From contig JAKQOG010000178.1 of NCBI GenBank assembly GCA_029565395.1, positions 1 through 64,000 of the forward strand: 64,000 bases of DNA, given 5' to 3'. The notes below the pieces were generated by a model that did no database searches, was not told the origin of the DNA, and worked only from the letters and a program-made list of their open reading frames with translations. Numbering within the stretch: position 1 is the first letter of the stretch; each line of letters begins with the position of its first letter. The position numbers were made by a program, and so were the translations under genes. This stretch comes from Candidatus Hydrogenedentota bacterium. Lineage in GTDB: Bacteria > Hydrogenedentota > Hydrogenedentia > Hydrogenedentales > CAILVY01. Below, one piece after another: positions 1 to 64,000 of this stretch.

Positions 1-1
1 G

Positions 2-145
2 GTGTTCGACGACAACGGCGCGATGGTGGAATCCACGGCCGAACTGAGCCTGAGCGGCGCGATGCCCGCGGCGGGCCTGATCGGATTGCTGCTTATGACC
101 GCGGCCCTGGGCGCCGCCGGAACTGCACTCCGCCGGAAGAAGTAA
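2..145 (+). CDS. C-terminal end of an exported protein with a hydrophobic anchor
   Basis: Only the last 47 codons are present; the gene begins before the window. The visible tail has a short polar stretch, then a Met-Pro-Ala-Ala-Gly motif, a hydrophobic segment of about 18 residues and a terminal Arg-Arg-Lys-Lys. That layout (motif, one membrane span, basic end) is that of C-terminal sorting signals such as the IPTL/PEP-CTERM families, which tether or process exported proteins at the envelope. A related arrangement (Leu-Pro-Met-Leu-Ala-Gly, span, Arg-Arg-Thr-Lys) ends the large protein at 36528-40751. The function of the missing body cannot be told. A hairpin follows the stop. Confidence 0.7.
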   Translation: MFDDNGAMVESTAELSLSGAMPAAGLIGLLLMTAALGAAGTALRRKK

Positions 146-161
146 CCTTAAAAAATTCTAT

Positions 162-196
162 TCCCTCCCGGCAGCAGCCTCTGCCGCCGGGAGGGA
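162..196 (+). terminator. Hairpin terminator after the first gene
   Basis: An 11-bp perfect stem (162-172 pairing with 186-196) encloses a 13-base loop that can itself pair. The downstream tract is only moderately T-rich (TCTTATTTC). It lies 17 bases after the stop codon of the partial gene, so it probably ends that transcript. Confidence 0.7.
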
Positions 197-276
197 TGTC
201 TTATTTCAGGGTTATATCGGATTCGCCGTGTAACTCGAACTTGGCGCAAGGGGAAACCCAGGAAAACAAATAAAGA

Positions 277-474
277 TTATCTGAGGGAATATGTGCCGTT
301 ATCGTTTTTCACCCATCGTTTTCCCAATTCCTGAGCCACTTTTTCGGAGCAGTCGCTAAAATAACGGGTAACTTGATCGGGTGTCATATCTTTTGTTTCT
401 TCCAAAATACGTTTCTTGGCTTCCCATACGTCCAGAAGCGCTTTGGAGATAGGGCTTTTAGTTGTCTTTCTCAT
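277..474 (-). CDS. Small orphan antitoxin-like protein
   Basis: A 65-residue, highly charged, helical-looking protein. Short proteins of this build (N-terminal basic stretch, a Glu-Glu-Thr-Lys-Asp-Met-Thr type motif near residue 25, then an amphipathic helix) are common as antitoxin-like or uncharacterised partners of PIN or RelE-type toxins. No toxin ORF lies next to it on either side, so it would be an orphan. The assignment rests on general resemblance, with no recognised domain. The surrounding 150-640 region is otherwise empty. Confidence 0.45.
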   Translation of the reverse strand: MRKTTKSPISKALLDVWEAKKRILEETKDMTPDQVTRYFSDCSEKVAQELGKRWVKNDNGTYSLR

Positions 475-645
475 TGTAAATTTTGCTCACATTATTGTAA
501 TCATTTGCAACATAATTATTCTATCATTATCTGAAGTCCCAATGTTCTTCCGCGTAAAGTTGACATAGTGTGAAATCAGCAGGTATAACTTCGCCCCGGA
601 GTCTTTTTATCTGCATGCGCCGATAGTTATGGAGGGAGACACCGG

Positions 646-2127
646 GTGAAACATTTTTTTGAGCGTAAATCCCTGGAATTGCTGTTGGAGGAGATGCAGG
701 GGGAGCATCGTCTGCACCGGGCGCTGGGGCCGGTGGCCTTGACGGCGCTGGGCATTGGCACCATTATCGGCGCGGGGATATTCGTGGTGACGGGGCAGGT
801 GGCGCGGGATGTCACGGGGCCGGCCATTATCATGTCGCTGGTGTTTTCCGGGTTTGCCTGCGTGTTTGCCGCGCTGTGTTATGCTGAGTTTGCCTCGATG
901 GCGCCCATTGCGGGGTCGGCGTACACCTATGCCTATGCCACGCTGGGCGAAGTATTCGCCTGGATCATCGGATGGGACCTCATCGTCGAATACACCATTG
1001 CTTCCTCCACGGTGGCCCATGGCTGGTCGGCTTATTTTCAGAAACTGCTGCATCTGTTCGGCCTGGAATTGCCGAAAATGCTTTCATTAGCCCCCTTTGA
1101 CGGCAATCTGCATCTCACGGGCACCTTGATTGATTTGCCCGCGGTGATCATTTCCGCGATTCTGACGGTGGTGCTCGTGATTGGCATCCGCGAGAGCGCC
1201 TGGGTGAACGGCATCATGGTGTTGATTAAGCTGTCCGTGGTGTTGCTGGTGATTCTGGTCGGCGTGTTTTACATTCATCCGGAAAACTGGACCCCCTTCG
1301 CCCCCTATGGCTGGAAAGGCCTGAGCTTTTTCGGCGATTCATTTATTTGGGGGGAATTACGCGACGGAAAACCCGTCGGGGTGTTGGCGGGGGCAGGGAT
1401 GATGTTCTTTGCGTACATCGGCTTTGATGCGGTGTCCACGCAGGCGGAGGAGGCGCGCAATCCCCACCGGGATGTGCCCATCGGCATTATTCTCTCCCTA
1501 TTGATCTGCACCGCACTCTATATTGCCGTGTCCGCCGTGATCACCGGCATGGTGCCCTATGATCATATCGACCGGGACGCTCCCGTCGCCGCGGCCTTCA
1601 TGTCGGTGGGGCTTCCCTGGGCGCAATTCGTGATCTCCGTGGGCGCGCTCACCGGCATCACGTCGGTGCAGCTTGTGCTTATGCTGAGCCAGCCCCGCGT
1701 GCTGCTCGCCATGTCGCGCGACGGCATGCTGCCGCCCAAATTCTTCGCCGCGGTGCATCCGCGCTTCAAAACGCCCTGGAAAACCACCATCATGACAGGC
1801 GTGGCCGTGGCCACCATATCCGGCCTCCTGCCCTTGCGCATCCTCCTCGAACTGGTCAACATCGGCACGCTGCTGGCCTTTGTGATTGTGTGTTTATCGG
1901 TCCTGGTAATGCGGCGCATCCGCCCTGACGCCGAGCGCCATTTCAAATGCCCCTTCGTGCCCTTTGTCCCGATCATGGGCACGATCCTCTGCCTGATCCT
2001 GATGTTCTCACTCCCCTCCGAGAACTGGCTACGGCTCATGGTCTGGTTCGCCATTGGCTTCGTCGTGTATTTCTTCTACGGCCGCCACCACAGCGTCCTC
2101 GCAAAAAGACGCCGGAAAAATTCGTAA
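646..2127 (+). CDS. APC-family amino acid permease
   Basis: A 493-residue membrane protein of the amino acid-polyamine-organocation superfamily, closest in style to the cationic amino acid transporter (CAT/YfnA) group. It begins with a cytoplasmic Leu-Gly-Pro-Val-Ala-Leu-Thr-Ala-Leu-Gly-Ile-Gly segment and the signature Gly-Thr-Ile-Ile-Gly-Ala-Gly-Ile-Phe in TM1. About 12-14 hydrophobic segments follow, including the conserved FAYIGFD..ST..EE region near residue 260. The start is GTG at 646, chosen because GGAGGG at 631-636 lies 9 bases upstream. It should import amino acids across the inner membrane by proton-coupled or facilitated transport; substrate unknown. It converges on the permease gene at 2129. 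Confidence 0.88.
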   Translation: MKHFFERKSLELLLEEMQGEHRLHRALGPVALTALGIGTIIGAGIFVVTGQVARDVTGPAIIMSLVFSGFACVFAALCYAEFASMAPIAGSAYTYAYATLGEVFAWIIGWDLIVEYTIASSTVAHGWSAYFQKLLHLFGLELPKMLSLAPFDGNLHLTGTLIDLPAVIISAILTVVLVIGIRESAWVNGIMVLIKLSVVLLVILVGVFYIHPENWTPFAPYGWKGLSFFGDSFIWGELRDGKPVGVLAGAGMMFFAYIGFDAVSTQAEEARNPHRDVPIGIILSLLICTALYIAVSAVITGMVPYDHIDRDAPVAAAFMSVGLPWAQFVISVGALTGITSVQLVLMLSQPRVLLAMSRDGMLPPKFFAAVHPRFKTPWKTTIMTGVAVATISGLLPLRILLELVNIGTLLAFVIVCLSVLVMRRIRPDAERHFKCPFVPFVPIMGTILCLILMFSLPSENWLRLMVWFAIGFVVYFFYGRHHSVLAKRRRKNS

Positions 2128-2128
2128 A

Positions 2129-3439
2129 TTACCGCCAGGAGAATCCCTCGTTGGGATTATAGGGCTTGCGGTGGTAAACGTCACTATTCCGCGTGATCAG
2201 GAGATACACCGCGCCAAGCAACACCACCATAACCAGCAGGGGAAGAAAAAGCAGCGAGATATCAGTGGCGTTGATTAATGCAGCGCTTCGTCCGGCGATG
2301 AACATGGAGAAATAAAACAACGAAATCACAATACTCAGGCTCATGGCAACCTGTCCGCCTATGAGGAATAGCACTATCGCCAGGAACAGATAATCGAGCA
2401 GGATAAGGGGCACATACAGCATTATCAGGCCGGATACCGGCTGGGAAGTTATCAGCATGAAGAGTGCCAGGCCAAGTACCACAAAAAGCAAGGGCATGAT
2501 AACCAAAGATAGCAAGTATCCCATCAGCCAAGAGGATCGGCGTGGCAGCATGCGGAGACTGCGCATTGATACGCACCACACCGGCACCCGAAGTGTGACC
2601 ACGATGATCCAACACGGTATAAGAGCAATGGTCAAATACGTCCAGGATCGTTCGCCGGTCAGATTGAAATATTTGAGTCCCGAAAAGAGTGCCGTCCCCG
2701 CTGTTGCCGCGGCAAGAAACAGGAAGCCAATGAGCAGTTCCATGCCCCAGGGCGCCCAAAATGAACTTCCGCCAAAATTTACGGGGCGTGACGGGATTTT
2801 TTGCCGTTGTGTTTGCCGCACGGAAACCGTGGGCATCATCTGTATTCCATTCGGCGCCCGCGCCATGGAAACGGCGGCGAGCAGCAACGAAACTAAAAAC
2901 AGCAACTTGACATGGATGGTATTCGGGTTCCGGACGCTTAACACACATAGTCCTGTCAACAACAAAAACGCCAATAAGAATCCACCTAACTCAACGATCC
3001 ATCGCAGCGTAAAACGTGCCATAGTTTGAATATTGGCGGGCTGTGTTTGTTGCAGGATAAAAAAAAGCGCCGACATCCCAATAGTAAATGCGGTGGCGCA
3101 GAGGAACAGCGTATTGGGCATCAACGATCCATGAAAAAAGATCGCTTGAAAAAGGGTCGAGCCACACCCCACGGCAAAAAAGACTCCGGGAAAAAGCAGC
3201 ACGCCTTCAAACCAAAAGGTGAAACCCCGGTGAAAACCCGAAACCGGTAACATATGAAGGGCGCGTTGATGATCGCGTCCCACCTCCAAATTCGTGCCCG
3301 AGGCAGACATAAAGATAAAACAAAATAGTAGCACGGAAGCTATGGGTTTATCTTCAGCGGAGAGCACAATACCCAGGAGCACGGGTATAAAAAAATACAA
3401 CCACCGTCTTCGAATAAAATCTTCGATTAATTTCATCAT
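2129..3439 (-). CDS. ABC transporter membrane subunit, YtrC/D-like
   Basis: A 436-residue integral membrane protein with about 12 hydrophobic segments and no recognised catalytic motif. It starts 3 bases after the stop of the ABC ATPase gene and is the third gene of a GntR-ATPase-permease operon, so it is most likely the membrane partner of that ATPase. Family-specific similarity is weak by eye; the call rests on topology and context. In YtrA-type operons such transporters respond to cell-envelope stress or antibiotics, but the substrate here is unknown. Confidence 0.6.
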   Translation of the reverse strand: MMKLIEDFIRRRWLYFFIPVLLGIVLSAEDKPIASVLLFCFIFMSASGTNLEVGRDHQRALHMLPVSGFHRGFTFWFEGVLLFPGVFFAVGCGSTLFQAIFFHGSLMPNTLFLCATAFTIGMSALFFILQQTQPANIQTMARFTLRWIVELGGFLLAFLLLTGLCVLSVRNPNTIHVKLLFLVSLLLAAVSMARAPNGIQMMPTVSVRQTQRQKIPSRPVNFGGSSFWAPWGMELLIGFLFLAAATAGTALFSGLKYFNLTGERSWTYLTIALIPCWIIVVTLRVPVWCVSMRSLRMLPRRSSWLMGYLLSLVIMPLLFVVLGLALFMLITSQPVSGLIMLYVPLILLDYLFLAIVLFLIGGQVAMSLSIVISLFYFSMFIAGRSAALINATDISLLFLPLLVMVVLLGAVYLLITRNSDVYHRKPYNPNEGFSWR

Positions 3440-3442
3440 GAC

Positions 3443-4318
3443 TCAGTTTTCCTTCATGATACCGACAAAAAGTTCTTCAAGAGACACTGGGCTGTCCGCG
3501 AGGATTTGAACCCCGTTTTCAGAGAGCGCCTGCAACGGTGTTTTTTTTGTGTCCACCAAAATGCGGCAACGTTCCCCTTCGCGGGATTGAATACGCACCC
3601 CGGCAAGCGATGTTATCGTGTAACCGTTGTTGCTGATGCCGTCCACCATGCGAAAACGTTCGACGAGATCGGCGGTGGGGCCTTCCAGCAGCATTTTTCC
3701 GTTTTGGATCATGCCGAGATGATCCGTGAAACGTTCGATGTCATCAAGGTTATGCGAAGAAATGAATACCGTGCGATCTTCGTCTTGCACCGCGGAGAGC
3801 AATTCGGAAAAAACTTCCTGCTTGGCAAGGGCATCGAGTCCAGACAGGGGTTCATCGAGCAGGAGCAGTTTTGGCCGATGTGACAGGGCGATCACCAGGT
3901 TTAACTTGGTGCGCGAGCCGTACGATAGTGTGGCAATGCGATCCTGCCAGTCCAGTTTTAAACGGCGCATGAGTTCCTCGCAATAAGCATCGTCCCAGTC
4001 TGGATAAAAGCTCCGATAGAACCCAATGACCCGTTTTACCTTCACCCAGGCGTTAAAACTCACTTCCGGGCTGACATACCCGATCTGCGCTTTCATCGCG
4101 GCCTCGTCTGCTCGATGATCCAGGCCCAACACGCGAATAGTGCCCTCGTCTTCGTGACCCATGCCCATGATGAGATCAATTGTCGTGGTTTTCCCGGCGC
4201 CATTCGGGCCAATAAAACCGTAAATCGCCCCCAGCGGCACACTTGCATTCAACGGCCCCAGGGTGAATGTCTTAAACCGTTTTAGAAGCCCTTGGATGCA
4301 GATTGCGGTGTCATTCAT
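3443..4318 (-). CDS. ABC transporter ATP-binding subunit
   Basis: A 291-residue ABC ATPase. The Walker A motif Gly-Pro-Asn-Gly-Ala-Gly-Lys-Thr-Thr is near residue 37. A degenerate signature, Leu-Ser-Tyr-Gly-Ser-Arg-Thr-Lys (instead of LSGGQ), is near residue 133. Walker B (LLLLDEPLSGLD) is near 155 and the His switch (SSHNLDDIER) near 190. It is of the single-domain YtrB/CcmA type with a C-terminal extension. The start overlaps the stop of the GntR gene by 4 bases (ATGA), implying translational coupling, and the permease gene follows after 3 bases. It should energise the neighbouring membrane subunit. Confidence 0.9.
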   Translation of the reverse strand: MNDTAICIQGLLKRFKTFTLGPLNASVPLGAIYGFIGPNGAGKTTTIDLIMGMGHEDEGTIRVLGLDHRADEAAMKAQIGYVSPEVSFNAWVKVKRVIGFYRSFYPDWDDAYCEELMRRLKLDWQDRIATLSYGSRTKLNLVIALSHRPKLLLLDEPLSGLDALAKQEVFSELLSAVQDEDRTVFISSHNLDDIERFTDHLGMIQNGKMLLEGPTADLVERFRMVDGISNNGYTITSLAGVRIQSREGERCRILVDTKKTPLQALSENGVQILADSPVSLEELFVGIMKEN

Positions 4319-4728
4319 AACGATATCTCCTTATCCCCAAGTACTTTCCGGGTCATTTCCAATAACTCCCGATCACTCAGTCCGGCCTCGCGGCCTTCGC
4401 GCAACGCCGCACGAAGCAATTGCTCGGTTTGTTCCCGTTTGACCTCGCGGCTGCGCACAATGCCGTTTTCCGACACAAAGGTGCCCAAGCCCTGTTTTCG
4501 GTAGATAATTCCATCCCGTTCAAGCTCTTCATAGGCGCGCTTTACGGTGATTACGCTAACCAGAAGTTGTTCCGCGAGCATCCGAAACGAAGGGAGCGGC
4601 GCACCCGCCATTAACCGCCCTTCGCTGATTTCCCGCTTTATACCGTCGATGATCTGCTGATACAACGGCAGCGAGGCCGCGGGTGAAATGTGCGGAAGGA
4701 GCAGACTATGGGTTGGTTCTCGCTTCAT
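4315..4728 (-). CDS. GntR-family repressor, YtrA type
   Basis: About 137 residues from ATG 4728: a GntR winged helix (LYQQIIDGIKREISEGRL start, then ..LPSFRMLAEQL..VSVITVKRAYEELERDG..) followed by a short C-terminal region with no effector domain, as in the YtrA subfamily. It heads an operon with an ABC ATPase (4-base overlap) and a permease, the standard YtrA context, and should repress that operon until an inducer is sensed. A longer reading frame from GTG 4752 exists, but that codon lies inside the promoter described at 4731-4765. The predicted transcript starts at or just before ATG 4728, so this shorter form is preferred and the mRNA may be leaderless. Confidence 0.85.
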   Translation of the reverse strand: MKREPTHSLLLPHISPAASLPLYQQIIDGIKREISEGRLMAGAPLPSFRMLAEQLLVSVITVKRAYEELERDGIIYRKQGLGTFVSENGIVRSREVKREQTEQLLRAALREGREAGLSDRELLEMTRKVLGDKEISL

Positions 4729-4730
4729 AT

Positions 4731-4765
4731 ACTGTATATATACCTTATACACAGTGAAATGTCAA
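4731..4765 (-). promoter_or_regulatory. Promoter and overlapping operator of the GntR/ABC operon
   Basis: Read on the minus strand, TTGACA (4760-4765) is followed by a 17-base spacer and TATATA (4737-4742), a near-consensus sigma-70 promoter. Lying over it is an inverted repeat, ACTGTGTATA - 5 bases - TATATACAGT (4731-4755), with one mismatch in 10 bp. This fits a GntR operator that would block the -10 region, hence autorepression. The predicted start point falls within a few bases of ATG 4728. Confidence 0.75.
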
Positions 4766-4774
4766 GAGGGGATA

Positions 4775-4814
4775 GGAGGTCTGGGAAATCTGGGAGGTCT
4801 GGGAAATCTGGGAG
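4775..4814. repeat. G-rich 18-bp tandem repeat
   Basis: Slightly more than two tandem copies of an 18-bp unit (GGAGGTCTGGGAAATCTG) followed by a further purine-rich GGGAGG tract. It sits between the divergent GntR operon and the beta-helix gene. No function is evident. Confidence 0.7.
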
Positions 4815-4912
4815 GGTGGGAAGAATGGGAGGAATGACGTGAGGTTTTGAGGGGCGCATGTTGAAAGGGAAATTTTCGTGGCAAAAAGAGAATCGTGTTG
4901 AAGGATAAGCGG

Positions 4913-4941
4913 TTGACTTCCTTTGGGGCGGGGACTATGCT
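4913..4941 (+). promoter_or_regulatory. Promoter of the beta-helix/PKD gene
   Basis: TTGACT (4913-4918), a 17-base spacer, and TATGCT (4936-4941). The predicted start would be about 65 bases upstream of the preferred ATG at 5014. Confidence 0.6.
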
Positions 4942-5013
4942 CATACGTATAAATAGAGTATAATCATGGGTGTTGGTGAGTTTTTTTGTGTGAAAGCGCA
5001 GGAGGAACGTTCC

Positions 5014-7155
5014 ATGAGGCCGTCTTTGCAGGGCAGACAGAAACGAGTGGCGGTTATTGTGCTGGCGCTGTTGGCCGGAATCTGTTGGGGGAGGGAGGGT
5101 TATTGTGCCACCTCCGAGACCTACTATGTGGATGCCTCGTATGATGGCCGGGAAACGGGCAGCAGTAACCGGCCTTTTGACACGATAGGCGAAGCGCTTG
5201 CGCAGACGGTGGCGGGGCGGTTTGATACGGTGATTGTCCGGAGCGGGTCATATGCCGGCCCCATTACGGTGACCGTAACCACGACCCTGCTATCGGAGGA
5301 GGGGGTGGCGCACACGTTTATTGAGAATCCAGCCAAAAGCGCCGCTCCGCTGGTGACGCTTAGTAATGGCGCAACGATCCGCGGGTTCACCCTCGGCGCC
5401 ACGGCCAACGCGGGATTGTCCATAGCCGCCGATGCGGCGGGCGCAGTAAGCAATTGCGCATTTTACCAGAATGGCACAGCGCTTCTGGCGGAAAGCGGAT
5501 CGCGGCTTCGTTGTGTGAACAACACGTTTTATCAGAACACTGTGGCGGTCCGTGCGGACGCTTCGGCCCAAATTGATCCATTGCGCAATTGTGTTTTGGC
5601 GGAAAACGGTACGGGTGTTTCCGTGGCGAATACCGGCTCGGTGGTGAGCGGGTACACGGTCTTTTTCAAAAATACGCTTACGCATGAAGGCTCCTATGTG
5701 CCGGGGGATACCGATTTTGTGAGCAATCCGCAGTTTATCGATGCGGCCAACCTGAATTTCCACCTGCTGCAGGTGTCCAATTTGCGGAACACCGGCGATC
5801 CCTCGCAGGAATACCGGGATACCAATGGCACGCGCAATGATGTCGGAGCCGATGGCGGTCCTTATGGCGTTATGGATCGTTTGGCGCCCAATATTCTTGT
5901 TACCACGACGCCTTCACCTCCCCAGGGCTTCCCGCCGCTCGCGGTGTTTCTCGACGCTTCGGCCAGCCACGACGATTGGGGGGTGACCACATGGGAGTGG
6001 GATTTCGATGCCTTGGACGGTGTGGGTTTTGCGGATGGCAATGGCGCGACCGTGCCGGTGTTGTTCACGGAGCCGGGAGGCTATCTGGTCTCCGTGCGCG
6101 CTACGGACAATGCGGGGCTGAGCGCGGTATCCATGTTTAATGTCCGCGTGGGCGCCCCGCCGCAGGTATTGCGCATGACGCCGCAACCGGGTGCGGGGCC
6201 TGCGCCGTTGACGGTCGCCATGAATATTGAGGCGGTTTCGCTGAGCGGCGGCGCCTTGTCCTATGCCTGGGAATTCGATGGCGACGCAGTGATTGACAGC
6301 ACGGATCAGAATCCGGTGTTTACGTATCCTGAAGATACAACGCCGGGAATACAGCGGGCCGCATTACTGGTTATGGATGAGGAACAAGTCTCCACGCAGT
6401 TTCTTGCCAACATCACCGTCACGCCGTATCCAATTACCACGGCGGTTGAAATTACGCCGGGAATCGGGGGGCAGATTAGCGTGACCGATGCCGCCGACTC
6501 CCTGGCGGGAACGCGGGTTATCATTCCAGGGAATGCGGTCAATGAGAAAATGACCTTTGCGCTGAGCAAAGTTCCGGACGGTGTCATCCCGATTATGCCG
6601 GAAGGCAATATAGCGCATCTCTTTGACATCGCTCCAACGAATATCCAGTTGTCCCAGCCTATTACCGTGGAAACTCCGATTGGGAGCAGGGCGAAGGATG
6701 ACGATGTGGAGGTTTGGTATTGGCAGGCGGATTCGCAGGTGTGGTTTGAAGGAGGGATCACGCATATTCGGATCAACGATGGCACGCTGTCGTTCAGAAC
6801 CTCTTATCTGGGCACCTTTGCCATCATTGGGCCGAATGCGGGAGGGCCGTGTTTCATTGCGACCGCCGCCTATGGCACGCCTCTCGCCGGGGAAGTCCAG
6901 GTGCTGCGCGACGGCCGCGATATGTTGCTTCTCAGTAATCCGCTGGGCAGCGCGCTGGTTGACATGTATTACCGGTTGAGCCCGCCGTTGGCGGACCTTG
7001 TGGCCGTTCATCCTGTACTGGCAGCCTTAGTGCGTCTGTCCCTGTGGCCCATTGTTGCGATTGTCCAGGCGCCGTGGCTGGGTGCCGCGATACTGGCGGG
7101 CATCCTGATGCTATTCGGCATGCGCCGGGTTATGCACCGCGCGTTGCCCGAATAG
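5014..7155 (+). CDS. Secreted right-handed beta-helix protein with PKD domains and CFI-type C-terminal anchor
   Basis: About 713 residues from ATG 5014, chosen over ATG 4966 because GGAGGA at 5001-5006 precedes it and a signal peptide starts at once. After the signal comes a Tyr-Tyr-Val-Asp-Ala..Gly..Pro-Phe-xTIGEAL segment typical of pectate-lyase-like beta-helices, then repeated N/A-x-F-Y-Q-N turns. Two PKD-like domains follow (motifs WEWDFD and YAWEFDGD), then a ZU5-like beta-sandwich. The C-terminus carries Cys-Phe-Ile-Ala-Thr-Ala-Ala-Tyr-Gly, a motif seen near the end of many exported proteins, and a final membrane span. Probably a cell-surface carbohydrate-binding or -cleaving protein; no catalytic residues can be assigned. 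Its last 26 bases overlap the convergent UroD-like gene. Confidence 0.75.
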   Translation: MRPSLQGRQKRVAVIVLALLAGICWGREGYCATSETYYVDASYDGRETGSSNRPFDTIGEALAQTVAGRFDTVIVRSGSYAGPITVTVTTTLLSEEGVAHTFIENPAKSAAPLVTLSNGATIRGFTLGATANAGLSIAADAAGAVSNCAFYQNGTALLAESGSRLRCVNNTFYQNTVAVRADASAQIDPLRNCVLAENGTGVSVANTGSVVSGYTVFFKNTLTHEGSYVPGDTDFVSNPQFIDAANLNFHLLQVSNLRNTGDPSQEYRDTNGTRNDVGADGGPYGVMDRLAPNILVTTTPSPPQGFPPLAVFLDASASHDDWGVTTWEWDFDALDGVGFADGNGATVPVLFTEPGGYLVSVRATDNAGLSAVSMFNVRVGAPPQVLRMTPQPGAGPAPLTVAMNIEAVSLSGGALSYAWEFDGDAVIDSTDQNPVFTYPEDTTPGIQRAALLVMDEEQVSTQFLANITVTPYPITTAVEITPGIGGQISVTDAADSLAGTRVIIPGNAVNEKMTFALSKVPDGVIPIMPEGNIAHLFDIAPTNIQLSQPITVETPIGSRAKDDDVEVWYWQADSQVWFEGGITHIRINDGTLSFRTSYLGTFAIIGPNAGGPCFIATAAYGTPLAGEVQVLRDGRDMLLLSNPLGSALVDMYYRLSPPLADLVAVHPVLAALVRLSLWPIVAIVQAPWLGAAILAGILMLFGMRRVMHRALPE

Positions 7156-8218
7156 CCGCCGCACGGTCAAATATTTCTTCCCGGGAAATTCCGGCCGCCT
7201 GATACAGGGCGAAAATGTTTTCATCCGGTGTTTCAGGAGGCACTGTATGGGATGCGGCAAGGATATACCCGCCGCCATCCGAGGTCATGCCCTCGATTAA
7301 CCACTCTGTAGCACGGCGCACATCGGCGGCGGTTCCATTCGGGAGGACGCCCTGGGTGTCTACGCCGCCCATAAAAGTCAGCGCAGTGCCAAATTCCCGT
7401 TTCAGATCCAGGGGATCCATGCCGGGGCAATTGCATTGCACCGGGTTCAACACCTGAATGCCAATCTCGATCAAGTCTGGGATGATCTCACGCAACGCCC
7501 CGCAGCAATGATACGCAACGGGAAGTTTCTTACCGGTTCCGATGTCCACCACGCGTTTGAGATGCGGTTTGATCATTGTGCGCCACAGGGCCGGGCTCAT
7601 GATGAGCGCCTGTTGGCCCGCCACATCATCGCCGGTCCAGAGCCAGTCAACGTCAAAACGTTCACAAGACGCTTTGGACAACATAACGGAAAAATCCGCG
7701 CAACGCGCCAGCATGATTTCCGTCATTTTCGGATGCAAGGCAAAATCGAGAATAGCGTCTTCCATGCCCCGAAGGCGCCAGTACATCTCAAACACGCACG
7801 GCGATACATCCACGCCGATAAATGCATCGCCCCGGTTCGTCAGAACCGGCAGCATCCGCGCCAACAGCATCTCCAGATGTTCTTCGGGAAAGGAATAGCG
7901 CAACACGGATTCGGGGTCGGCGCCCATTAGGGGGAATCCTTCAATCTGATTGAATGCGCCCCGCTTCACCCACCGGATGCCCCAGATATCCGTATGACCT
8001 TCCCCTTCCTGTTCATGGACAACCCCCTCCATCGCATAATTGTTGTTCACCCAGGTTTGCCGGATATCATCGCCCATTGCATCTGGCACACACGCCGCCG
8101 GAATGTCCAATAATTTCCCCAGCCGCCGGGCGGTGCCGGGATGAAACCACATGAAAACAGGGGTCCGATCCGCGGAATGGCGGTTTAACGCAGCCAAAAC
8201 ACGTTCCCGAGAGGTAAT
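7130..8218 (-). CDS. UroD-family protein (uroporphyrinogen decarboxylase-like / methyltransferase-like)
   Basis: About 362 residues of the UroD/MtaA superfamily: an N-terminal SRERVLAALNR..DR.PV motif, a central WTGDDVAGQQALIMSPALWRT-type stretch, a HCCGALREIIPDL segment and a C-terminal ILAASHTVPPETPDENIFALYQ motif. Stand-alone members in this kind of genome are usually of unknown substrate, possibly corrinoid-dependent methyl transfer, rather than heme synthesis. The first ATG- or TTG-type start in frame (TTG 8197) would remove the conserved N-terminal motif and lacks a ribosome site. AAGGAG at 8228-8233 lies 9 bases from an ATT codon at 8216-8218 that restores it, so ATT initiation or a sequencing or mutational change is suggested. 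It converges on the beta-helix gene. Confidence 0.8.
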   Translation of the reverse strand: MTSRERVLAALNRHSADRTPVFMWFHPGTARRLGKLLDIPAACVPDAMGDDIRQTWVNNNYAMEGVVHEQEGEGHTDIWGIRWVKRGAFNQIEGFPLMGADPESVLRYSFPEEHLEMLLARMLPVLTNRGDAFIGVDVSPCVFEMYWRLRGMEDAILDFALHPKMTEIMLARCADFSVMLSKASCERFDVDWLWTGDDVAGQQALIMSPALWRTMIKPHLKRVVDIGTGKKLPVAYHCCGALREIIPDLIEIGIQVLNPVQCNCPGMDPLDLKREFGTALTFMGGVDTQGVLPNGTAADVRRATEWLIEGMTSDGGGYILAASHTVPPETPDENIFALYQAAGISREEIFDRAAAIRATRGA

Positions 8219-8320
8219 AGCGTTATTCTCCTTATCGTGTTGTTATCCATGGACATATGCGTCCACGGGAATAGCTCTTCTACCGACATTCGTTTAGTGC
8301 GGGAAACACCGCATGAATTT

Positions 8321-8378
8321 TTAAAGGTATTCTAACACAACACTAACATTTGACAGGTATCCTGAGAATGACTAAAGG
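8321..8378 (+). promoter_or_regulatory. Pho-box-like repeats and promoter of the phosphate operon
   Basis: Hexamers TTAAAG (8321-8326), CTAACA (8332-8337) and CTAACA (8343-8348) are each separated by 5 bases, giving an 11-bp period. They are followed one base later by a perfect -35 TTGACA (8350-8355) and, after 17 bases, a poor -10 (TAAAGG, 8373-8378). Direct repeats with 11-bp spacing just upstream of -35 are the form of PhoB/PhoP sites, and the downstream genes are for phosphate transport. The identity of the regulator is inference. Confidence 0.5.
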
Positions 8379-8436
8379 GGCTGTAGAAGCAGCCATTCCA
8401 TCCACAATTGAAGGATGCAATGGGAGGAAAGTAACC

Positions 8437-9063
8437 ATGTTTAGAAATTTATTGCCAAAATCCACGGACTTCTTTGATTACTTCGAACAGCACAGCCGTC
8501 TGGGCGTTGAAGCGTGCCAGGAATTGCTTGCCATGTTTTCCGGTTCTCAGGATATGGTAGTCCGGGCCGCGCGCATCAAGGAAATCGAGCGGGAAGCAGA
8601 CACAATAACCCATACCTGCACCGATGTGCTGCATCGGACGTTCATCACGCCGTTTGATCGCGGGGACATATTGGGACTGATTCAAAAACTGGACGATGTA
8701 GTAGATGCCATTGAGTCCATTGCCTCGCGGCTGGTGCTCTATGAAATTACGGAGGAGCGCCCCGAGGCGCGCGCATTGGCGGAAGTGTTGGTGAAGGCCA
8801 GCCAGGCCATAACCCGGGCAGTAGCGGGTCTCACCAACCTGAGCAACCCCGAAGAGATCAAACGGAATTGTATCGTTCTGTTTGATCTCGAGAATCAGGG
8901 GGATGAATTGATGCGGTCGGCGCTGGCGAAACTTTTGAAAGAAGAGGCCAATGCCATTACGGTGATCAAGTGGAAAGAGATTTTTGAGCGGCTGGAAAAG
9001 GCGACGGACCGGTGCGAGGCCGTGGCCGATCTGTTGCAGGGCATTGTTATAGAGGCGGCCTGA
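8437..9063 (+). CDS. DUF47 / PhoU-like phosphate transport regulator
   Basis: 208 residues, all alpha-helical in appearance, matching the DUF47 (TIGR00153, YkaA) family: MFRNLLPK..FFDYFEQHS start, an EIEREADTITH segment near residue 55, FITPFDRGDI near 75 and LDDVVDAIES near 88. Family members sit next to Pit transporters and are thought to modulate phosphate uptake. ATG 8437 is preferred over the longer frame from 8350 because GGAGGAAA at 8423-8430 is correctly placed and the family starts here. The pit gene begins 3 bases after its stop. Confidence 0.9.
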   Translation: MFRNLLPKSTDFFDYFEQHSRLGVEACQELLAMFSGSQDMVVRAARIKEIEREADTITHTCTDVLHRTFITPFDRGDILGLIQKLDDVVDAIESIASRLVLYEITEERPEARALAEVLVKASQAITRAVAGLTNLSNPEEIKRNCIVLFDLENQGDELMRSALAKLLKEEANAITVIKWKEIFERLEKATDRCEAVADLLQGIVIEAA

Positions 9064-9066
9064 CCT

Positions 9067-10098
9067 ATGGATCCCGTGCTCATTGTCATCATCCTAACCG
9101 TCATCATCGCGCTGCTGTTCGATGTCATCAACGGTTTTCACGATGCGGCCAATTCCATCGCAACCATCGTGTCCACAAGGGTGTTGTCGCCGCGGGCGGC
9201 GGTGTTGTGGGCGGCATTTTTCAATTTTGCGGCGATGTTTGTCTTCAAGCCGGAAGTGGCGAACACCATCAAGAAAATCGTCCACATCGACGCCACCGAT
9301 CCCGGATTTGTGTTTGTAGTGCTGGCTGCCTTATTCGGCGCCATCGTTTGGGATCTATTCACTTGGTGGTGGGGATTGCCCACCAGTTCCTCCCACGCGC
9401 TGATTGGCGGATTAGTAGGCGCGGGAATCGCGCACAAGGGCTTAAAAATCATTGCGTGGGACAAGGTGTGGTCGACGGTAAAATTCATTCCGCTGGCGCC
9501 GCTGATCGGCCTGGCATTCGGATTTATAATCATGGTTATCGTGTTTTGGATTTTCCGGCGTTGGCGGCCCAGCACCATAGATCGCCTTTTCCGGAAATTG
9601 CAGTTTATATCGGCGGCCATGTATTCATTGGGGCACGGCGGAAATGACGCGCAAAAAACCATGGGGGTCATTATTGCCTTGCTCGTGGCTGGCGGCTATA
9701 TGAGTGCGGATGTAGAACTTTCACTGACGCATTGGAACACGCTTTGGATTATTTTGTCGTGTCATGTGGCTATGGCGATTGGCACGGCCTTCGGCGGATG
9801 GCGCATCGTGAAAACCATGGGAATGCGCATCACCAAGCTTCGGCCGGTGGGCGGCTTCTGTGCGGAGACGGCGGGCGCGGCCACGCTGTTTATGGCCACG
9901 AATATGGGTATTCCCGTATCCACCACCCACACCATTACCGGTGCGATCGTGGGGGTGGGCGCGGTGAATAAATTATCTGGGGTGAAGTGGGGCGTGGCCA
10001 CGCGCATCATCTGGGCCTGGATTTTTACCATTCCCTGTGCGGCGTTTATTGCCGCGTTGTGTTTCGACGTAGTGAAACTGTTTCATCCGGCGTTTTGA
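9067..10098 (+). CDS. pit: Low-affinity inorganic phosphate transporter, Pit family
   Basis: A 343-residue member of the PiT/PHO4 family with about ten membrane spans. The two diagnostic duplicated motifs are present: GFHDAANSIAT near residue 22 and GHGGNDAQKTMG near 184. WGLPTSSSHAL (near 100) and IPVSTTHTITGAIVGVG (near 280) are also family signatures. It imports phosphate with H+ or Na+. It is cotranscribed with the DUF47 regulator just upstream and overlaps the 3' end of the convergent ppk1 gene by 16 bases. Confidence 0.93.
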   Translation: MDPVLIVIILTVIIALLFDVINGFHDAANSIATIVSTRVLSPRAAVLWAAFFNFAAMFVFKPEVANTIKKIVHIDATDPGFVFVVLAALFGAIVWDLFTWWWGLPTSSSHALIGGLVGAGIAHKGLKIIAWDKVWSTVKFIPLAPLIGLAFGFIIMVIVFWIFRRWRPSTIDRLFRKLQFISAAMYSLGHGGNDAQKTMGVIIALLVAGGYMSADVELSLTHWNTLWIILSCHVAMAIGTAFGGWRIVKTMGMRITKLRPVGGFCAETAGAATLFMATNMGIPVSTTHTITGAIVGVGAVNKLSGVKWGVATRIIWAWIFTIPCAAFIAALCFDVVKLFHPAF

Positions 10099-12101
10099 GA
10101 AGTGCCCAGCCGCATCAAATACTGGTGTGTTTCCATTTGCGCCCGGCATTCTTCGCCCTCTTCCTTCACATAGTGATTGGTCTGCATCTGGTCCAGAATG
10201 CGCGCTTTCACATTATCGGAAGTCTGGATGGCCATCATGTCCACAACCTGTTGCTGCAACACCGGATCATAGATTGGAAAGGCCACTTCGATCCGCCAGT
10301 CGATGTTCCGCTCCATGAGGTCTGCGGAGCTCATGTACAAGACGCGGTCCGCGCCTTTGCCAAAAAGATAAATGCGCTGATGTTCCAGGAAGCGATCCAG
10401 AATTGAAATGGCGTGTATGTTTTCATGGGGCAGCATGGCATAGGTGGTGCGCACCACCAGATCAATTTGGACCCCTGCATCCGCCGCTTCCCGCAACCGG
10501 TCAATCACCTTTTTATCCGTAAGATGGTTCACCTTGAGAAAGATGTAGCCATTTTTCCCCTTCGCCATTTCGCGCGCAATATATTTGGCTAATATTTTGC
10601 GCGTATTGAACGGCGAAACAATCAAGTGCCTGAACTTGGGCGGTGTCAACGCGCGTATTCCCGTCGTTTGATCGAAAAAGTCGAAGGTGTCCGCCACTTC
10701 CGAGGTCAGCCGCTTGTCCGCCGTCAGGAGAATGCTGTCCACATACAGCTTGCCCGTGGTTTCATTGTAATTCCCGGTGGAAAGCCCGGCGACAAGCGTA
10801 TCGCCGCGATCAATCAGGAGCAGTTTGCCGTGTACTTTGAGCGGGGGGACGCCGTAGACCACTTTGGCGCCTTCTTCCATTAGGCGCTCCGAGATCCGGA
10901 TATTGTTCTCTTCGTCGAACCGCGCCTGTAGTTCCACCGACACCAGGACTTTCTTCCCATTGCGGGCCGCATTGATCAAAGCGTTTACCACGCGTGAAGG
11001 ATTGGCCACACGGTAGAGCGACATTTTAATGGCCTCCACCTTGGGATCAATCGCCGCCTCGCGCAACAGGCGTATGACATTGTCGAAGGATTGATACGGA
11101 TAGGTGATCATCAAATCCTGCCGGCGGATGATGTCCAGCATTGGCGTACGGTTGCCGTCCAGCACCGGATGAGGGGCTACCTCCATTTCCTCGAAACTGA
11201 GATCGGGCCGACGCGCCGGAAACCGCATCAAGTCTTTCATATTGTGATACCGTGCGCCTGCTATGACCGTGTCGTCCGGACCGACGTTCAATTCTTCGCG
11301 CAACCGGCGAAACAGGCCCTCGGGCATGTCTTCATCATACACCAGCCGCGTGGGCCGCCCCCCTTTGCGCTGCCGCAACACCTTCTGCATTTTCCGGATG
11401 TAGCCTTCCGTGAAATCGTTATCCATGTCCAGCTCCGCATCCCGGGAAATCTTAAACTCGAAGGCCTCGATCCGCGTATAGGGAAATATGTAAAAAATGT
11501 CATCCAGCGAATGACGGATAACGTCGTCGATGTACATAATGTTGTTGTCGGGGAGCACCACGAAGCGAGGCAGATTCGCCGGCACTTCCAGGACGGCATA
11601 ACGTGTCTTGTTGCCCCACATTTTCACCCCGAAATACAGCGCGCCGTCCGTCAACGGAGACATGGGCCGGTCGTCCCTGAAAATCACCGGCACCAGGCTT
11701 GGCAGAATGTTCTCCTGGAAATATTCCTGCAGCCACTGGTGAATCTCCGGCGTATGCGTTTCAATATCGCTTTGCGTAAGCAGTTTTACGCCTTGTTGCG
11801 TCAATGCGGACATGATAGTGGCGTACGCAGCTTGAAACCTCTCGTCCAAGTCTTTTGCTTTATCGCCTACCACCTCCAATACATCAACCATGCGCTTTTT
11901 GCCTAGTTCAATCATCCGGTGCATACTGGCCACGCGCACCTTGAAAAATTCATCCATGTTGGACGAAAAGATCCCCAGAAACTTCAGCCGCTCCAATAAC
12001 GGATTGCGCGGGTCTTCTGCTTCCTGAAGCACCCGCTCGTTAAAAGAGAGCGTTGATATTTCACGTATCTGATAAACGTTCTTGATGCTCATATCCAGCA
12101 C
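10083..12101 (-). CDS. ppk1: Polyphosphate kinase 1
   Basis: 672 residues, close to the usual 690. The order of domains is complete: N-terminal STLSFNERVLQEA..NPLLERLKFLGIFSSNMDEFF, the head domain, then the two phospholipase-D-like C domains with KMSLYRVA, VELQARFDEENNI, the KVHGKLLLID motif carrying the autophosphorylated His, and YMSSADLMERNIDWRIEV. It makes polyphosphate from ATP and reverses the reaction. The reading frame starts at GTG 12101; ATG 12092 three codons later is equally possible, as neither has a strong ribosome site. Together with pit and DUF47 it forms a phosphate uptake and storage cluster. Confidence 0.95.
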   Translation of the reverse strand: MLDMSIKNVYQIREISTLSFNERVLQEAEDPRNPLLERLKFLGIFSSNMDEFFKVRVASMHRMIELGKKRMVDVLEVVGDKAKDLDERFQAAYATIMSALTQQGVKLLTQSDIETHTPEIHQWLQEYFQENILPSLVPVIFRDDRPMSPLTDGALYFGVKMWGNKTRYAVLEVPANLPRFVVLPDNNIMYIDDVIRHSLDDIFYIFPYTRIEAFEFKISRDAELDMDNDFTEGYIRKMQKVLRQRKGGRPTRLVYDEDMPEGLFRRLREELNVGPDDTVIAGARYHNMKDLMRFPARRPDLSFEEMEVAPHPVLDGNRTPMLDIIRRQDLMITYPYQSFDNVIRLLREAAIDPKVEAIKMSLYRVANPSRVVNALINAARNGKKVLVSVELQARFDEENNIRISERLMEEGAKVVYGVPPLKVHGKLLLIDRGDTLVAGLSTGNYNETTGKLYVDSILLTADKRLTSEVADTFDFFDQTTGIRALTPPKFRHLIVSPFNTRKILAKYIAREMAKGKNGYIFLKVNHLTDKKVIDRLREAADAGVQIDLVVRTTYAMLPHENIHAISILDRFLEHQRIYLFGKGADRVLYMSSADLMERNIDWRIEVAFPIYDPVLQQQVVDMMAIQTSDNVKARILDQMQTNHYVKEEGEECRAQMETHQYLMRLGTSQNAG

Positions 12102-12221
12102 TTTGATCCGCCGTAAACATAGGGATTAATTGTAGAGAGTATTGGCTTGATGGTTCAATAAGGCCGGTTTTTCCAGAATAGGGCCTACTGGATGTATAAG
12201 TTCTATAGGAAAAGCACATGC

Positions 12222-13700
12222 TCAGGCATCTTTTCCGGGAAGCGCAAGCCCCAGCCGGAGCAAATGCGCCCGGATTTGATGCTCGGCCGCGTGCCATGCT
12301 TCCCGGGGCACGTCCGCGTACACACGCTCGATCAGTTCTTCCATTGTCCGGACACCCTCCGCCAGAGCGGTTTTGATTTTTTCCTCTCGGCCGAGCCGGT
12401 GGGTGATTAGCTGCCGCAGGAGGTCTTTGCCGCTTTCACGGAAAGTGGGCCATCCATGCGCGGGCACGGTAAACCGGATATCCTCTTGCAGCAACCGCTC
12501 AAGGCTCTGAAGGTATGCGTTCATATCGCCGCCATAGTCCGGAGAAATCAAGATGGTTCCGGGATTGGCCATCATGTCGCCGCACAGAAGGCTGTGGGTG
12601 GTTTCCTCCAGGAAACACATATGGCCGGGATGATGGCCGGGCGTGTGCAGGCACCGCACCCGCCATTCGGGATCGCCGGTAATGGGGATGATTTCGCCAT
12701 CATGCAGGAGATGATCTACGGGAAACGGCAATTCGCGCGCGGTGGCTTCGTGCGCCCAAACCGGCGCGCGATACTTGGCGCGGAAGAACTCCGTGGCGCC
12801 TACGTGGTCGCTGTGTGGATGGGTGAGGAGCACCGCGCCCACCTGATGCCCCAACCCCAGCAGATGATCCAGCACATCATCGAGATGCTGCCGCTCCCAG
12901 GGCTCGGCCACGCCAGGATCCACCACGTACAATTCGTCTTCACCGATCACCACGCAGTTTACATGCGTCACCGCCGGTTTCTTTTGCGAGCGGACGGGGA
13001 TGATGGTGATGCCGGGTTGTGTTTCAAACAAGTTTGGCATGTCCGGATCCCGGCCGGTGGCCTTGCAGAGCCAGGGGAGCGCCTCCTCCATCGGCAACAC
13101 GGCAAGGTGGCGGAGAATGAACGCCACGGGCGTCGAGAGTTTGATTCGGTGTTGATGCCAGTGCCGCCGCGCCTCGGCTGCGGTCAGCCATTCCACATCT
13201 ACGATTTCACTATCAGGCCCCAGCGTTTCTCCAGAAAACGCGCCGGAATACGCACAGGCATAATAATCCGTGTGAAAGCGCATCGGCGAAAACGCCGGGG
13301 TGACCCATTCGCCGGCGGGCGTGAAATCCGCTGCGTCGATCCGAAGATTATACCTGTCTAAAATCGCTGCGAACGTCGTTTCGTGCGTGTGCAGCGCGCG
13401 CCGCGCTTCACGGAGGGTATCGAGGCCCGGAAGTGCGCCCTTGGCCAGCAACAGCCCTGTTTCTTCAAAGATTTCCCGCACTGTGGCAAAGATGGATTTT
13501 CCTGACTTGGCATGGACCGCGCCAAGCACATATGCCGGGTCGTCGGTTTTATCCATGGCGCCGCCTGGAAAAACATGGTGCCCGCCCATGAACGGTATGG
13601 CATCGTTCCGGCGGGCCAGCAGCACTTCGCCGTTACGATGTACAATGCCGGCGGCGGCGCGGCGCGGCGCCACCGTTTTTTGGGGCGTAGGATTCATCAT
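12222..13700 (-). CDS. Nudix hydrolase - metallo-beta-lactamase fusion
   Basis: 492 residues in two parts. Residues about 15-210 are a Nudix domain of the NUDT7/19-like kind: RAAAGIVHRNGEVLLARR start, GGHHVFPGGAMD, then after an insertion the REIFEETGLLL half of the Nudix box. Residues about 240-460 are a metallo-beta-lactamase fold with the metal ligands visible: THPHSDHVG, HTPGHHPGHM, CGDMM and PAHGWPT, followed by a LACTB2-like winged C-terminus. Both halves keep their catalytic residues. A nucleotide-diphosphate substrate cleaved by the first domain and a (thio)ester or RNA by the second is inference. It follows the Dabb gene after 19 bases, same strand. Confidence 0.85.
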   Translation of the reverse strand: MMNPTPQKTVAPRRAAAGIVHRNGEVLLARRNDAIPFMGGHHVFPGGAMDKTDDPAYVLGAVHAKSGKSIFATVREIFEETGLLLAKGALPGLDTLREARRALHTHETTFAAILDRYNLRIDAADFTPAGEWVTPAFSPMRFHTDYYACAYSGAFSGETLGPDSEIVDVEWLTAAEARRHWHQHRIKLSTPVAFILRHLAVLPMEEALPWLCKATGRDPDMPNLFETQPGITIIPVRSQKKPAVTHVNCVVIGEDELYVVDPGVAEPWERQHLDDVLDHLLGLGHQVGAVLLTHPHSDHVGATEFFRAKYRAPVWAHEATARELPFPVDHLLHDGEIIPITGDPEWRVRCLHTPGHHPGHMCFLEETTHSLLCGDMMANPGTILISPDYGGDMNAYLQSLERLLQEDIRFTVPAHGWPTFRESGKDLLRQLITHRLGREEKIKTALAEGVRTMEELIERVYADVPREAWHAAEHQIRAHLLRLGLALPGKDA

Positions 13701-13719
13701 CCGTTTGCCAGGACGGCGA

Positions 13720-14115
13720 TTACTTGGCGAAGTAATCCACCACCAGTACTTTGTCGAGATAGGGGTGTAATATCGACCCGAATTCCTTGTGCGCGGGATG
13801 GATCAGATAAGCGTCGCGGTCCGCGGCATTTTTGAACGTCAGGAAGAAGCAGTGTGTGAACCCCTGAGAGAGTTTTTCCGGGCTTACATCCGTGCCCCAT
13901 TCAAATCCTTGAATGATGTTTATTTTTTTGGGCAGGTCGCAAAACGCCTGTTCCACTTTCGCAACTTCTTCCGGCTTCGCTGTATCCTTAAACTTGAACA
14001 GTACAACATGCCGCAGCACTTTGCCGTCTTCCGCCGCCGCGAGGCTCACGTTATACCCCGCCACGAGCGAAATGCATACCGCCGCCACACATGCCAGAAT
14101 GAAATATGTCTTCAT
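13720..14115 (-). CDS. Exported Dabb (stress-responsive A/B barrel) domain protein
   Basis: 131 residues from ATG 14115, which AAAGGAG precedes by 8 bases; the longer open frame upstream is not needed. A signal peptide of about 25 residues ends at a SLAAAEDG-type site. The rest is a Dabb ferredoxin-like barrel: LRHVVLFKFKDTAKPEEVAKVEQAF, GFEWGTDVSPE, FTHCFFLTFKNAADRDAYLIHPAHKEF. Exported Dabb proteins are frequent in Planctomycetes-like genomes; the biochemical role is unknown. It is likely cotranscribed with the Nudix-MBL gene downstream. Confidence 0.87.
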   Translation of the reverse strand: MKTYFILACVAAVCISLVAGYNVSLAAAEDGKVLRHVVLFKFKDTAKPEEVAKVEQAFCDLPKKINIIQGFEWGTDVSPEKLSQGFTHCFFLTFKNAADRDAYLIHPAHKEFGSILHPYLDKVLVVDYFAK

Positions 14116-14259
14116 GTTTGATTCTCCTTTATGGTTATCCGAAAAGCATACACTATTGCATGCGGCGGCGTCATTTAACGCGCATTGATGCGCCACTGCC
14201 GAATCTTGTATTGTTGCACAGGCACAAGCAAGGTGAATTGGAAATAAAGGATTCAATAC

Positions 14260-15792
14260 GTGGTTGGCACGGTCGTACAAGGCCAGCAGCAAGCATCCGG
14301 GGATGTTGAAACCTGCAAAAGTTGTCCGGACAGATGCGCGTCCGTTCCCACTCGCGCCGGAGGAAAGCATCTGAGACTTGCCGGCGCCTGTATCTTCATT
14401 TTTTTGTTGGCACTGGCTGCGCGGTTGTATCAGGTGCAGAATGAATCCGTATGGTATGACGAAAGTGTTGCCGCATATGAACTCATGCCTGGCATTGGGT
14501 TGGGAACCTTTTTACGCAACGTGAAAGCGTACGATCCAACGCTTAATCCCCTTTATTTCACGGTCCTATGGGTATGGAGCAATCTATTCGGGACGGCAGC
14601 GTTCACCCTGCGGATGCTATCCATCATTATGGGCTGTCTGTCAGTTGTTTTTTTATACTGCATAGGGAAGGAGGTGTTTAACGGCAGGATGGCTGTGGCT
14701 ACGGCCACTATCCTGGGGATCCTCAGCATCCCCAACATATTTTATTCACAGGAAATTCGCATGTATGCGGCGTTTCTACTGTTGACCAATATGTCCATAT
14801 GGGGATTGCTGAGAATATATAAAAACGGGGATCGCCTGTCATTTGTTGTTCATATAGGTGCAAACGTACTTATGGTATGGACGCATTTGATGTCTTCCGT
14901 TTTTTTGATCGTTCAAGGAATGATCGTTTTGTTGTTGTATGGGAAAAATGTGAAATTTCTATTGAAATGGGGGATTCCACAGGCCATTAATGCAATGTGC
15001 TTTTGGATGGCGTGGGGGCGTTTCATTGATTTTGCTGCAATACGGAAGGCGGCCGATTGGATTGGCTCTTCATTAACGATGGACATGTCATGGGTTCTAT
15101 TGGTTTTTGTCCGGAATATTTCCGGGATATCCGCGACGGTTTATGGGAAGTCTCTATATGTGCTTATTCTATTTTTTATATTCCTGCTGCTGACCTCCGT
15201 TGTTTATAAAAAAATAGTCAAGGGGATCATAAATTGGGTGGAGATTATTATCATTTTGCTGGCGATGGCGCCTGTAGTATTTCTGTTTGCCGTTTCTGTG
15301 CTGGTCTATCCTTGCCTGCTAGACCGCTATGTGGTTTATATTCAAACAAGCGCCATTATAGCGGTGGTGATGGGGTGCGGGGTTCTGGGCCGTAGGGGAG
15401 GCGCGCTGGCCAATGGCATTCTCATTGCCCTTTTCCTGGCGCAATTCGCAACCTTTGATCGTCCGTTTCGCCTGAATTGGGATAAAATCATGGCCTTGGC
15501 CGATGACGGCAGGCCCGTGGTAGTTTCTCCTGCTCATGAACGACAAACCTTAAAACCGCTTGCCATGCCGCCGGTTGGCGTGGATGCGCACAATTTCAAG
15601 GACTATCTCAACTCCCACGATGAACAGTTGCGCAAAACAGGCTGGTGGTTTGTCAATGCCGCCGCCTCTTCCGATCTCAACGGCCCGTTTTTAACTGAAA
15701 TTGAGGCGCATGGGTTTTGTGCTGCGAAAATAGTGCAAGTGCGGGGAATCAATAAAACAATTTTCCTCTATTTAGTACAGGATAAGAAATGA
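14260..15792 (+). CDS. GT39/ArnT-like membrane glycosyltransferase
   Basis: 510 residues with about ten membrane spans. A short cytoplasmic N-terminus leads into TM1 and then an external loop with SVWYDESVAAYE, which holds the acidic pair used by GT-C enzymes of the dolichyl-phosphate-mannose mannosyltransferase and ArnT group. DPTLNPLYFTVLW, a second loop motif, follows. It likely transfers sugar from a polyprenyl-phosphate donor to an envelope acceptor. The start is GTG 14260, with AAAGG 9 bases upstream. It is divergent from the Dabb gene. The acceptor and donor cannot be told. Confidence 0.75.
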   Translation: MVGTVVQGQQQASGDVETCKSCPDRCASVPTRAGGKHLRLAGACIFIFLLALAARLYQVQNESVWYDESVAAYELMPGIGLGTFLRNVKAYDPTLNPLYFTVLWVWSNLFGTAAFTLRMLSIIMGCLSVVFLYCIGKEVFNGRMAVATATILGILSIPNIFYSQEIRMYAAFLLLTNMSIWGLLRIYKNGDRLSFVVHIGANVLMVWTHLMSSVFLIVQGMIVLLLYGKNVKFLLKWGIPQAINAMCFWMAWGRFIDFAAIRKAADWIGSSLTMDMSWVLLVFVRNISGISATVYGKSLYVLILFFIFLLLTSVVYKKIVKGIINWVEIIIILLAMAPVVFLFAVSVLVYPCLLDRYVVYIQTSAIIAVVMGCGVLGRRGGALANGILIALFLAQFATFDRPFRLNWDKIMALADDGRPVVVSPAHERQTLKPLAMPPVGVDAHNFKDYLNSHDEQLRKTGWWFVNAAASSDLNGPFLTEIEAHGFCAAKIVQVRGINKTIFLYLVQDKK

Positions 15793-15882
15793 TGCAATAC
15801 GTGAAGCCTTGCGGAAATCGCACATGAATGATGCCGTTTCATCTTCTGTTCCTGAAATTAGCGGCATGAAAGGATGGACGCC

Positions 15883-18030
15883 ATGAGAACAATTTTGCGG
15901 CGGGTCGTGAGCATAGGGTTGTGGGCTATTCTCTGTGGAAGTGCTTGGACCGTGGAAACGGATGGAAAAATCAAACTTCCGCCCTTGCCGAAAGCCGGTC
16001 TGCATCTATATGTGTCGCCTGCGGGTTCAGATGATAATTCAGGAGTGAAATCAGCGCCCTTCGCATCGCTGGAGCGCGCCCGCGACGAAATCCGTACGCT
16101 CCGGCGGAAAGAAAAACTTCCAAAGGGCACGATTTATGTGATGGTGCAGGGCGGGCAGTATTCTGTCCGCCAAACCTTCACGCTTACGTCATTGGATTCA
16201 GGCGCGCCGGGGGCACCAATTGTATTCCGCGCCACGCGGAAGCAAAAACCGGTGTTTAGCGGCGGGATACGCCTTTCCGGTTTCATGCCGGTTACGGACG
16301 AAGCGGTGTTGGCCCGGCTGCCCGACAATGCACGTGGCCACGTGGTCCAGGTGGATCTGGCGCCTTTCGGCATCAAAAACTTGGGGCCGCTTGTGCTGGG
16401 CGGATTTTCCAGCGGCAATGGTTTTACCACGCATCCTGTGCCGGAGTTGTTTTTCAATGGCGAAGCGCTTTCGATGGCCCGGTATCCAAACGACGGTTTT
16501 CTGAAGGTAGCGGATATCTGCGTACCCGATGGCCACAACATCCACGGCATGACCGGAAGCAAAGTGGGGCGAATCTTGTATGAAGGCGACCGGCCCGCGC
16601 GATGGAAAAACGAAAAGGATGCTTTCTTGTATGGCTATTGGTTTTTCGACTGGGCCGATTCCTATGAACGGATTGCCGCCATCAATACCCATAGGAACGA
16701 AATAACATTGGCCACGCCGTATCACAATTACGGCTATCGCAAGGGTGCGCGGTATTATGCCGTTAATCTTCTGTCCGAAATCGATGTGCCGGGGGAATGG
16801 TATCTGGATCGCCAAAAGGCGGTTCTTTATTTCTATCCGCCGTCCGACCCCGCCAAAGCCATCGTGGAACTGTCGGTCTTTACGCTCCCTTTGGTCCATT
16901 TGGACAAGGCCGCCCACGTGCGGTTTGAGGGGCTCACGTGGGAACTTGGCGCCGGCGATGCTATTCATGTCAAAGGGGGCGAAAACTGTCTTTTCGCGGG
17001 ATGCACCGTTCGGCGGTTTGGCGGCAACGGCATCGAAATTTCCGGAGGAACACAGCATGGTATTCTCGGGTGCGACATTTACTCCATGGGGCGCGGCGGC
17101 ACGCTTATCACCGGCGGCGACCGCAAAACCCTGACCCCCGGCGGGCATTTTCTTGCCAACTGCGACATCCATCATCTCTCCCGCATTGATCACACCTACA
17201 CGCCTGCGGTCGTGATGAACGGCGTTGGAAACCGCATCACGCACAACCGGATGCATCATATCAACAGCAGCGCCATCCGGCTCGGAGGAAACGATCATGC
17301 CGTAGAATACAATGAAGTGCACGATGTATTGCTGGAATCCGATGACCAGGGCGGCGCCGACATGTGGGGCGACCCCGCTTTCCGTGGCAACATCTACCGC
17401 TACAATTACTGGCATCACATCGGCAACTGGCGCCATGCCGGAGAAGACCTCGCCTGCGGCCAAGCCGGCATCCGCCTCGACGACGCCATATCGGGCACGC
17501 TCATCCATGGCAACATCTTCTACAAATGCTCAGCGGGAAAGCTCGGCTTCGGCGGGGTCCAGATCCACGGCGGCAAAGACAACACCGTCGAGAATAATAT
17601 TTTCGCGGAGTGCGCCGCCGCGATCAGTTTCTCGCCCTGGGATGCCGGGCGCTGGAAACAATTCATCGCACCCACCCTTTCGGCCCCGGCCATTGACCCC
17701 GTGCTCTACCAAACCCGCTATCCCGAACTCGCCTCCCTCGCGGAAAACCCCAACCGAAACATCATCCAGCGCAATCTCATTTGGAAATGTGAAAAATTTC
17801 TCCTGCGCGACAAAGGCCAGAACGTCGTGCGGGACAATGTCACGTCAGACGCCAGCGGATATTTTAGGAATGCCTCTACCGGCAGCTTCCGCCTTAACAC
17901 CGCGCACAACGAGATGCCGCCCGGCTTCACCCCGATCCCCTTCGATAAAATTGGTCTGTATAAAGATGCCTTCCGGCCCGCCTTGCCCAAACTGAAAATC
18001 AAAAACGCCCGCGCCGGAAACGGGGTGTAG
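15883..18030 (+). CDS. Secreted right-handed beta-helix protein (GH141-like)
   Basis: About 715 residues from ATG 15883, preferred over ATG 15874 because AAAGGA at 15869-15874 is 8 bases upstream. A signal peptide is followed by a YVSPAGSDDNSG..PFASLERARDEIR segment, the usual start of GH141-like and pectate-lyase-like parallel beta-helix enzymes. The body has many helix turns (NGIEISGG, ILGCDIYSMGRGG, VGNRITHNRMHH, NTVENNIFAECA). It is probably a periplasmic or secreted polysaccharide-active enzyme, fitting the sulfatases downstream. The GH141 label is by resemblance of the N-terminal motif only. Confidence 0.75.
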   Translation: MRTILRRVVSIGLWAILCGSAWTVETDGKIKLPPLPKAGLHLYVSPAGSDDNSGVKSAPFASLERARDEIRTLRRKEKLPKGTIYVMVQGGQYSVRQTFTLTSLDSGAPGAPIVFRATRKQKPVFSGGIRLSGFMPVTDEAVLARLPDNARGHVVQVDLAPFGIKNLGPLVLGGFSSGNGFTTHPVPELFFNGEALSMARYPNDGFLKVADICVPDGHNIHGMTGSKVGRILYEGDRPARWKNEKDAFLYGYWFFDWADSYERIAAINTHRNEITLATPYHNYGYRKGARYYAVNLLSEIDVPGEWYLDRQKAVLYFYPPSDPAKAIVELSVFTLPLVHLDKAAHVRFEGLTWELGAGDAIHVKGGENCLFAGCTVRRFGGNGIEISGGTQHGILGCDIYSMGRGGTLITGGDRKTLTPGGHFLANCDIHHLSRIDHTYTPAVVMNGVGNRITHNRMHHINSSAIRLGGNDHAVEYNEVHDVLLESDDQGGADMWGDPAFRGNIYRYNYWHHIGNWRHAGEDLACGQAGIRLDDAISGTLIHGNIFYKCSAGKLGFGGVQIHGGKDNTVENNIFAECAAAISFSPWDAGRWKQFIAPTLSAPAIDPVLYQTRYPELASLAENPNRNIIQRNLIWKCEKFLLRDKGQNVVRDNVTSDASGYFRNASTGSFRLNTAHNEMPPGFTPIPFDKIGLYKDAFRPALPKLKIKNARAGNGV

Positions 18031-18044
18031 CCCGGAAATTCTTA

Positions 18045-18089
18045 CCATGAAAATCCGGCATTGACTGCGGGATTTTCATGGTGTATAAT
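18045..18089 (+). promoter_or_regulatory. Promoter embedded in a 12-bp inverted repeat
   Basis: CCATGAAAATCC (18045-18056) and GGATTTTCATGG (18070-18081) form a perfect 12-bp inverted repeat with a 13-base loop. The -35 TTGACT (18061-18066) starts in the loop, and after a 17-base spacer the perfect -10 TATAAT is at 18084-18089. The ATG at 18096 lies 6 bases beyond, so the transcript is probably leaderless. The hairpin could be an operator or the terminator of the upstream gene; there is no T-run. Confidence 0.7.
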
Positions 18090-18095
18090 TCCAGC

Positions 18096-19268
18096 ATGAT
18101 TCAACGAACAACCGATATTGCACTGGTTCGCACAGCGCTGAAGCGCAGCCGGATTGTCGCCCTGCTGGGGCCGCACCAATGCGGCAAAACCACGCTGGCC
18201 CATCAGTTCGTGCCCGCGGAATCGCTCAACTATTTCGACTTGGAGGACCCGGCGAGCCTTGCGCGTCTTTCAGAGCCGGACACCACCCTGCGCCCGCTAA
18301 AGAAATTGGTAGTGATAGACGAAATCCAGCGGCGTCCGGATCTTTTTCCCCTGCTCCGGGTCTTTGCAGATCGCAAACCGCTTCCCGCACGATTTTTGAT
18401 TCTGGGCAGCGCTTCGCCGGAGTTAATCAAACATTCCTCTGAAACATTGGCTGGGCGCGTGGAAACTGTATTGCTGGAAGGATTCCGGCTGACGGACCTT
18501 GGGGAAAATAAACAGAACCAGCATTGGTTGCGCGGCGGATTTCCCTTGTCATATACGGCGCGCACGGAATCGGATTCGGTGGTGTGGCGCAAACAATTCC
18601 TTCAGACTTTTCTGGAACGCGATCTTCCCCAACTGGGAATAACCATTCCTGCAGTGACGCTACGCCGGTTCTGGAACATGGTTGCACATTACCATGGTCA
18701 AATCTGGAATGCAGCGGAATTAGCCCGTGCCCTGGCGATTAATGAGTCCACCGTTCGCCGTTATCTCGATATAATGACGGGTGTATTTATGGTGCGGCAA
18801 TTGCCGCCATGGCATGAGAATCTCGGCAAACGCCAGGTGAAGGCTCCGAAAGTCTATGTACGTGACAGCGGCCTTCTGCATACATTGCTGGGCATCAACA
18901 ACCAACGCGATCTGGAACATCACCCAAAAATCGGCGCGTCCTGGGAAGGGTATGCCGTCGAAGAAGTTCTTAAGGCACTGCGCCCCGATGAGACGTACTA
19001 CTGGGCCACGCACAACGGCGCCGAACTCGACCTCCTGCTCTTCAAAAACGGCCGCCGTATCGGCGTGGAGTGCAAGCGCGCAGACGCCCCTACACTCACA
19101 CCCTCCATGCGTATCGCATTGAACGACCTCAGGCTGGACAAACTCCATGTAGTCTATCCCGGTGAAAAACGCTATGCCCTGGCGGATACTGTGGATGTGG
19201 TTCCGCTCGTAGATTTAATTTGTACTTTTTCATCTGGAAAAACAAAGAAGAACCATGGGAAAAATTAA
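18096..19268 (+). CDS. AAA-type ATPase with DUF4143
   Basis: About 390 residues of the AAA_14/DUF4143 family: a P-loop GPHQCGKTT near residue 24, KKLVVIDEIQRRPDLFPLLR (Walker B) near 70, RFLILGSASPELI near 100, then the C-terminal DUF4143 region with VYVRDSGLLHTLLGI, SWEGYAVEEVL and a restriction-endonuclease-like ..WATHNGAELDLLLFKNGRRIGVECK motif (D/E..ExK). These proteins are widespread orphans of uncertain role. ATG 18096 is chosen because the -10 box ends at 18089; the longer start at 18078 is inside the promoter. Its 3' end overlaps a decayed small gene. Confidence 0.87.
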   Translation: MIQRTTDIALVRTALKRSRIVALLGPHQCGKTTLAHQFVPAESLNYFDLEDPASLARLSEPDTTLRPLKKLVVIDEIQRRPDLFPLLRVFADRKPLPARFLILGSASPELIKHSSETLAGRVETVLLEGFRLTDLGENKQNQHWLRGGFPLSYTARTESDSVVWRKQFLQTFLERDLPQLGITIPAVTLRRFWNMVAHYHGQIWNAAELARALAINESTVRRYLDIMTGVFMVRQLPPWHENLGKRQVKAPKVYVRDSGLLHTLLGINNQRDLEHHPKIGASWEGYAVEEVLKALRPDETYYWATHNGAELDLLLFKNGRRIGVECKRADAPTLTPSMRIALNDLRLDKLHVVYPGEKRYALADTVDVVPLVDLICTFSSGKTKKNHGKN

Positions 19269-19392
19269 ACTATCAAAACTCAATGTTGCCAAAAGGCAGA
19301 TTGATACAGCTATACGCCTTTTTTTTCTCTGATGATGACCCCATTTCAATCCATACATTAGCAATGGCAGGCTTTAGGATTGTTCGTGATAT
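19255..19392 (+). pseudogene. Frameshifted remnant of a small conserved protein
   Basis: From ATG 19255 the frame reads MGKIKLSKLNVAKRQ..TAIRLFF and then hits a stop. Removing one T from the run of eight at 19319-19326 restores SDDDPISIHTLAMAGFRIVRD, which matches the usual second half of a small uncharacterised family (LSKLxxAxRQLxxAIRLFF..DPxSIHTLAxAA). It is truncated after that. A homopolymer sequencing error could explain the shift but not the truncation. Confidence 0.55.
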
Positions 19393-19592
19393 AGTTCATG
19401 GTCGAGTTCAGCTAATGCTTGACGAACTTTTTCGGGGCTGCAGTAGCCCAACCAAGGTTCCAGGTTTTCCTCGCACCACTGGCGGTAGGCGGCCATGCTC
19501 GCCCAGGAACGCATCGGCGGCCCGTCATCGAAACCAGGCCGGAAGGTATGGATCAGACCATGCGCTAAACGTTGAGGGACGGATCTGGCCCC
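19374..19592 (-). pseudogene. C-terminal fragment of an unidentified gene
   Basis: A 72-codon open frame without a credible start, ending ..MRSWASMAAYRQWCEENLEPWLGY..ALAELDHEL.. and a TAA at 19374-19376. The amino-acid pattern is protein-like, but I do not recognise the family. It lies against the frameshifted remnant on the other strand, so both look like debris. Confidence 0.35.
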
Positions 19593-19841
19593 TTATTCTT
19601 CAAAATATTTATCATCTGCACAATTGGTGCAAGGATTTGAACAATGTGGACATTTTTCATGATCCAATAACTCAAGTGGAATTCCATGCACTAGAAGATA
19701 CCCGGTATCTGGATTAGCTTCATTTCCACTGCTGGGAGCTGGATCATTACGCAACCAGAGATTGCCATCAACGTCAATAAGTGAAACAAGTTTATGAGGC
19801 TCTTCTGATACCCGCCGAATTTCAAACGCACTGGGGCGCAC
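19593..19841 (-). CDS. Small Cys-rich protein or broken-off C-terminal part
   Basis: 82 codons from GTG 19841. The visible features are a LVSLIDVDGNLWLRNDP segment and a C-terminal CPHCSNPCTNC cluster that could bind a metal. It overlaps the end of the InlB-repeat ORF by 20 bases in another frame. Shifting frame there gives a continuous protein (..LTAIF-PTTVRPSAFEIRR..), so it may be the second half of one gene broken by a frameshift. Function unknown. Confidence 0.4.
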   Translation of the reverse strand: MRPSAFEIRRVSEEPHKLVSLIDVDGNLWLRNDPAPSSGNEANPDTGYLLVHGIPLELLDHEKCPHCSNPCTNCADDKYFEE

Positions 19842-20190
19842 TGTTGTGGGAAAATATCGCGGTGAGTGTGCGGTTCTGTGAAAAATCGATTGTTATGCTG
19901 GATTGATAGGGGTCTGTGCCTTCAGGAATATCTCCTTCCCACCGGCAGAATACATATTTTGGAGCAGGCTGCGCAACAAGAGTAACAATATTTTTTTCGC
20001 ATACAATTTGCCAGTCTGTACAATGAAATGGACAATCAATGTCATATGTGGGCCATGAGTATTCGCCAGGTTCTGGAGTCACAGTGCCTTCGCCAATAGA
20101 GCTAATGGTGAGTAAAATTCTTTCCAGACATGAAAGGAGTGTAGTGTGCGTACTCACAAGCCAGATCACCCAGCACAATTTCCGGGACAA
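19822..20190 (-). CDS. InlB-type beta-repeat domain protein, probably truncated
   Basis: 122 residues. The first 24 form a hydrophobic, signal-like start of poor quality. The rest is a typical bacterial divergent InlB B-repeat: LTISSIGEGTVTPEPGEY..IVTLVAQPAPKYVFCRWEGDIPEG..ITIDFSQNRTLTAIF. Such repeats occur in long surface proteins, so a stand-alone copy suggests the remains of a larger gene. See the following ORF at 19593-19841 for a possible frameshifted continuation. Confidence 0.5.
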   Translation of the reverse strand: MSRKLCWVIWLVSTHTTLLSCLERILLTISSIGEGTVTPEPGEYSWPTYDIDCPFHCTDWQIVCEKNIVTLVAQPAPKYVFCRWEGDIPEGTDPYQSSITIDFSQNRTLTAIFSHNSAPQCV

Positions 20191-20368
20191 AAGCCGAGCA
20201 TAAATCCCTGCGCAAGAATCGATTTCGACATCGACAGAGTTCTTTCCCCATATACTCAGGCTATTTCAAAGGCAGTCCCTATCCGCACCAGACGGCCTAT
20301 TGCGTCGTTCGCCCGATGATCTTTTCGGTACGCATGTGTGCCCCGCTCCCAGGTTGCGGATGTATTCT

Positions 20369-21796
20369 TCAGCGCCCTGTGTCTTCTTTCTTCCACAAGG
20401 GACTGCCCGTGTATTTCGTTCCTATGGGGTATCGTGGATTGGATCGGACGGCTTCCTTCATAATCGCTTCGATCCTCTTCACTACTTCGGGATGCTCCTT
20501 AGCGATGTTGTTCGTTTCACCCAGATCCTTTTCCAGGTCGTAAAGCTGTGTCTCACTCTCGCGGCCAAGGTGGATGCCTTTCCACTTGCCCATGCGGACG
20601 GCCTGGTCATAGCGGTCGCGGCAATGCCCGTAGTCCCAGTACAAGTACTCGTGAGGCTTCTTGATCTTGCCGCCTCGCAATGCATGAACGATGGATGTGC
20701 CGTCTATATGGGGAGGCGTCTGGGCGCCGGCGAGTTCCGCAAACGTCGGCATCATGTCCCAGAACGCCACGATTTCGTTACTGGTTTTTCCCATCGGCGT
20801 CACGCCGGGCCAGCGCGCGATGAAGGGGACACGGATGCCGCCTTCGGTGAGGTCGCGTTTGAAACCGCGAAGCGGGCCGCTGGTGGCGAAGCGTGCGGGC
20901 ACGTCGCTGTGTCCGCCGTTGTCGCTTGTGAAGAGGATGAGGGTATCGCGCGTAAGACCCAGTTCTTCAATCAAGGAGACGATGCGGCCGACATCGCGAT
21001 CAAGCCTATGGATCATGGCGGCGTATTTCTTCGATCGCTCGTCCCAGTCCTTGCCGTCATAGGGTTTGGTGGAGGGAACGGTGAGCCCGTCCGGGTCTTC
21101 GTCCTCCGCCGAAAAATGCGGCAACGTAAAGGCCCCGTAGAGAAAGAACGGCACATCCTTGTTCTCGCGGATGTACTTGAGCGCATACTCGGCCAAGAGG
21201 TCATGACTGTAATGTTTCCGCGACTTTGTGTTCCCTGTCAATTCGAGCCGCCCGTCATTGTCGTCGAGGTATTCCGTGTAGTAATAGTGCGCGTGGTCCT
21301 GGTTGAGATAGCCCAGCCACATGTCGAAGCCCTGGTTCGTGGCGCGGCCTGCGGTTCCGGCGTCGCCGAGCGACCATTTGCCGACGCCGCCACAGCGGTA
21401 GCCCGCTTTCTTGAGCACCTCGGCCACCGTCACATCATTTTCTTCGAGGTAGGTGTGGTAATGCGGGACGTTGTCGCGCGCCGCCGTGTGCCCGTTATGC
21501 AGCCCCGTCATGAGGGTGCATCGCGAGGGGGTGCACACGGGGGCGCCCGCGTAGGCCTGGGTGAATAACAGACCTTCCCTGGCCAATCGATCGATGTTCG
21601 GAGTTTCGATCAATCGCTGCCCATAGCAGCCCAGATCGCCGTAGCCCAGGTCATCTGCCACAAGCAGAACGATGTTGGGCCGCCGTCCGCTAACAGAGGA
21701 CGAGGCATCAAGTGTCTCTGCACCCCACGCTTCGTTTCGGATCGCAAACGCCGTCGCAGCCATTCCCACGGTTTTCAGAAAGCGCCGTCTCTTCAT
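20369..21796 (-). CDS. Sulfatase, Tat-exported
   Basis: 475 residues from ATG 21796 (GGAG 8 bases upstream). The N-terminus MKRRRFLKTVGMAATAF is a twin-arginine signal. The alkaline-phosphatase-fold sulfatase motifs follow: NIVLLVADDLGYGDLGCYG (metal Asp pair), CTPSRCTLMTG (the C-x-P-S-R sulfatase signature whose Cys becomes formylglycine), GKWSLGD, and TSDNGGHSD. It should remove sulfate from a polysaccharide or other sulfate ester in the periplasm. Its ATG lies one base after the stop of the upstream sulfatase, so the two are cotranscribed. No maturation enzyme is in the window. Confidence 0.92.
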   Translation of the reverse strand: MKRRRFLKTVGMAATAFAIRNEAWGAETLDASSSVSGRRPNIVLLVADDLGYGDLGCYGQRLIETPNIDRLAREGLLFTQAYAGAPVCTPSRCTLMTGLHNGHTAARDNVPHYHTYLEENDVTVAEVLKKAGYRCGGVGKWSLGDAGTAGRATNQGFDMWLGYLNQDHAHYYYTEYLDDNDGRLELTGNTKSRKHYSHDLLAEYALKYIRENKDVPFFLYGAFTLPHFSAEDEDPDGLTVPSTKPYDGKDWDERSKKYAAMIHRLDRDVGRIVSLIEELGLTRDTLILFTSDNGGHSDVPARFATSGPLRGFKRDLTEGGIRVPFIARWPGVTPMGKTSNEIVAFWDMMPTFAELAGAQTPPHIDGTSIVHALRGGKIKKPHEYLYWDYGHCRDRYDQAVRMGKWKGIHLGRESETQLYDLEKDLGETNNIAKEHPEVVKRIEAIMKEAVRSNPRYPIGTKYTGSPLWKKEDTGR

Positions 21797-21797
21797 G

Positions 21798-23174
21798 CTA
21801 TCTGCTCCGGCCGTCCACGTCGCGCTCCCACGTTTTAAACGAGGCAAGCATCTCGCTCACTACTCCCGCGTTCTGCGCCGAGACATCCGTGGTTTCGCCG
21901 ATATCGGTATCGAGGTTGAATAGTTGGCAATTCTCCTCGTCTCCCACAAGTTTCCACGGGCCTTCCCGGACCGCCCAATCCTTTTCCTTTCGCCAGAAGA
22001 CAGTCCGCTTCGGCAAGGGTTTGCCGTTAAACAACAGCGGCGTCAACGTCGTGCCGTCCACGCCCTTCGGTGCTGCCGCCCCGGCCAATTCGGCATACGT
22101 GGGCAACAAATCCATCGTCATGGCGGTTTCATGCGTCACGGTTCCCGGCGCGATGCGGGTGGGCCACCAGGCAATCGCGGGTTCTCGATGACCGCCTTCC
22201 CATACCTCGCCTTTCTCCCCACGGCATGGGCCGTTGCTCGACACTTCGCCTCGAAACTTGCCCTGGTACGCCCGGTAGCCGCCGTTGTCGGATGTGAAGA
22301 AAACGAAGGTGTTCCCGTCAAGCCCCAGCGTTTTGATCGCGGCCATAATCTCGCCTACGCTTCGGTCCACCGCTTCGACCATTTTCTGAACGACGGGCGC
22401 TACCTGGCCTTCCGGATGCGGTCCAAGTTTTTCGAGGCCCCAATAGTCTTTTCCTTTCTCACGGTGCGCGTTCTCGCCCGGCGCTTGCCATGGGAAATGG
22501 ATCACAAGATGCGCCACGTACAGGAAGAAGGGCCGATCCTTATTCTTTCGCATGAAATCGATGCTGTGTTTCGTAATCAAGTCAGAACTGTACCCCGCCT
22601 CCATCTCGATGCGCTCGTTGTGATACCAGTCCTCGTCCCCCGAACGGCTGATGTGCGAGATGTGGTCTCCGTCCCCGGTCAGGAGACCTCGGAAGTCATC
22701 GAAACCGAAATACGTCGGCATGTGAGGCGGATGGTAACCCAGATGCCACTTCCCATACATACCGGTCGCATATCCCGCCTTCTTCAAGGTTTGGGGAATG
22801 GTGGCCGCGTCCACCGGCAGGCCGATATCGGGCGACTTCGCGGAGAGCGCGCTCTCAAAAGGCGTTCCAAAACGTTGGGGGTACTGCCCGGTGAGGATCG
22901 CGGCCCGGGTGGGAGAGCACATGGGGCCGTTAGCGTGAAAATCCGTGAACTTCAAACCTTCCTTGGCCAACATATCAAGATGCGGGGTTCTGTTCCGGGG
23001 ATGGCCATAGCAGGCCAGGTCCCCGTATCCTAAATCGTCGGCGACGATGAGGATGATATTCGGGCGGCTTCGCGCGCCTTCGGAGTTCTCCTGCGCAATC
23101 GAAGCAAACGGGTGCGCCAACAATCTTCCAGCGAGCGCCGCCGTGGCACACTTGAGAAACTCTCGTCGTTCCAT
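21798..23174 (-). CDS. Sulfatase, exported, first of a tandem pair
   Basis: 458 residues. MERREFLKCATAALAG resembles a Tat signal. The core shows NIILIVADDLGYGDLACYG, CSPTRAAILTG (C-x-P-x-R formylglycine signature), GKWHLGYHPPHMPTYFGFD and TSDNGGYRA. It belongs to the same superfamily as the next gene but differs enough in sequence to have another substrate. It ends in TAG, one base before the downstream start, showing TAG is a real stop in this genome. Confidence 0.92.
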   Translation of the reverse strand: MERREFLKCATAALAGRLLAHPFASIAQENSEGARSRPNIILIVADDLGYGDLACYGHPRNRTPHLDMLAKEGLKFTDFHANGPMCSPTRAAILTGQYPQRFGTPFESALSAKSPDIGLPVDAATIPQTLKKAGYATGMYGKWHLGYHPPHMPTYFGFDDFRGLLTGDGDHISHISRSGDEDWYHNERIEMEAGYSSDLITKHSIDFMRKNKDRPFFLYVAHLVIHFPWQAPGENAHREKGKDYWGLEKLGPHPEGQVAPVVQKMVEAVDRSVGEIMAAIKTLGLDGNTFVFFTSDNGGYRAYQGKFRGEVSSNGPCRGEKGEVWEGGHREPAIAWWPTRIAPGTVTHETAMTMDLLPTYAELAGAAAPKGVDGTTLTPLLFNGKPLPKRTVFWRKEKDWAVREGPWKLVGDEENCQLFNLDTDIGETTDVSAQNAGVVSEMLASFKTWERDVDGRSR

Positions 23175-23551
23175 CCGAATTCCCTTTGCCTGTCCTGATT
23201 TCCCGGCCTTGATTTATTGATTCTCGGCTGGATAGTCCTCTTCATTTCGCTTTATGCCAACATTTGTTCTCCAGTGTAGCAGGTGCCGCTCAAATTTGAA
23301 AAGAACAGGTTTACTTCAGGCATTTGCGATGCCGCGCTGTCCGCTTCATTCTCTTGCGCACATGTCGTTCGCTGGCGCAACACAGGAAGAGAGCTTCCTG
23401 GGAATGGAAATTCCGCGTTGTCAGGTCAACGCTTTGCCTTTGAAACAGATATCCCGTATATTCAGAAGCGTCGGTTTTTTTAAACGAGCAAGCGCATACG
23501 GGCCTTTGTTCCGGCTGCGTCGATTCGATGCGGAACAACCCTCACGGAACC
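23175..23551. other. Intergenic region without a recognisable gene
   Basis: Between the divergent sulfatase and BNR-protein genes. Open frames here have poor composition and no recognisable motif. It presumably holds both promoters, but I see no clear -35/-10 pair. Confidence 0.6.
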
Positions 23552-25780
23552 ATGAATATGAATGCAAAGACAATCGCAGGCGGCGCTGTACTCGTCCTTT
23601 TCGTGCTCGGATTATTGTTGGCGGGGCCGAGGTGCAGGGTGGGTCTGCCGGATGTGAGCAAGGCGCCGGGTGTCGTAATCGGTCACCAGCCCTCGCCCTC
23701 ATTGCTGGCGCGCGCCCTAGGCCAAGCCCAGTATGTCGGCTCGCCGTCGATTGCGATGCTGCCCGATGGCGCCTGCATCGCCTCGCATGACCTGTTTGGC
23801 CGTGGTTCCTCCCAAGACACTTCGGGGGTGACAAAAGTGTTTCGCTCGACGGACAAGGGCGCAACATGGAGGCATACCGCGACGCTTGAAGGGCAATTTT
23901 GGTCCACGGTTTTTGTCCATAATGGCGGCCTTTTCATCCTTGGCTACACCGGCAAGGGCGGAGACATCGTCATCCGATCCTCGACCGACGGCGGTTTCAC
24001 TTGGACCACGCCCATCGATGGGGAAAGCGGGTTGATCAAGGAGGGCCGCTTCGGAGGCACGCCAAACCGGCCGGTGGTATACGAAGACCGCCTTTGGATC
24101 GGGCAGAGCTCCCGCCTGATGTCGGCGCCCGTGGATTCGGACTTGCTCCGTGCCGCCTCGTGGACCTTGAGCAAGCCGGTTGCCCAGGATAAGCATTGGC
24201 TGGGCGGCCGCTTTACGTTTTGGTCCGAAGGACAGGCCGTTGTATCGCCCGCGGCGGGGGTGGTGTTATTGCCGAAGGTAAATCAACTGCCCTACACGGC
24301 GCTGCTGCGTTCGGATACTCCCAAGGCGCTTCGTTTCGATCCATATCTGGATTTTGTGGAACTGCCAGGCGCAGAGAAAAAGTTCGGCGCGGCATATGAC
24401 GCGGTTTCGGGCAAATACTACATTTGCAGCAACCCTGTTCTGCCTGCCCACAGAAACGATTGGTGGCTACGCGACACGCCGGCCTTGATCCGTAACTGCG
24501 CGGCGTTGCTTTCATCAAGCGACCTTCATCACTGGAGCGTGGAGAAGATATTTCTCTATTCGCCGGATGTGTATCATGCCGCCTTCCAGTATCTCAATTT
24601 CGAATTCGACGGCGATGATTTGGCGGTCATTTCACGCACCGCTTTCGTCATCGGCGGGCACAAACCGCCGCGGGGCCACGACTCGAACCTTATGACCTTC
24701 CATCGCATCCGGGATTTCCGCCATGCCGCTCCCGATCATGAGCTTGAGATCGAGGGTAACCGGGTGTTGCGCTACGAGCGAACGCAATGTGAGCGGGCGC
24801 CCCTAGGCGTTTTTACACTCGGCGCACATTTTGACGGCGCACCGTTGCAGCATCCCGCTGAACTGGCCCAGGACACCGGCGGACAAGTTTATGTTCGTGA
24901 ACAAGGTGGGCGGATTCTTCGTTTCGATGCTGCAGGGAATTATCTCGGGCTGTCGGCTTCAGCACCGGTTTCATTTGCCGGCCGCCGGTTGTCCATTACC
25001 CAACCGCATGCAGGCGAACGGTCTTGGACAGGCGGTTGTTCGGACGCCTGGGGAGAACCCTCCAACTGGTATTACTGGGGACGCCCCGATACGCCGGAGG
25101 AACTCGCGATTTTTGGCAGCGCGTCCGTAACCGGCGCGAGCATCACGATCGATCTGCCGTTCCGAATCAAAGGAATACGCTTCTGCAATGTCGGCAGTTA
25201 CACCCTAGCCGGGCCCGGCGAGCTTACGATAGGGGCGCCCGATTCAGAGGGCCGCTTCGAGGTAGTGCAAGGCCGCCACACACTCCGGGCGCCCATTCAT
25301 CTCTCGGGTCCTGCCTATGTGCACATAGACTCCGGAGCGGGACTCTCCATCGAAGGCCCGCTGCATGTTGATGGCACATCGCTCCTCTTCAGCGGGGAAG
25401 GAAGTCTGGAACTGCGTGGCCTCTTTTCACTGGGGAACGGCCGGTTAATCTTATACGCTGGTCAGCCGGTGGTGTTCGGCGATTCGGTCGAGGTGCAACT
25501 TAATGGCACCCTCGAAGTGCGTCTGCCCGATGGTGTAACGCCTGCGTTGGGCGATCGTTTTAACCTTTTCAATGCAGCAGCGCCTTTAAGCGGTGCTTTC
25601 GACCACGTTGAACTGCCCCGCCTTGCGAACGGTCTCGCCTGGAACACGGCAATGCTCTACACAACCGGTGTCATTGAGGTGGTGTCATCGCCCATCCCTG
25701 CGGGTTCGTCAAGAACCACCATCCCACTTCTTCACATGCCCGCGATAGGTTTCGTTCCATCTCCTTACCGCAGATCGTAA
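23552..25780 (+). CDS. Secreted sialidase-like (BNR/Asp-box) protein with adhesin-like C-terminus
   Basis: About 742 residues. A signal peptide or anchor (MNMNAKTIAGGAVLVLFVLGLLL) is followed by a six-bladed-propeller-like half with Asp-boxes: FRSTDKGATW near residue 92 and SSTDGGFTW near 140. The last third is beta-rich, with WGEPSNWYYWGRPDTPEE and the closing GDRFNLFNAAAPLSG..LPRLANGLAWNTAMLYTTGVIEVV pattern seen at the end of autotransporter-like and PEP-CTERM repeat proteins. It is a candidate surface glycosidase or binding protein. ATG 23552 is preferred to ATG 23528 because the signal starts there; neither has a strong ribosome site. Confidence 0.7.
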   Translation: MNMNAKTIAGGAVLVLFVLGLLLAGPRCRVGLPDVSKAPGVVIGHQPSPSLLARALGQAQYVGSPSIAMLPDGACIASHDLFGRGSSQDTSGVTKVFRSTDKGATWRHTATLEGQFWSTVFVHNGGLFILGYTGKGGDIVIRSSTDGGFTWTTPIDGESGLIKEGRFGGTPNRPVVYEDRLWIGQSSRLMSAPVDSDLLRAASWTLSKPVAQDKHWLGGRFTFWSEGQAVVSPAAGVVLLPKVNQLPYTALLRSDTPKALRFDPYLDFVELPGAEKKFGAAYDAVSGKYYICSNPVLPAHRNDWWLRDTPALIRNCAALLSSSDLHHWSVEKIFLYSPDVYHAAFQYLNFEFDGDDLAVISRTAFVIGGHKPPRGHDSNLMTFHRIRDFRHAAPDHELEIEGNRVLRYERTQCERAPLGVFTLGAHFDGAPLQHPAELAQDTGGQVYVREQGGRILRFDAAGNYLGLSASAPVSFAGRRLSITQPHAGERSWTGGCSDAWGEPSNWYYWGRPDTPEELAIFGSASVTGASITIDLPFRIKGIRFCNVGSYTLAGPGELTIGAPDSEGRFEVVQGRHTLRAPIHLSGPAYVHIDSGAGLSIEGPLHVDGTSLLFSGEGSLELRGLFSLGNGRLILYAGQPVVFGDSVEVQLNGTLEVRLPDGVTPALGDRFNLFNAAAPLSGAFDHVELPRLANGLAWNTAMLYTTGVIEVVSSPIPAGSSRTTIPLLHMPAIGFVPSPYRRS

Positions 25781-25854
25781 GTCACTTTAGCATAGTGGAC
25801 GACAGGCCGCGCAGTACAGTCGAATATAGTCGCTGATCCGCGCTGGATGAATCT

Positions 25855-26901
25855 TCAGGAAGGATACGGGTAGATCGCGATTTTCAGCCCCGTCCGGTTT
25901 CGCATGAGTTCAATCCCATCGAGAACCTTGGTGAGAGGCAACTGGTGGGTCACAAGGGTGTCCACCTCTATCTTGCCCGCCGCCACCAGGGCCAAGGCGT
26001 CACGCACGTCACACGGGCGGGAATCGGATGCGCCGACGACGGAAATCTGCCCGTAGTGAATGAGGCGGGTGTCAATTTCCATGCTGGATGCCCCCTTCGG
26101 CAAGCTTGCAAACAGGCTTAGCGTGCCTCCCTTTCGAACCATCGCCAGCGCCTCCGCCTGCGATGAGGCCGACGGAGCCGTGGCGATGACAACGTCGGCG
26201 CCCTGTCCGCCTGTAGCTTCGAGCACCTTTCCCGCGGCACCGTCACGGCCCACTTCCAGCACCTCCACCTCTGCGAGCTTGCGTGCCAGTGCGGCGCGGG
26301 CGGGCGAGGTCTGTGTTATGATGACCCGGTGTGCACCGAAGGCTTTGGCCACTTCCGCATTGAGACAGCCAAGCGGGCCGGCGCCGATGACCACGACCGT
26401 GTTGCCAGGTTTGACGCAGGCAATCTTCTGCGCATTGATGGCACAACTCAGGGGCTCGGCCAGGGCTGCTCCCAGATCGCTTACCGCAGGCGGGACCACC
26501 AATGCATTCCCCCCTTCGATGGCTTCGGCGGGAATCTCCATAAGTTCGGCAAAACCACCATCAAAATCGAAACTGATACACTTGACGTTCGGACACAGAT
26601 TTTCGAGACCCCGGCTGCAATAATCACAACGCTTGCAGGCAATCGTCGTCGCGAATGTGATGCGGTCGCCAACCGTGAGTCCTTCCACGTCTTCACCCAC
26701 GGCAATGACCTCTGCCGCCAATTCATGGCCGATCACGCGCGGAGGTTTACAGCGCGGGTTGCCCACGGTGTACAACTTCAGATCGGTGCCGCAGATGGTG
26801 CATACCTTGACTCGCGCTATGGCGTTCCTGGAATGCAACAGCGGCTCCGGCTTCTCGCCCACCACCAAGTCACCGGGCCCGTTGTAGATCGCTGCTCTCA
26901 T
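25855..26901 (-). CDS. Zinc-dependent alcohol/polyol dehydrogenase (MDR family)
   Basis: 348 residues from ATG 26901. The medium-chain dehydrogenase features are complete. Catalytic zinc ligands sit in CTICGTD (near residue 35) and GHE (near 59). The structural zinc loop CKRCDYCSRGLENLC is near 92, and the nucleotide-binding GAGPLGCLNAEVAKAFGA near 170. Members act as sorbitol, threonine or sugar-alcohol dehydrogenases with NAD(P). It is in the same direction as the SDR gene upstream, and together they could interconvert a sugar or polyol. Confidence 0.88.
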   Translation of the reverse strand: MRAAIYNGPGDLVVGEKPEPLLHSRNAIARVKVCTICGTDLKLYTVGNPRCKPPRVIGHELAAEVIAVGEDVEGLTVGDRITFATTIACKRCDYCSRGLENLCPNVKCISFDFDGGFAELMEIPAEAIEGGNALVVPPAVSDLGAALAEPLSCAINAQKIACVKPGNTVVVIGAGPLGCLNAEVAKAFGAHRVIITQTSPARAALARKLAEVEVLEVGRDGAAGKVLEATGGQGADVVIATAPSASSQAEALAMVRKGGTLSLFASLPKGASSMEIDTRLIHYGQISVVGASDSRPCDVRDALALVAAGKIEVDTLVTHQLPLTKVLDGIELMRNRTGLKIAIYPYPS

Positions 26902-26914
26902 GTTCAATCTCTTT

Positions 26915-27050
26915 CTACGCGTAGTGGTTGTAGCCCAACACGTCAAGATACCGTTTGATTTGCCCCTTCACACAATCGATCCATACATCGCGGCGCGGAA
27001 CTTCCGCCAAGCACTTCCCGGGATTCAATCGGATCGGATACAACCGGCAT
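26915..27050 (-). pseudogene. Possible small frameshifted gene between the SDR and dehydrogenase genes
   Basis: An ATG at 27050, 23 bases after the SDR stop, opens a frame that soon closes. A +1 shift after about eight codons gives a plausible tail (..PRRDVWIDCVKGQIKRYLDVLGYNHYA) ending at 26915, 13 bases before the dehydrogenase start. The spacing fits a small operon gene, but the family is unknown and the reading is speculative. Confidence 0.3.
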
Positions 27051-27072
27051 GAGTCCTTGTTTCCTCTCTTAC

Positions 27073-27873
27073 TTAGCTCATTTCAAGACCGCCGCTCACA
27101 TTCAGCGATTGACCCGTCATATAGGCCGATTCATCGCTTGCGAGAAAAACGGCTGCCCGCGCAACGTCTTCCACCGTGCACAAACGCCGCAACGGGATCT
27201 TTGACTCAAAGTAGCGCTCCACCGCTTCCGGCGCCAAACCCCGTTTGCGCGCATACGCACCAAGCATGTCCGGCGACTGCCACAATTCCGTAAAGACAAC
27301 GCCCGGACAGATCGCGTTCACCGTTATGCCGGATTCCGCGAACTCCTGGGCAAGGCTTTGCGTAAGGCCGATCACGCCGAACTTCGACGCACAGTAGGCC
27401 GCGTACTGGGAATTGCCGCGCTTGCCGGATTGAGAACTTATGTTGATGATCTTGCCTTTGCCCGCGGCCACCATCCCCGGAAGCACTGCCTGGCAACACA
27501 GATAAACCCCTTTCAGGTTTACCCGCAGCGTGTTGTCCCAAAGCGATTCCGGCATTTCCAGAAAGGGTGTCACCTTGGATATCCCGGCATTGTTCACAAG
27601 AATGTCAATCGCTCCCAGTGCGGCAAGACACTCCCCGACACACGCCAGGACACTCGCGCGCTCGCCTACATCCATTGTAAATCCGTGCGCACGGCCGTTG
27701 CACTGGCGCTTTATCTCATCAGCGGTCAAAGTGGCGGCCGCGCCATCGATATCGCAGACGGCAACGTCCGCGCCTTCGGACACAAACGCCGCGGCGATGG
27801 CGCGGCCAATACCGCGTGCTCCACCCGTTACTAACGCTCTCTTCCCGGTCAGCCTCATTTGGCTTGCCACCAT
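27073..27873 (-). CDS. Short-chain dehydrogenase/reductase
   Basis: 266 residues, classical SDR: cofactor motif TGGARGIGRAIA near residue 17, NNAGIS near 95, catalytic Ser (ISSQSGKRG) near 145 and YCASK (Tyr/Lys) near 158, ending in the usual YMTGQSLNVSGG. It resembles sorbitol/gluconate-type oxidoreductases. It heads a two-gene (perhaps three-gene) unit with the zinc dehydrogenase. The start is ATG 27873; ATG 27858 is an alternative. An NAD(P)-dependent oxidation of a sugar or sugar acid is likely; the substrate is unknown. Confidence 0.9.
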   Translation of the reverse strand: MVASQMRLTGKRALVTGGARGIGRAIAAAFVSEGADVAVCDIDGAAATLTADEIKRQCNGRAHGFTMDVGERASVLACVGECLAALGAIDILVNNAGISKVTPFLEMPESLWDNTLRVNLKGVYLCCQAVLPGMVAAGKGKIINISSQSGKRGNSQYAAYCASKFGVIGLTQSLAQEFAESGITVNAICPGVVFTELWQSPDMLGAYARKRGLAPEAVERYFESKIPLRRLCTVEDVARAAVFLASDESAYMTGQSLNVSGGLEMS

Positions 27874-28107
27874 ACGTGTATACCGTCCGTGAAAAACACT
27901 TTTCGGATCGAGAATCAGAGTTCACTCCGGGTCTCGGTAGCCTTGTTTTCTCAGTCACTATACCATGCTGGGTTTATGCTTCAAAAGTCCTGCAAGAAGG
28001 GGAAAGGATATACATTCAACATTTGTGGCTGACGAATTGTACAGTGACCCGTGTAGCGGGTTGCTTTAGTCAAGGAAGGGCGCCAGCCGGCGGTTCAAGT
28101 GATTGCC

Positions 28108-28869
28108 TTAATCCCCGTCGGGTTTGTTATGGCTTTCGACGGGCGGAGGGATGCGGAAGGGTATGAGCATGGGGACTTTCCGCTGGTACTCACGATAGAT
28201 GTCGCCGAATTCAGCGACTAGGTCACGCTCTTCCAAGATCGTTCCGACCACGCCGATCCAAACTGTCCACAATAGATTGAACATAAGCCTGTCCATCGTC
28301 AGAGCCGGACACGACCAGATCATGAATAGCATGAAAAGGTAAAGAGGATGGCGCACCCAGCGATACGGGCCCACGGCCACGAACGGCTGCGGCCTTGGTT
28401 GTGTACCGCGTAGGCGATGGCGAATAAGACTCACGCCAAACGGATCAAAACTTTTAAAGCTCCTTACACCCCATGCGAATCCCGCCACAGACAGTAGGAA
28501 CAGCGCCCGAAATGGTATGCGATATACGCCGTGAAACTCGATAATGGGCCATTGCACACTCTGCCAGAACACAACCATCGCCAGCAGAACCAGGCCTGAA
28601 AAGATCGCGTAAATGGCGGCGCCGTATTCTTCAGGGACGAGCTTTGCCTGCCAACGGCGAACAAATTTTCGGACCATGACGCTGTGTTGGACGAAGAATA
28701 ACAGGCAGAGACCAGCATCCAGCCACAAAGCACTTCTTGTGTCGAAGCCGAGACTTACTATGTTCAGCGATCCCACAAAGAGAAAAACCATGAACACGAG
28801 TAGTGAGACCCATCCAAACAGGCCGGCAAGAACCATTATTGTGTAAGCCGCAATCTTGCTTTCAAGCAT
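28108..28869 (-). CDS. NnrU/isoprenylcysteine-methyltransferase-like membrane protein (MddA-like)
   Basis: 253 residues with five to six membrane spans. The FFVQHSVMVRKFVRRW..LVPEEY pattern near residue 58 and the C-terminal GPYRWVRHPLYLFMLFMIW..EERDLVAEFGDIYREYQRKVPMLIPF block are typical of the NnrU/PEMT/ICMT family, and the spacing resembles methanethiol S-methyltransferase MddA. The enzyme would use S-adenosylmethionine at the membrane. Whether it makes dimethyl sulfide is inference. AGGTGA precedes ATG 28869 by 6 bases. Confidence 0.75.
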   Translation of the reverse strand: MLESKIAAYTIMVLAGLFGWVSLLVFMVFLFVGSLNIVSLGFDTRSALWLDAGLCLLFFVQHSVMVRKFVRRWQAKLVPEEYGAAIYAIFSGLVLLAMVVFWQSVQWPIIEFHGVYRIPFRALFLLSVAGFAWGVRSFKSFDPFGVSLIRHRLRGTQPRPQPFVAVGPYRWVRHPLYLFMLFMIWSCPALTMDRLMFNLLWTVWIGVVGTILEERDLVAEFGDIYREYQRKVPMLIPFRIPPPVESHNKPDGD

Positions 28870-29115
28870 CGGTCATCACCTATGGAACGTGAACCAATCT
28901 TGTTGGCGCTTGTGCCGCACAAACGATCCAAGAATTCCTGTACCGACCTGCCCGTGGCCAGCACGGGCAAGGTTCCAACCATGATAGTCCAAGCGGTGGC
29001 GACTATCAAGACATGGTTTGTCCCTGGCTCAAAGATTTCAATAACAAGTATTGCAGTGGTTCAGGCAGTTTTATCTTGTTTATAGAGAAAGAGTTACAAT
29101 TCCGCACCCAATGGG

Positions 29116-29139
29116 CGCGGAATTCGCCGCTCCTGTAAA
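29116..29139 (+). repeat. 24-bp direct repeat, first copy
   Basis: Near-palindromic around GAATTC. It matches 29465-29488 at 23 of 24 positions. The two copies flank the hairpin block at 29291-29403. Confidence 0.8.
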
Positions 29140-29290
29140 AAGCCACCCAGGGGGTGACGAATCTAAAAGTAGGGGAAATCTCCCCCCCGCTGGTAGAGAA
29201 TTGGTTCCTCACAAGAAGAACTACCCAATGAGTGATGAATTCCCAAAAGGCTTTTCCCCCCAACTCTCCTGGTTGCATTATCGTGCCTTA

Positions 29291-29403
29291 TGGAGTGCGT
29301 AAGCTTGCTTGCGCTTTTATTGTGCGGAGCTTGCTCCGCGAAACGAAATTGCCGGACAGCAAGCTGTCCGCAAAGAAAAGCGGTAGCAAGCTACCGCACT
29401 CCA
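29291..29403. repeat. REPIN-like block of four short hairpins
   Basis: TGGAGTGCG (29291-29299) and CGCACTCCA (29395-29403) are inverted ends. Inside are four hairpins with two-base TT or AA loops: 29297-29314 (one mismatch), 29324-29339 (GCGGAGC/GCTCCGC), 29353-29370 (CGGACAGC/GCTGTCCG) and 29380-29397 (GCGGTAGC/GCTACCGC). The first and last hairpins are inverted copies of each other. This is the form of REP/REPIN elements mobilised by RAYT transposases; none is in the window. Confidence 0.75.
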
Positions 29404-29464
29404 CACTGCGATGCTGCCGATACGTTACCGATCACCCCTAAGAATTACCTTTCAGACGATAGCC

Positions 29465-29488
29465 CGCGGAATTCGCCGCTCTTGTAAA
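29465..29488 (+). repeat. 24-bp direct repeat, second copy
   Basis: Pair of 29116-29139, with one mismatch (T for C at position 18 of the unit). Confidence 0.8.
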
Positions 29489-29548
29489 GCGCGAATAAAA
29501 GTATTTTGGCGTCCAATTGTTAAAATACCAGTTCTTATATATAAACAC

Positions 29549-29589
29549 TGCGGAGTCGGTCTCTCTTGCATTCAGAAACCGACTCCGCA
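29549..29589 (-). terminator. Hairpin after the left copy of the Gfo/Idh 3' end
   Basis: A perfect 12-bp stem (29549-29560 with 29578-29589) and a 17-base loop. On the minus strand it lies 25 bases after the stop codon of the left 88-bp copy, so it may be the original terminator of the Gfo/Idh gene, now separated from it. The T-run is weak. Confidence 0.55.
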
Positions 29590-29613
29590 AGAATTAATTC
29601 AGCAAACTGGTGC

Positions 29614-29701
29614 CTTACAGGCTCCAGCCTTTTCGGTAGGGGCAGTGGGCGTAGTCGTTGGCGTCTTTGTTGTTGGTGACTTCCATTTTTTCGCCGTCCC
29701 A
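29614..29701 (-). repeat. Left 88-bp copy of the Gfo/Idh gene 3' end
   Basis: Identical over 88 bp to 32584-32671, which encodes the last 28 codons and stop of the Gfo/Idh oxidoreductase. Here no gene is attached. The two direct repeats are 2970 bases apart and bound a low-GC segment. Confidence 0.95.
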
Positions 29702-29986
29702 ATTTGCGGCGGATGAATTGCACAATGACCAACGTCGCCGATTGGCTAGGAAAGCAAAAGCAAGCGTAGGCCAATTCGAATCGCCAATTTTGCTTTAGCC
29801 CTTTGTGTTTCCGCACCAACAAAGTCGGCTGGTGACGGTGTTAGCTTAAGATCTAGTCATAGTTCACTTGCCTAATTTCTTGGAAAATCAGCAACTTGAG
29901 AGAGAACTGAAGCTCTAAATCCCAGCAAAGAGAATCAGACTGTAACGCGGAGGTACCCCTTGGTTGGGATGCCTCACTTCTATCCG

Positions 29987-29993
29987 GTCTAAC
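29987..29993 (+). other. GTCTAAC motif (integron core-site-like)
   Basis: Matches RYYYAAC, the outer core of attC sites; its inverse GTTAGAC occurs at 30580-30586. The pair encloses the small gene at 30099-30473. A hairpin (GGCCG..GGCGG-AAGA-CCGC..CGGCC) lies just beside it. No complete attC fold can be shown. Confidence 0.25.
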
Positions 29994-30098
29994 GTAAAAG
30001 CTAGGCCGTGCGGTCTTCCGCCTCGACTCCGGCCCCTTATTCACATCATGTCAAGAAGTATAGTTAGTTCTATATGGACACATTTAAGGAATAAGCTC

Positions 30099-30473
30099 TT
30101 AAGGATGAGGGGAGAGCTTTCTGAGGGCAGCTGGGGAAGTTCCCAAGACGGCGGCGCCCGAGATTTTCCCTGATGAGATGCTGAACGCCGCTCTGATGAG
30201 CTCTCCAAAATGTTCATCCAAGTCACGAGTGTTGCAGTCCTCGACTACTTCCTGACCAAGATGCAAAGCCTCGTAGTACGTGTGTTCGGCTTTCTCGCAT
30301 ACCCAGCGATTTGTATTGCTATTCCACACGCAATGGAAGTGACAGAGATCACAGAAGCCAGCTTCATTAAGGATTTCGACCTCCGTATTTCCATCCTTTC
30401 GCTCCGTCGGCTTCTCCCAAAACCACTCCTCATCATTTACTGGCCATTCGTTTTTTAGATCTCGTATATGCAT
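30099..30473 (-). CDS. Small hypothetical protein in the inserted segment
   Basis: 124 residues, unrecognised. Features seen: Trp- and acid-rich N-terminus (NDEEWFWEKPTERKDG), a CDLCHFHCVW cluster near residue 40 that could bind metal, and a polar C-terminus. AGGAGG at 30481-30486 is 7 bases before ATG 30473, an excellent ribosome site, so it looks like a real gene. It is in tandem with the gene at 30600 and on the same strand as the integrase fragment, like a cassette. Confidence 0.55.
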   Translation of the reverse strand: MHIRDLKNEWPVNDEEWFWEKPTERKDGNTEVEILNEAGFCDLCHFHCVWNSNTNRWVCEKAEHTYYEALHLGQEVVEDCNTRDLDEHFGELIRAAFSISSGKISGAAVLGTSPAALRKLSPHP

Positions 30474-30579
30474 ATTTTTTCCTCCTAGAACGGTATTGAG
30501 CCATTCTTAATTGGTGAACGATCCCACAGCCAATCAGCGGCCTAGGCTGTGTAATTTTCCGCGTTGGTGCCGATCCGAT

Positions 30580-30586
30580 GTTAGAC
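30580..30586 (+). other. GTTAGAC motif (integron core-site-like)
   Basis: Fits GTTRRRY (on the minus strand RYYYAAC), lying 14 bases after the stop of the gene at 30600. A 7-bp inverted repeat (CACAGCC/GGCTGTG) occurs about 35-60 bases further. The second core expected before the next gene is poor (GTTCACC). Confidence 0.25.
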
Positions 30587-30599
30587 GCACGTCCCGCAA

Positions 30600-31112
30600 C
30601 TACATTGGGTCAGATGCCTCCCTATTTCCATGGGAGTTCTCCCTCTGGTTCAGACACTGTAACTTTGCGATTTTCTCCGCGCAGTAGCAGAGGGCTCCGA
30701 AGCTGTTTGACCTGTACATCACATCCAGCAGAACTCTGATCCTGAGCTTATCCTTGGCTTTGTCAACGGCCTCGACGACCCGAGGGTATATATTCGAGGG
30801 CCCTGACTCGACTTGTTCGACCAAAAGAGTAACTGCCCGTTCATAGAAATCAGAATCGTTGTCTTGGCCGGTGAGTATTGCATCGAGAAGGTGAGGAACG
30901 ATTTTTCTACCAAATTTTTTCAGACTGCGCTGAGCGCGTTTTCTTGCACGAGTATCGTCCACCACCTCGATACGTTCTACATCTTTGATCGATGGAGAAT
31001 TGTACATGATTCGTTCTGCTGACATGTCCTCAGTGATTATTATCTCCATCTTGGCCGCTAGTAGGTCGATTAAGACGGGGATGTTAGCCGGTGATTTCTT
31101 TCTTAAGTACAT
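30600..31112 (-). CDS. Hypothetical alpha-helical (HEAT-like) protein
   Basis: 170 residues from ATG 31112, chosen because GAGG lies 7 bases upstream. Mid-protein FGRKIVPHLLDAIL..YERAVTLLVEQV..IYPRVVEAVDKAKDKLRIRVLLDVMY suggests paired helices of a HEAT/ARM kind. No catalytic motif is seen. It lies between the integrase fragment and the gene at 30099, same strand, in low-GC sequence. Confidence 0.5.
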   Translation of the reverse strand: MYLRKKSPANIPVLIDLLAAKMEIIITEDMSAERIMYNSPSIKDVERIEVVDDTRARKRAQRSLKKFGRKIVPHLLDAILTGQDNDSDFYERAVTLLVEQVESGPSNIYPRVVEAVDKAKDKLRIRVLLDVMYRSNSFGALCYCAEKIAKLQCLNQRENSHGNREASDPM

Positions 31113-31326
31113 AGGAATACCTCGCTCTCTGCCAGGCTCTATAGCCCGTATCGCCAAGCCCAAAAACGGTTATATGGTTTTTTCATAACACCTTTGGCCC
31201 TCGAATCACGCCATAACTTACTATCGCTCCAAACCACATAAGCTTTATGAATTCAAGCGACTCAGCCATCTGCAAGACTTGGGACGGGGGATATAGTTTC
31301 TGCATATCGTGGACGTTTCTCATATG

Positions 31327-31500
31327 CAAATTGTCCACAAGGCTTTTTACGCCATTGCCTTCCCGGTTGAGGACATGGGTGTAGATCATCGTAGTATTCA
31401 CGTCCTTGGGGCCGAAGAGTTCCTGTACCGTATGGATATCGTAGCGGCTTTCCAGAAGTTGCGTGGTACAACCATGGTGGAAAGTATAACAAGTTACCAA
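31327..31500 (-). pseudogene. C-terminal fragment of an integron-type tyrosine integrase
   Basis: About 58 residues match the end of IntI/XerD-like recombinases: ..[56 protein letters not shown]. The THVLNR-x-G-x-GV-x-S tail is characteristic of integron integrases. The active site is ruined: the H-x-x-R box reads Y-T-F-H (Arg lost) and the Gly-His of LLGHKDV is Gly-Pro. Only the Tyr nucleophile (MIYTHVL) remains. The upstream two thirds of the protein are absent or unrecognisable; the open frame 31183-31599 around it is otherwise not integrase-like. Confidence 0.75.
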
Positions 31501-31740
31501 GCAGGTTGTATAGAGCAGATTGGGTTTCTGCTGATCTGAAAGATATTGCAGTGTACTGCCTGCCACGCCCAGAGTCATATCCTCAGAAACATAACGCATG
31601 GCTTTGCCTCAAGAGAACAGCAAATAGTAAGTATGAATCCATTCTAGTCTTGTGTGCACACGGTATGTCAAGTGAACTAAGTACTAATGATGTAACCACC
31701 TACAATGTTCTTACATCAGCCTATACCTAGCCCGTCAAAA

Positions 31741-32046
31741 AGAAGCGGACTTCCTTTAGCGTAAGCCCCTTATTCCCAATTGATAGCGGAGTAGGATTCG
31801 GACATACGGCCTTTGGCTTATGATGCCAACAGTCACGTTTGGGAAATTCGATGGAACCAGGAATCACGTGACTCAATATTTTTGGAATACAAAGTTCCTG
31901 ATTGAAAGTGGCCCGGTTCTCACTCTGGTCGTGAGAATCGTTTGGTAGAAACTGCTCCAGCCACTTTGCGATTTGGATGGGATTGAATCGCAAAACTCTC
32001 TGGGCAAACGTTTTGATAGAGGCTGGAATCGTTCCTAAAAGTACTT
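31741..32046 (-). other. Unrecognised open frame, possible gene fragment
   Basis: About 100 codons open (GTIPASIKTFAQRVLRFNPIQIAKWLEQFLPN...), with no start codon placed well and no known motif. Composition is protein-like at the N-terminal side only. It may be a truncated remnant. Confidence 0.25.
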
Positions 32047-32252
32047 AAATAAGCCATAATTAGTATGCCATTTTTCCCATTTTTTAGGTAATTACAACGG
32101 TCTTTACGGCACAAGCGTGAAGGACATGGGCTGTGACACTTTGTATGCCTCACATTCCGCCAGGACATTAGCCGGGTCTTATCATTTATTGGACCTGTAA
32201 CTTTACTGAGCATGCAGTCAAGTTCTGGTTACATCCACGGGAGGTCAGGATC

Positions 32253-32583
32253 ATGCTGAAGTGGAATGTTACTTGCCTTATGGTGGCTCTTCTAGTTTCT
32301 GCTTTGTGTCTTGGGGGGTGCAAAAAGACGGGTTCGTTGTAGGTTGATTTGTCACCGCAGGCGGCTATTGACGGGGGTGCACGGTGGTCTGTGGATGGAG
32401 GCGCATCGCAAGAGAGCGGTGCTACCGTGGGTGACCTGTCCAAAGGGAGTCATCTTGTTACATTCAGGGATTTAGGCGGTTGGACTATACCCGCCCCGCA
32501 GAATGTAGCCAATGTGGCGAATCAGACACAGGTTCTCACCGCAACCGGCTCCGCAGGGTTGTATCTATTTAACAGAATAGTTT
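32253..32583 (+). pseudogene. Lipoprotein gene with an amber codon and truncated 3' end
   Basis: ATG 32253 has GGAGGT 7-12 bases upstream and opens a lipoprotein signal ending in the lipobox LCLGGC. After GSL comes TAG (32338-32340), then the same frame continues VDLSPQAAIDGGARWSVDGGASQESGATVGDLSKGSH..: a PEGA-like repeat normally found as GSLQV..PQAAIDAGAQWRVDGG. The stop replaces the expected Gln (CAG to TAG). The frame then runs into the 88-bp repeat at 32584, so the 3' end is lost too. Confidence 0.7.
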
Positions 32584-32671
32584 CTTACAGGCTCCAGCCT
32601 TTTCGGTAGGGGCAGTGGGCGTAGTCGTTGGCGTCTTTGTTGTTGGTGACTTCCATTTTTTCGCCGTCCCA
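32584..32671 (-). repeat. Right 88-bp copy: authentic 3' end of the Gfo/Idh gene
   Basis: Identical to 29614-29701. It is in place as the end of the intact gene at 32585-33982. Confidence 0.95.
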
Positions 32672-33982
32672 GCGCAGGGTTTGGTTGGGGAAGCGTACCG
32701 CGAGGTTGCCCATGAGCACGAGTTCGGAAAGGGGACCCGAATTGTCGAAATTCGAACAGGCCGGTTCGCCGCCTTTGCAGGCGCGCACCCAGTCGGCTTC
32801 GTGGCCTTCCAGGCTGCCGGGAATGCGGGGGATGGAGGGCGCGGGCGGGGTGAAGTCTTTCATGCGCGACTCGGGGAGCAGCTTGGGGCTGCGTCCGTAG
32901 CAGCCGGCCATCAGCATACCCTTGTCGCCGACAAAGAGCAGACCGCCGTCATCATCGCCCATCTCCTCCCCGTCGGCGAGTTCTTCAGGCCGCGGTGGCA
33001 TCAACCCACCGTCGTACCAGGTCAGTTTCAGTTCGGGCATCCCTTCGCGTTCGGGGAAGGTGTAGCGGACGATGGACGAGCGCGGGTATTGCTCGTTCTT
33101 TGGTTTCGTGTTCTTCCAGAACCCTTCCCAGTAGGTCGAGATGTTGCCCTCGACAGAGGTTGGGTACTTCAATTTGAGCGCCCAGTAGGCGGAATCCAGG
33201 ATGTGGCAGCCCAAATCGCCCAGGGAACCCGTGCCGAAATCCCACCACGCACGCCAACTTTGCGGCAGATAGTCCGGATGGTAGGGGCGCTCGGGCGCCG
33301 GGCCGAGCCAGAGGTCCCAGTTCAGGGTGTCCGGCACGGGCGGCGTGTCCTTGGGCCGGTCAACCTCGATGCCTTGGGGCCACACCGGCCGGTTGGTCCA
33401 GGCATGCACTTCGTGGACGGCGCCGATGGCCCCGCTCCAGATCCATTCGCAGATCGAGCGGGTGGTGTCGCCGGAACGTCCCTGGTTGCCCATCTGCGTG
33501 GCCACCTTGTATTCGCGGGCCGCCTCCGTTAACTTCCGTGCTTCAAACACGGCATGCGCCATGGGTTTCTGGCAATACACGTGCTTGCCGGCCTTGATGA
33601 AGGCCAGCGCGATCACCGCGTGGGTGTGGTCGGGCGTCGCCACGATCACCGCGTCAATATCCTTCTGCTTGTCCAGCATCTCGCGGTAATCCACATACCG
33701 CTTTGCCTTCGGATACCGATCGTATACCTTTCCTGCGTATTTCTGGTCCACGTCGCACAGCGCCACAATATTTTCTTCGTTGCATTTCTGAAGGTTTGAC
33801 TTCCCCATCCCGCCGACGCCCACTCCGGCAATATTGAGTTTCTCATTCGGCGATTTTCCGGGGGCCCCGATAAAAAATGTATGCGGGAGAGCCGAAAGGG
33901 CCGCCACGCCGGAAACCCCCTTGATGAAATTACGCCTGGAAATGCCCATATTCGCATTTATTATTGTTTCTGTGTTCTTCAT
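32585..33982 (-). CDS. Gfo/Idh/MocA-family oxidoreductase, Tat-exported
   Basis: 465 residues. GISRRNFIKGVSGVAALSAL is a twin-arginine signal. The Rossmann domain reads NIAGVGVGGMGKSNL..IVALCDVDQKYA..VIVATPDHTHAVIALAFIKAGKHVYCQKPMAHAVFEARKL, with the EKP-type motif as QKP. The C-terminal domain has WWDFGTGSLGDLGCHILDSAYWAL, a pattern of the planctomycete-type GFO group. It probably acts on a sugar or glycoside in the periplasm with bound NAD(P). AAGGA is 8 bases before the ATG. Its last 88 bp are duplicated at 29614. Confidence 0.9.
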   Translation of the reverse strand: MKNTETIINANMGISRRNFIKGVSGVAALSALPHTFFIGAPGKSPNEKLNIAGVGVGGMGKSNLQKCNEENIVALCDVDQKYAGKVYDRYPKAKRYVDYREMLDKQKDIDAVIVATPDHTHAVIALAFIKAGKHVYCQKPMAHAVFEARKLTEAAREYKVATQMGNQGRSGDTTRSICEWIWSGAIGAVHEVHAWTNRPVWPQGIEVDRPKDTPPVPDTLNWDLWLGPAPERPYHPDYLPQSWRAWWDFGTGSLGDLGCHILDSAYWALKLKYPTSVEGNISTYWEGFWKNTKPKNEQYPRSSIVRYTFPEREGMPELKLTWYDGGLMPPRPEELADGEEMGDDDGGLLFVGDKGMLMAGCYGRSPKLLPESRMKDFTPPAPSIPRIPGSLEGHEADWVRACKGGEPACSNFDNSGPLSELVLMGNLAVRFPNQTLRWDGEKMEVTNNKDANDYAHCPYRKGWSL

Positions 33983-34094
33983 GATCTCATTCCTTTCTCG
34001 TTGAATGGAGTGATGTTCAGCATATCACAACGCCGTCAGTCCAGTCATTGAGAGTTGGTCTGAGAGTTGGTCTGCCTCTTCTCTTTTGCCTCCT

Positions 34095-34124
34095 TTGCCT
34101 CGTACGCATGGAAATTGCTATGAT
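34095..34124 (+). promoter_or_regulatory. Candidate promoter of the PEP carboxykinase gene
   Basis: TTGCCT (34095-34100), an 18-base spacer and TATGAT (34119-34124), giving a 5' leader of about 190 bases. A 12-bp tandem direct repeat (34049-34060, 34061-34072) lies upstream. Confidence 0.45.
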
Positions 34125-34323
34125 ACCTGCGGCTTACAGCGAATCGGCTGTAGAAGGACGCGGTTTGGGACGCGTCGGCGCTGGTTCGCAACGCGGGGTC
34201 CAGAGGGTCTCGGACCTCCCTTGTGTGGACCAGGCAAAAAGCCGCCCATATGTGAATGGATGCAAAATATACCGTAGTCTCTTTACAGTGGCGAACTCTA
34301 TCCCATCCAAAGGAGTTGTAGAC

Positions 34324-36123
34324 ATGGCCGATTGGACAAAACCTCTGAGCACCAACCGCTTGCTGATCAACTGGATTGACGAGATGGCGGCGCTTTGTCT
34401 GCCCGACCAGCTAATCTGGATTGATGGGAGCGATGAACAGCGTGATGCCCTGCGTGATGTCGCCTGCAAAACCGGTGAAATCATCGAACTGAACCAAGAG
34501 AAATATCCCGGCTGCTACTATCACCGCACTCATCCACTCGATGTGGCGCGCAGTGAAGATAAGACCTTTATCTGCTGCCGGCGCGAGGCCGACGCGGGGG
34601 CAACCAATAACTGGAAGAATCCTGAAGAGGCCTATTTTGAAGCTGCGAATTTCTTCCGAGGCTCCATGCACGGGCGCACCATGTATGTCGTGCCTTTCTC
34701 CATGGGGCCGATTGGTTCGCCATTCAGCAAGATTGGCATTGAACTGACCGACAGCATTTATGTGGCTCTGAACATGCTCATCATGTGCCGCACCGGAAAG
34801 GAAGTCCTCGATACCCTCGGCAACAGCAATGATTTCACCCGCTGTTTGCACAGTAAGGCGCAATTGGACCCGGAAAAGCGGCGCATTTTGCATTTCCCGG
34901 AAGACAATGCCATCTGGTCCGTCAATTCTGGCTACGGCGGAAACGTCCTGCTTGGGAAAAAATGCCTCGCCCTGCGCATTGCCAGTTGGATGGCACGGCA
35001 GGAAGGATGGCTCGCCGAGCACATGCTCATCCTTGGCATAGAAGAACCGAACGGACGCATCGAATATGTGGCGGCCGCATTCCCCAGCGCCTGCGGCAAA
35101 ACAAACCTCGCCATGCTTATTCCACCTGAAGGCTTGATGAGTAAAGGCTACCGCATTTGGACTATTGGCGATGACATTGCCTGGATCCGTCCGGACACTG
35201 ATGGACGCCTGTGGGCCGTCAATCCGGAAGCGGGCTTTTTCGGCGTTGCCCCCGGCACCAATTCCAAAACCAATCCCAGCATGATTGCCACTATGGCCAA
35301 AAACACGATTTTTACCAATGTGGTGCTGGGTAAAGACGGCACCGTATGGTGGGAAGGCGGCGACGGCGAACCTCCCGCTAACGCATTGGACTGGCAAGGA
35401 CGCCCCTGGAAACCCGGCATGAAAGACGAAAAGGGAAAACTGATAGATGGCGCCCATCCCAATAGCCGCGCCACCTCCCCCTTGCGCCAATGCCCTTCAG
35501 CCTCCTTCCGCGTCGACCACCACCACGGCGTCCCCATCTCCGCGTTCATCTTCGGCGGACGCCGCAATGCCTTAGCCCCATTGGTTTATGAAGCCCTCAA
35601 CTGGAGCCATGGCGTATTTGTCGGTGCAAGCATGGCCTCCGAGCGCACTTCCGCCCAATATGGCAAACAGGGCGAAGTGCGCCGCGACCCCTTTGCCATG
35701 CTCCCCTTCTGCGGCTACAACATGGCGGATTATTTCAAGCATTGGATCAATGTCGGCCGGGTGGTCAAACATCCCCCGAAGATTTTCCACGTGAACTGGT
35801 TCCGCCGCGGCCCCGACAACAATTTCCTTTGGCCCGGATACGGTGAAAACCTCCGCGTCCTCGAGTGGATCCTCCAACGCGCCCGAGGCGAAGCCCAGGC
35901 AAACGAAACCCCCATCGGCTACGTCCCCACGCCAGATGCCCTCGATATGACCGGATTGGACTTGGGCCCCGAGGTCATGGAGGAACTCCTCCATGTAGAT
36001 AATGAAGCCTGGATTCAGGAAACGGCCGATATCGAAAAATTCTACGACTCCCTCGGGCATAGAATGCCTTGGGAACTCCGTAATGAACTCGAAGCCCTCC
36101 GCCGCCGGCTCAACGGCGAATAA
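34324..36123 (+). CDS. pckG: Phosphoenolpyruvate carboxykinase (GTP)
   Basis: 599 residues from ATG 34324 (AAGGAG at 34310-34315), the normal length; the open frame extends to 34048 but that part is leader. Diagnostic motifs are FRGSMHGRTMYVVPFSMGPIGSP, the kinase loop AAFPSACGKTNLAM with the active-site Cys of the GTP enzymes, GDDIAW, and FGGRR near residue 410. It interconverts oxaloacetate and PEP with GTP, controlling gluconeogenesis or an anaplerotic step. It is a single gene, followed by a terminator. Confidence 0.96.
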   Translation: MADWTKPLSTNRLLINWIDEMAALCLPDQLIWIDGSDEQRDALRDVACKTGEIIELNQEKYPGCYYHRTHPLDVARSEDKTFICCRREADAGATNNWKNPEEAYFEAANFFRGSMHGRTMYVVPFSMGPIGSPFSKIGIELTDSIYVALNMLIMCRTGKEVLDTLGNSNDFTRCLHSKAQLDPEKRRILHFPEDNAIWSVNSGYGGNVLLGKKCLALRIASWMARQEGWLAEHMLILGIEEPNGRIEYVAAAFPSACGKTNLAMLIPPEGLMSKGYRIWTIGDDIAWIRPDTDGRLWAVNPEAGFFGVAPGTNSKTNPSMIATMAKNTIFTNVVLGKDGTVWWEGGDGEPPANALDWQGRPWKPGMKDEKGKLIDGAHPNSRATSPLRQCPSASFRVDHHHGVPISAFIFGGRRNALAPLVYEALNWSHGVFVGASMASERTSAQYGKQGEVRRDPFAMLPFCGYNMADYFKHWINVGRVVKHPPKIFHVNWFRRGPDNNFLWPGYGENLRVLEWILQRARGEAQANETPIGYVPTPDALDMTGLDLGPEVMEELLHVDNEAWIQETADIEKFYDSLGHRMPWELRNELEALRRRLNGE

Positions 36124-36136
36124 TACATCCTGTAAG

Positions 36137-36175
36137 GCGGGTATGGCGAAATACACTTCGCCTGCCCGCTTTTGT
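36137..36175 (+). terminator. Terminator of pckG
   Basis: GCGGG..GGCGAA-ATACAC-TTCGCC..CCCGC hairpin followed by TTTTGTT, 13 bases after the stop. Confidence 0.8.
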
Positions 36176-36243
36176 TAAACCCTATCATGCCCCAAAGTAC
36201 GTTCATCCACTCCGGAGCAAAAGCCTCTCAGAATTGACCACGC

Positions 36244-36300
36244 TTATTCTTCTCCCTCCCGCCAGTTCAGCATCCAAACCAATCCACTATCGAAAAATTT
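36244..36300 (-). pseudogene. Fossil 3' end of a second sodium-solute symporter gene
   Basis: On the minus strand the frame ends ..NWREGEE and TAA, identical in residues to the end of the intact symporter at 40860 (NWREGEE stop), with matching DNA over the first 21 of 22 bases. Nothing of the rest of such a gene is visible upstream, so only the tail remains. Confidence 0.5.
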
Positions 36301-36420
36301 GGATTATAACGGCATCGACAACTTCTTGAAAATCCACTATGGCAGAAACCCCATGGACCCCAACCACACTTCGCATATCCACATTACTATTTTACTAACA
36401 TAAAAACATGTAATAAATGC

Positions 36421-36450
36421 TTGCATAGTAACTGTGACTGCACATATAAT
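36421..36450 (+). promoter_or_regulatory. Promoter of the propeller gene
   Basis: TTGCAT (36421-36426), an 18-base spacer and a perfect TATAAT (36445-36450), about 70 bases before the start codon. Confidence 0.65.
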
Positions 36451-36527
36451 TAGCCCCTCAGCAGTACTGGGAAGGATGTGGGTAATAAAGATGTAATCGG
36501 TGTGAGACAAATGAGGGAGAAGTGGAA

Positions 36528-39500
36528 ATGAAGTACTATTTCGTGTCCTTAAAAGCCATTTCGTTACTTAATATTCCTGTTTTTCTTCTAATTTTCTTAA
36601 ATGCTTCGATTGCCGATTCGCAAAGCCTTGTTCTAAACGATGACATATGCGTAACCAATGCGCCTGTTGAAGCACTCCTGCGTGTGGACGATACAATCTA
36701 CATCGGGGGATATTTTACATCATTAGGGCCCTATACCGGCCATGGAGTACTTCTCAACCCGTCAACAGGTGAACGCATAACTCCTTATTCCAAAGTGAAC
36801 TGGTATGTAAATGTCTGTATACCCGACGGTTCCGGTGGGTGGTTTATTGGCGGTGAGTTTACAGATGTTGGCGGCCAGCCGCGAAACAGGTTAGCCCATA
36901 TTTTATCGAATGGATTGGTGGATCCTGCATGGATTACTGATGCAGATGACAATATCATGGGCATGGTGTTATTTGGCTCAACTCTTTACGTTTCTGGAAG
37001 ATTTACTTCGATTAATGAAACACCCCGGAATTATATTGCGGCCATAGATGTGATCTCCGGAACCGTTACTTCTTGGGATCCCAATGCAAATGGTTATGTT
37101 TTTGCGCTTGCCGCATCAAGCAGTGTCCTATATGCAGGAGGAAATTTTAATACGATCGGTGGTCAAACTCGAAATCACATCGCCGCCTGGGACTTAAGCA
37201 CCGGTACGCTAACTGCTTGGAATCCAAGTGCCGAGGGGGATGTCACCGTATTGGCGGCTACGGATACAATGGTGGTTGCAGGCGGAACATTTTCAATAAT
37301 TGGCGGTAGCTACCGCCCAAGGTTGGCAGCGCTCAGCCCAACTACCGGCACAGCGTTGTCCTGGAATCCATCTCCAAATAATACCGTCTCCACTCTGGCA
37401 ATCTCAGGCACTACGATATACCTAGGAGGCGCGTTCACCACCATTTCCGGAATTACCCGAAATCGTGTGGCAGCATATAATACCAGTGGAGCGCTTTTGT
37501 CCTGGAACCCAAACGCCAATGGGGGTGTAAGTACATTGGCAGTTTCAGGATCAACGGTATATGCGGGTGGCGGATTCACAAGCATAGGTGGACAATCCCG
37601 CAGCCGGCTGGCTGCGCTGGATGCAACATCGGGAACTGCAACCGCGTGGGCGCCAAATATGAATGGCGGTGTTTCATGCCTGGCGCTATCAGGCTCAACC
37701 CTGTATGTGGGCGGAAGTTTCAACGGTATGGATTGGCAAACGCGGAACCGGCTGGCTGCATTCAATGCGAATACAGGTCTTCTGATGCCTTGGGACCCAA
37801 ATGCGAATTCTGTGGTTTTTGCACTATCGGCCATAGGTCCACTCATTTACGCAGGCGGGCATTTCACGAGCGTTGGCGGAATGGGCGTGGGGCGTCTCGC
37901 CGCTATTGATGCCGATACGGGCATGGTTATCCCATTGAATGGGAGTACGGATAATATTGTTTATTCATTAGCTGCGTTGGGTTCGACCCTATATGCATGC
38001 GGAACGTTCACCACGGCAAATTCGGAAACTCGCAATTACTTGGCGGCCTTCGACGGCTTCACCGGTGACTTAACTAACTGGAATCCTGATCCGGATGATT
38101 ATGTCGAGGCAATTGCAGTGTCAGACTCTCAAGTGTTCGCCGGAGGAAGCTTCTCAATGATTGGTGGGCAGCCACGAAGCCATATTGCCGCATTGGATGC
38201 TCTTTCAGGAGCGGCAACGGAATGGAATCCAACGGCTGATTCAAGTGTGTATGCTCTTAAAATTAAAGATTCAACGGTATATGCAGGAGGCAATTTCTCA
38301 ACGATTGGTGGACAACCGCGTACGAATATCGCCGCTTTAGATGTTGTAACAGGCAATGCCACTCCATGGAATCCGACGGCCGACGGCTCCGTAAACCTCC
38401 TGGAGGCATGGGGTTCATTAGTGTACGCTGGGGGAACCTTCACAAGTATCGGGGGGCAGACACGTCAATCACTCGCGGCAATAGATGCGGATACAGGCAA
38501 TGTAGTTGATTGGAATCCCAGTCCGTCGGGTGACGTCCGTGCACTAGAGGCATCAGAATTCCGGCTGAATGTAGGTGGATGGTTCTCAACCATAGATGGA
38601 CAAAGTCGATACTATCTCTCTCAATTCCAGCTTCCTCCAATTCCCGCACCCCCTCTGAATCCTGATTCAACGGCAATTGGCACAAATACAATCACTTGGA
38701 CATGGACAGACAATTCAAGTGATGAAACAAGTTTTAATGTCTATGATGACCCTGGATCAGGAGATCCAGTAACATTACAAACATCCACGGCAGCAAATAT
38801 TCAGGCATGGCAACACAATAACCTAATCCCAAACACTCAGTATGCGTTTCAAGTAGCAGCGGCTAATGTCAGTGGTGAAAGTGAAAAAACGAACCCCATC
38901 ACCAAATGGACCCTCGCCGCCCAGCCGCTCGTTCCCAGCGTGACGAATATCTGTTCGCGGTCCATGGCCGTGACCCTCGCCTCCGGCGACACGAACCCGG
39001 CGGGTACGGAATACTGCCTCCGGGTGGATTCCGGCATGGGCGGCGATGTATGGGTGCAAACGGACGGCACGTTGGGCGCAACCCCGGCCTATCAGACCAT
39101 GCCTGACTGGGGGACCATAACCGTCACCAGCTTAACCCCGAATATGATGTACGGCGTGTTTGCCACCGCGCGCAATGGCGAGGGCGTGGACTCCGCCGTG
39201 GGCCTCGCAGGTTATGGGCTGACCCTTGAAGGCGTTCCGCCCACCGCGGCCTTGTCCAGCACCGCCGGGGATCCGGTGAACGGCGCGATCACGATGGACG
39301 TGACCCTGAGCGAGCCCAGCACGACCTTTGAGGAAGGCGACATCACGGTGGTGGACGCCATCGTGAGCGATTTCACCGGCAGCGATGCCGCCTACAGCTT
39401 CACGCTGACCCCCACGCTGACTATGCCGGGAACCTTCTCCTGCGTGGTGCTGGCGGGAACCTTCAGCGACCTCGCGTGCAATCCGAGCGTGGAAGATTCC

Positions 39501-40751
39501 AATATCCTCTCGCGGAGCTATGACCGCTGGCCGCCCACGCTAACACTGAGTTGCGTGGCGTCCTATTATGTGGCGGGGGCCATCCAGGTGACGGCGGTTT
39601 CGAGCGAACCGACGGTCACGCTGGAGGCAGGCGACATCGCCACCACGAACGCCATCATCAGCGGATTCACGCCGCAGCCGGACGGCGTTACCTTCCTTTT
39701 CCAGTTGGTCCCGGGGAATCAAGGCCTCTTCTCCTGCTATGTTCCCGCAGGCGCGTTTGCGGATCTCGCGGAGAACGCGAATGAGGATGATTCCAATGTT
39801 ATTGAGCGGCTGTACGACACCCTGCCGCCCACGGGTTCCGTGGTCATTAATGACGATGCGGAATATACCAATACGCTTGCCGTGACCTTAACGCTGTCCG
39901 GGGAAGACGGCACAGGCTCCGGCGTGGCGGATATGCAGTTCAGCAACGACAACATTATTTGGAGTGAATGGGAGCCTTACGCGAGCATCAAAGCCTTATC
40001 CCTGCCCGCCGGTGATGGCCCCAAGAGCGTCTACGTTGCGGTCCGCGACGAGGCGGGAAATGTCTCGTCCCCCGTCTTCTCCGATGCAATCACCTTTGAC
40101 GGGACCCCGCCCAGTTGCGTCTTCCAGATTAACGGCGGCAATGCGGCCACCAACTTCCCCGAAGTCACCCTGACCGTGAACGCCTCGGACAGCGGCTCCG
40201 GGCTTCTCGACATGCGCTTCAGTAACGATGCCGTCACCTGGAGCCCCTGGGGACCCTGTGCCCCGGAAAAATCCTGGCCGCTTATCGAAGGCTTCGGTCC
40301 CAAGACCGTCTATGCCACCTTCCGCGACGAGGCGGGAAACGTCTCCGAAGAATGTTCGGATACCGTGGAACTGAAAACCGTGGGCACAGTAACCGGTCAG
40401 CCCATGGTGATGGAATTCGATGAAGTATTGATTCGCATCTCGGTCATCGACCTCTTGCTTGAGCCTCCTGTTGTAACCGTGAACGGACACCTCGCGCTCT
40501 ATGTGGGTGACAAAGATACGGAATACCTTTACAGCTACACCGTGCTCGATCCCACCCAGGATCCCCTTGGCCCTGCTGAGATTGTCATCACCTGCGCGGA
40601 CCTCCATCTCAATCTCGAAGTCTTCACCAATAACGACGCCCTTACCATCATCGCCAAAAATACCGTGCCTCTGGCCACCCTGCCCATGCTGGCGGGACTG
40701 TCCATCGCATGCGCGGTGGCCGGCTCCCGCATCCTGCGGCGGACAAAATAG
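36528..40751 (+). CDS. Large surface protein: beta-propeller repeats, FN3, Ig-like domains, C-terminal anchor
   Basis: 1407 residues from ATG 36528 (GAGGGAGA at 36513-36520). After a signal peptide come 14 repeats of about 43 residues of the pattern [A/V/I]GG-x-F-[T/S]-x-[I/V]-GGQ-x-R-x-x-[L/I]-AA-[L/I/F]-[D/N]...W-[N/D]-P, enough for two seven-bladed propellers. An FN3-like domain follows (ITWTWTDNSSDETSFNVYD), another FN3-like one, two Ig-like domains each with a PGTFSC/QGLFSC pattern, and two domains with SGSGLLDMRFSND..FRDEAGNVS. The end has LPMLAGLS.., one membrane span and RRTK. It is probably an envelope-anchored adhesin or binding protein. Base composition changes sharply near 38890, so the gene looks mosaic. 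Confidence 0.8.
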   Translation: MKYYFVSLKAISLLNIPVFLLIFLNASIADSQSLVLNDDICVTNAPVEALLRVDDTIYIGGYFTSLGPYTGHGVLLNPSTGERITPYSKVNWYVNVCIPDGSGGWFIGGEFTDVGGQPRNRLAHILSNGLVDPAWITDADDNIMGMVLFGSTLYVSGRFTSINETPRNYIAAIDVISGTVTSWDPNANGYVFALAASSSVLYAGGNFNTIGGQTRNHIAAWDLSTGTLTAWNPSAEGDVTVLAATDTMVVAGGTFSIIGGSYRPRLAALSPTTGTALSWNPSPNNTVSTLAISGTTIYLGGAFTTISGITRNRVAAYNTSGALLSWNPNANGGVSTLAVSGSTVYAGGGFTSIGGQSRSRLAALDATSGTATAWAPNMNGGVSCLALSGSTLYVGGSFNGMDWQTRNRLAAFNANTGLLMPWDPNANSVVFALSAIGPLIYAGGHFTSVGGMGVGRLAAIDADTGMVIPLNGSTDNIVYSLAALGSTLYACGTFTTANSETRNYLAAFDGFTGDLTNWNPDPDDYVEAIAVSDSQVFAGGSFSMIGGQPRSHIAALDALSGAATEWNPTADSSVYALKIKDSTVYAGGNFSTIGGQPRTNIAALDVVTGNATPWNPTADGSVNLLEAWGSLVYAGGTFTSIGGQTRQSLAAIDADTGNVVDWNPSPSGDVRALEASEFRLNVGGWFSTIDGQSRYYLSQFQLPPIPAPPLNPDSTAIGTNTITWTWTDNSSDETSFNVYDDPGSGDPVTLQTSTAANIQAWQHNNLIPNTQYAFQVAAANVSGESEKTNPITKWTLAAQPLVPSVTNICSRSMAVTLASGDTNPAGTEYCLRVDSGMGGDVWVQTDGTLGATPAYQTMPDWGTITVTSLTPNMMYGVFATARNGEGVDSAVGLAGYGLTLEGVPPTAALSSTAGDPVNGAITMDVTLSEPSTTFEEGDITVVDAIVSDFTGSDAAYSFTLTPTLTMPGTFSCVVLAGTFSDLACNPSVEDSNILSRSYDRWPPTLTLSCVASYYVAGAIQVTAVSSEPTVTLEAGDIATTNAIISGFTPQPDGVTFLFQLVPGNQGLFSCYVPAGAFADLAENANEDDSNVIERLYDTLPPTGSVVINDDAEYTNTLAVTLTLSGEDGTGSGVADMQFSNDNIIWSEWEPYASIKALSLPAGDGPKSVYVAVRDEAGNVSSPVFSDAITFDGTPPSCVFQINGGNAATNFPEVTLTVNASDSGSGLLDMRFSNDAVTWSPWGPCAPEKSWPLIEGFGPKTVYATFRDEAGNVSEECSDTVELKTVGTVTGQPMVMEFDEVLIRISVIDLLLEPPVVTVNGHLALYVGDKDTEYLYSYTVLDPTQDPLGPAEIVITCADLHLNLEVFTNNDALTIIAKNTVPLATLPMLAGLSIACAVAGSRILRRTK

Positions 40752-40765
40752 TTCGGGCATTAAAC

Positions 40766-40807
40766 ACCGGTGCGCTGTTTCACTCCGAAACGGCGCACCG
40801 GTTTTTA
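40766..40807. terminator. Strong terminator between convergent genes
   Basis: ACCGGTGCGC (40766-40775) pairs with GCGCACCGGT (40793-40802), with an inner GTTTC/GAAAC stem, followed by TTTTTA. It can serve the propeller gene; on the other strand the T-run is weaker. Confidence 0.85.
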
Positions 40808-40859
40808 CTCCGGATTTCTCGCCATCTGGAGATGGATGTTGCCAGCCGTAAACTTCGGG

Positions 40860-42479
40860 TTATTCTTCCCCCTCCCGCCAATTCTGTGTCCAGACCGTCA
40901 GATTGTCCAGATCCCGGCGCGTCTTGAAGATCAACGACCCTAAAAAATACGCCACGAAGAATAGCAGGAGATTGCTGACCATGCCCGCGTAATAGGTATC
41001 CATTGGTTTTGCTAAAAAGGCGGCCCACCCATCGCTGAACCCAAGATTCAACGCGGTTTCTTTCGTAAGCCATTTCAACTCAACAGCCACTATCCAGAGC
41101 AAATAAGTGAGAGTAATGACAATGCCGAAAGCCACCGCGCGCCCATCGCCGCGGCGTGTGAGGAATCCCAGACAGTACAGGCCAAGCAACCCTCCCGCCG
41201 TGATGGCCCCAATCTTCGTCGCCGTGTCTTGCAGCGTCGTGTTCTGCGCCCACATGAGACACGCCGCCCCGCCAATCATGATGACACTGCTGATAAACGA
41301 TAACGTCCATGCCGCCACCACGTAGTGTTTGTCGCTCTTTTCCCGCGCGATATGCCGTTTGTATACATCCACAATCCCCACCGCCGAGATCGCATTAATG
41401 CTGGACGACAGAGACGACATGGCGGCCGCCAGCACTCCCGCGATAACCAGCCCGCTGAACCCGACTGGCAAATAATTAATCACGAAATACGGAAGTATCG
41501 ACTCTGCTTTGCGCCCGCCTTCCCCGGACAAAATAGCCAGCGCCGCCGGGTCCGGATTCAGCTTGAAATAAACATACAGGCTCGTGCCCAAAAACATGAA
41601 GAAAGCCCAGGTAGGCACGCTGCACAGGCAGCAGATCCATATAGCGCGTTTCGCCTCCTTGGGATTCTTCGTGGCTACATATTTCTGAATCACGTTCTGA
41701 TTGCTGCTGTACTCCGTCAACCAATTCGTCAAACCCACCAGCAACATCATGATGACGGTTTTGTCCACCAGGCTGAATCCCCACGCCGAACGCTCCAACT
41801 GGCCCGTTGCAGGATTCAAATCACCAAACATGAATTTCCCGTCGTGTGCGGCGGTGGTGATTATCGTGCCAAGGCCTCCATCCACGCCGACAATTACATA
41901 AATCAGGCAGGCAAGCCCCCCTCCCCACAACAAGAAGGATTGGATAAAATCCGTCCAGATAACGGCCTCAATACCACCGGTAATAGTGTAAAAAGAGGTC
42001 ACCACACCGCCCACCAGGATGCAGATCATGGGGTCAAGTCCGGTCATCTCATATACCAGCAACGCCACCAAATACAGAATAAGACTAAGCCGGATCGTCT
42101 GCCCAACAATAAATGCGATCGCCGCATACATCCGCGTTACCGGACCGAACCGCCCTTCCAGATACTCAAACGCCGAGGTGATTTGCGCCTTCCGGAAAAA
42201 AGGCAGAAACACATGGGATGCGATATAAATGCCCAAAGGCAGCATCAGGCACGGAAGAAAACGCAAATAGGCCGTCTTATAGGCGTCGGCCGGATACGCC
42301 ACGAACGTGATCGAACTGATGGATGTGGCAAACATCGACAGGCCAATCAGCCAGCCCGGAAATGAACGGTTCCCAAGGAAATACCCCTCTGTGCTCCGAT
42401 TCCGCCGTGAAAAATACGGCCCCAGCGACGCCATGCCTATGAAATAAACCACCAAAATGATTACGTCTAAAGTGCGCAT
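40860..42479 (-). CDS. Sodium/solute symporter (SSS family)
   Basis: 539 residues from ATG 42479 (GGAG 10 bases upstream), about 13-14 spans. The SSS family patterns are clear: DVIILVVYFIGMASLGPYFSRRNRSTEGYFLGNRS, GLSMFATSISSITFVAYPADAY (Na+ site region), TSAFEYLEGRFG, YTITGGIEAVIWTDFIQSF and AAMSSLSSSINAISA. It would import a sugar, organic acid or similar with Na+. Its 3' tail has a fossil relative at 36244. Confidence 0.92.
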   Translation of the reverse strand: MRTLDVIILVVYFIGMASLGPYFSRRNRSTEGYFLGNRSFPGWLIGLSMFATSISSITFVAYPADAYKTAYLRFLPCLMLPLGIYIASHVFLPFFRKAQITSAFEYLEGRFGPVTRMYAAIAFIVGQTIRLSLILYLVALLVYEMTGLDPMICILVGGVVTSFYTITGGIEAVIWTDFIQSFLLWGGGLACLIYVIVGVDGGLGTIITTAAHDGKFMFGDLNPATGQLERSAWGFSLVDKTVIMMLLVGLTNWLTEYSSNQNVIQKYVATKNPKEAKRAIWICCLCSVPTWAFFMFLGTSLYVYFKLNPDPAALAILSGEGGRKAESILPYFVINYLPVGFSGLVIAGVLAAAMSSLSSSINAISAVGIVDVYKRHIAREKSDKHYVVAAWTLSFISSVIMIGGAACLMWAQNTTLQDTATKIGAITAGGLLGLYCLGFLTRRGDGRAVAFGIVITLTYLLWIVAVELKWLTKETALNLGFSDGWAAFLAKPMDTYYAGMVSNLLLFFVAYFLGSLIFKTRRDLDNLTVWTQNWREGEE

Positions 42480-42774
42480 GGTTGATGTGCTCCAATCCAA
42501 TTTCCCGCAAACTCCCGCCGCCATAGCGAAAGAAGATGCATCTTAACAATCACCCCCCCCGGCATGCAACCAACTGTTTTCCAGAGGCATTTGCGAAATA
42601 GGCCTTTTTCTCCTCTGGGTAAATGAAAAAGCAATGGTTCATATGTGGAAATGAGGAAGGCAGCCTCTCGTATTTACCCTGGGTCCCTAATTCTCCAACT
42701 GATTGAAAAAGTTTCGCACTTTATCGCTAACTTGTTGGTTTGGTTGCGGCTACGCCGCGATAGGATGGATTGTC
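42480..42774. other. Intergenic region, no gene seen
   Basis: Contains a C-run, a short motif TTGCGAAATAGG (near 42592) that recurs as TTGCGAAATAGC near 46609 in front of a T-rich stretch in both cases, and no protein-like frame. Confidence 0.55.
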
Positions 42775-42826
42775 TTGACGCCGTATATGGTATGTGTTAG
42801 GCTATCGGTGATACAATATGTAGAGG
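42775..42826 (+). promoter_or_regulatory. nrdR promoter with candidate paired NrdR boxes
   Basis: TTGACG (42775-42780), a 17-base spacer and TAGGCT (42798-42803). Downstream, 42811-42826 contains CAATATGTAG, matching the NrdR core CwAtATaTwG at 9 of 10 positions. A weaker copy (GTATATGG core) starts at 42780, exactly 31 bp upstream, the usual distance between paired NrdR boxes. Autoregulation by NrdR is inferred. Confidence 0.45.
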
Positions 42827-42947
42827 CATTTTCGTGTCCATGCCAGAGATTGTGGTGATGGTTAATCGAGATACAAGATCTGGCTGGCAAAGACAGTCGG
42901 GTAACGAATAAAAACTGGTGGAATAGCAGGTTATTCAGGAGGCCAAT

Positions 42948-43397
42948 ATGCGGTGTCCATTTTGCAATCATACGGAAGGGAAGGTAGTGGATTCGCGGGC
43001 GTCGAAGGAGGGGGACTGCATCCGGCGGCGGCGCGAGTGTTTAAAGTGTGGGCGGCGCTTCACCACGTATGAGCGTATCGAGGAAGTGGCCCAAATGGTA
43101 ATCAAGAAGGATGGACGCCGGGAGAATTTTGACCGTTGGAAGTTGAAGAGCGGCATATTAAAGGCGGTGGAGAAGCGTCCGGTGAGCCTCGAACAAGTGG
43201 ACGCCCTGATTGATGAGGTGGAACGGGACCTGTTTAACACGAATGAACATGAAGTAACGACGAAGGCCATCGGGGAGGTGGTGATGTCCAAGCTGCGCCA
43301 GTTGGACGAGGTCGCCTACGTGCGCTTTGCCTCCGTCTACCGCCAGTTCAAGGACCTGAACGAATTCATGAGCGAACTCAAAGTGATGCTGACGTAA
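42948..43397 (+). CDS. nrdR: Transcriptional repressor NrdR
   Basis: 149 residues, the standard length. The zinc ribbon is [21 protein letters not shown] (Cys 3, 6, 31, 34), then the ATP-cone ([30 protein letters not shown]) and the conserved [22 protein letters not shown]. It senses ATP/dATP and represses ribonucleotide reductase genes. AGGAGG lies 6 bases upstream of the ATG. No ribonucleotide reductase genes are in the window. Confidence 0.97.
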
Positions 43398-43411
43398 CAG
43401 GTATTCACAGG

Positions 43412-43644
43412 TTACGAGATTAGCTTGTCATATTCGGTGTGCGAACCAATCCAAAACCATCGGATTCCCCTGGGTCTTTCGACTCCCAAGCGCCCTGTAC
43501 CGCGTCCCAATGCGTACTGACCAAAGGGGGTGTTTTTTGCCAATCATTTTTTAGAAGGCTGAAATTTTTTGCTGCCAATTCCTAAATTTCTTTTGGCAGT
43601 TTCTGAAAGCCCTGCCAGAAAGATGGCAGCGTTTGATGTTTCAT
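43412..43644 (-). pseudogene. Broken RelE/ParE-like toxin gene
   Basis: The start ATG 43644 overlaps the antitoxin stop (ATGA). The frame reads MKHQTLPSFWQGFQKLPKEI, then TAG where family members have Gln, then ELAAKNFSLLKND. Past a frameshift and an internal loss another frame gives the expected end, LGVERPRGIRWFWIGSHTEYDKLIS. Family members normally carry a KVG..WSVRVG..YRA stretch that is missing here. The toxin is therefore inactive. Confidence 0.75.
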
Positions 43645-43838
43645 AAGGGCTTAGCTAACCCTTCACTAAATTCCTTGTCAGCCTTGGCCACCAGTGCATC
43701 AAGACGGCCCGCATCCACGTCTTGTTCGATCTGTTCATCCCACTTTTGTTCATGGTACTTCTCAATCCAAGCCATCAACTCCGCAAAATCCTCAGTGGAT
43801 AGTTGAGTAATGCCCTTCTCTATTTCTTCGACACTCAT
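43641..43838 (-). CDS. Antitoxin of a decayed toxin-antitoxin pair
   Basis: 65 residues, acidic and helical: MSVEEIEKGITQLSTEDFAELMAWIEKYHEQKWDEQIEQDVDAGRLDALVAKAD..., the pattern of small antitoxins that precede RelE-like toxins. It is intact while its toxin is broken. AGGAG lies 9 bases upstream of the ATG, and the promoter at 43868-43896 is well placed. Confidence 0.75.
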   Translation of the reverse strand: MSVEEIEKGITQLSTEDFAELMAWIEKYHEQKWDEQIEQDVDAGRLDALVAKADKEFSEGLAKPL

Positions 43839-43867
43839 AAATTGAATCTCCTGCTTGGACTATGATC

Positions 43868-43896
43868 AGCCTATCGCATCATACACTCAAATTCAA
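43868..43896 (-). promoter_or_regulatory. Promoter of the toxin-antitoxin pair
   Basis: TTGAAT (43891-43896), a 17-base spacer and TAGGCT (43868-43873), read on the minus strand, 30 bases before the antitoxin ATG. Confidence 0.5.
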
Positions 43897-44019
43897 TTTT
43901 GTACCCCATTTCAAGTATACCAGCTATGAAAGCATATTGTCTCTTCATGTAATATACATCAGGCAAATAGTGTATCATGCCTGCCGAAAAATCTGACTAT
44001 GTCTCCAAGATGCTGTATA

Positions 44020-44994
44020 TCAATCCCACCCATAACGCTGAACGCGGGGCATGGGCTTTCCTTCGCGCTGAAGGAATTTGAGTTCGCGGTAGCTGATGAG
44101 TTCAATGCCCTGAGATTTGATAAATTCGCGGGTCTTGGGATCGCAGAAGAAGTCGGTGTCGGCGGCGCGGCGTTCCATGGAGCCCGTAGTGGCTTTCATT
44201 TCCGGATCGATGCGTCCGCAATGGATGTAAATTTCTGTAACTTTTCCGGGTTGTATCCGGGAGAGTTGGTTTTTCCACCAGGATTCCGTTTCAGCGATGG
44301 AGGGGGGATCGTCCATAAGCAAAACATCGGGATGGAGAACGCCCATGGTGTCTGCCATTTCGATAAGGTATCCGGCGCCGAATTTGTCCATGAGGTCATG
44401 ACCGGCCATGCGGCAGGGCAGGTTATAATCCTTGGCGATTTTTAGATATATCTCATGGTAGCCAGGGGCGTATTGCATCGTGCCCATGTGCGAGTCGATG
44501 TGGGTAATATCCAAACCGGTAGCCAGGGCTTTGTCAATTTGCGCCCGCACTTCCTTCTCCACTTCTTCAGGTTTTGCACTCAAATAGACCTGGGGGACGT
44601 CGTCAAAAAAGTAGCCGAGGGGGGTGCACAGGCTGGGCACGGCGGTTTTTCCGAGAACAGGCCCCCATTTATACCGGCCCCATTCGCTGGTAAGGTCGGT
44701 GTGTACCCCAATGCAGGCCTGTGGATTTTTCTTGGCCCATTCGGCGGCTTCGAGCATCCAGGGACAGGGAGTCATAAGCGTCGCGGACGTAATGCCGCCG
44801 GATTTCAACGCCATGAACGTTCCTTCGTTGGAAGAATGATTCATGCCGAAATCGTCGCCATTGATAATAAGGACTTTGGCGCCGGGGGGAAATCCGAGGC
44901 GTTCAACGAGGGAGGGCTGTTGTCCGTGCGCGGCGAAGGTGATCAGGCATAGCATAATGACGAAACAAATAATCAGGGGGAGGTGTATGTACAT
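44020..44994 (-). CDS. YdjC/ChbG-family carbohydrate deacetylase, exported
   Basis: 324 residues. A signal peptide (about 24 residues ending near AAHG) is followed by the metal-binding start VLIINGDDFGMNHSSNEG, then IGVHTDLTSEWG, ITHIDSHMGTMQ and IYIHCG, the motifs of the YdjC family of TIM-barrel-like deacetylases. Such enzymes remove acetyl groups from diacetylchitobiose or other sugars; this exported version lies outside any chitin operon, so the substrate is open. Confidence 0.85.
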   Translation of the reverse strand: MYIHLPLIICFVIMLCLITFAAHGQQPSLVERLGFPPGAKVLIINGDDFGMNHSSNEGTFMALKSGGITSATLMTPCPWMLEAAEWAKKNPQACIGVHTDLTSEWGRYKWGPVLGKTAVPSLCTPLGYFFDDVPQVYLSAKPEEVEKEVRAQIDKALATGLDITHIDSHMGTMQYAPGYHEIYLKIAKDYNLPCRMAGHDLMDKFGAGYLIEMADTMGVLHPDVLLMDDPPSIAETESWWKNQLSRIQPGKVTEIYIHCGRIDPEMKATTGSMERRAADTDFFCDPKTREFIKSQGIELISYRELKFLQREGKPMPRVQRYGWD

Positions 44995-45098
44995 GCTTTG
45001 GTTCCTTGTGTTATGGAAAAAAGACCGCGTAAAGTATAGCAGAGTTTCACGAGGCTAAACCTGCTATAATGCGGATCGTTGTAAAGGAGGACTCCACG

Positions 45099-45908
45099 AT
45101 GGCTCAGAATTTTTTCCTGACGGGGTGCGCCAGCGGAATGGCGCGGCATCTCACCAATGTATTGCAGCAACGGGGGGATTGTGTGTTTGCGACGGATGTG
45201 AATCTGCCGGCGCTGGAACAGGCGGCAAAAGAAATGAACTGGCCGGATGACCGGGTGAAACTACGCGCGCTGGATGTCACGGATTACGAGGCATGGGAGC
45301 GGGTGTTCGCGGAAGCAGTGGAAACGTTCGGGGGGATCGACGTAACGATGAATATCGCGGGGCTGTTGCTTGCATCATGGATACAGGAGTCGCCGCTAAA
45401 GGAGATAAACGGGCAAATCGATGTGAATGTGAAGGGCGTGATTTTTGGAACGAAGGTTTCGGCGCGGCACATGCTGGAGCGCGGGCATGGGCACATCATC
45501 AATATCAGTTCGATTGCGGGGGTGGTGCCGGTGCCGGGGATGGCGGTTTATGCGGCGTCGAAACATGCGGTACGGGCGTATTCGCTTTCGGCGGCGCTGG
45601 AGCTGCGCCCGAAGAACGTGTACGTGACGGTGGTATGCCCCACAACGGTGCAGACGCCGATGCTGGATCATGAAATAAACAATGATGCGGCTGAAATGTA
45701 TTTTTCGGGCATACGCGTGCTGACGGTGAAGCATATTGAAAAGGGCATCCTGCGGGCGTTAAAACGCAAGCCATATCAGGTGCACCTGCCGTGGTTTAAG
45801 ATCAAATTTGTCTCGATCATGGGCTTTATGCCGTGGCTGGGCCCAATTGTGGCGCCATTTTACCGCTGGGGCGGACGGTGGCGGCAGGCGGGCCGGCGCA
45901 AACCTTAA
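45099..45908 (+). CDS. Short-chain dehydrogenase/reductase with membrane-active tail
   Basis: 269 residues from ATG 45099 (AAAGGAGG at 45083-45090). The SDR core is present: TGCASGMARHL (a variant of TGxxxGxG), LDVTDYEAW, NIAGLL, INISSIAG and YAASKHAVRAYS (catalytic Tyr and Lys). The C-terminal 60 residues include a hydrophobic IKFVSIMGFMPWLGPIVAPFY segment and a basic end, as in lipid- or retinoid-type SDRs. A TATAAT at 45065-45070 is a likely -10 box with a poor -35. The 3' end overlaps lexA by 4 bases, convergent. Confidence 0.87.
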   Translation: MAQNFFLTGCASGMARHLTNVLQQRGDCVFATDVNLPALEQAAKEMNWPDDRVKLRALDVTDYEAWERVFAEAVETFGGIDVTMNIAGLLLASWIQESPLKEINGQIDVNVKGVIFGTKVSARHMLERGHGHIINISSIAGVVPVPGMAVYAASKHAVRAYSLSAALELRPKNVYVTVVCPTTVQTPMLDHEINNDAAEMYFSGIRVLTVKHIEKGILRALKRKPYQVHLPWFKIKFVSIMGFMPWLGPIVAPFYRWGGRWRQAGRRKP

Positions 45909-46522
45909 TTCATGCGGCGCTGGAGCGCCACAACGACACCCTGGACGGTTACTTGAGAAGCGGGAAAACGCATGGGCGTCATGGATGAATTTTCGGGACG
46001 CAACTCGACGACAGGTCCAAAGGGGAAAAAGCGTTTAACCGTGGCTTCATTGTCAACCAGGGCCACCACCACATCGCCTGCCCTGGGGATTCGGCTGCGA
46101 TCCACCACAATGATGTCGCCATCGAGGATGCCCGCTTCGATCATGCTGTCGCCTTTGACACGCAGGCAGTACCCTCCAGGGGCTGACATGTTTTTCGACA
46201 GCACAATGTGATCCTCGATGTTTTCCTCAGCGAGTAAAGGCGCCCCCGCCGCCACCCGTCCCACCAGTGGAAGTTCGGATACGCCACTGTTGTATAAGCG
46301 GACAGCGGCTTTTTCCGTCACATGGATGCCCCGCGCCTTGGAGAGGCGCTCGATAAATCCCTTTTTCTCAAGCGCCAACAGATGGTCGCTGACGGCGTTG
46401 GTGGAGGTTATATTGAACTCCGCGCCGATTTCCAAAATGGTGGGAGGACATCCTTTGTCTCGAATGCATTGGATAATATAATCGAGGATATCCCGCTGGC
46501 GTTTGGTAAGTCCTTTAGCCAT
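45905..46522 (-). CDS. lexA: SOS repressor LexA
   Basis: 205 residues from ATG 46522 (AGGAG 7 bases upstream). The winged helix is LTKRQRDILDYIIQCIRDKGCPPTILEIGAEFNITSTNAVSDHLLALEKKGFIER. The self-cleavage site is Ala92-Gly93 in VAAGAP, and the catalytic dyad is Ser126 (GDSM) and Lys163 (ATVKRF). It represses DNA-damage genes until RecA filaments trigger cleavage. The putative own operator is at 46542-46559. Confidence 0.96.
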   Translation of the reverse strand: MAKGLTKRQRDILDYIIQCIRDKGCPPTILEIGAEFNITSTNAVSDHLLALEKKGFIERLSKARGIHVTEKAAVRLYNSGVSELPLVGRVAAGAPLLAEENIEDHIVLSKNMSAPGGYCLRVKGDSMIEAGILDGDIIVVDRSRIPRAGDVVVALVDNEATVKRFFPFGPVVELRPENSSMTPMRFPASQVTVQGVVVALQRRMN

Positions 46523-46541
46523 GACCAAGCTCCTGGTTGCC

Positions 46542-46591
46542 ACTGAATGCTTTTTCAGTAGTATTCAACCATGTTTTTCGCCAGAAGTCAA
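46542..46591 (-). promoter_or_regulatory. lexA promoter with overlapping inverted-repeat operator
   Basis: On the minus strand: TTGACT (46586-46591), 17 bases, TTGAAT (46563-46568). A perfect inverted repeat ACTGAA-N6-TTCAGT (46542-46559) covers the predicted start point. It differs from the E. coli (CTGT-N8-ACAG) and Bacillus (GAAC-N4-GTTC) boxes. Binding by this LexA is inference from position. Confidence 0.6.
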
Positions 46592-46653
46592 GCAATTTAT
46601 CGGGTACTTGCGAAATAGCCCGTTTTCTCAAAAGCACACCAGAGAAGGAAGGA

Positions 46654-47862
46654 TTATTCGTAGCGCAAGGCGTCGATGGGGTTTAGGCGGGCGGCGCGAT
46701 AGGCGGGATAGTAGCCGAAGAAGATGCCGACAGCGGCGGCGAAGGTCATGGCAATAATCACGCTTTGTGGCTGGATGAAGGTGCTGAATTGGGTGAAGGC
46801 TCCAATGGTTTTAGCAACGCCAATGCCGCTAAACACACCGATCAGTCCGCCCAGACAGCTCATAAACATGGCTTCAAACAGGAATTGACGGAGGATATCC
46901 CGGTCTTTGGCTCCAATGGCTTTGCGAACACCAATCTCCCGGGTGCGCTCCGTGACGGTGACCAGCATGATGTTCATGATGCCGATTCCGCCAACGATTA
47001 GTGAGATGGCGCCCACACTCCCAAGGAGAATGGTAAGTGCGCGCGTGACGGTCGAAAGGGTCTCCAAAATTTCCGCCTGGTTGCCTATGTTAAAGTCATT
47101 GTCATCTTCGGGTTGAAGGCGGTGGCGGCGTCGGAGCAGTTCCGTTATGTCATCCTGGATTTTAGTGAGATCCGCGCCTGAGACGCCCTGAACATCCACT
47201 TCATTAAAGTGGTCGGTCCCAAGCACCTGCTGCATGGCCGTGGTGTAGGGGATGATAACTTGGTCGTCAGGATCGAACCAGCCCTGATCGCCTTTAGGCT
47301 TGGTTATGCCGATAACTTTGAAATTGAGGCCCTTCACTTTGATGGTGGCGCCCAAAGGCTCATCCTGTACCATAAGATTCTTGACCGTCGTGGGGCCGAT
47401 AATGGCGACCCGGGCCATGCCTTCCGCTTCGTTGTCGGTAAAGAGGCGGCCGCGATCCAGTTCGTAATTGCGGGCGCGAAAATAGGTGCTGACCGTGCCC
47501 AAAACATTAATGGCGCTGTTGTTTTCATAATATTTTACCTGACATCGCCCTTGTACGACAGGCGCCACGGCGAGGACATTGGGGATCTCCGCCAAGATTG
47601 CTTCGGCGTCTTCTTTTTTAAGATTGCGGCGGGCCTCGGACCTTACACCGCCCATGCCGCGTTGTCCCGGCCGAATCATCAGCAGATCCGTGCCCATGGA
47701 CTTGAGCCGCCCCACTACTTCATTTTTTGTGCCCGCACCGATGGCGAGCATGGCGATCACCGCGCCGACGCCGATGATGACGCCAAGCACAGCGAGAAAG
47801 GAGCGGAGTTTATTCGCCCAAAGGCTCTTAAGCGCGACTTTCAAAACAATCAGGAAGTACAT
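46654..47862 (-). CDS. MacB-type ABC transporter permease
   Basis: 402 residues with the FtsX/MacB topology: one N-terminal span ([26 protein letters not shown]), a large periplasmic MacB_PCD domain, then three spans with [29 protein letters not shown] and the closing [17 protein letters not shown]. It is the membrane subunit of a MacA-MacB-TolC efflux or lipid export pump. The start lies 13 bases inside the end of the ATPase gene, so the pump genes are coupled. Confidence 0.92.
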
Positions 47863-48539
47863 ACCGCCTCTTCCAGGGTGGATTCTACGATGCGCCCGTC
47901 ATGAAGACGGATAATGCGCCGGCAATGCTGTGCGATATCGGGTTCATGAGTCACCAGAATAATGGTGTGCCCTTGTTCGTTCAGGGTGTGGAACAGAACC
48001 ATGATTTCCTCGCCGGTTTTACTATCAAGATTTCCCGTGGGCTCGTCGGCCAATACAATGGCAGGACTCGTAACAATGGCACGGGCAATGGCGACCCGCT
48101 GCCGTTGTCCGCCCGACAATTGATTGGGTTCGTGGTGCATGCGGTCTTCAAGACCGACAATGCGCAAGGCATCGATGGCTTTACCCGTTGCGCGGTGCAT
48201 CCCGGCGTAGAGAAGGGGAAGTTCAACGTTTTCCAGCGCCGTCAGGCGCGGGAGCAGATTGAAGGTTTGGAAGACAAAACCAATGTGCCGGTTGCGGATG
48301 TCTGCAAGGCGATCACGGCTAAGACCCGCCACATTCTCGCCTGCGAGAACGTACGTCCCCGTATCAGGCTGATCGAGACAGCCCAGAATATGCATCAGGG
48401 TGGATTTTCCACTGCCGGAGGGACCGGTTATGGCCACCATTTCCCCTTCATTAATATCGAGGTTTACCCCCGCAAGAGCATGAACTATGCTCCCGCCCAG
48501 TTCATACGACTTCTTCACGGCCCGCGCTTCGATAATCAT
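47850..48539 (-). CDS. MacB/LolD-type ABC ATPase
   Basis: 229 residues. Walker A is GPSGSGKST near residue 38, signature LSGGQRQRV near 140, Walker [13 protein letters not shown] near 160, His loop VTHEPDIAQ. It is of the LolD/MacB subtype that works with single FtsX-like permeases. It starts on the last base of the adaptor stop codon (TGATG) and overlaps the permease gene. Confidence 0.95.
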
Positions 48540-49894
48540 CAGTGGCGGCCTCGCATGGGCGGTCCGGGCATCAACAAGCCCCCCCGGACCCGCGGGGTGT
48601 TAGAGGAATTGCGCCATTGGCTTTCCTCTTCTGTGTTCTGATAAATAACCGTGGCGTTCTCCTGAAGCCCGGTTTTGATTTCAATGTCGCTCCCGCTGTT
48701 TATTCCGGTCTCCACGGGAACATCTTCCTGGATACTTCCATCCGGCTTCCTGACCTTCACAAACGTCTTGCCCCGGTCTTTGCGATACACTGCACGAAGC
48801 GGAACGAAAAGGGCATCCTCATTTTCCGCCACCACGATTTCAACATTGGTGGTCATTTCCGGCTTAAGAAGCGCCTTGTTGTCACTGAGAACCTCAATGC
48901 GCACTTCAAACGTAACTACGTTGGAGACATTGATGCCCTTCGCGGCAATCCGCACGACCTCCCCGGTAAATCTCTTGCCCCGGTAGGCGTCCGCCGTGAT
49001 ATTGACCCTCTGGTCCAGCGCAACATTGCCAATGTCGCTTTCATCCACCGAGGCAAGGACAAAGATCCGGGAAAGATCCGATACCGTCAACACAGTGGTG
49101 CCCCCCCCCACATTGTTGATGCCCGATGCAATGATCTGCCCCGTTTGCACGTTGCGCGCGGACACCACCCCGTCTATGGGCGCCATCACCTTCGTCTCGC
49201 TCAACCGTTGGTTGGCAAGGGACAACGCAATCGTGTCGGTATCCACATCCGCCTGGGCAAGCGCGATATCCTGGCGGCGGACTTCCAGTTGAAGCTCAAG
49301 CGCCTTGATGGATTCCACCTGGGCTTCCGCCGTCTGCAGATCCTGCTTGGCTTCAATGGCAGTGGTATCCGCCGTTTCAGCCTGTTCCACGGTAGACTGT
49401 TTCCGGGCGAACAGTTCCTGCTCGCGCTTCGCTTTGGCGTTGGCATCCTTTACTCTTGCTTGGGCGGAGTTCACGCTGGCCGCGGCGCGTTGCTTTTCCA
49501 CCACAAGATTTTGTTCCGCCACCGCAAGGTTGGCCTTGGCTTGGGAAAGCTTGGCTTGACTGGCCGCAAGGGCTGCTTCGCACTGTTGCAGCGCCCGCAA
49601 CTGATCCACCGGGTCGATTTCCAGCAGGAGATCGCCCTGCTTGACCGGATCGCTGACATCATAGGGAAGTTTCACGACCAATCCGCTGGCCTTGCATTTG
49701 ATTTCAACATCCAGATTGGACACAACCCGGCCGGTACACTGCACCGTCTGATACAAGGGGCCGCGGGTCACCATGGCCGATTTGATTTCTTCCGCAGTTC
49801 CATTGGCGGCCGCGCTCTTTGTTTTCCAATAATAAGCACCGCCACCACCCAGTATTATCGCCCCCGCAACAACACAAAGCACTACTTTCTTCAT
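48539..49894 (-). CDS. Periplasmic adaptor (membrane fusion protein), MacA-like
   Basis: 451 residues. An N-terminal membrane anchor is followed by a lipoyl-like half ([11 protein letters not shown].. near 60), a long Ala/Gln/Lys-rich coiled-coil hairpin (residues about 100-220), the second lipoyl half ([20 protein letters not shown]) and beta-barrel domains. It links the MacB-type pump to the outer-membrane channel. The start overlaps the Spy-like gene stop by 4 bases. Confidence 0.92.
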
Positions 49895-50373
49895 TGGCCT
49901 TCCTCACGCATTCCATGTTCCACAGGACCCCCGCCATGTTTCAAATGTCCAGCTCTTGGGCGATGACGTTCGCGCATTTCCTGGACGCGCTTGTTCCATT
50001 TCTCTTTCTGCCCGGAATTCAGATATTGCTCCACCTCTACACGTATGGTTTCCATTTCCTGTTCCACTTCAGGATCTACTTTCAACCGGATCGCTTCCAA
50101 CGTTTCATGGCCCCGCGTGAATACCTCCAGGATGGCGGCGGCTTGCGTGTCGTCGAGCCCAAGTTCCCCCCGCAGTTTCTCCACGATGCGCTCCGGAGTC
50201 CGTTCCTGCCGGGGTCCCTCCTCCATTATTCGGGAAGACATATATTTGAAGGTGATAACGCCGCCCAGCACCATCCCGCAGAGCAGCAGGATGGCGCTTA
50301 ACACACACGCAGCGATCCAATTTTTCTTCCCGGCGGCAACGGGCAAGTGAATTTCGGGGGTATTCGGTTCCAT
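49891..50373 (-). CDS. Membrane-anchored Spy/CpxP-like or metal-sensor-like protein
   Basis: 160 residues: a short cytoplasmic start, one span (WIAACVLSAILLLCGMVLGGVITFKYM) and a charged helical periplasmic domain (RTPERIVEKLRGELGLDDTQAAAILEVFTRGHETLEAIRLKVDPEVEQEMETIRVEVEQYL) like the four-helix LTxxQ/Spy and zinc-resistance-associated proteins. The tail is His-rich (RHRPRAGHLKHGGG). It sits between the sigma/anti-sigma genes and the pump genes, so it may sense envelope or metal stress; this role is inferred. Confidence 0.65.
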   Translation of the reverse strand: MEPNTPEIHLPVAAGKKNWIAACVLSAILLLCGMVLGGVITFKYMSSRIMEEGPRQERTPERIVEKLRGELGLDDTQAAAILEVFTRGHETLEAIRLKVDPEVEQEMETIRVEVEQYLNSGQKEKWNKRVQEMRERHRPRAGHLKHGGGPVEHGMREEGQ

Positions 50374-50395
50374 GGTTCTTTCCCTATTTTTTACT

Positions 50396-50650
50396 TCACA
50401 TCAACGAAGCCACTTGAAAAAAGGCGCCAAGGGGATCGGAAACAGGCAATTGCGTCAAGGCTGCTTCCAGCGCCAGGCTCACCACCGCAATAGTGGCCGC
50501 AAGAATCGTCAGCACGGCCAAAGGCCGGCTGATTGTCGCTGGCTTCTCCTGCAAGTGCAGGATTACCTTTCGGGCCACATGGCCCCGCGGCGCTTCTTCC
50601 AGCCGGGCACGGACCGCCAAGTTCCGCACATCATCCAACAGGTCATTCAT
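50396..50650 (-). CDS. Small membrane protein, putative anti-sigma factor
   Basis: 84 residues from ATG 50650 (GGGAGG 7 bases upstream): a cytoplasmic N-terminal half (MNDLLDDVRNLAVRARLEEAPRGHVARKVILHLQEK) and one span (LAVLTILAATIAVVSLALEAAL). It overlaps the stop of the sigma gene by 8 bases. No zinc-binding HxxxCxxC motif is present. Position and topology suggest an anti-sigma factor, but homology is not evident. Confidence 0.55.
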   Translation of the reverse strand: MNDLLDDVRNLAVRARLEEAPRGHVARKVILHLQEKPATISRPLAVLTILAATIAVVSLALEAALTQLPVSDPLGAFFQVASLM

Positions 50651-51212
50651 GGTGTGACCTCCCATAGCCTGCGTCAGACAGCAGGGTCCTCAATTTCTTG
50701 CACGCTCGGTGGATGCGAACCCGCACCAGAGTGGGATTCCACCCCATGCGTTCCGCAATTTCCTGCGTGTTACAATCCTCAAAATAATACATCGTCAGTA
50801 CCAGCCGGTCTTTCGGGGGAAGCAAAGCCAGCATCTGAAATAATGCTTCTCCCGCTTCCGAGGGCGAGGCATCCTTCCGCACGCGCAACAGCAAGCCGGT
50901 ATTCTGGTTCACAAGCTCTCGCCGCTTTTGGGCACGGCGCTGAAGTTTCCAGTACCGATACCCTGCCCGCGTGGCAATCCTCCGGATCCAAAAAAGGAGC
51001 GGGGCCTCCCCCCGGAACTTCCGGAGATTCACATAAACTTCCACAAACACGTCCTGCACCAACTCGTCCAGGACCATCCGGTCCCGGGTGAAACGCCACA
51101 TTTGGGCGAACACCTGAGGCTCATAGCGTTCCACCAGCCGGGCATAGGCGTCTTCGCTTCCAGCCAGGCTGTCGCGAATGTCGCGCTGGTCTTCTTCCGA
51201 TACAAGGGACAT
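50643..51212 (-). CDS. ECF sigma factor (RpoE-like)
   Basis: 189 residues from ATG 51212, with GGAG 9 bases upstream (the longer frame to 51278 is less likely). Region 2 reads DAYARLVERYEPQVFAQMWRFTRDRMVLDELVQDVFVEVYVNLRKFRGEAPLLFWIRRIATRAGYRYW. Region 4 reads ALLPPKDRLVLTMYYFEDCNTQEIAERMGWNPTLVRVRIHRACKKLRTLL. It heads the efflux operon and should direct RNA polymerase to that operon and to itself. Confidence 0.93.
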   Translation of the reverse strand: MSLVSEEDQRDIRDSLAGSEDAYARLVERYEPQVFAQMWRFTRDRMVLDELVQDVFVEVYVNLRKFRGEAPLLFWIRRIATRAGYRYWKLQRRAQKRRELVNQNTGLLLRVRKDASPSEAGEALFQMLALLPPKDRLVLTMYYFEDCNTQEIAERMGWNPTLVRVRIHRACKKLRTLLSDAGYGRSHHE

Positions 51213-51595
51213 CGGGGGGCACTCCGTTAAGACCAGTGTATCAGCGAACGCCTCTATGTTTCCCATACCTGGATTCACTCTGCCAAGGCATTCCTCGATT
51301 ATTCCTCTTTTTTATCCGGCCTGGGCACGTTCTCCGGCCGGTCAGCACAACCTCTGGAATCTATCCAAAAGGCACTGCTTCTATTAGGTGGACGCCCACA
51401 TCGCCTATGTTACACCCGCGCCCCAACGAAATTAAGGGGTGCCGAGGGGCCAAATCATGTAACATTAGCCACGTGTAAAGCCACCTATTACATGTCGTAC
51501 CGGCAACATAATGTATCATGAGTGCCAACCAGGCGATTACGCAAAACATGGCCCAGAAGTTTATACTATAAGTATTCGGAGTAAATATATACATA
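51213..51595. other. Divergent intergenic region, sigma operon / TolC gene
   Basis: No convincing gene: open frames here have odd composition. It should hold the two promoters. A TATACT (51562-51567) is a possible -10 for the TolC-like gene, with no good -35, so an ECF-type promoter is possible. Confidence 0.5.
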
Positions 51596-53320
51596 ATGCG
51601 TAAAATAATCTTTTGTCTCGGACTGTGCGGGCTGATACTGTCGTCCTGCATGACAAAGCCGCCTTCTTGGACCCCGAAAACGGTCGCACCCCCTGTATCT
51701 TTACCTGAAGGATTGGAACACCCCTCCCCTCTGGCACAACGCGCTCCAGCTCTCGAAATTACCACCAGCCAACAGGAAGCCGAGAAAACGTTGCCCCTCT
51801 CTCGTGATACAGCCCTGCTCAGTGCGTTCATGCTAAATCGCACCTTGGAAGTCGCCCGGTTCGGACCCAAAATCGGCCAAACATACTTCCCTGAAGCCCG
51901 CGCCGCCTTTGATCCGACGTTGTCAGGGTCGATTTCCTACGGACGCTCCGCACGGCCCCAAACCAACAGCAGTTCGAGTACCAGCTCCTTTTCCACAACA
52001 CAAACCGGAAGTTCATCCAGCAACACCAGTACCTCCGCCATCACTACCACCGTCATGAAAAACTTGCTCGCACTGCAAGAGGCTGTGTCGGCCTTAACGG
52101 CCCCCAAGACAATTACCGTGAAAACAGACAATAGCCAGGGTTCTCTGATGCTAAGCGAATTGCTGCCGACGGGTACGCAAGTAGCCCTGAGCGGAACAGC
52201 CTCCACCACCGACTCCACTCTTACCAGTGAAGACAACCAGGGTGCATGGACCATCAGCTTGACACAACCGCTGCTGAAGGGCGGAAGCCTTTCCGCAAAC
52301 CTTGTGGCCATCCGCCAGGCCCGCAATCAGGAAGCTAAAAGCGAATATGTGTTCCGTCAGCGGGTGCTGGATATTGCCCGCCAGGTTGAATTGAAGTATT
52401 GGGACTTGGTCCTGGCCCAGGAGGTAGTCAAAATTCAAAAAGTCGCCGTCGACTTGGCTCAGGAACAACTTAAATTTGACCAGGATTTGCTAGACGTCGG
52501 CCGGGCCATCGAAGCGGACGTTTTGGCCGCCGATGCCGAGAAAGCCTCGCGCGAAGCCGATTTCACCGATGCCCAAGCGGCCGTGCGCTCCCAAAATATT
52601 GCGCTGGTCAAGCTGATGAATTCCTCCATGGATGAACCTTGGCGCGTAGCGTTTCAACCCAATGACCCCCCGGAGGCGGTTCCTGAAAAAGTGGACGCAA
52701 ATGAGTGCGAACGCCTCGCCCTGGCGTACCGCCCGGAACTGGCCCAAGCCCGGCTTGAATTGGCAAATCTAGAGTTGGACGTTGTGAGCGCCCGGAATGA
52801 AGCCCTCCCACAGTTGGACGTGGTCGCCTCTTACGGCCGTATTAGCGAGGGTGGCGCGTCTGGTGACATCACCAAGCATCTCGACGACGACAGCTATGAA
52901 AATTACCGGATAGGGATCGAGTTTCAAACACCTATCCTGTACCGCGCGGAGCGCGCACGATTGAAGCGGGCCAAGCTGTATCATGGGCAGGGCGAGCGTT
53001 CGGTCGCGGAATTGGAACAGGCCCTCGCCGCAGAAGTCCGACAGGCCGCCATCGAAGTCGAAAAACAGTGGCAGCGCATTCAATCCACGCAAAAAGCCCT
53101 CGTCAGCCGGACAGAGCAACTGCGCGTGGAAAAAGGACGCAACGAAGCCGGCAGAACAACCAATCTAGAGTATCTGCGGGTCCAGCGCGATTTTATCCAG
53201 GCCCAAGTCGACGAAATAACCGCCCGTATCAAATACATCCAGGCCCTCTCTTCCCTCTACGCCGCCGAAGGCACCCTGCTGGATCGCCGCGGAATTACTC
53301 TGGATACCACACAGTCCTGA
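51596..53320 (+). CDS. TolC-like outer-membrane efflux lipoprotein
   Basis: 574 residues. MRKIIFCLGLCGLILSSCMTKPP is a lipoprotein signal with lipobox LSSC. The rest has two TolC-type repeats of long helices: DTALLSAFMLNRTLEVAR near 60, QPLLKGGSLSANLVAIRQARNQEAKSEYVFRQRVLDIARQVELKYWDLVLAQE near 220, and AYRPELAQARLELANLELDVVSARNEALPQLDVVASYG near 385. It carries a Ser/Thr-rich insert (residues about 115-145). It likely completes the MacAB-type pump encoded divergently. Confidence 0.9.
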   Translation: MRKIIFCLGLCGLILSSCMTKPPSWTPKTVAPPVSLPEGLEHPSPLAQRAPALEITTSQQEAEKTLPLSRDTALLSAFMLNRTLEVARFGPKIGQTYFPEARAAFDPTLSGSISYGRSARPQTNSSSSTSSFSTTQTGSSSSNTSTSAITTTVMKNLLALQEAVSALTAPKTITVKTDNSQGSLMLSELLPTGTQVALSGTASTTDSTLTSEDNQGAWTISLTQPLLKGGSLSANLVAIRQARNQEAKSEYVFRQRVLDIARQVELKYWDLVLAQEVVKIQKVAVDLAQEQLKFDQDLLDVGRAIEADVLAADAEKASREADFTDAQAAVRSQNIALVKLMNSSMDEPWRVAFQPNDPPEAVPEKVDANECERLALAYRPELAQARLELANLELDVVSARNEALPQLDVVASYGRISEGGASGDITKHLDDDSYENYRIGIEFQTPILYRAERARLKRAKLYHGQGERSVAELEQALAAEVRQAAIEVEKQWQRIQSTQKALVSRTEQLRVEKGRNEAGRTTNLEYLRVQRDFIQAQVDEITARIKYIQALSSLYAAEGTLLDRRGITLDTTQS

Positions 53321-53646
53321 CAGATCTGAAAAGCCTTCTATTAATCCGGACTTTTCAAAAAACAAACACCCCCTTTTCTAAAAAGGAACGTGCATGATAC
53401 TTGCGAACACAAATAACCCTGGGCACATATGACACGGCGATTATTTGTCATCGCCGTAAGCGAATCCCGCCCGCATATGGATGGTGTTGGAGCAAGATCG
53501 CTTCGCTTCGTGTGCAATGACAAACATGAATAATGATTGGTGAGGAATTCAAGTTTGCCAAATAGTTGATGCAGGCAGCAGATTGACTCCCGCCTTCGGA
53601 AAAGTCATGATACTTCCGGTGGTTCAACAGCGGAGGCTATCACGTC
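53321..53646. other. Intergenic region with a dispersed repeat
   Basis: No gene seen. It holds a weak TGAAAAG/CTTTTCA hairpin after the TolC stop and a 37-bp dispersed repeat at 53514-53550. Confidence 0.55.
53514..53550 (+). repeat. Dispersed repeat, copy 1
   Basis: Starts GCAATGACAAAC and continues through TGGTGA.GAAT. It is similar to 59295-59330 apart from a few substitutions and a one-base length difference. Confidence 0.65.
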
Positions 53647-56600
53647 ATGACACCCAGGAGCACTCTCATCCTCGCAGTACTGATCATGGGCTTGGTTTCA
53701 ATCCAGGGAATGGCCGCGCCGCCCCTCAAAGTGGCCGTGGTGACCGGCGGGCATGATTTTGATCAGAATGTCTTTCCGGCGCTTTGGAAAGCCATCCCGG
53801 ACGCCGAATGCACTATCCTGCCGCAAAAAGACGACAGCGAACTCTTCGAGGACATCACGAACTGGCCCTATGATGTAATTGTTCTGTACAACATGAGTCA
53901 GCGCATCTCGGAAACGCGCCGCCAGCATTTCATTCAATTGCTGGACCGGGGCGTAGGTCTCGTAGTGCTGCATCATGCCGTGGCCGCCTTTCAAGAATGG
54001 CCGGAATATCCCAAAATCATCGGCTGCCAGTATTTCATTGAAGAAAAAGTCGTAAATGGCGTGAAACACCCCCCCTCCGGGTATCAACACGGTCTGGATT
54101 TCATGGTGACCATCGCCGATCCCAATCACCCCGTCACCCAGGGACTGAAAGATTTTCAAATTCATGATGAAACCTATAATACCTATGATTTTGATCCGAA
54201 CGTGCATGTGCTGCTCACCACGAACCATCCGCAGAGCGCCCGCATTCTCGGCCATGCGAAAACCTATGCAAACGCCAATGTGTGTTATATCCAGCCAGGA
54301 CATGGCCCGGATATCTTTAGCCTCCCGCCCTACCAGCAATTGATGGCACAGGCGATCCGCTGGGCCGCCAAACGCACAGCAGCCTCGGAAACAGTGATCA
54401 ATTTTGTGGATTTCGATGCGTTTCGCCCGCCCACAGGCGAGTGGATGATTGTAGGCGAGGTGGCTCAGGATCCGAACGATGAAAAAAAACTTGCCAGCAC
54501 ACCGGGTTCAGGCGTGGCGCTGAATGGCCCAAATGGCCGGACTGATCATCTCGTTACGAAGGCCGAATTTGGAGATATCGAAGCGCACATCGAATTTATG
54601 GTGCCAAAAGGCTCCAATTCCGGCGTGTACTTCCAGGGCCGCTATGAAATCCAGGTCCTTGATAGTTGGGGGGTCGAACATCCCAAGTACGGAGATTGCG
54701 GCGGCATCTACCAGCGCTGGCACGAAGAATACGGCCTCCAGGAAAGCGAACGAGGCTACGAAGGCCGTCCGCCGCGCGTGAATGCCTCCAAGAAACCCGG
54801 CGAATGGCAGACCTTTGATGTTGTGTTCCGCGCGCCCCGTTTTGACGACACAGGCAAGAAGATTGCCGATGCGATATTCGTTTCGGTGAAACATAACGGT
54901 ATCCTGGTGCATGAAAACCAGCCCGTCACGGGCCCCACCCGCGCCGCCATGTTCAACGACGAGAAGCCAGCAGGTCCCCTGATGTTCCAAGGCGATCACG
55001 GCCCTGTCGCCTATCGCAATATCCGCATCAGCCCTCTGGTTCCCGGCACGGAAGATCCCTGGAAACAGGCGCTCACCTATAACTTCGGAGACAGCCGGGA
55101 ATGTCTGGCCGCCATCGAAAACGAGCTTCATCTGGCCAGGCCCGAAGCCTATGCCGGAATCGAAGCGAAACTGCTCTCCATTATTCAAACACCCACCGCG
55201 CCCTTCGCCGCAAAGCAGTTCGCCTGCAAAATGATCGACCGCGTCGGAACCGCCGCCTCGGTGCCGGTTCTCGCGCCCATGTTGCTCGATGAGCAATTCT
55301 CCCACATGGCCCGGTTCGCCCTGGAACGCATTCCCGATAAAAGCGTGGACGATGCCCTGCTGGACGCACTTTCAAAAACCGAGGGCAACCTGAAAATCGG
55401 CATGATCAATTCCCTGGGTGAACGCCGTGCCGAAAACGCCGTTGCCGCGATTGCTCCGCTGCTCCAGGAGGCTGATAATTCACTTGTGGAAGCTGCTGCC
55501 GCTGCTTTGGGCAAAATTGGCGGAAAGGATGCCCTCGATGCGTTAACTGAGGCACGAGAATCCTCGAATGCCGCCGTGCATGAAGCCGCCTCGCGGGCAT
55601 GTCTGAATATTGCGGACACTTTGCTCACCAACGGCAAAGAAGGCGCCGCCATAGATATTTTCGATGCGTTGTACGTGCCTGACGAAGTGCCGATGGTGCG
55701 GGTGGCGGCGTTTAGGGGCCGGGTCATGGCGCGCGGCAAAGACGGCGCTCCATTGGTCGCAGAAGCCCTTCAAAATGGCGCGCCGGAGCTTCAATCCATC
55801 GCCATTCAACTTGTGCGGCAGGTTCCGGGGAAAGAGGCCACGCGTTTGTTTGCGGAAACGCTTCCTACGTTGGAGCCGCCGAAAAAAGCCTTGCTGATCG
55901 CGGCCTTGGCCGACCGGAATGATCCGGAAGCCCAGAGCGCGGTCTTAACCTGTCTTGACGATCCCGATGATGCCGTGCGCATCGCCGCATGCAAGGCCCT
56001 GACCTCACTAGGCGATGCAACAGCCGTCCCGGCATTATTAAAGAAATCTGGTTCCGATCAGGCGCAGGAAGCGGAGGCCGCGCGCGCAAGTTTGGCGTTG
56101 TTGCCGGACAAGAACGTGAATCCCGCCCTGCTCGAACAACTCAAAACGGCGGAGGCGCCACAAAAAACCGAAATCATCCGCACGCTGGCCGCGCGTCAAG
56201 CAAAAGATAGCATTCCGGTTCTCCTGACGCTGGCGCGTGACACAGATGCCTCACTGCGTTCCGAATCCTGCAAAGCCCTCGGAGTTCTCGCAGGCGCGGC
56301 GGAATTGCCCGCGCTTGTTGAATTGCTGGTGACGCCACCGGCACCTGACGAACGTCCCACCATCGCCGACACCATTGCTGCCGTGACGCAGCGTGTGCCC
56401 GAAGGCCCCGAACGCACCCAGCCCCTCTTGGATGCACTCTCCAAAACCCAAGATGCCCCAACGAAAGTTGTTGTGCTGGGTGTATTGGGAAAGATCGCGG
56501 ATCCAGCCTCGCTTGAAGCGCTCCGCGCCGCCGTAAAAGATCCCGCGCCCGAAGTGCAGGATGCCGCCGTGCGCGCACTCGCCGCATGGCCCACATCTGC

Positions 56601-57024
56601 CCCGCTTGATGATCTCCTGGTTCTCGCGCGCACCGGAAACACCGAAGTGCGCAAGGTCCTCGCATTGCGCGGATATATCCGTCTGCTAGGGATCGCCTCT
56701 GACCGTCCAGCGGAAGCGATTCTGCAAGGCTATACGGATGCCTTGGCACTCGCTGCGCAACCCGATGAAAAACGCGCCGTGCTCGCGGGACTTTCAACCC
56801 TTACCACACCCGCCGCACTGAATCTCGCCCTCACCCTGCTTCCCAATGCCGAACTTCAAAACGAAGCCGCCATGGCCATCATTAAAATCGCAGGCACACT
56901 CACCGGCCCGGATGCCGCTGCTGCCCGCACCGCCCTCCAACACGTGCTAGACCAGTGCAAAGACGAATCCATCCGTTCCCAGGCCCAAACAGCCCTCTCA
57001 AAGATTCCCTCACCCGCGACCTAA
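53647..57024 (+). CDS. ThuA-like + DUF1080 + HEAT-repeat exported protein
   Basis: 1125 residues in three parts after a signal peptide. Residues about 25-250: ThuA/trehalose-utilisation-like (KVAVVTGGHDFDQNVFPALWKAI, VIVLYNMSQ, GVGLVVLHHAVAAFQEWPEYPKIIG). Residues about 255-480: DUF1080, a concanavalin-like 3-keto-glycoside hydrolase-type fold (EFGDIEAHIEFMVPKGSNSGVYFQGRYEIQVLDSWG, GGIYQRW, WQTFDVVFRAPRF). Residues about 490-1120: at least ten HEAT repeats (VAAIAPLLQEADNSLVEAAAAALGKIGGKDAL type). Each module is familiar from Planctomycetes-like genomes. It fits sugar-chain processing together with Gfo/Idh oxidoreductases. Confidence 0.88.
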   Translation: MTPRSTLILAVLIMGLVSIQGMAAPPLKVAVVTGGHDFDQNVFPALWKAIPDAECTILPQKDDSELFEDITNWPYDVIVLYNMSQRISETRRQHFIQLLDRGVGLVVLHHAVAAFQEWPEYPKIIGCQYFIEEKVVNGVKHPPSGYQHGLDFMVTIADPNHPVTQGLKDFQIHDETYNTYDFDPNVHVLLTTNHPQSARILGHAKTYANANVCYIQPGHGPDIFSLPPYQQLMAQAIRWAAKRTAASETVINFVDFDAFRPPTGEWMIVGEVAQDPNDEKKLASTPGSGVALNGPNGRTDHLVTKAEFGDIEAHIEFMVPKGSNSGVYFQGRYEIQVLDSWGVEHPKYGDCGGIYQRWHEEYGLQESERGYEGRPPRVNASKKPGEWQTFDVVFRAPRFDDTGKKIADAIFVSVKHNGILVHENQPVTGPTRAAMFNDEKPAGPLMFQGDHGPVAYRNIRISPLVPGTEDPWKQALTYNFGDSRECLAAIENELHLARPEAYAGIEAKLLSIIQTPTAPFAAKQFACKMIDRVGTAASVPVLAPMLLDEQFSHMARFALERIPDKSVDDALLDALSKTEGNLKIGMINSLGERRAENAVAAIAPLLQEADNSLVEAAAAALGKIGGKDALDALTEARESSNAAVHEAASRACLNIADTLLTNGKEGAAIDIFDALYVPDEVPMVRVAAFRGRVMARGKDGAPLVAEALQNGAPELQSIAIQLVRQVPGKEATRLFAETLPTLEPPKKALLIAALADRNDPEAQSAVLTCLDDPDDAVRIAACKALTSLGDATAVPALLKKSGSDQAQEAEAARASLALLPDKNVNPALLEQLKTAEAPQKTEIIRTLAARQAKDSIPVLLTLARDTDASLRSESCKALGVLAGAAELPALVELLVTPPAPDERPTIADTIAAVTQRVPEGPERTQPLLDALSKTQDAPTKVVVLGVLGKIADPASLEALRAAVKDPAPEVQDAAVRALAAWPTSAPLDDLLVLARTGNTEVRKVLALRGYIRLLGIASDRPAEAILQGYTDALALAAQPDEKRAVLAGLSTLTTPAALNLALTLLPNAELQNEAAMAIIKIAGTLTGPDAAAARTALQHVLDQCKDESIRSQAQTALSKIPSPAT

Positions 57025-57026
57025 AT

Positions 57027-57116
57027 ACAGCACAAATTAGGAAAAATACTCCAAATCTGTTATAATACGATGAAAGCAGGAAGAAAGTTCCAAATCTGTG
57101 CTGTTTTATGTATACT
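57027..57116 (+). promoter_or_regulatory. Operator-like repeats and promoters before the XRE-IrrE gene
   Basis: A 16-bp element at 57027-57042 recurs inverted at 57089-57104 (14 of 16 match; TCCAAATCTGTGCTGT form), and its first 11 bases occur a third time at 57050-57060. TATAAT at 57061-57066 touches the middle copy, and TATACT at 57111-57116 follows the last one. This is consistent with binding sites for the HTH protein encoded downstream. Confidence 0.55.
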
Positions 57117-57172
57117 GATGAACCGGTTGGGTCTCGATGGTGGAACTTTCAGAACATAAGGAAAAGGATGTC

Positions 57173-58420
57173 ATGAATATCAATCAGGCTATTCTTGCAC
57201 AACGGCTAAAAGAAGCCCGAGAAAGCAGCCAAGTCACGCAAGAGCAGGCGGCGGAGGTCTTAGGCGTCCAGCGGACCGCAATCGCCCATATCGAGGCAGG
57301 GAATCGCTCTGTTTCCACCCTTGAGTTAGTCGAGCTTGCGAAGCTTTATCGGCGCGATATCGCATCGTTCTTTTCTGAGAGTGAACCCAGATCCGAGGAA
57401 GATGCATTACTGGCTCTTTATCGTGTGGCCCCGGTTTTTAGCGATGATCCGCATATTCAAGAGAGCGTCTCGAAATGTATCGAAATCTGTTTGCAGGGGA
57501 TGGAGTTGGAAAAAATTCTCGACATGTCGCGCCGTTCAGGACCACCCGCCTATACTCTTCAATCCCCCAGAAACGCCGCTGAGGCCATCCAGCAAGGAGA
57601 ACGGGTCGCCAGTGAGGAACGGAAACGTATCTGCATCGGCGATTCCCAGGTTTCAGACATGGCTGACCTCATCACGAACCAAGGCGTCTGGGCTTCAGGA
57701 GTGGAATTACCAGACGAAATGTCCGGACTATTCTTGCGGCACCAGTCTATCGGCATGGTGATTCTGGTCAATTACAGCCACCACCGTAACCGCAAACGTT
57801 TCTCATACGCTCATGAGTATGCCCATTGCCTCCTTGATCGCAATCAATCCGTCAGCATCACGATACCCGATAACCAAAACAATCTGAGCGAGGTGCGGGC
57901 CAACGCATTTGCAGCCGCATTCTTGATGCCAGAAGGAGGGGTCAGCGCATATCTCAACACCTTGGACAAAGGAGGACCAAGCCGTCAGACCCTGCACGTA
58001 TACACGCCTGCGGGCACGCTGACGGAAAACGCTTTAGAGAAGCAACGGCGCCCAACGCCAGGTTCGCAGAAGATCGTCTGCCAAGACGTTGTACAGCTTG
58101 CCCATCATTTCGGAGTAAGTTACGCCGCAGCGGTCTACCGGCTAAAGAACCTAGGCCGGATAACCCAGGGAGAGTGTACTGCGCTGATCAACGATGAGCC
58201 TCATGCCGCCATGTACTTGAAGGTTCTCCAGCTTACAGACGACGCGGTTCCTAATGAGCGAGGCCCAGATCGACATCTCGTTAATCAAGTTGCTTATCTT
58301 GCAGTGGAAGCCTTTCGAAGAGGGGAAATCTCGCGAGGAAAGCTGCTGGATGTCAGTCAAAGTCTCGGCATTGAGGGCAATCAATTGGTTGGCTTGGTCA
58401 AAATCGCTTCTAACGAATAA
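57173..58420 (+). CDS. XRE-family HTH / ImmA-IrrE metallopeptidase
   Basis: 415 residues from ATG 57173 (AAGG just upstream; ATG 57137 gives a longer form). Residues about 7-60 are an XRE helix-turn-helix (LAQRLKEARESSQVTQEQAAEVLGVQRTAIAHIEAGNRSVSTLELVELAKLY). Residues about 140-260 are an M78/IrrE-like zinc protease with HEYAH (His214, Glu215, His218) and the downstream ANAFAAAFLMPE motif. Such proteins act as repressors or antitoxins that are switched, or that cleave a partner, under stress. A PIN-domain gene follows directly (24 bases), forming a two-gene module. Confidence 0.9.
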   Translation: MNINQAILAQRLKEARESSQVTQEQAAEVLGVQRTAIAHIEAGNRSVSTLELVELAKLYRRDIASFFSESEPRSEEDALLALYRVAPVFSDDPHIQESVSKCIEICLQGMELEKILDMSRRSGPPAYTLQSPRNAAEAIQQGERVASEERKRICIGDSQVSDMADLITNQGVWASGVELPDEMSGLFLRHQSIGMVILVNYSHHRNRKRFSYAHEYAHCLLDRNQSVSITIPDNQNNLSEVRANAFAAAFLMPEGGVSAYLNTLDKGGPSRQTLHVYTPAGTLTENALEKQRRPTPGSQKIVCQDVVQLAHHFGVSYAAAVYRLKNLGRITQGECTALINDEPHAAMYLKVLQLTDDAVPNERGPDRHLVNQVAYLAVEAFRRGEISRGKLLDVSQSLGIEGNQLVGLVKIASNE

Positions 58421-58444
58421 ACCAAGTGTGTGGAGAACTTCCGT

Positions 58445-58966
58445 ATGGCGGGATCTGAGCTGGAAAGTGTTGTTTTGGACACCAGCGTACTCATCAACTT
58501 TCTTGCTATAAACCGCATAGATCTGCTTGCACGGCACCCACAGTACCGCTTTTCAGTAACAGACCACGTGCGGCGGGAAGTTACCATACACTACCCAGAA
58601 CAAATGGAACGGCTTAATGCTGCCCTGGCCTCTGATTCACTTATGGAGACACGGGTCGAGGCTATAGAAGAACTCACGCTCTTTGCACAACTCATCAGCA
58701 CTCGCCGGCTCGGCGCCGGCGAATGCGCTGCGATTGCAGCCGCCATCCATCGAAATCAGATACTTGCCCTTGACGACAAAGCCGCCCGAAAGGCGGCTCT
58801 TTTGTTAAACCCGAAAATGCTACTCCTCGATACCCAGACACTGATGGTGTCCCTTATTCGTGCCGGACATTTGACCATTCAGCAAGCGGACGGGATAAAA
58901 GACCTGTGGGCCCGGGAACACAGTTTTCAACTTAAGATCGCCACTTTTAAAGATATCCTTATCTAG
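58445..58966 (+). CDS. PIN-domain protein, likely toxin partner
   Basis: 173 residues from ATG 58445 (GGAG 9 bases upstream). The PIN nuclease acids are visible: Asp12 in VVLDTSVLINF, Glu in RLGAGECAAIAAA, and Asp in ILALDDKAARKAA. It resembles the DUF3368-like PIN proteins that pair with HTH antitoxins. If active it would cleave RNA. The gene contains a terminator-like hairpin (58781-58806). The partner is the protease-HTH protein upstream. Confidence 0.8.
   Translation: MAGSELESVVLDTSVLINFLAINRIDLLARHPQYRFSVTDHVRREVTIHYPEQMERLNAALASDSLMETRVEAIEELTLFAQLISTRRLGAGECAAIAAAIHRNQILALDDKAARKAALLLNPKMLLLDTQTLMVSLIRAGHLTIQQADGIKDLWAREHSFQLKIATFKDILI
58781..58806 (+). terminator. Terminator-like hairpin inside the PIN gene
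   Basis: AGCCGCC (58781-58787), loop CGAAA, GGCGGCT (58793-58799), then CTTTTGTT. It is inside codons for the catalytic region of the PIN protein. Confidence 0.5.
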
Positions 58967-59334
58967 GCAGATTTGTTCTTCTTGACCATTGTTGCTATTT
59001 CACCCCTTATCGCAAAGATTGTCATGGTCGGGATAGTAAAGTTATCAAATATCGACGTGGTGGTGAAATGTACGATTTTTTTGACAGACTTTTTGAGCAG
59101 TTGTGGAGTCAATGATTTTGTTAAATCAATTATGACGCTTCCGATATTATGGAATTATCAATTGAATAAATATCGTCTGTCCTAAGTTGCCTCGTTCCCA
59201 AGTTGCACTTGGAAACGAACTTGCCTTAAAAGCTGTGCTTTGAAATTTGGTCAACTTTCTTCCCTAAAACGCCACCAACGGCGGGTGCGCCCCCGCAATG
59301 ACAAACTTGAATTATAGATGGTGAAGAATCCGAA
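58967..59334. other. AT-rich intergenic region with repeats
   Basis: The first half (58970-59180) is AT-rich with one 70-codon open frame of improbable composition. Near 59190-59221 is a GTTCCCAAGT..ACTTGG hairpin of a kind common as a REP sequence, and at 59295-59330 the second dispersed repeat copy. Confidence 0.55.
59295..59330 (+). repeat. Dispersed repeat, copy 2
   Basis: Related to 53514-53550; it starts GCAATGACAAAC and ends GGTGAAGAATC, abutting the 3' end of the glycosidase-like gene. Confidence 0.65.
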
Positions 59335-60933
59335 TTAAGATGTCGGCGCAATAAACACCGGTGTTGGCGTCAACGATACAACAGCCACACCTTCACTCAC
59401 GGGAATGGTGGTGGTCTGAGGGGTGGTTTGTCCTGCTTGTGTGATCAACGTTTCCACGACTACATTTTGCGCGGTGGATTCCAATGCCAGGGTGGTTTCG
59501 GGAATAACATCCCCGGGCAACACCAGCACGCCCGGATCGTACCATGCGATCCAGAAGTCAGGCAGATCCGATGCATCCGTATGCAGCACCCGGAAGAGCC
59601 ACACATTCGGATCATCCGTCTCGATACGTTCCACCACATTATAATTATCCAGCCGCCGCGCGAGTTGCTGTAACGCATAAAACAACGGACGGTAACCCGT
59701 GATGTTGTGTTCCTGCGTGAAAAAGTTCAAGGCGGTTTGCACCATGCCCGCCCACGCCGTATTGCCCGCCGATGCCCGGAACAGCGGCGTGTTCAGCGGC
59801 CACAAATCTTCCATGAACGAGGTGTTGATAAATTCTATGCCCTGATCCGCGGCCGACACCACCATCCGCGTCATATCGGCGGCTACAAATCCATGCACCC
59901 AATCCAGAGTTGCCGGATCTTCGTTCACCAGATTGGTGAAATAGTCCGCGAGCCGGCACCGATCCGCTTCCACGGCCGGCGCCAACACAATCCCCAGCGA
60001 TTCCACGACACCCTCGCACGTGGTGCCAGGACCCCACCCGATGAAAGGAGTCGGAACCGTGTCGGAGATGACCAGCGGCTTGTCATAACTGCGCGCGCCC
60101 ATCTCATACCGCAGCCATTGAATCGTTGCTTCCAACTCCCGGATTTCCGCGCCCGCATGAAAATTCACCGCGTCAAACCACTCCGGATGATCCAGCACCG
60201 CGCGAATGTCCTCCAGCGGATGATACATAATGCGCTCATCCACCGCCGCGAACGCCGCCGGATATTCCTCCGGTCCGGGATTCGAATAAAACGCTGTCGC
60301 AACCAAAAACGCGGCATGCATCACCACGCACGCTGAAAAGGCCTCGTGCGCCGCCTGATATCCGACTTCCAGCATTCCAAGATAGTCCCCGGCCGGCTCC
60401 GGTTCGTACGTGGAAAACTCCACCCCAATCTCGTAATACCGGATGGGGTGTTTTAAGTCCTTCATGTCGTTCACCCCATCGCCGTCATACCGTTCCACCA
60501 CCGCCCGGACCCATGCCGCGTAATCGTCCATATACTCCGGTTTCGGCGCAAAATTCGTATCGGGAAGCGCCGCCTTCGGCGCTATGGACGCCCAGTCGCT
60601 CTCGGATTTCAAGCCGATCATGCACTCCGCGAATCCAGCACCCTGATACTCCTTCACCAAGCGATCCAGCATGCGGAAATTAATCTTATCGTTGGCCGAT
60701 GCTTGCATATTTCCCCAACTGATGATGTCCGGCATGAATTTCACCCCCGGCAGACGCGTCTGCGCCACCCCGCTTCCCATCCCCGGCAGCGCGTATTCCA
60801 TTCCGACAATCAGCGGCAAATTCGCTGGTGTGACCGGCGGCGGCGGACACCCATTCAAAAACATCCCTGCCGCTACGATCACGAATGCCCCAAGAATCCT
60901 TTTACCACAACCTAATGCACTGCTGAGTTCCAT
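59335..60933 (-). CDS. Glycosidase-like TIM-barrel lipoprotein
   Basis: 532 residues from ATG 60933 (GGAG 8 bases upstream). The lipoprotein signal ends in MFLNGC. The body looks like a TIM-barrel glycoside hydrolase: KFMPDIISWGNMQ, RYYEIGVEFSTYEPEPAGDYLGMLEVGYQAAH (a WEIGNE-like acid motif as YEIGVE), WFDAVNFHAG, KPLVISDTVPTPF and a late beta-sandwich. GH39/GH5-type enzymes are similar in layout. No family can be fixed by eye and the catalytic acids are tentative. Confidence 0.6.
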   Translation of the reverse strand: MELSSALGCGKRILGAFVIVAAGMFLNGCPPPPVTPANLPLIVGMEYALPGMGSGVAQTRLPGVKFMPDIISWGNMQASANDKINFRMLDRLVKEYQGAGFAECMIGLKSESDWASIAPKAALPDTNFAPKPEYMDDYAAWVRAVVERYDGDGVNDMKDLKHPIRYYEIGVEFSTYEPEPAGDYLGMLEVGYQAAHEAFSACVVMHAAFLVATAFYSNPGPEEYPAAFAAVDERIMYHPLEDIRAVLDHPEWFDAVNFHAGAEIRELEATIQWLRYEMGARSYDKPLVISDTVPTPFIGWGPGTTCEGVVESLGIVLAPAVEADRCRLADYFTNLVNEDPATLDWVHGFVAADMTRMVVSAADQGIEFINTSFMEDLWPLNTPLFRASAGNTAWAGMVQTALNFFTQEHNITGYRPLFYALQQLARRLDNYNVVERIETDDPNVWLFRVLHTDASDLPDFWIAWYDPGVLVLPGDVIPETTLALESTAQNVVVETLITQAGQTTPQTTTIPVSEGVAVVSLTPTPVFIAPTS

Positions 60934-61123
60934 GCCCATATCTCCGTGCTCCTGTAAAATCCGTCGCGGCCATGCCGCCCCACACCCCAATCTGTTACTC
61001 CCCAACATTCTATACTACTCCGGTTACTCCGTTCTGTTACCCTTGTGAAAATCGGATTCCGGACCCCGGATCCTGATCGTTTATTGCTACTCATCATTTC
61101 CTGCTAAGAAAGTGGCCATGATC

Positions 61124-61208
61124 GGGAGGGCGAGGCTCCTGCCGAGCCGTAAAAAAAATATGCCTTGTTGATCTTGTTCTGACGGCTCCGCAGGAGCCTC
61201 GCCCTCCC
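61124..61208. repeat. Long inverted repeat (REP/MITE-like)
   Basis: Arms 61124-61150 and 61182-61208 are 27-bp inverted copies with one mismatch (GGGAGGGCGAGGCTCCTGCC... type), separated by a 31-base AT-rich loop. No coding capacity. Sequences of this type recur in Planctomycetes/Verrucomicrobia-like genomes (recollection, not checked). Confidence 0.85.
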
Positions 61209-61329
61209 AACCTCGCATTTTACTTTCTTCTACGAATTGCCGACGAAGGAGGTGGGGGACTCGCAATCACCCTGCACCGCGTCTCTCCCCGTGTTTCGCC
61301 CGCTCACGTTCGCACACTTTTCGGAAAAT

Positions 61330-61875
61330 ATGCTACACTACTTCTCTTTACATGCGAAGAGGATTGTTACGGAGAAGTGTGAGGAACAGTTGAAGCACGT
61401 TGTTCGAAAACCAAAACTGACCGAAGTGGTGGCGATGAAGGAGCTTCTGGATACCGCCGCCGCGGAGGGTAAGGTCTTGCCCCGCGAGTTACCGGAACTT
61501 TATGAGAATGTCCGGGATTTTTATGTATATGTGGACGACCACGGCATCGGCGGTCTCGTGGCCTTGCACATCGACATGGTGAATCTGGCGGAGGTGCGAT
61601 CGCTCGTGGTGCGCGAGGATTTGCGCGGTCAAGACATTGGCAAAAAACTGTTGGACGCCGTGCTGGAAGAGGCGAGGCGCCTGGACATCGCACGGGTGTA
61701 CGCCTTTTCCCGCGTGCCGGTGTTTTTCGAAAAGAACCAATTCCGGCAGATTGAAAAAGACCAATTGCCGTACAAAGTGTTCAAGGATTGCCTCCGCTGC
61801 CGGTTGTACCCGGAGTGTGATGAAGTGGCGTTGATCCGGGATTTATCCGGTGAAGCGCTTGAAAACGGTGAATAA
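61330..61875 (+). CDS. GNAT-family N-acetyltransferase (ArgA-like)
   Basis: About 181 residues from ATG 61330, or 161 from TTG 61390, which follows GAGG and begins at the family start (..VVRKPKLTEVVAMKELLDTAAAEGKVLPR). The GNAT acetyl-CoA motif is SLVVREDLRGQDIGKKLLDAVLEEA near the middle, and FFEKNQFRQIEKDQLPYKVFKDCLRC is typical of the short amino-acid N-acetyltransferases used for arginine synthesis. proC follows 12 bases after the stop, linking it to glutamate-derived amino acid metabolism. Confidence 0.82.
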   Translation: MLHYFSLHAKRIVTEKCEEQLKHVVRKPKLTEVVAMKELLDTAAAEGKVLPRELPELYENVRDFYVYVDDHGIGGLVALHIDMVNLAEVRSLVVREDLRGQDIGKKLLDAVLEEARRLDIARVYAFSRVPVFFEKNQFRQIEKDQLPYKVFKDCLRCRLYPECDEVALIRDLSGEALENGE

Positions 61876-61887
61876 AAGGACTTGACT

Positions 61888-62694
61888 ATGATTCACGGAC
61901 GCTTGGGATTTCTGGGCTATGGCAACATGGGTTCCGCGATCCTGGAGGGGTTGATCCGCACCGGGGTCTTGTCGGCAAATCACGCCATCGTGTTCGATCC
62001 TCTCCCTGAACGCCAGGAAGCCGCACGCAACCTCGGCGTTGATGTGGCGCCTTCCGCCGCCGAACTGGCCGCCGCAAGCGACATCCTTGTCTTGTCTGTG
62101 AAGCCACAGACCATGGAAACAGCCCTGCAAGTCGCAGGCCCCCATGTGAAGCCTTCCGCACTTATCATCTCCATCGCGGCGGGCATTTCCATCGCTTGGC
62201 TGCAAAAACGCCTTCCCGAAGGCGTTCATATCATCCGCGTCATGCCCAACACCCCCGCGCTGGTTCAGGCGGGAGCGGCCGGCGTGGCCCTGGGACCCAC
62301 CTGTACGGATCAAGATGCCGCCGTGGCGCGTGTCCTCTTCGAGGCGGTGGGGATCGTTGAGATAGTGGCGGAAAAAGACATCGACGCGGTGACTGCCCTC
62401 AGCGGAAGCGGCCCGGCATATTTCTTTTACGTGGTGGAATGCCTCGTGCGTGCGGCGAAGGCTGAAGGACTCGAGGAAAGCGTAGCCACCCGGCTGGCGG
62501 TGCAAACCCTGCTCGGCGCGGGGCATCTGCTGAAAACCAGCGGGACGTCCGCCGCGGAACTCCGCCAAAAAGTGACATCGAAAGGCGGCACTACGGAAGC
62601 AGCTTTGAAACGGTTTCAAGAAGAAGGTTTGGAACGAATCGTCCAGGAAGCCGTGCGCGCGGCGGCCATGCGGTCCCGCGAACTCGGCGCCTGA
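61888..62694 (+). CDS. proC: Pyrroline-5-carboxylate reductase
   Basis: 268 residues from ATG 61888 (AAAGGA 7 bases upstream). N-terminal Rossmann motif LGFLGYGNMGSAIL, LSVKPQ near 75, IRVMPNTPALVQAGAAGVALG near 118 and the C-terminal DAVTALSGSGPAYFFYVVECL and TSKGGTTEAAL signatures are complete. It makes L-proline from P5C with NAD(P)H. It lies in a four-gene co-directional run. Confidence 0.95.
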   Translation: MIHGRLGFLGYGNMGSAILEGLIRTGVLSANHAIVFDPLPERQEAARNLGVDVAPSAAELAAASDILVLSVKPQTMETALQVAGPHVKPSALIISIAAGISIAWLQKRLPEGVHIIRVMPNTPALVQAGAAGVALGPTCTDQDAAVARVLFEAVGIVEIVAEKDIDAVTALSGSGPAYFFYVVECLVRAAKAEGLEESVATRLAVQTLLGAGHLLKTSGTSAAELRQKVTSKGGTTEAALKRFQEEGLERIVQEAVRAAAMRSRELGA

Positions 62695-62710
62695 CCACAG
62701 GAGAAAGACC

Positions 62711-63316
62711 ATGGAAGAAGCAACGAATGACATCGATGTGGCGGCCCTTGCTGGCGAAGAAGTCAGTGCAACCCCCAAGGACATCTACAACGTCAGTTTT
62801 AAAGGCAAAGTTTTCGGCGGGTATGACCGAAACGAGGTCGATGCGTTTCTCGAACGCGTCGCCGCGTCGTACGAACTGGTGCTGAACAAGCTCGCTGAGG
62901 CCAGGGAACAAAACGATGCCATGGCCGCCGAAGCCCAAGCCTTCCGCGAAATGGAGCACAGCCTCCGGCAGGCCCTTGTCAGCGCGCAGAAAATGTCCGA
63001 AGAAACCCTCGACGCCGCCAAGCGCCAGGCCGACGCATTGCTCGAACAGGCCCGTTCCGCCAAGGAACGCGCGGAAATCGACGCCCAGCATCTGCCCGAC
63101 GCCCTGCGCGATGAAATCGATGCGCTCAAGGCCGAACGCGCACGAATCCGAAAGGATCTGGTTTCCATCCTTGAGACCCATGCTTCCCTTGTGGAGAACA
63201 TCCCCTCCGCGGAAAGCGAAATGGACGATATGGCTGGCAGCTTCGCGCCCGAACCTCCCGACGCGGTGAACGTGGACCGCGAACCGTGGCTCGGACAGCA
63301 GGAGCATGAAGAATGA
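62711..63316 (+). CDS. DivIVA-domain protein
   Basis: 201 residues. An unusual acidic 20-residue lead (with a ..SATPKDIYNVSFKGKVFGGYDRNEVDAFLERVAASYELV block) holds the DivIVA N-terminal domain; the conserved F-x-G-Y-D-x-x-x-V-D-x-F-L is intact. A long coiled coil (about 60-170) and an acidic tail follow. DivIVA-like proteins mark curved membrane at poles or septa; in Gram-negative-type cells the role is less certain. GGAG precedes the start at 62711, and its stop overlaps the LolA-like start by 4 bases. Confidence 0.88.
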   Translation: MEEATNDIDVAALAGEEVSATPKDIYNVSFKGKVFGGYDRNEVDAFLERVAASYELVLNKLAEAREQNDAMAAEAQAFREMEHSLRQALVSAQKMSEETLDAAKRQADALLEQARSAKERAEIDAQHLPDALRDEIDALKAERARIRKDLVSILETHASLVENIPSAESEMDDMAGSFAPEPPDAVNVDREPWLGQQEHEE

Positions 63317-64000
63317 CCTTGCTCACCGTGGCCGCGTTGGCATTACTGGGCGCGGGAGACCCCTCCTTCGACCAGTTTTTCGCCGACTTCACGAAAAAAC
63401 GCGACGGCATTGAAGCGCTCGAAGCGCGTTTTACCCAAAAGAGCATTGTGCCGGAGGAAACCCTCACCACCGAGGGCGGGCTCGTCTACAGCAAGCCCCG
63501 GCGTATTGTCTTTCGCACCGACAGTCCGAACCGCGCCACCCTCATCGAGGAAAGCCGCGTTTGCGAATACGAACCGGAAATTAAACAACTTGTTATCTAT
63601 GACATTGAAGATAACCCACGCGCCGATGTCTTTTTCCTCGGTTTCGACAACGACACCGAGAACCTGCGGAAATCCTATGAGGTGAGCCTCTTTACGACGT
63701 CCGAGGATCCCCAGGGTTCGCGCGGACTCCTGGTCAAGCCGAAGAAAAAGGAAGACGAGGAGCCGCTCTTTATCGAAGCCAAACTCTACCTCCGCGATAA
63801 GGATTATCTGCCCTACCGCATCCAGGTCATCAATGACAAGGAATCGCAGGTCGACATTGCAATCAAGGAATACAAGGTCAACGTCAAGCTCGATCCCGCA
63901 AAACTCCAAATAGCCGTGCCCGAAGGCACCAAAGTCATCGAAAACGACGACGTCCTCGAAACCGTGGGGCCCGAGGGAAAAACCTATCCCGATGCGCTGC
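63313..64000 (+). CDS. LolA-like outer-membrane lipoprotein carrier, partial
   Basis: 229 codons; the gene runs off the window. The N-terminus is a signal (MTLLTVAALALLGAGD), then SFDQFFADFTKKRDGIEALEARFTQKSIVPEETLTTEGGLVYSKPRRIVFR, the LolA-type start of a half-barrel that binds lipoprotein acyl chains. It is coupled to the DivIVA-like gene by ATGA overlap. A charged insert (KPKKKEDEE) near residue 140 is unusual. LolA proper or a LolA-like COG2834 protein is likely. Confidence 0.82.
   Translation, partial: MTLLTVAALALLGAGDPSFDQFFADFTKKRDGIEALEARFTQKSIVPEETLTTEGGLVYSKPRRIVFRTDSPNRATLIEESRVCEYEPEIKQLVIYDIEDNPRADVFFLGFDNDTENLRKSYEVSLFTTSEDPQGSRGLLVKPKKKEDEEPLFIEAKLYLRDKDYLPYRIQVINDKESQVDIAIKEYKVNVKLDPAKLQIAVPEGTKVIENDDVLETVGPEGKTYPDAL

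Follow-up and report, generated by a model that had tools for sequence, protein, structure and literature searches.

CTGAA-N6-TTCAG, a palindrome conserved before SOS genes, as the predicted LexA operator of the Hydrogenedentota

The window, by which we mean the whole analysed stretch of 64,000 nucleotides from a Candidatus Hydrogenedentota genome, carries a lexA gene on its minus strand. In the direction of lexA the predicted promoter consists of TTGACT, 17 bp, TTGAAT, 3 bp, ACTGAAAAAGCATTCAGT, AGGAG and ATG. Read on the forward strand, ACTGAAAAAGCATTCAGT is ACTGAATGCTTTTTCAGT. This palindrome is perfect (6+6) and lies past the -10, before the start codon of lexA. An earlier sequence-only reading had reported this palindrome at lexA, with a -35 before the gene; both were confirmed, the former at 46542-46559 and the latter as TTGACT at 46586-46591. 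The features are:

46586..46591, minus strand: predicted -35 TTGACT, 17 bp from the -10; TTGACA in many relatives
46563..46568, minus strand: predicted -10 TTGAAT, matching the consensus in 4 of 6 positions; TTCAAT or TTAAAT in relatives
46542..46559, minus strand: candidate LexA operator (SOS box) ACTGAAAAAGCATTCAGT in lexA sense, assigned from sequence and phylum footprint
46543-46558, minus strand: core of the box, CTGAA-N6-TTCAG, within ACTGAAAAAGCATTCAGT
46530..46534, minus strand: Shine-Dalgarno-like AGGAG, assigned from sequence
45905..46522, minus strand: lexA, 205 aa, with ATG at 46520-46522, stop at 45905-45907 and the coding part without stop at 45908-46522

The protein matches TIGR00498 with 194 bits (cut-off 110.95) and contains a LexA DNA-binding domain (PF01726) and an S24 peptidase domain (PF00717), both above the Pfam cut-offs, so that its fold is evident from the sequence. 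The closest named relatives, with 67, 67 and 60% identity, come from three Candidatus Hydrogenedentota genomes, and a tree of 132 LexAs unites the 55 from Hydrogenedentota in one group (support 100/99, with a bootstrap that had not fully settled). Aligned with E. coli LexA, all 55 full-length LexAs of the phylum have the Ala-Gly cleavage site and the catalytic Ser motif; the Lys was recognized by pattern in 54 and by eye in the 55th (G023). These are the self-cleavage residues of LexA named in the excerpted text of PMC3091678. Upstream of lexA, also on the minus strand (46654-49894), lie ORFs that by eye resemble a MacB-type permease, an ABC ATPase and a membrane-fusion protein.

In the same genome the box CTGAA-N6-TTCAG, with at most one mismatch, precedes lexA, recA, dinB and the gene of a Hel308-like helicase. 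The copies before recA and other SOS genes that were to be looked for if the palindrome is an SOS motif are thus present: GTGAATAAATTTTCAG follows TTGACA-N17-TATAAA in the recA promoter, CTGAAAATAATATCAG lies in the promoter of the dinB-type gene, and CTGAAAAAAGTTTCAG fills the 17-bp spacer of the helicase promoter (TTGACA-A-CTGAAAAAAGTTTCAG-TATACT). The helicase, an 870-aa protein encoded on contig C85 (L338:1552-4164), belongs to a very uniform predicted SOS target of the phylum; its best NCBIfam matches are Hel308-type models, below their cut-offs, and its C-terminus resembles an OmpR-type winged helix, with a score slightly below the Pfam cut-off.

Counts within the single genome say little. 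In the window only the exact copy stands out, since the four sites found with up to two mismatches (mean of the shuffles 1.56) were matched by 9 of 100 shuffles. The exact 18-mer occurs twice in the 7.55-Mb genome, in the promoters of lexA and the helicase. With up to one mismatch it is uninformative within one genome, giving 10 sites versus 8 for the reversed control. Three of eight 1-mismatch copies were inspected and none was taken up, L003 and L004 lying within ORFs and L009 directly before a gene without a link to the SOS response evident by eye. The shorter CTGAA-N6-TTCAG has four exact copies (lexA, helicase, C228 and C275), and at one mismatch 183 sites versus 80 for the reversed control. 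This is about one site per 41 kb, so that a given 200-bp interval would contain one by chance in about 0.5% of cases. The exact 16-mers on C228 and C275 were left uncounted as regulon members; the gene behind the first has no Pfam match and the second lies inside a coding region. RTGAA-N6-TTCAGT has four matches in this genome versus three for its control, one of the four being that at recA.

Where the statistics of one genome are thin, the comparison across the phylum decides. LexA was searched in 68 genomes and 57 lexA promoters were read; the set omits G009 (an N-terminal fragment, at which an exact box was seen), the second LexA-like genes G016b, G024b, G035b, G061b and G067b, the umuD matches, and G014, which has umuD matches only. 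CTGAA-N6-TTCAG is present exactly in 48 of the 57 promoters and with at most one mismatch in 56, as compared to 0.05 and 0.55 after dinucleotide shuffling. At one mismatch a spacer of N5 was found in none of the 57, a spacer of N7 in one and the reversed pattern in none. Positions T2, G3, A5, T12, C14 and A15 of the box are invariant in 57/57, and in 33 of the promoters the end of the predicted -10 has a constant position, four bases separating it from the C of CTGAA. Eleven of the 57 (G003-G005, G010, G011, G020, G022, G023, G026, G032 and G038) have an additional TTCAG half-site, 14-15 bases further downstream than the TTCAG of the box itself.

The recA promoters carry the box at one mismatch in 48 of 54 cases (0.30 after shuffling) and the inner core TGAA-N6-TTCA exactly in 52 of 54 (shuffled 0.25); in the two others (G057 and G067) it was below threshold. 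This set omits G045, where recA lies 25 bases from the contig end, the fragments in G026, G064 and G020, and genomes with only weak matches. The predicted -10 ends 2-12 bases ahead of the box in 46 of 52 promoters, and the first base of the box is G rather than C in 39 of 52. Many recA boxes (e.g. L093) have G first and TTCAGTA on the other side, a conserved asymmetric arrangement. As predicted from these sequences, the recA operator would be conserved and lopsided, and perhaps weaker.

Before the helicase gene the box is exact in 34 of 57 promoters and has one mismatch in 17 and two mismatches in five, the last promoter being cut by the contig end; these counts, which amount to 51/57 with at most one mismatch, have no shuffle control, and 13 of the 57 were entered as exact from the pattern search. 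The helicase set omits G007 and G037 (no N-terminus) and G025, G026 and G030 (weak matches only) and retains G061 with just 41 bases upstream. All eight umuD genes are preceded by the box at one mismatch, six of them by an exact copy (a G055 match containing stop codons was omitted). There are 16 imuA cassettes, the heads of which were assigned by their place before imuB. One (G059) was unreadable and three (G024, G061 and G067) are headed by a second lexA, here called lexA2; among the 12 readable cassettes without lexA2 at the head the box is exact in 11 and below threshold in one. The dinB-type polymerases, taken from 56 genomes with a PF00817 match and comprising at least 30 loci (G010 with only 218 bases upstream), have the box with at most one mismatch before 18 of 30 genes; in the 12 others it was below threshold.

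Taken over all 68 genomes, the exact 18-mer occurs 73 times, the reversed control 6 times. From 58 of these sites that were examined with BLASTP, 41 precede genes for the helicase (21), a dnaE-type polymerase (9), LexA (5), UmuD (3) and ImuA (3); the 15 sites outside these 58 are SOS promoters already known here, which brings the total to 56 of 73. The remaining 17 lie before other genes or inside genes, two of them before radical SAM genes. Exact boxes in G014 (L316), G023 (L320), G039 (L324) and G049 (L330) precede the genes of a UDG-linked radical SAM protein (TIGR03916, above the cut-off), a PA0069-like radical SAM protein (below the cut-off and partial), a DnaQ-like exonuclease and a protein of 165 aa that matches no NCBIfam model.

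How does the box relate to the LexA operators already described? The SOS box of beta- and gamma-proteobacteria is given as CTG(TA)5CAG, i.e. CTGT-N8-ACAG, in the excerpts of PMC3108266 and PMC3091678. The E. coli box and the phylum box are both 16-bp palindromes of equal dyad spacing with CTG...CAG ends and the same role; they differ in the fourth base of the half-site, which is T in E. coli (CTGTA) and A in the phylum (CTGAA), and the recognition helix of LexA is SPNAAEEHL in the former and STNGVNDHL in most genomes of the latter. CTGTA-N6-TACAG was found exactly in none of the 57 lexA promoters and with at most one mismatch in three. The Gram-positive box, CGAAC-N4-GTTCG (PMC3091678, excerpt), has by our own comparison an inner frame identical to that of the phylum box, GAAC-N4-GTTC being a form of GAA-N6-TTC, whereas the half-sites of the phylum box are TGAA/TTCA rather than CGAA/TTCG, with a C/G pair on the outside and without the fixed inner C and G. 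Exact GAAC-N4-GTTC is present in 0/57 lexA and 2/54 recA promoters. At one mismatch it is found in 22/57 and 23/54, respectively, versus 3.5 and 2.75 after shuffling, an excess that we would ascribe in part to the GAA-N6-TTC frame common to both boxes and in part to promoter sequence conserved close to the -10. With no exact match at any of the 57 lexA promoters for either, we rejected both the E. coli and the Gram-positive box as the identity of the motif.

The third relative is the SOS box of Myxococcus xanthus, CTRHAMRYBYGTTCAGS, whose LexA in gel shifts bound the lexA and recA2 promoters, pafBC weakly and recN not; the excerpted part of the same paper reports direct repression for only five genes and no box at recA1 or uvrA (PMC9705874). 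The right half TTCAG and the half-site spacing are common to both boxes, and two Myxococcales LexAs (L059 and L089) have the helix STNGVNDHL found in most LexAs of the phylum. The M. xanthus box lacks symmetry, its left half being degenerate and the base before TTCAG always G, whereas the palindrome of the phylum is symmetric; at the window site the full M. xanthus consensus is not matched, A standing before TTCAG and T after it. Four of five Myxococcota-like lexA promoters viewed have GTTCAG repeats 18-19 bases apart.

By 2021, 17 distinct LexA motifs had been counted (PMC8565304, excerpt). Those named there, TTAC-N3-GTAA, GGTT-N10-AACC, GTTC-N7-GTTC, CTAA-N5-TTAG and GGA-N5-TCC, all differ from CTGAA-N6-TTCAG, as does the Balneolaeota motif, which according to the excerpt of PMC7739468 is a direct repeat. 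The lineage-specific motifs described in PMC8565304, as far as its excerpt goes, likewise combine a changed operator with lexA, recA and translesion polymerases as targets. Outside the phylum the box was found exactly in one of 77 lexA upstream regions, some of them short, and with at most one mismatch in three; the exact copy lies before lexA in L026, a genome labelled Deltaproteobacteria. The earlier statement that the palindrome matches neither the known proteobacterial nor the Gram-positive boxes holds letter by letter and fails for the frame, since the dyad frame of E. coli, the GAA-N6-TTC of Gram-positive bacteria and the TTCAG of M. xanthus are all kept. The suggestion of a lineage-specific SOS motif agrees with the same box before SOS genes throughout the phylum, and has to be qualified by the deltaproteobacterial copy. 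By its letters, the box would be a lineage form of a familiar element, the LexA operator, intermediate between three known ones. The literature searched contained no earlier description of CTGAA-N6-TTCAG for Hydrogenedentota; key motif papers lay outside the search, and absence from print is unproven.

In E. coli LexA the residues contacting DNA are Ser39, Asn41, Ala42, Glu44 and Glu45 (PMC3091678, excerpt), which align to S40, N42, A43, S45 and D46 in the window LexA. The helix of the phylum is mostly STNGV(N/S)DHL. Of the genomes with Asp where E. coli LexA has Glu45, 52/52 have C...G as the outer bases at lexA; four genomes of one genus (family f5) have Gly instead, a lexA box that starts with G, and GTGAA-N6-TTCAC before recA; the single genome with Ala has a C...G lexA box. 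Ala instead of Gly at position 42 occurs in five genomes, three of which have a CTGTA or TACAG half in the lexA box, as compared to 0/52 genomes with Gly42, and in one of the five (G039) the helicase gene is preceded by CTGTAAAAATATACAG, the E. coli form. These helix/operator pairings are suggestive, position 45 more so than position 42. The outer base cannot be set by the helix alone, since the recA boxes begin with G in 39 of 52 promoters, most of these genomes having Asp45. As to position 42, Ala in place of Gly as the cause of CTGTA halves was suggested by the lexA boxes and is weakened by five Gly42 genomes (G023, G036, G046, G055 and G063) whose helicase boxes have one CTGTA or TACAG half.

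In G024 (L269), G061 (L273) and G067 (L270) the gene at the head of the imuAB cassette encodes a second LexA. That of G067 matches TIGR00498 with 151 bits (cut-off 110.95), and its helix is FRAIETAREHL, that of the two others FRAVQ(S/T)AREHL. The promoter of the second LexA contains the palindrome ACCAGACA-N2-TGTCTGGT, with one mismatch in G024, which fills the 17 bp separating -35-like and -10-like hexamers; the main-type box at one mismatch was not found at these three lexA2-imuAB loci. Within the 68 genomes exact copies of the second palindrome are confined to G061 and G067, and G024 alone has it at one mismatch; at two mismatches it is in the background (37 sites in total versus 43 for the reversed control). 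A second LexA with an unrelated palindrome fits the published idea, as given in the excerpt of PMC8565304, that duplicated LexAs diverge in operator. A further LexA-like protein, of 216 aa and with the helix GVGSTRTVHRYL, is encoded in G035 (contig C7; L152/L420); neither the main box nor the second palindrome was seen in its promoter.

From the sequence of the box, its place in the predicted promoters, its conservation before SOS genes and a LexA whose cleavage site and Ser/Lys pair are intact, we propose that CTGAA-N6-TTCAG is very probably the LexA operator of the Hydrogenedentota. A LexA dimer would bind the box with one recognition helix per half-site and block RNA polymerase, just past the -10 at lexA and recA and in the -35/-10 spacer at the helicase gene and several imuA. 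Upon DNA damage RecA filaments would trigger the self-cleavage of LexA at the Ala-Gly bond, after which lexA, recA, dinB, umuDC, imuAB, the gene for the dnaE-type polymerase and that for the Hel308-like helicase should be induced.

It is conceivable, and in our view very unlikely, that a different regulator binds the palindrome and happens to control lexA together with other repair genes. One would be led to it by the ten of the 68 genomes in which the DNA-binding domain of LexA was not detected: the box is retained at recA in all seven of these in which recA could be read, and G002 and G014 are without the domain, yet have intact boxes at recA and other genes. In these two, which are 93% and 96% complete, respectively, LexA is likely missing through assembly gaps, a true loss being the less likely alternative. 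Several points argue against another regulator. The box is the only one common to lexA and the core of classical SOS genes; LexA is the regulator expected to control its own gene; in the genus in which the LexA helix has Gly45 the lexA box shifts in its outer base; and the half-site is shared with the box that M. xanthus LexA bound in the gel shifts (PMC9705874, excerpt).

Still less probable, to the point of being hardly credible, is that the box is a core-promoter feature such as an extended -10 or a certain spacer composition rather than an operator. Its right half does touch the -10 (TTCAG-TATACT) in the promoters of the helicase and of several imuA, and TATACTGAA overlaps the -10 in some lexA promoters. 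A core element would, however, keep one register, whereas the box fills the -35/-10 spacer at the helicase gene and several imuA and lies just past the -10 at lexA and recA; moreover, both half-sites are conserved together with their N6 spacing. That the palindrome stands ahead of lexA by chance, as the count of 10 versus 8 in one genome might have allowed, is refuted by the phylum as a whole, in which 56 of 57 lexA promoters have the box versus 0.55 after shuffling, and has a negligible probability.

If CTGAA-N6-TTCAG is the LexA operator, the Hydrogenedentota may have kept working intermediates of LexA-operator evolution, in which single changes in the helix shift the box, lexA2 took over imuAB and the helicase was added. 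The box would join the outer CTG...CAG of E. coli to the inner GAA-N6-TTC of Gram-positive bacteria; residue 45 would determine which bases bound the lexA box, and Ala for Gly42 would ease the step to CTGTA halves; a second LexA with its own palindrome would have taken over imuAB in some lineages; and the Hel308-like helicase would be the most uniform of the added SOS targets. We regard this scenario as possible but rather doubtful, and rate it somewhat lower than we did at first because of the CTGTA/TACAG halves in the five Gly42 helicase boxes.

Begun from one promoter, the analysis yields a prediction of the SOS regulon for a whole phylum that is known here from draft genomes. It names the Hel308-like helicase as a steady predicted SOS gene of the Hydrogenedentota; in the literature searched, no paper combined Hel308, LexA and the SOS response. 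With a shared dyad frame and operator variants side by side, the change of a LexA site under a kept regulon becomes directly testable.
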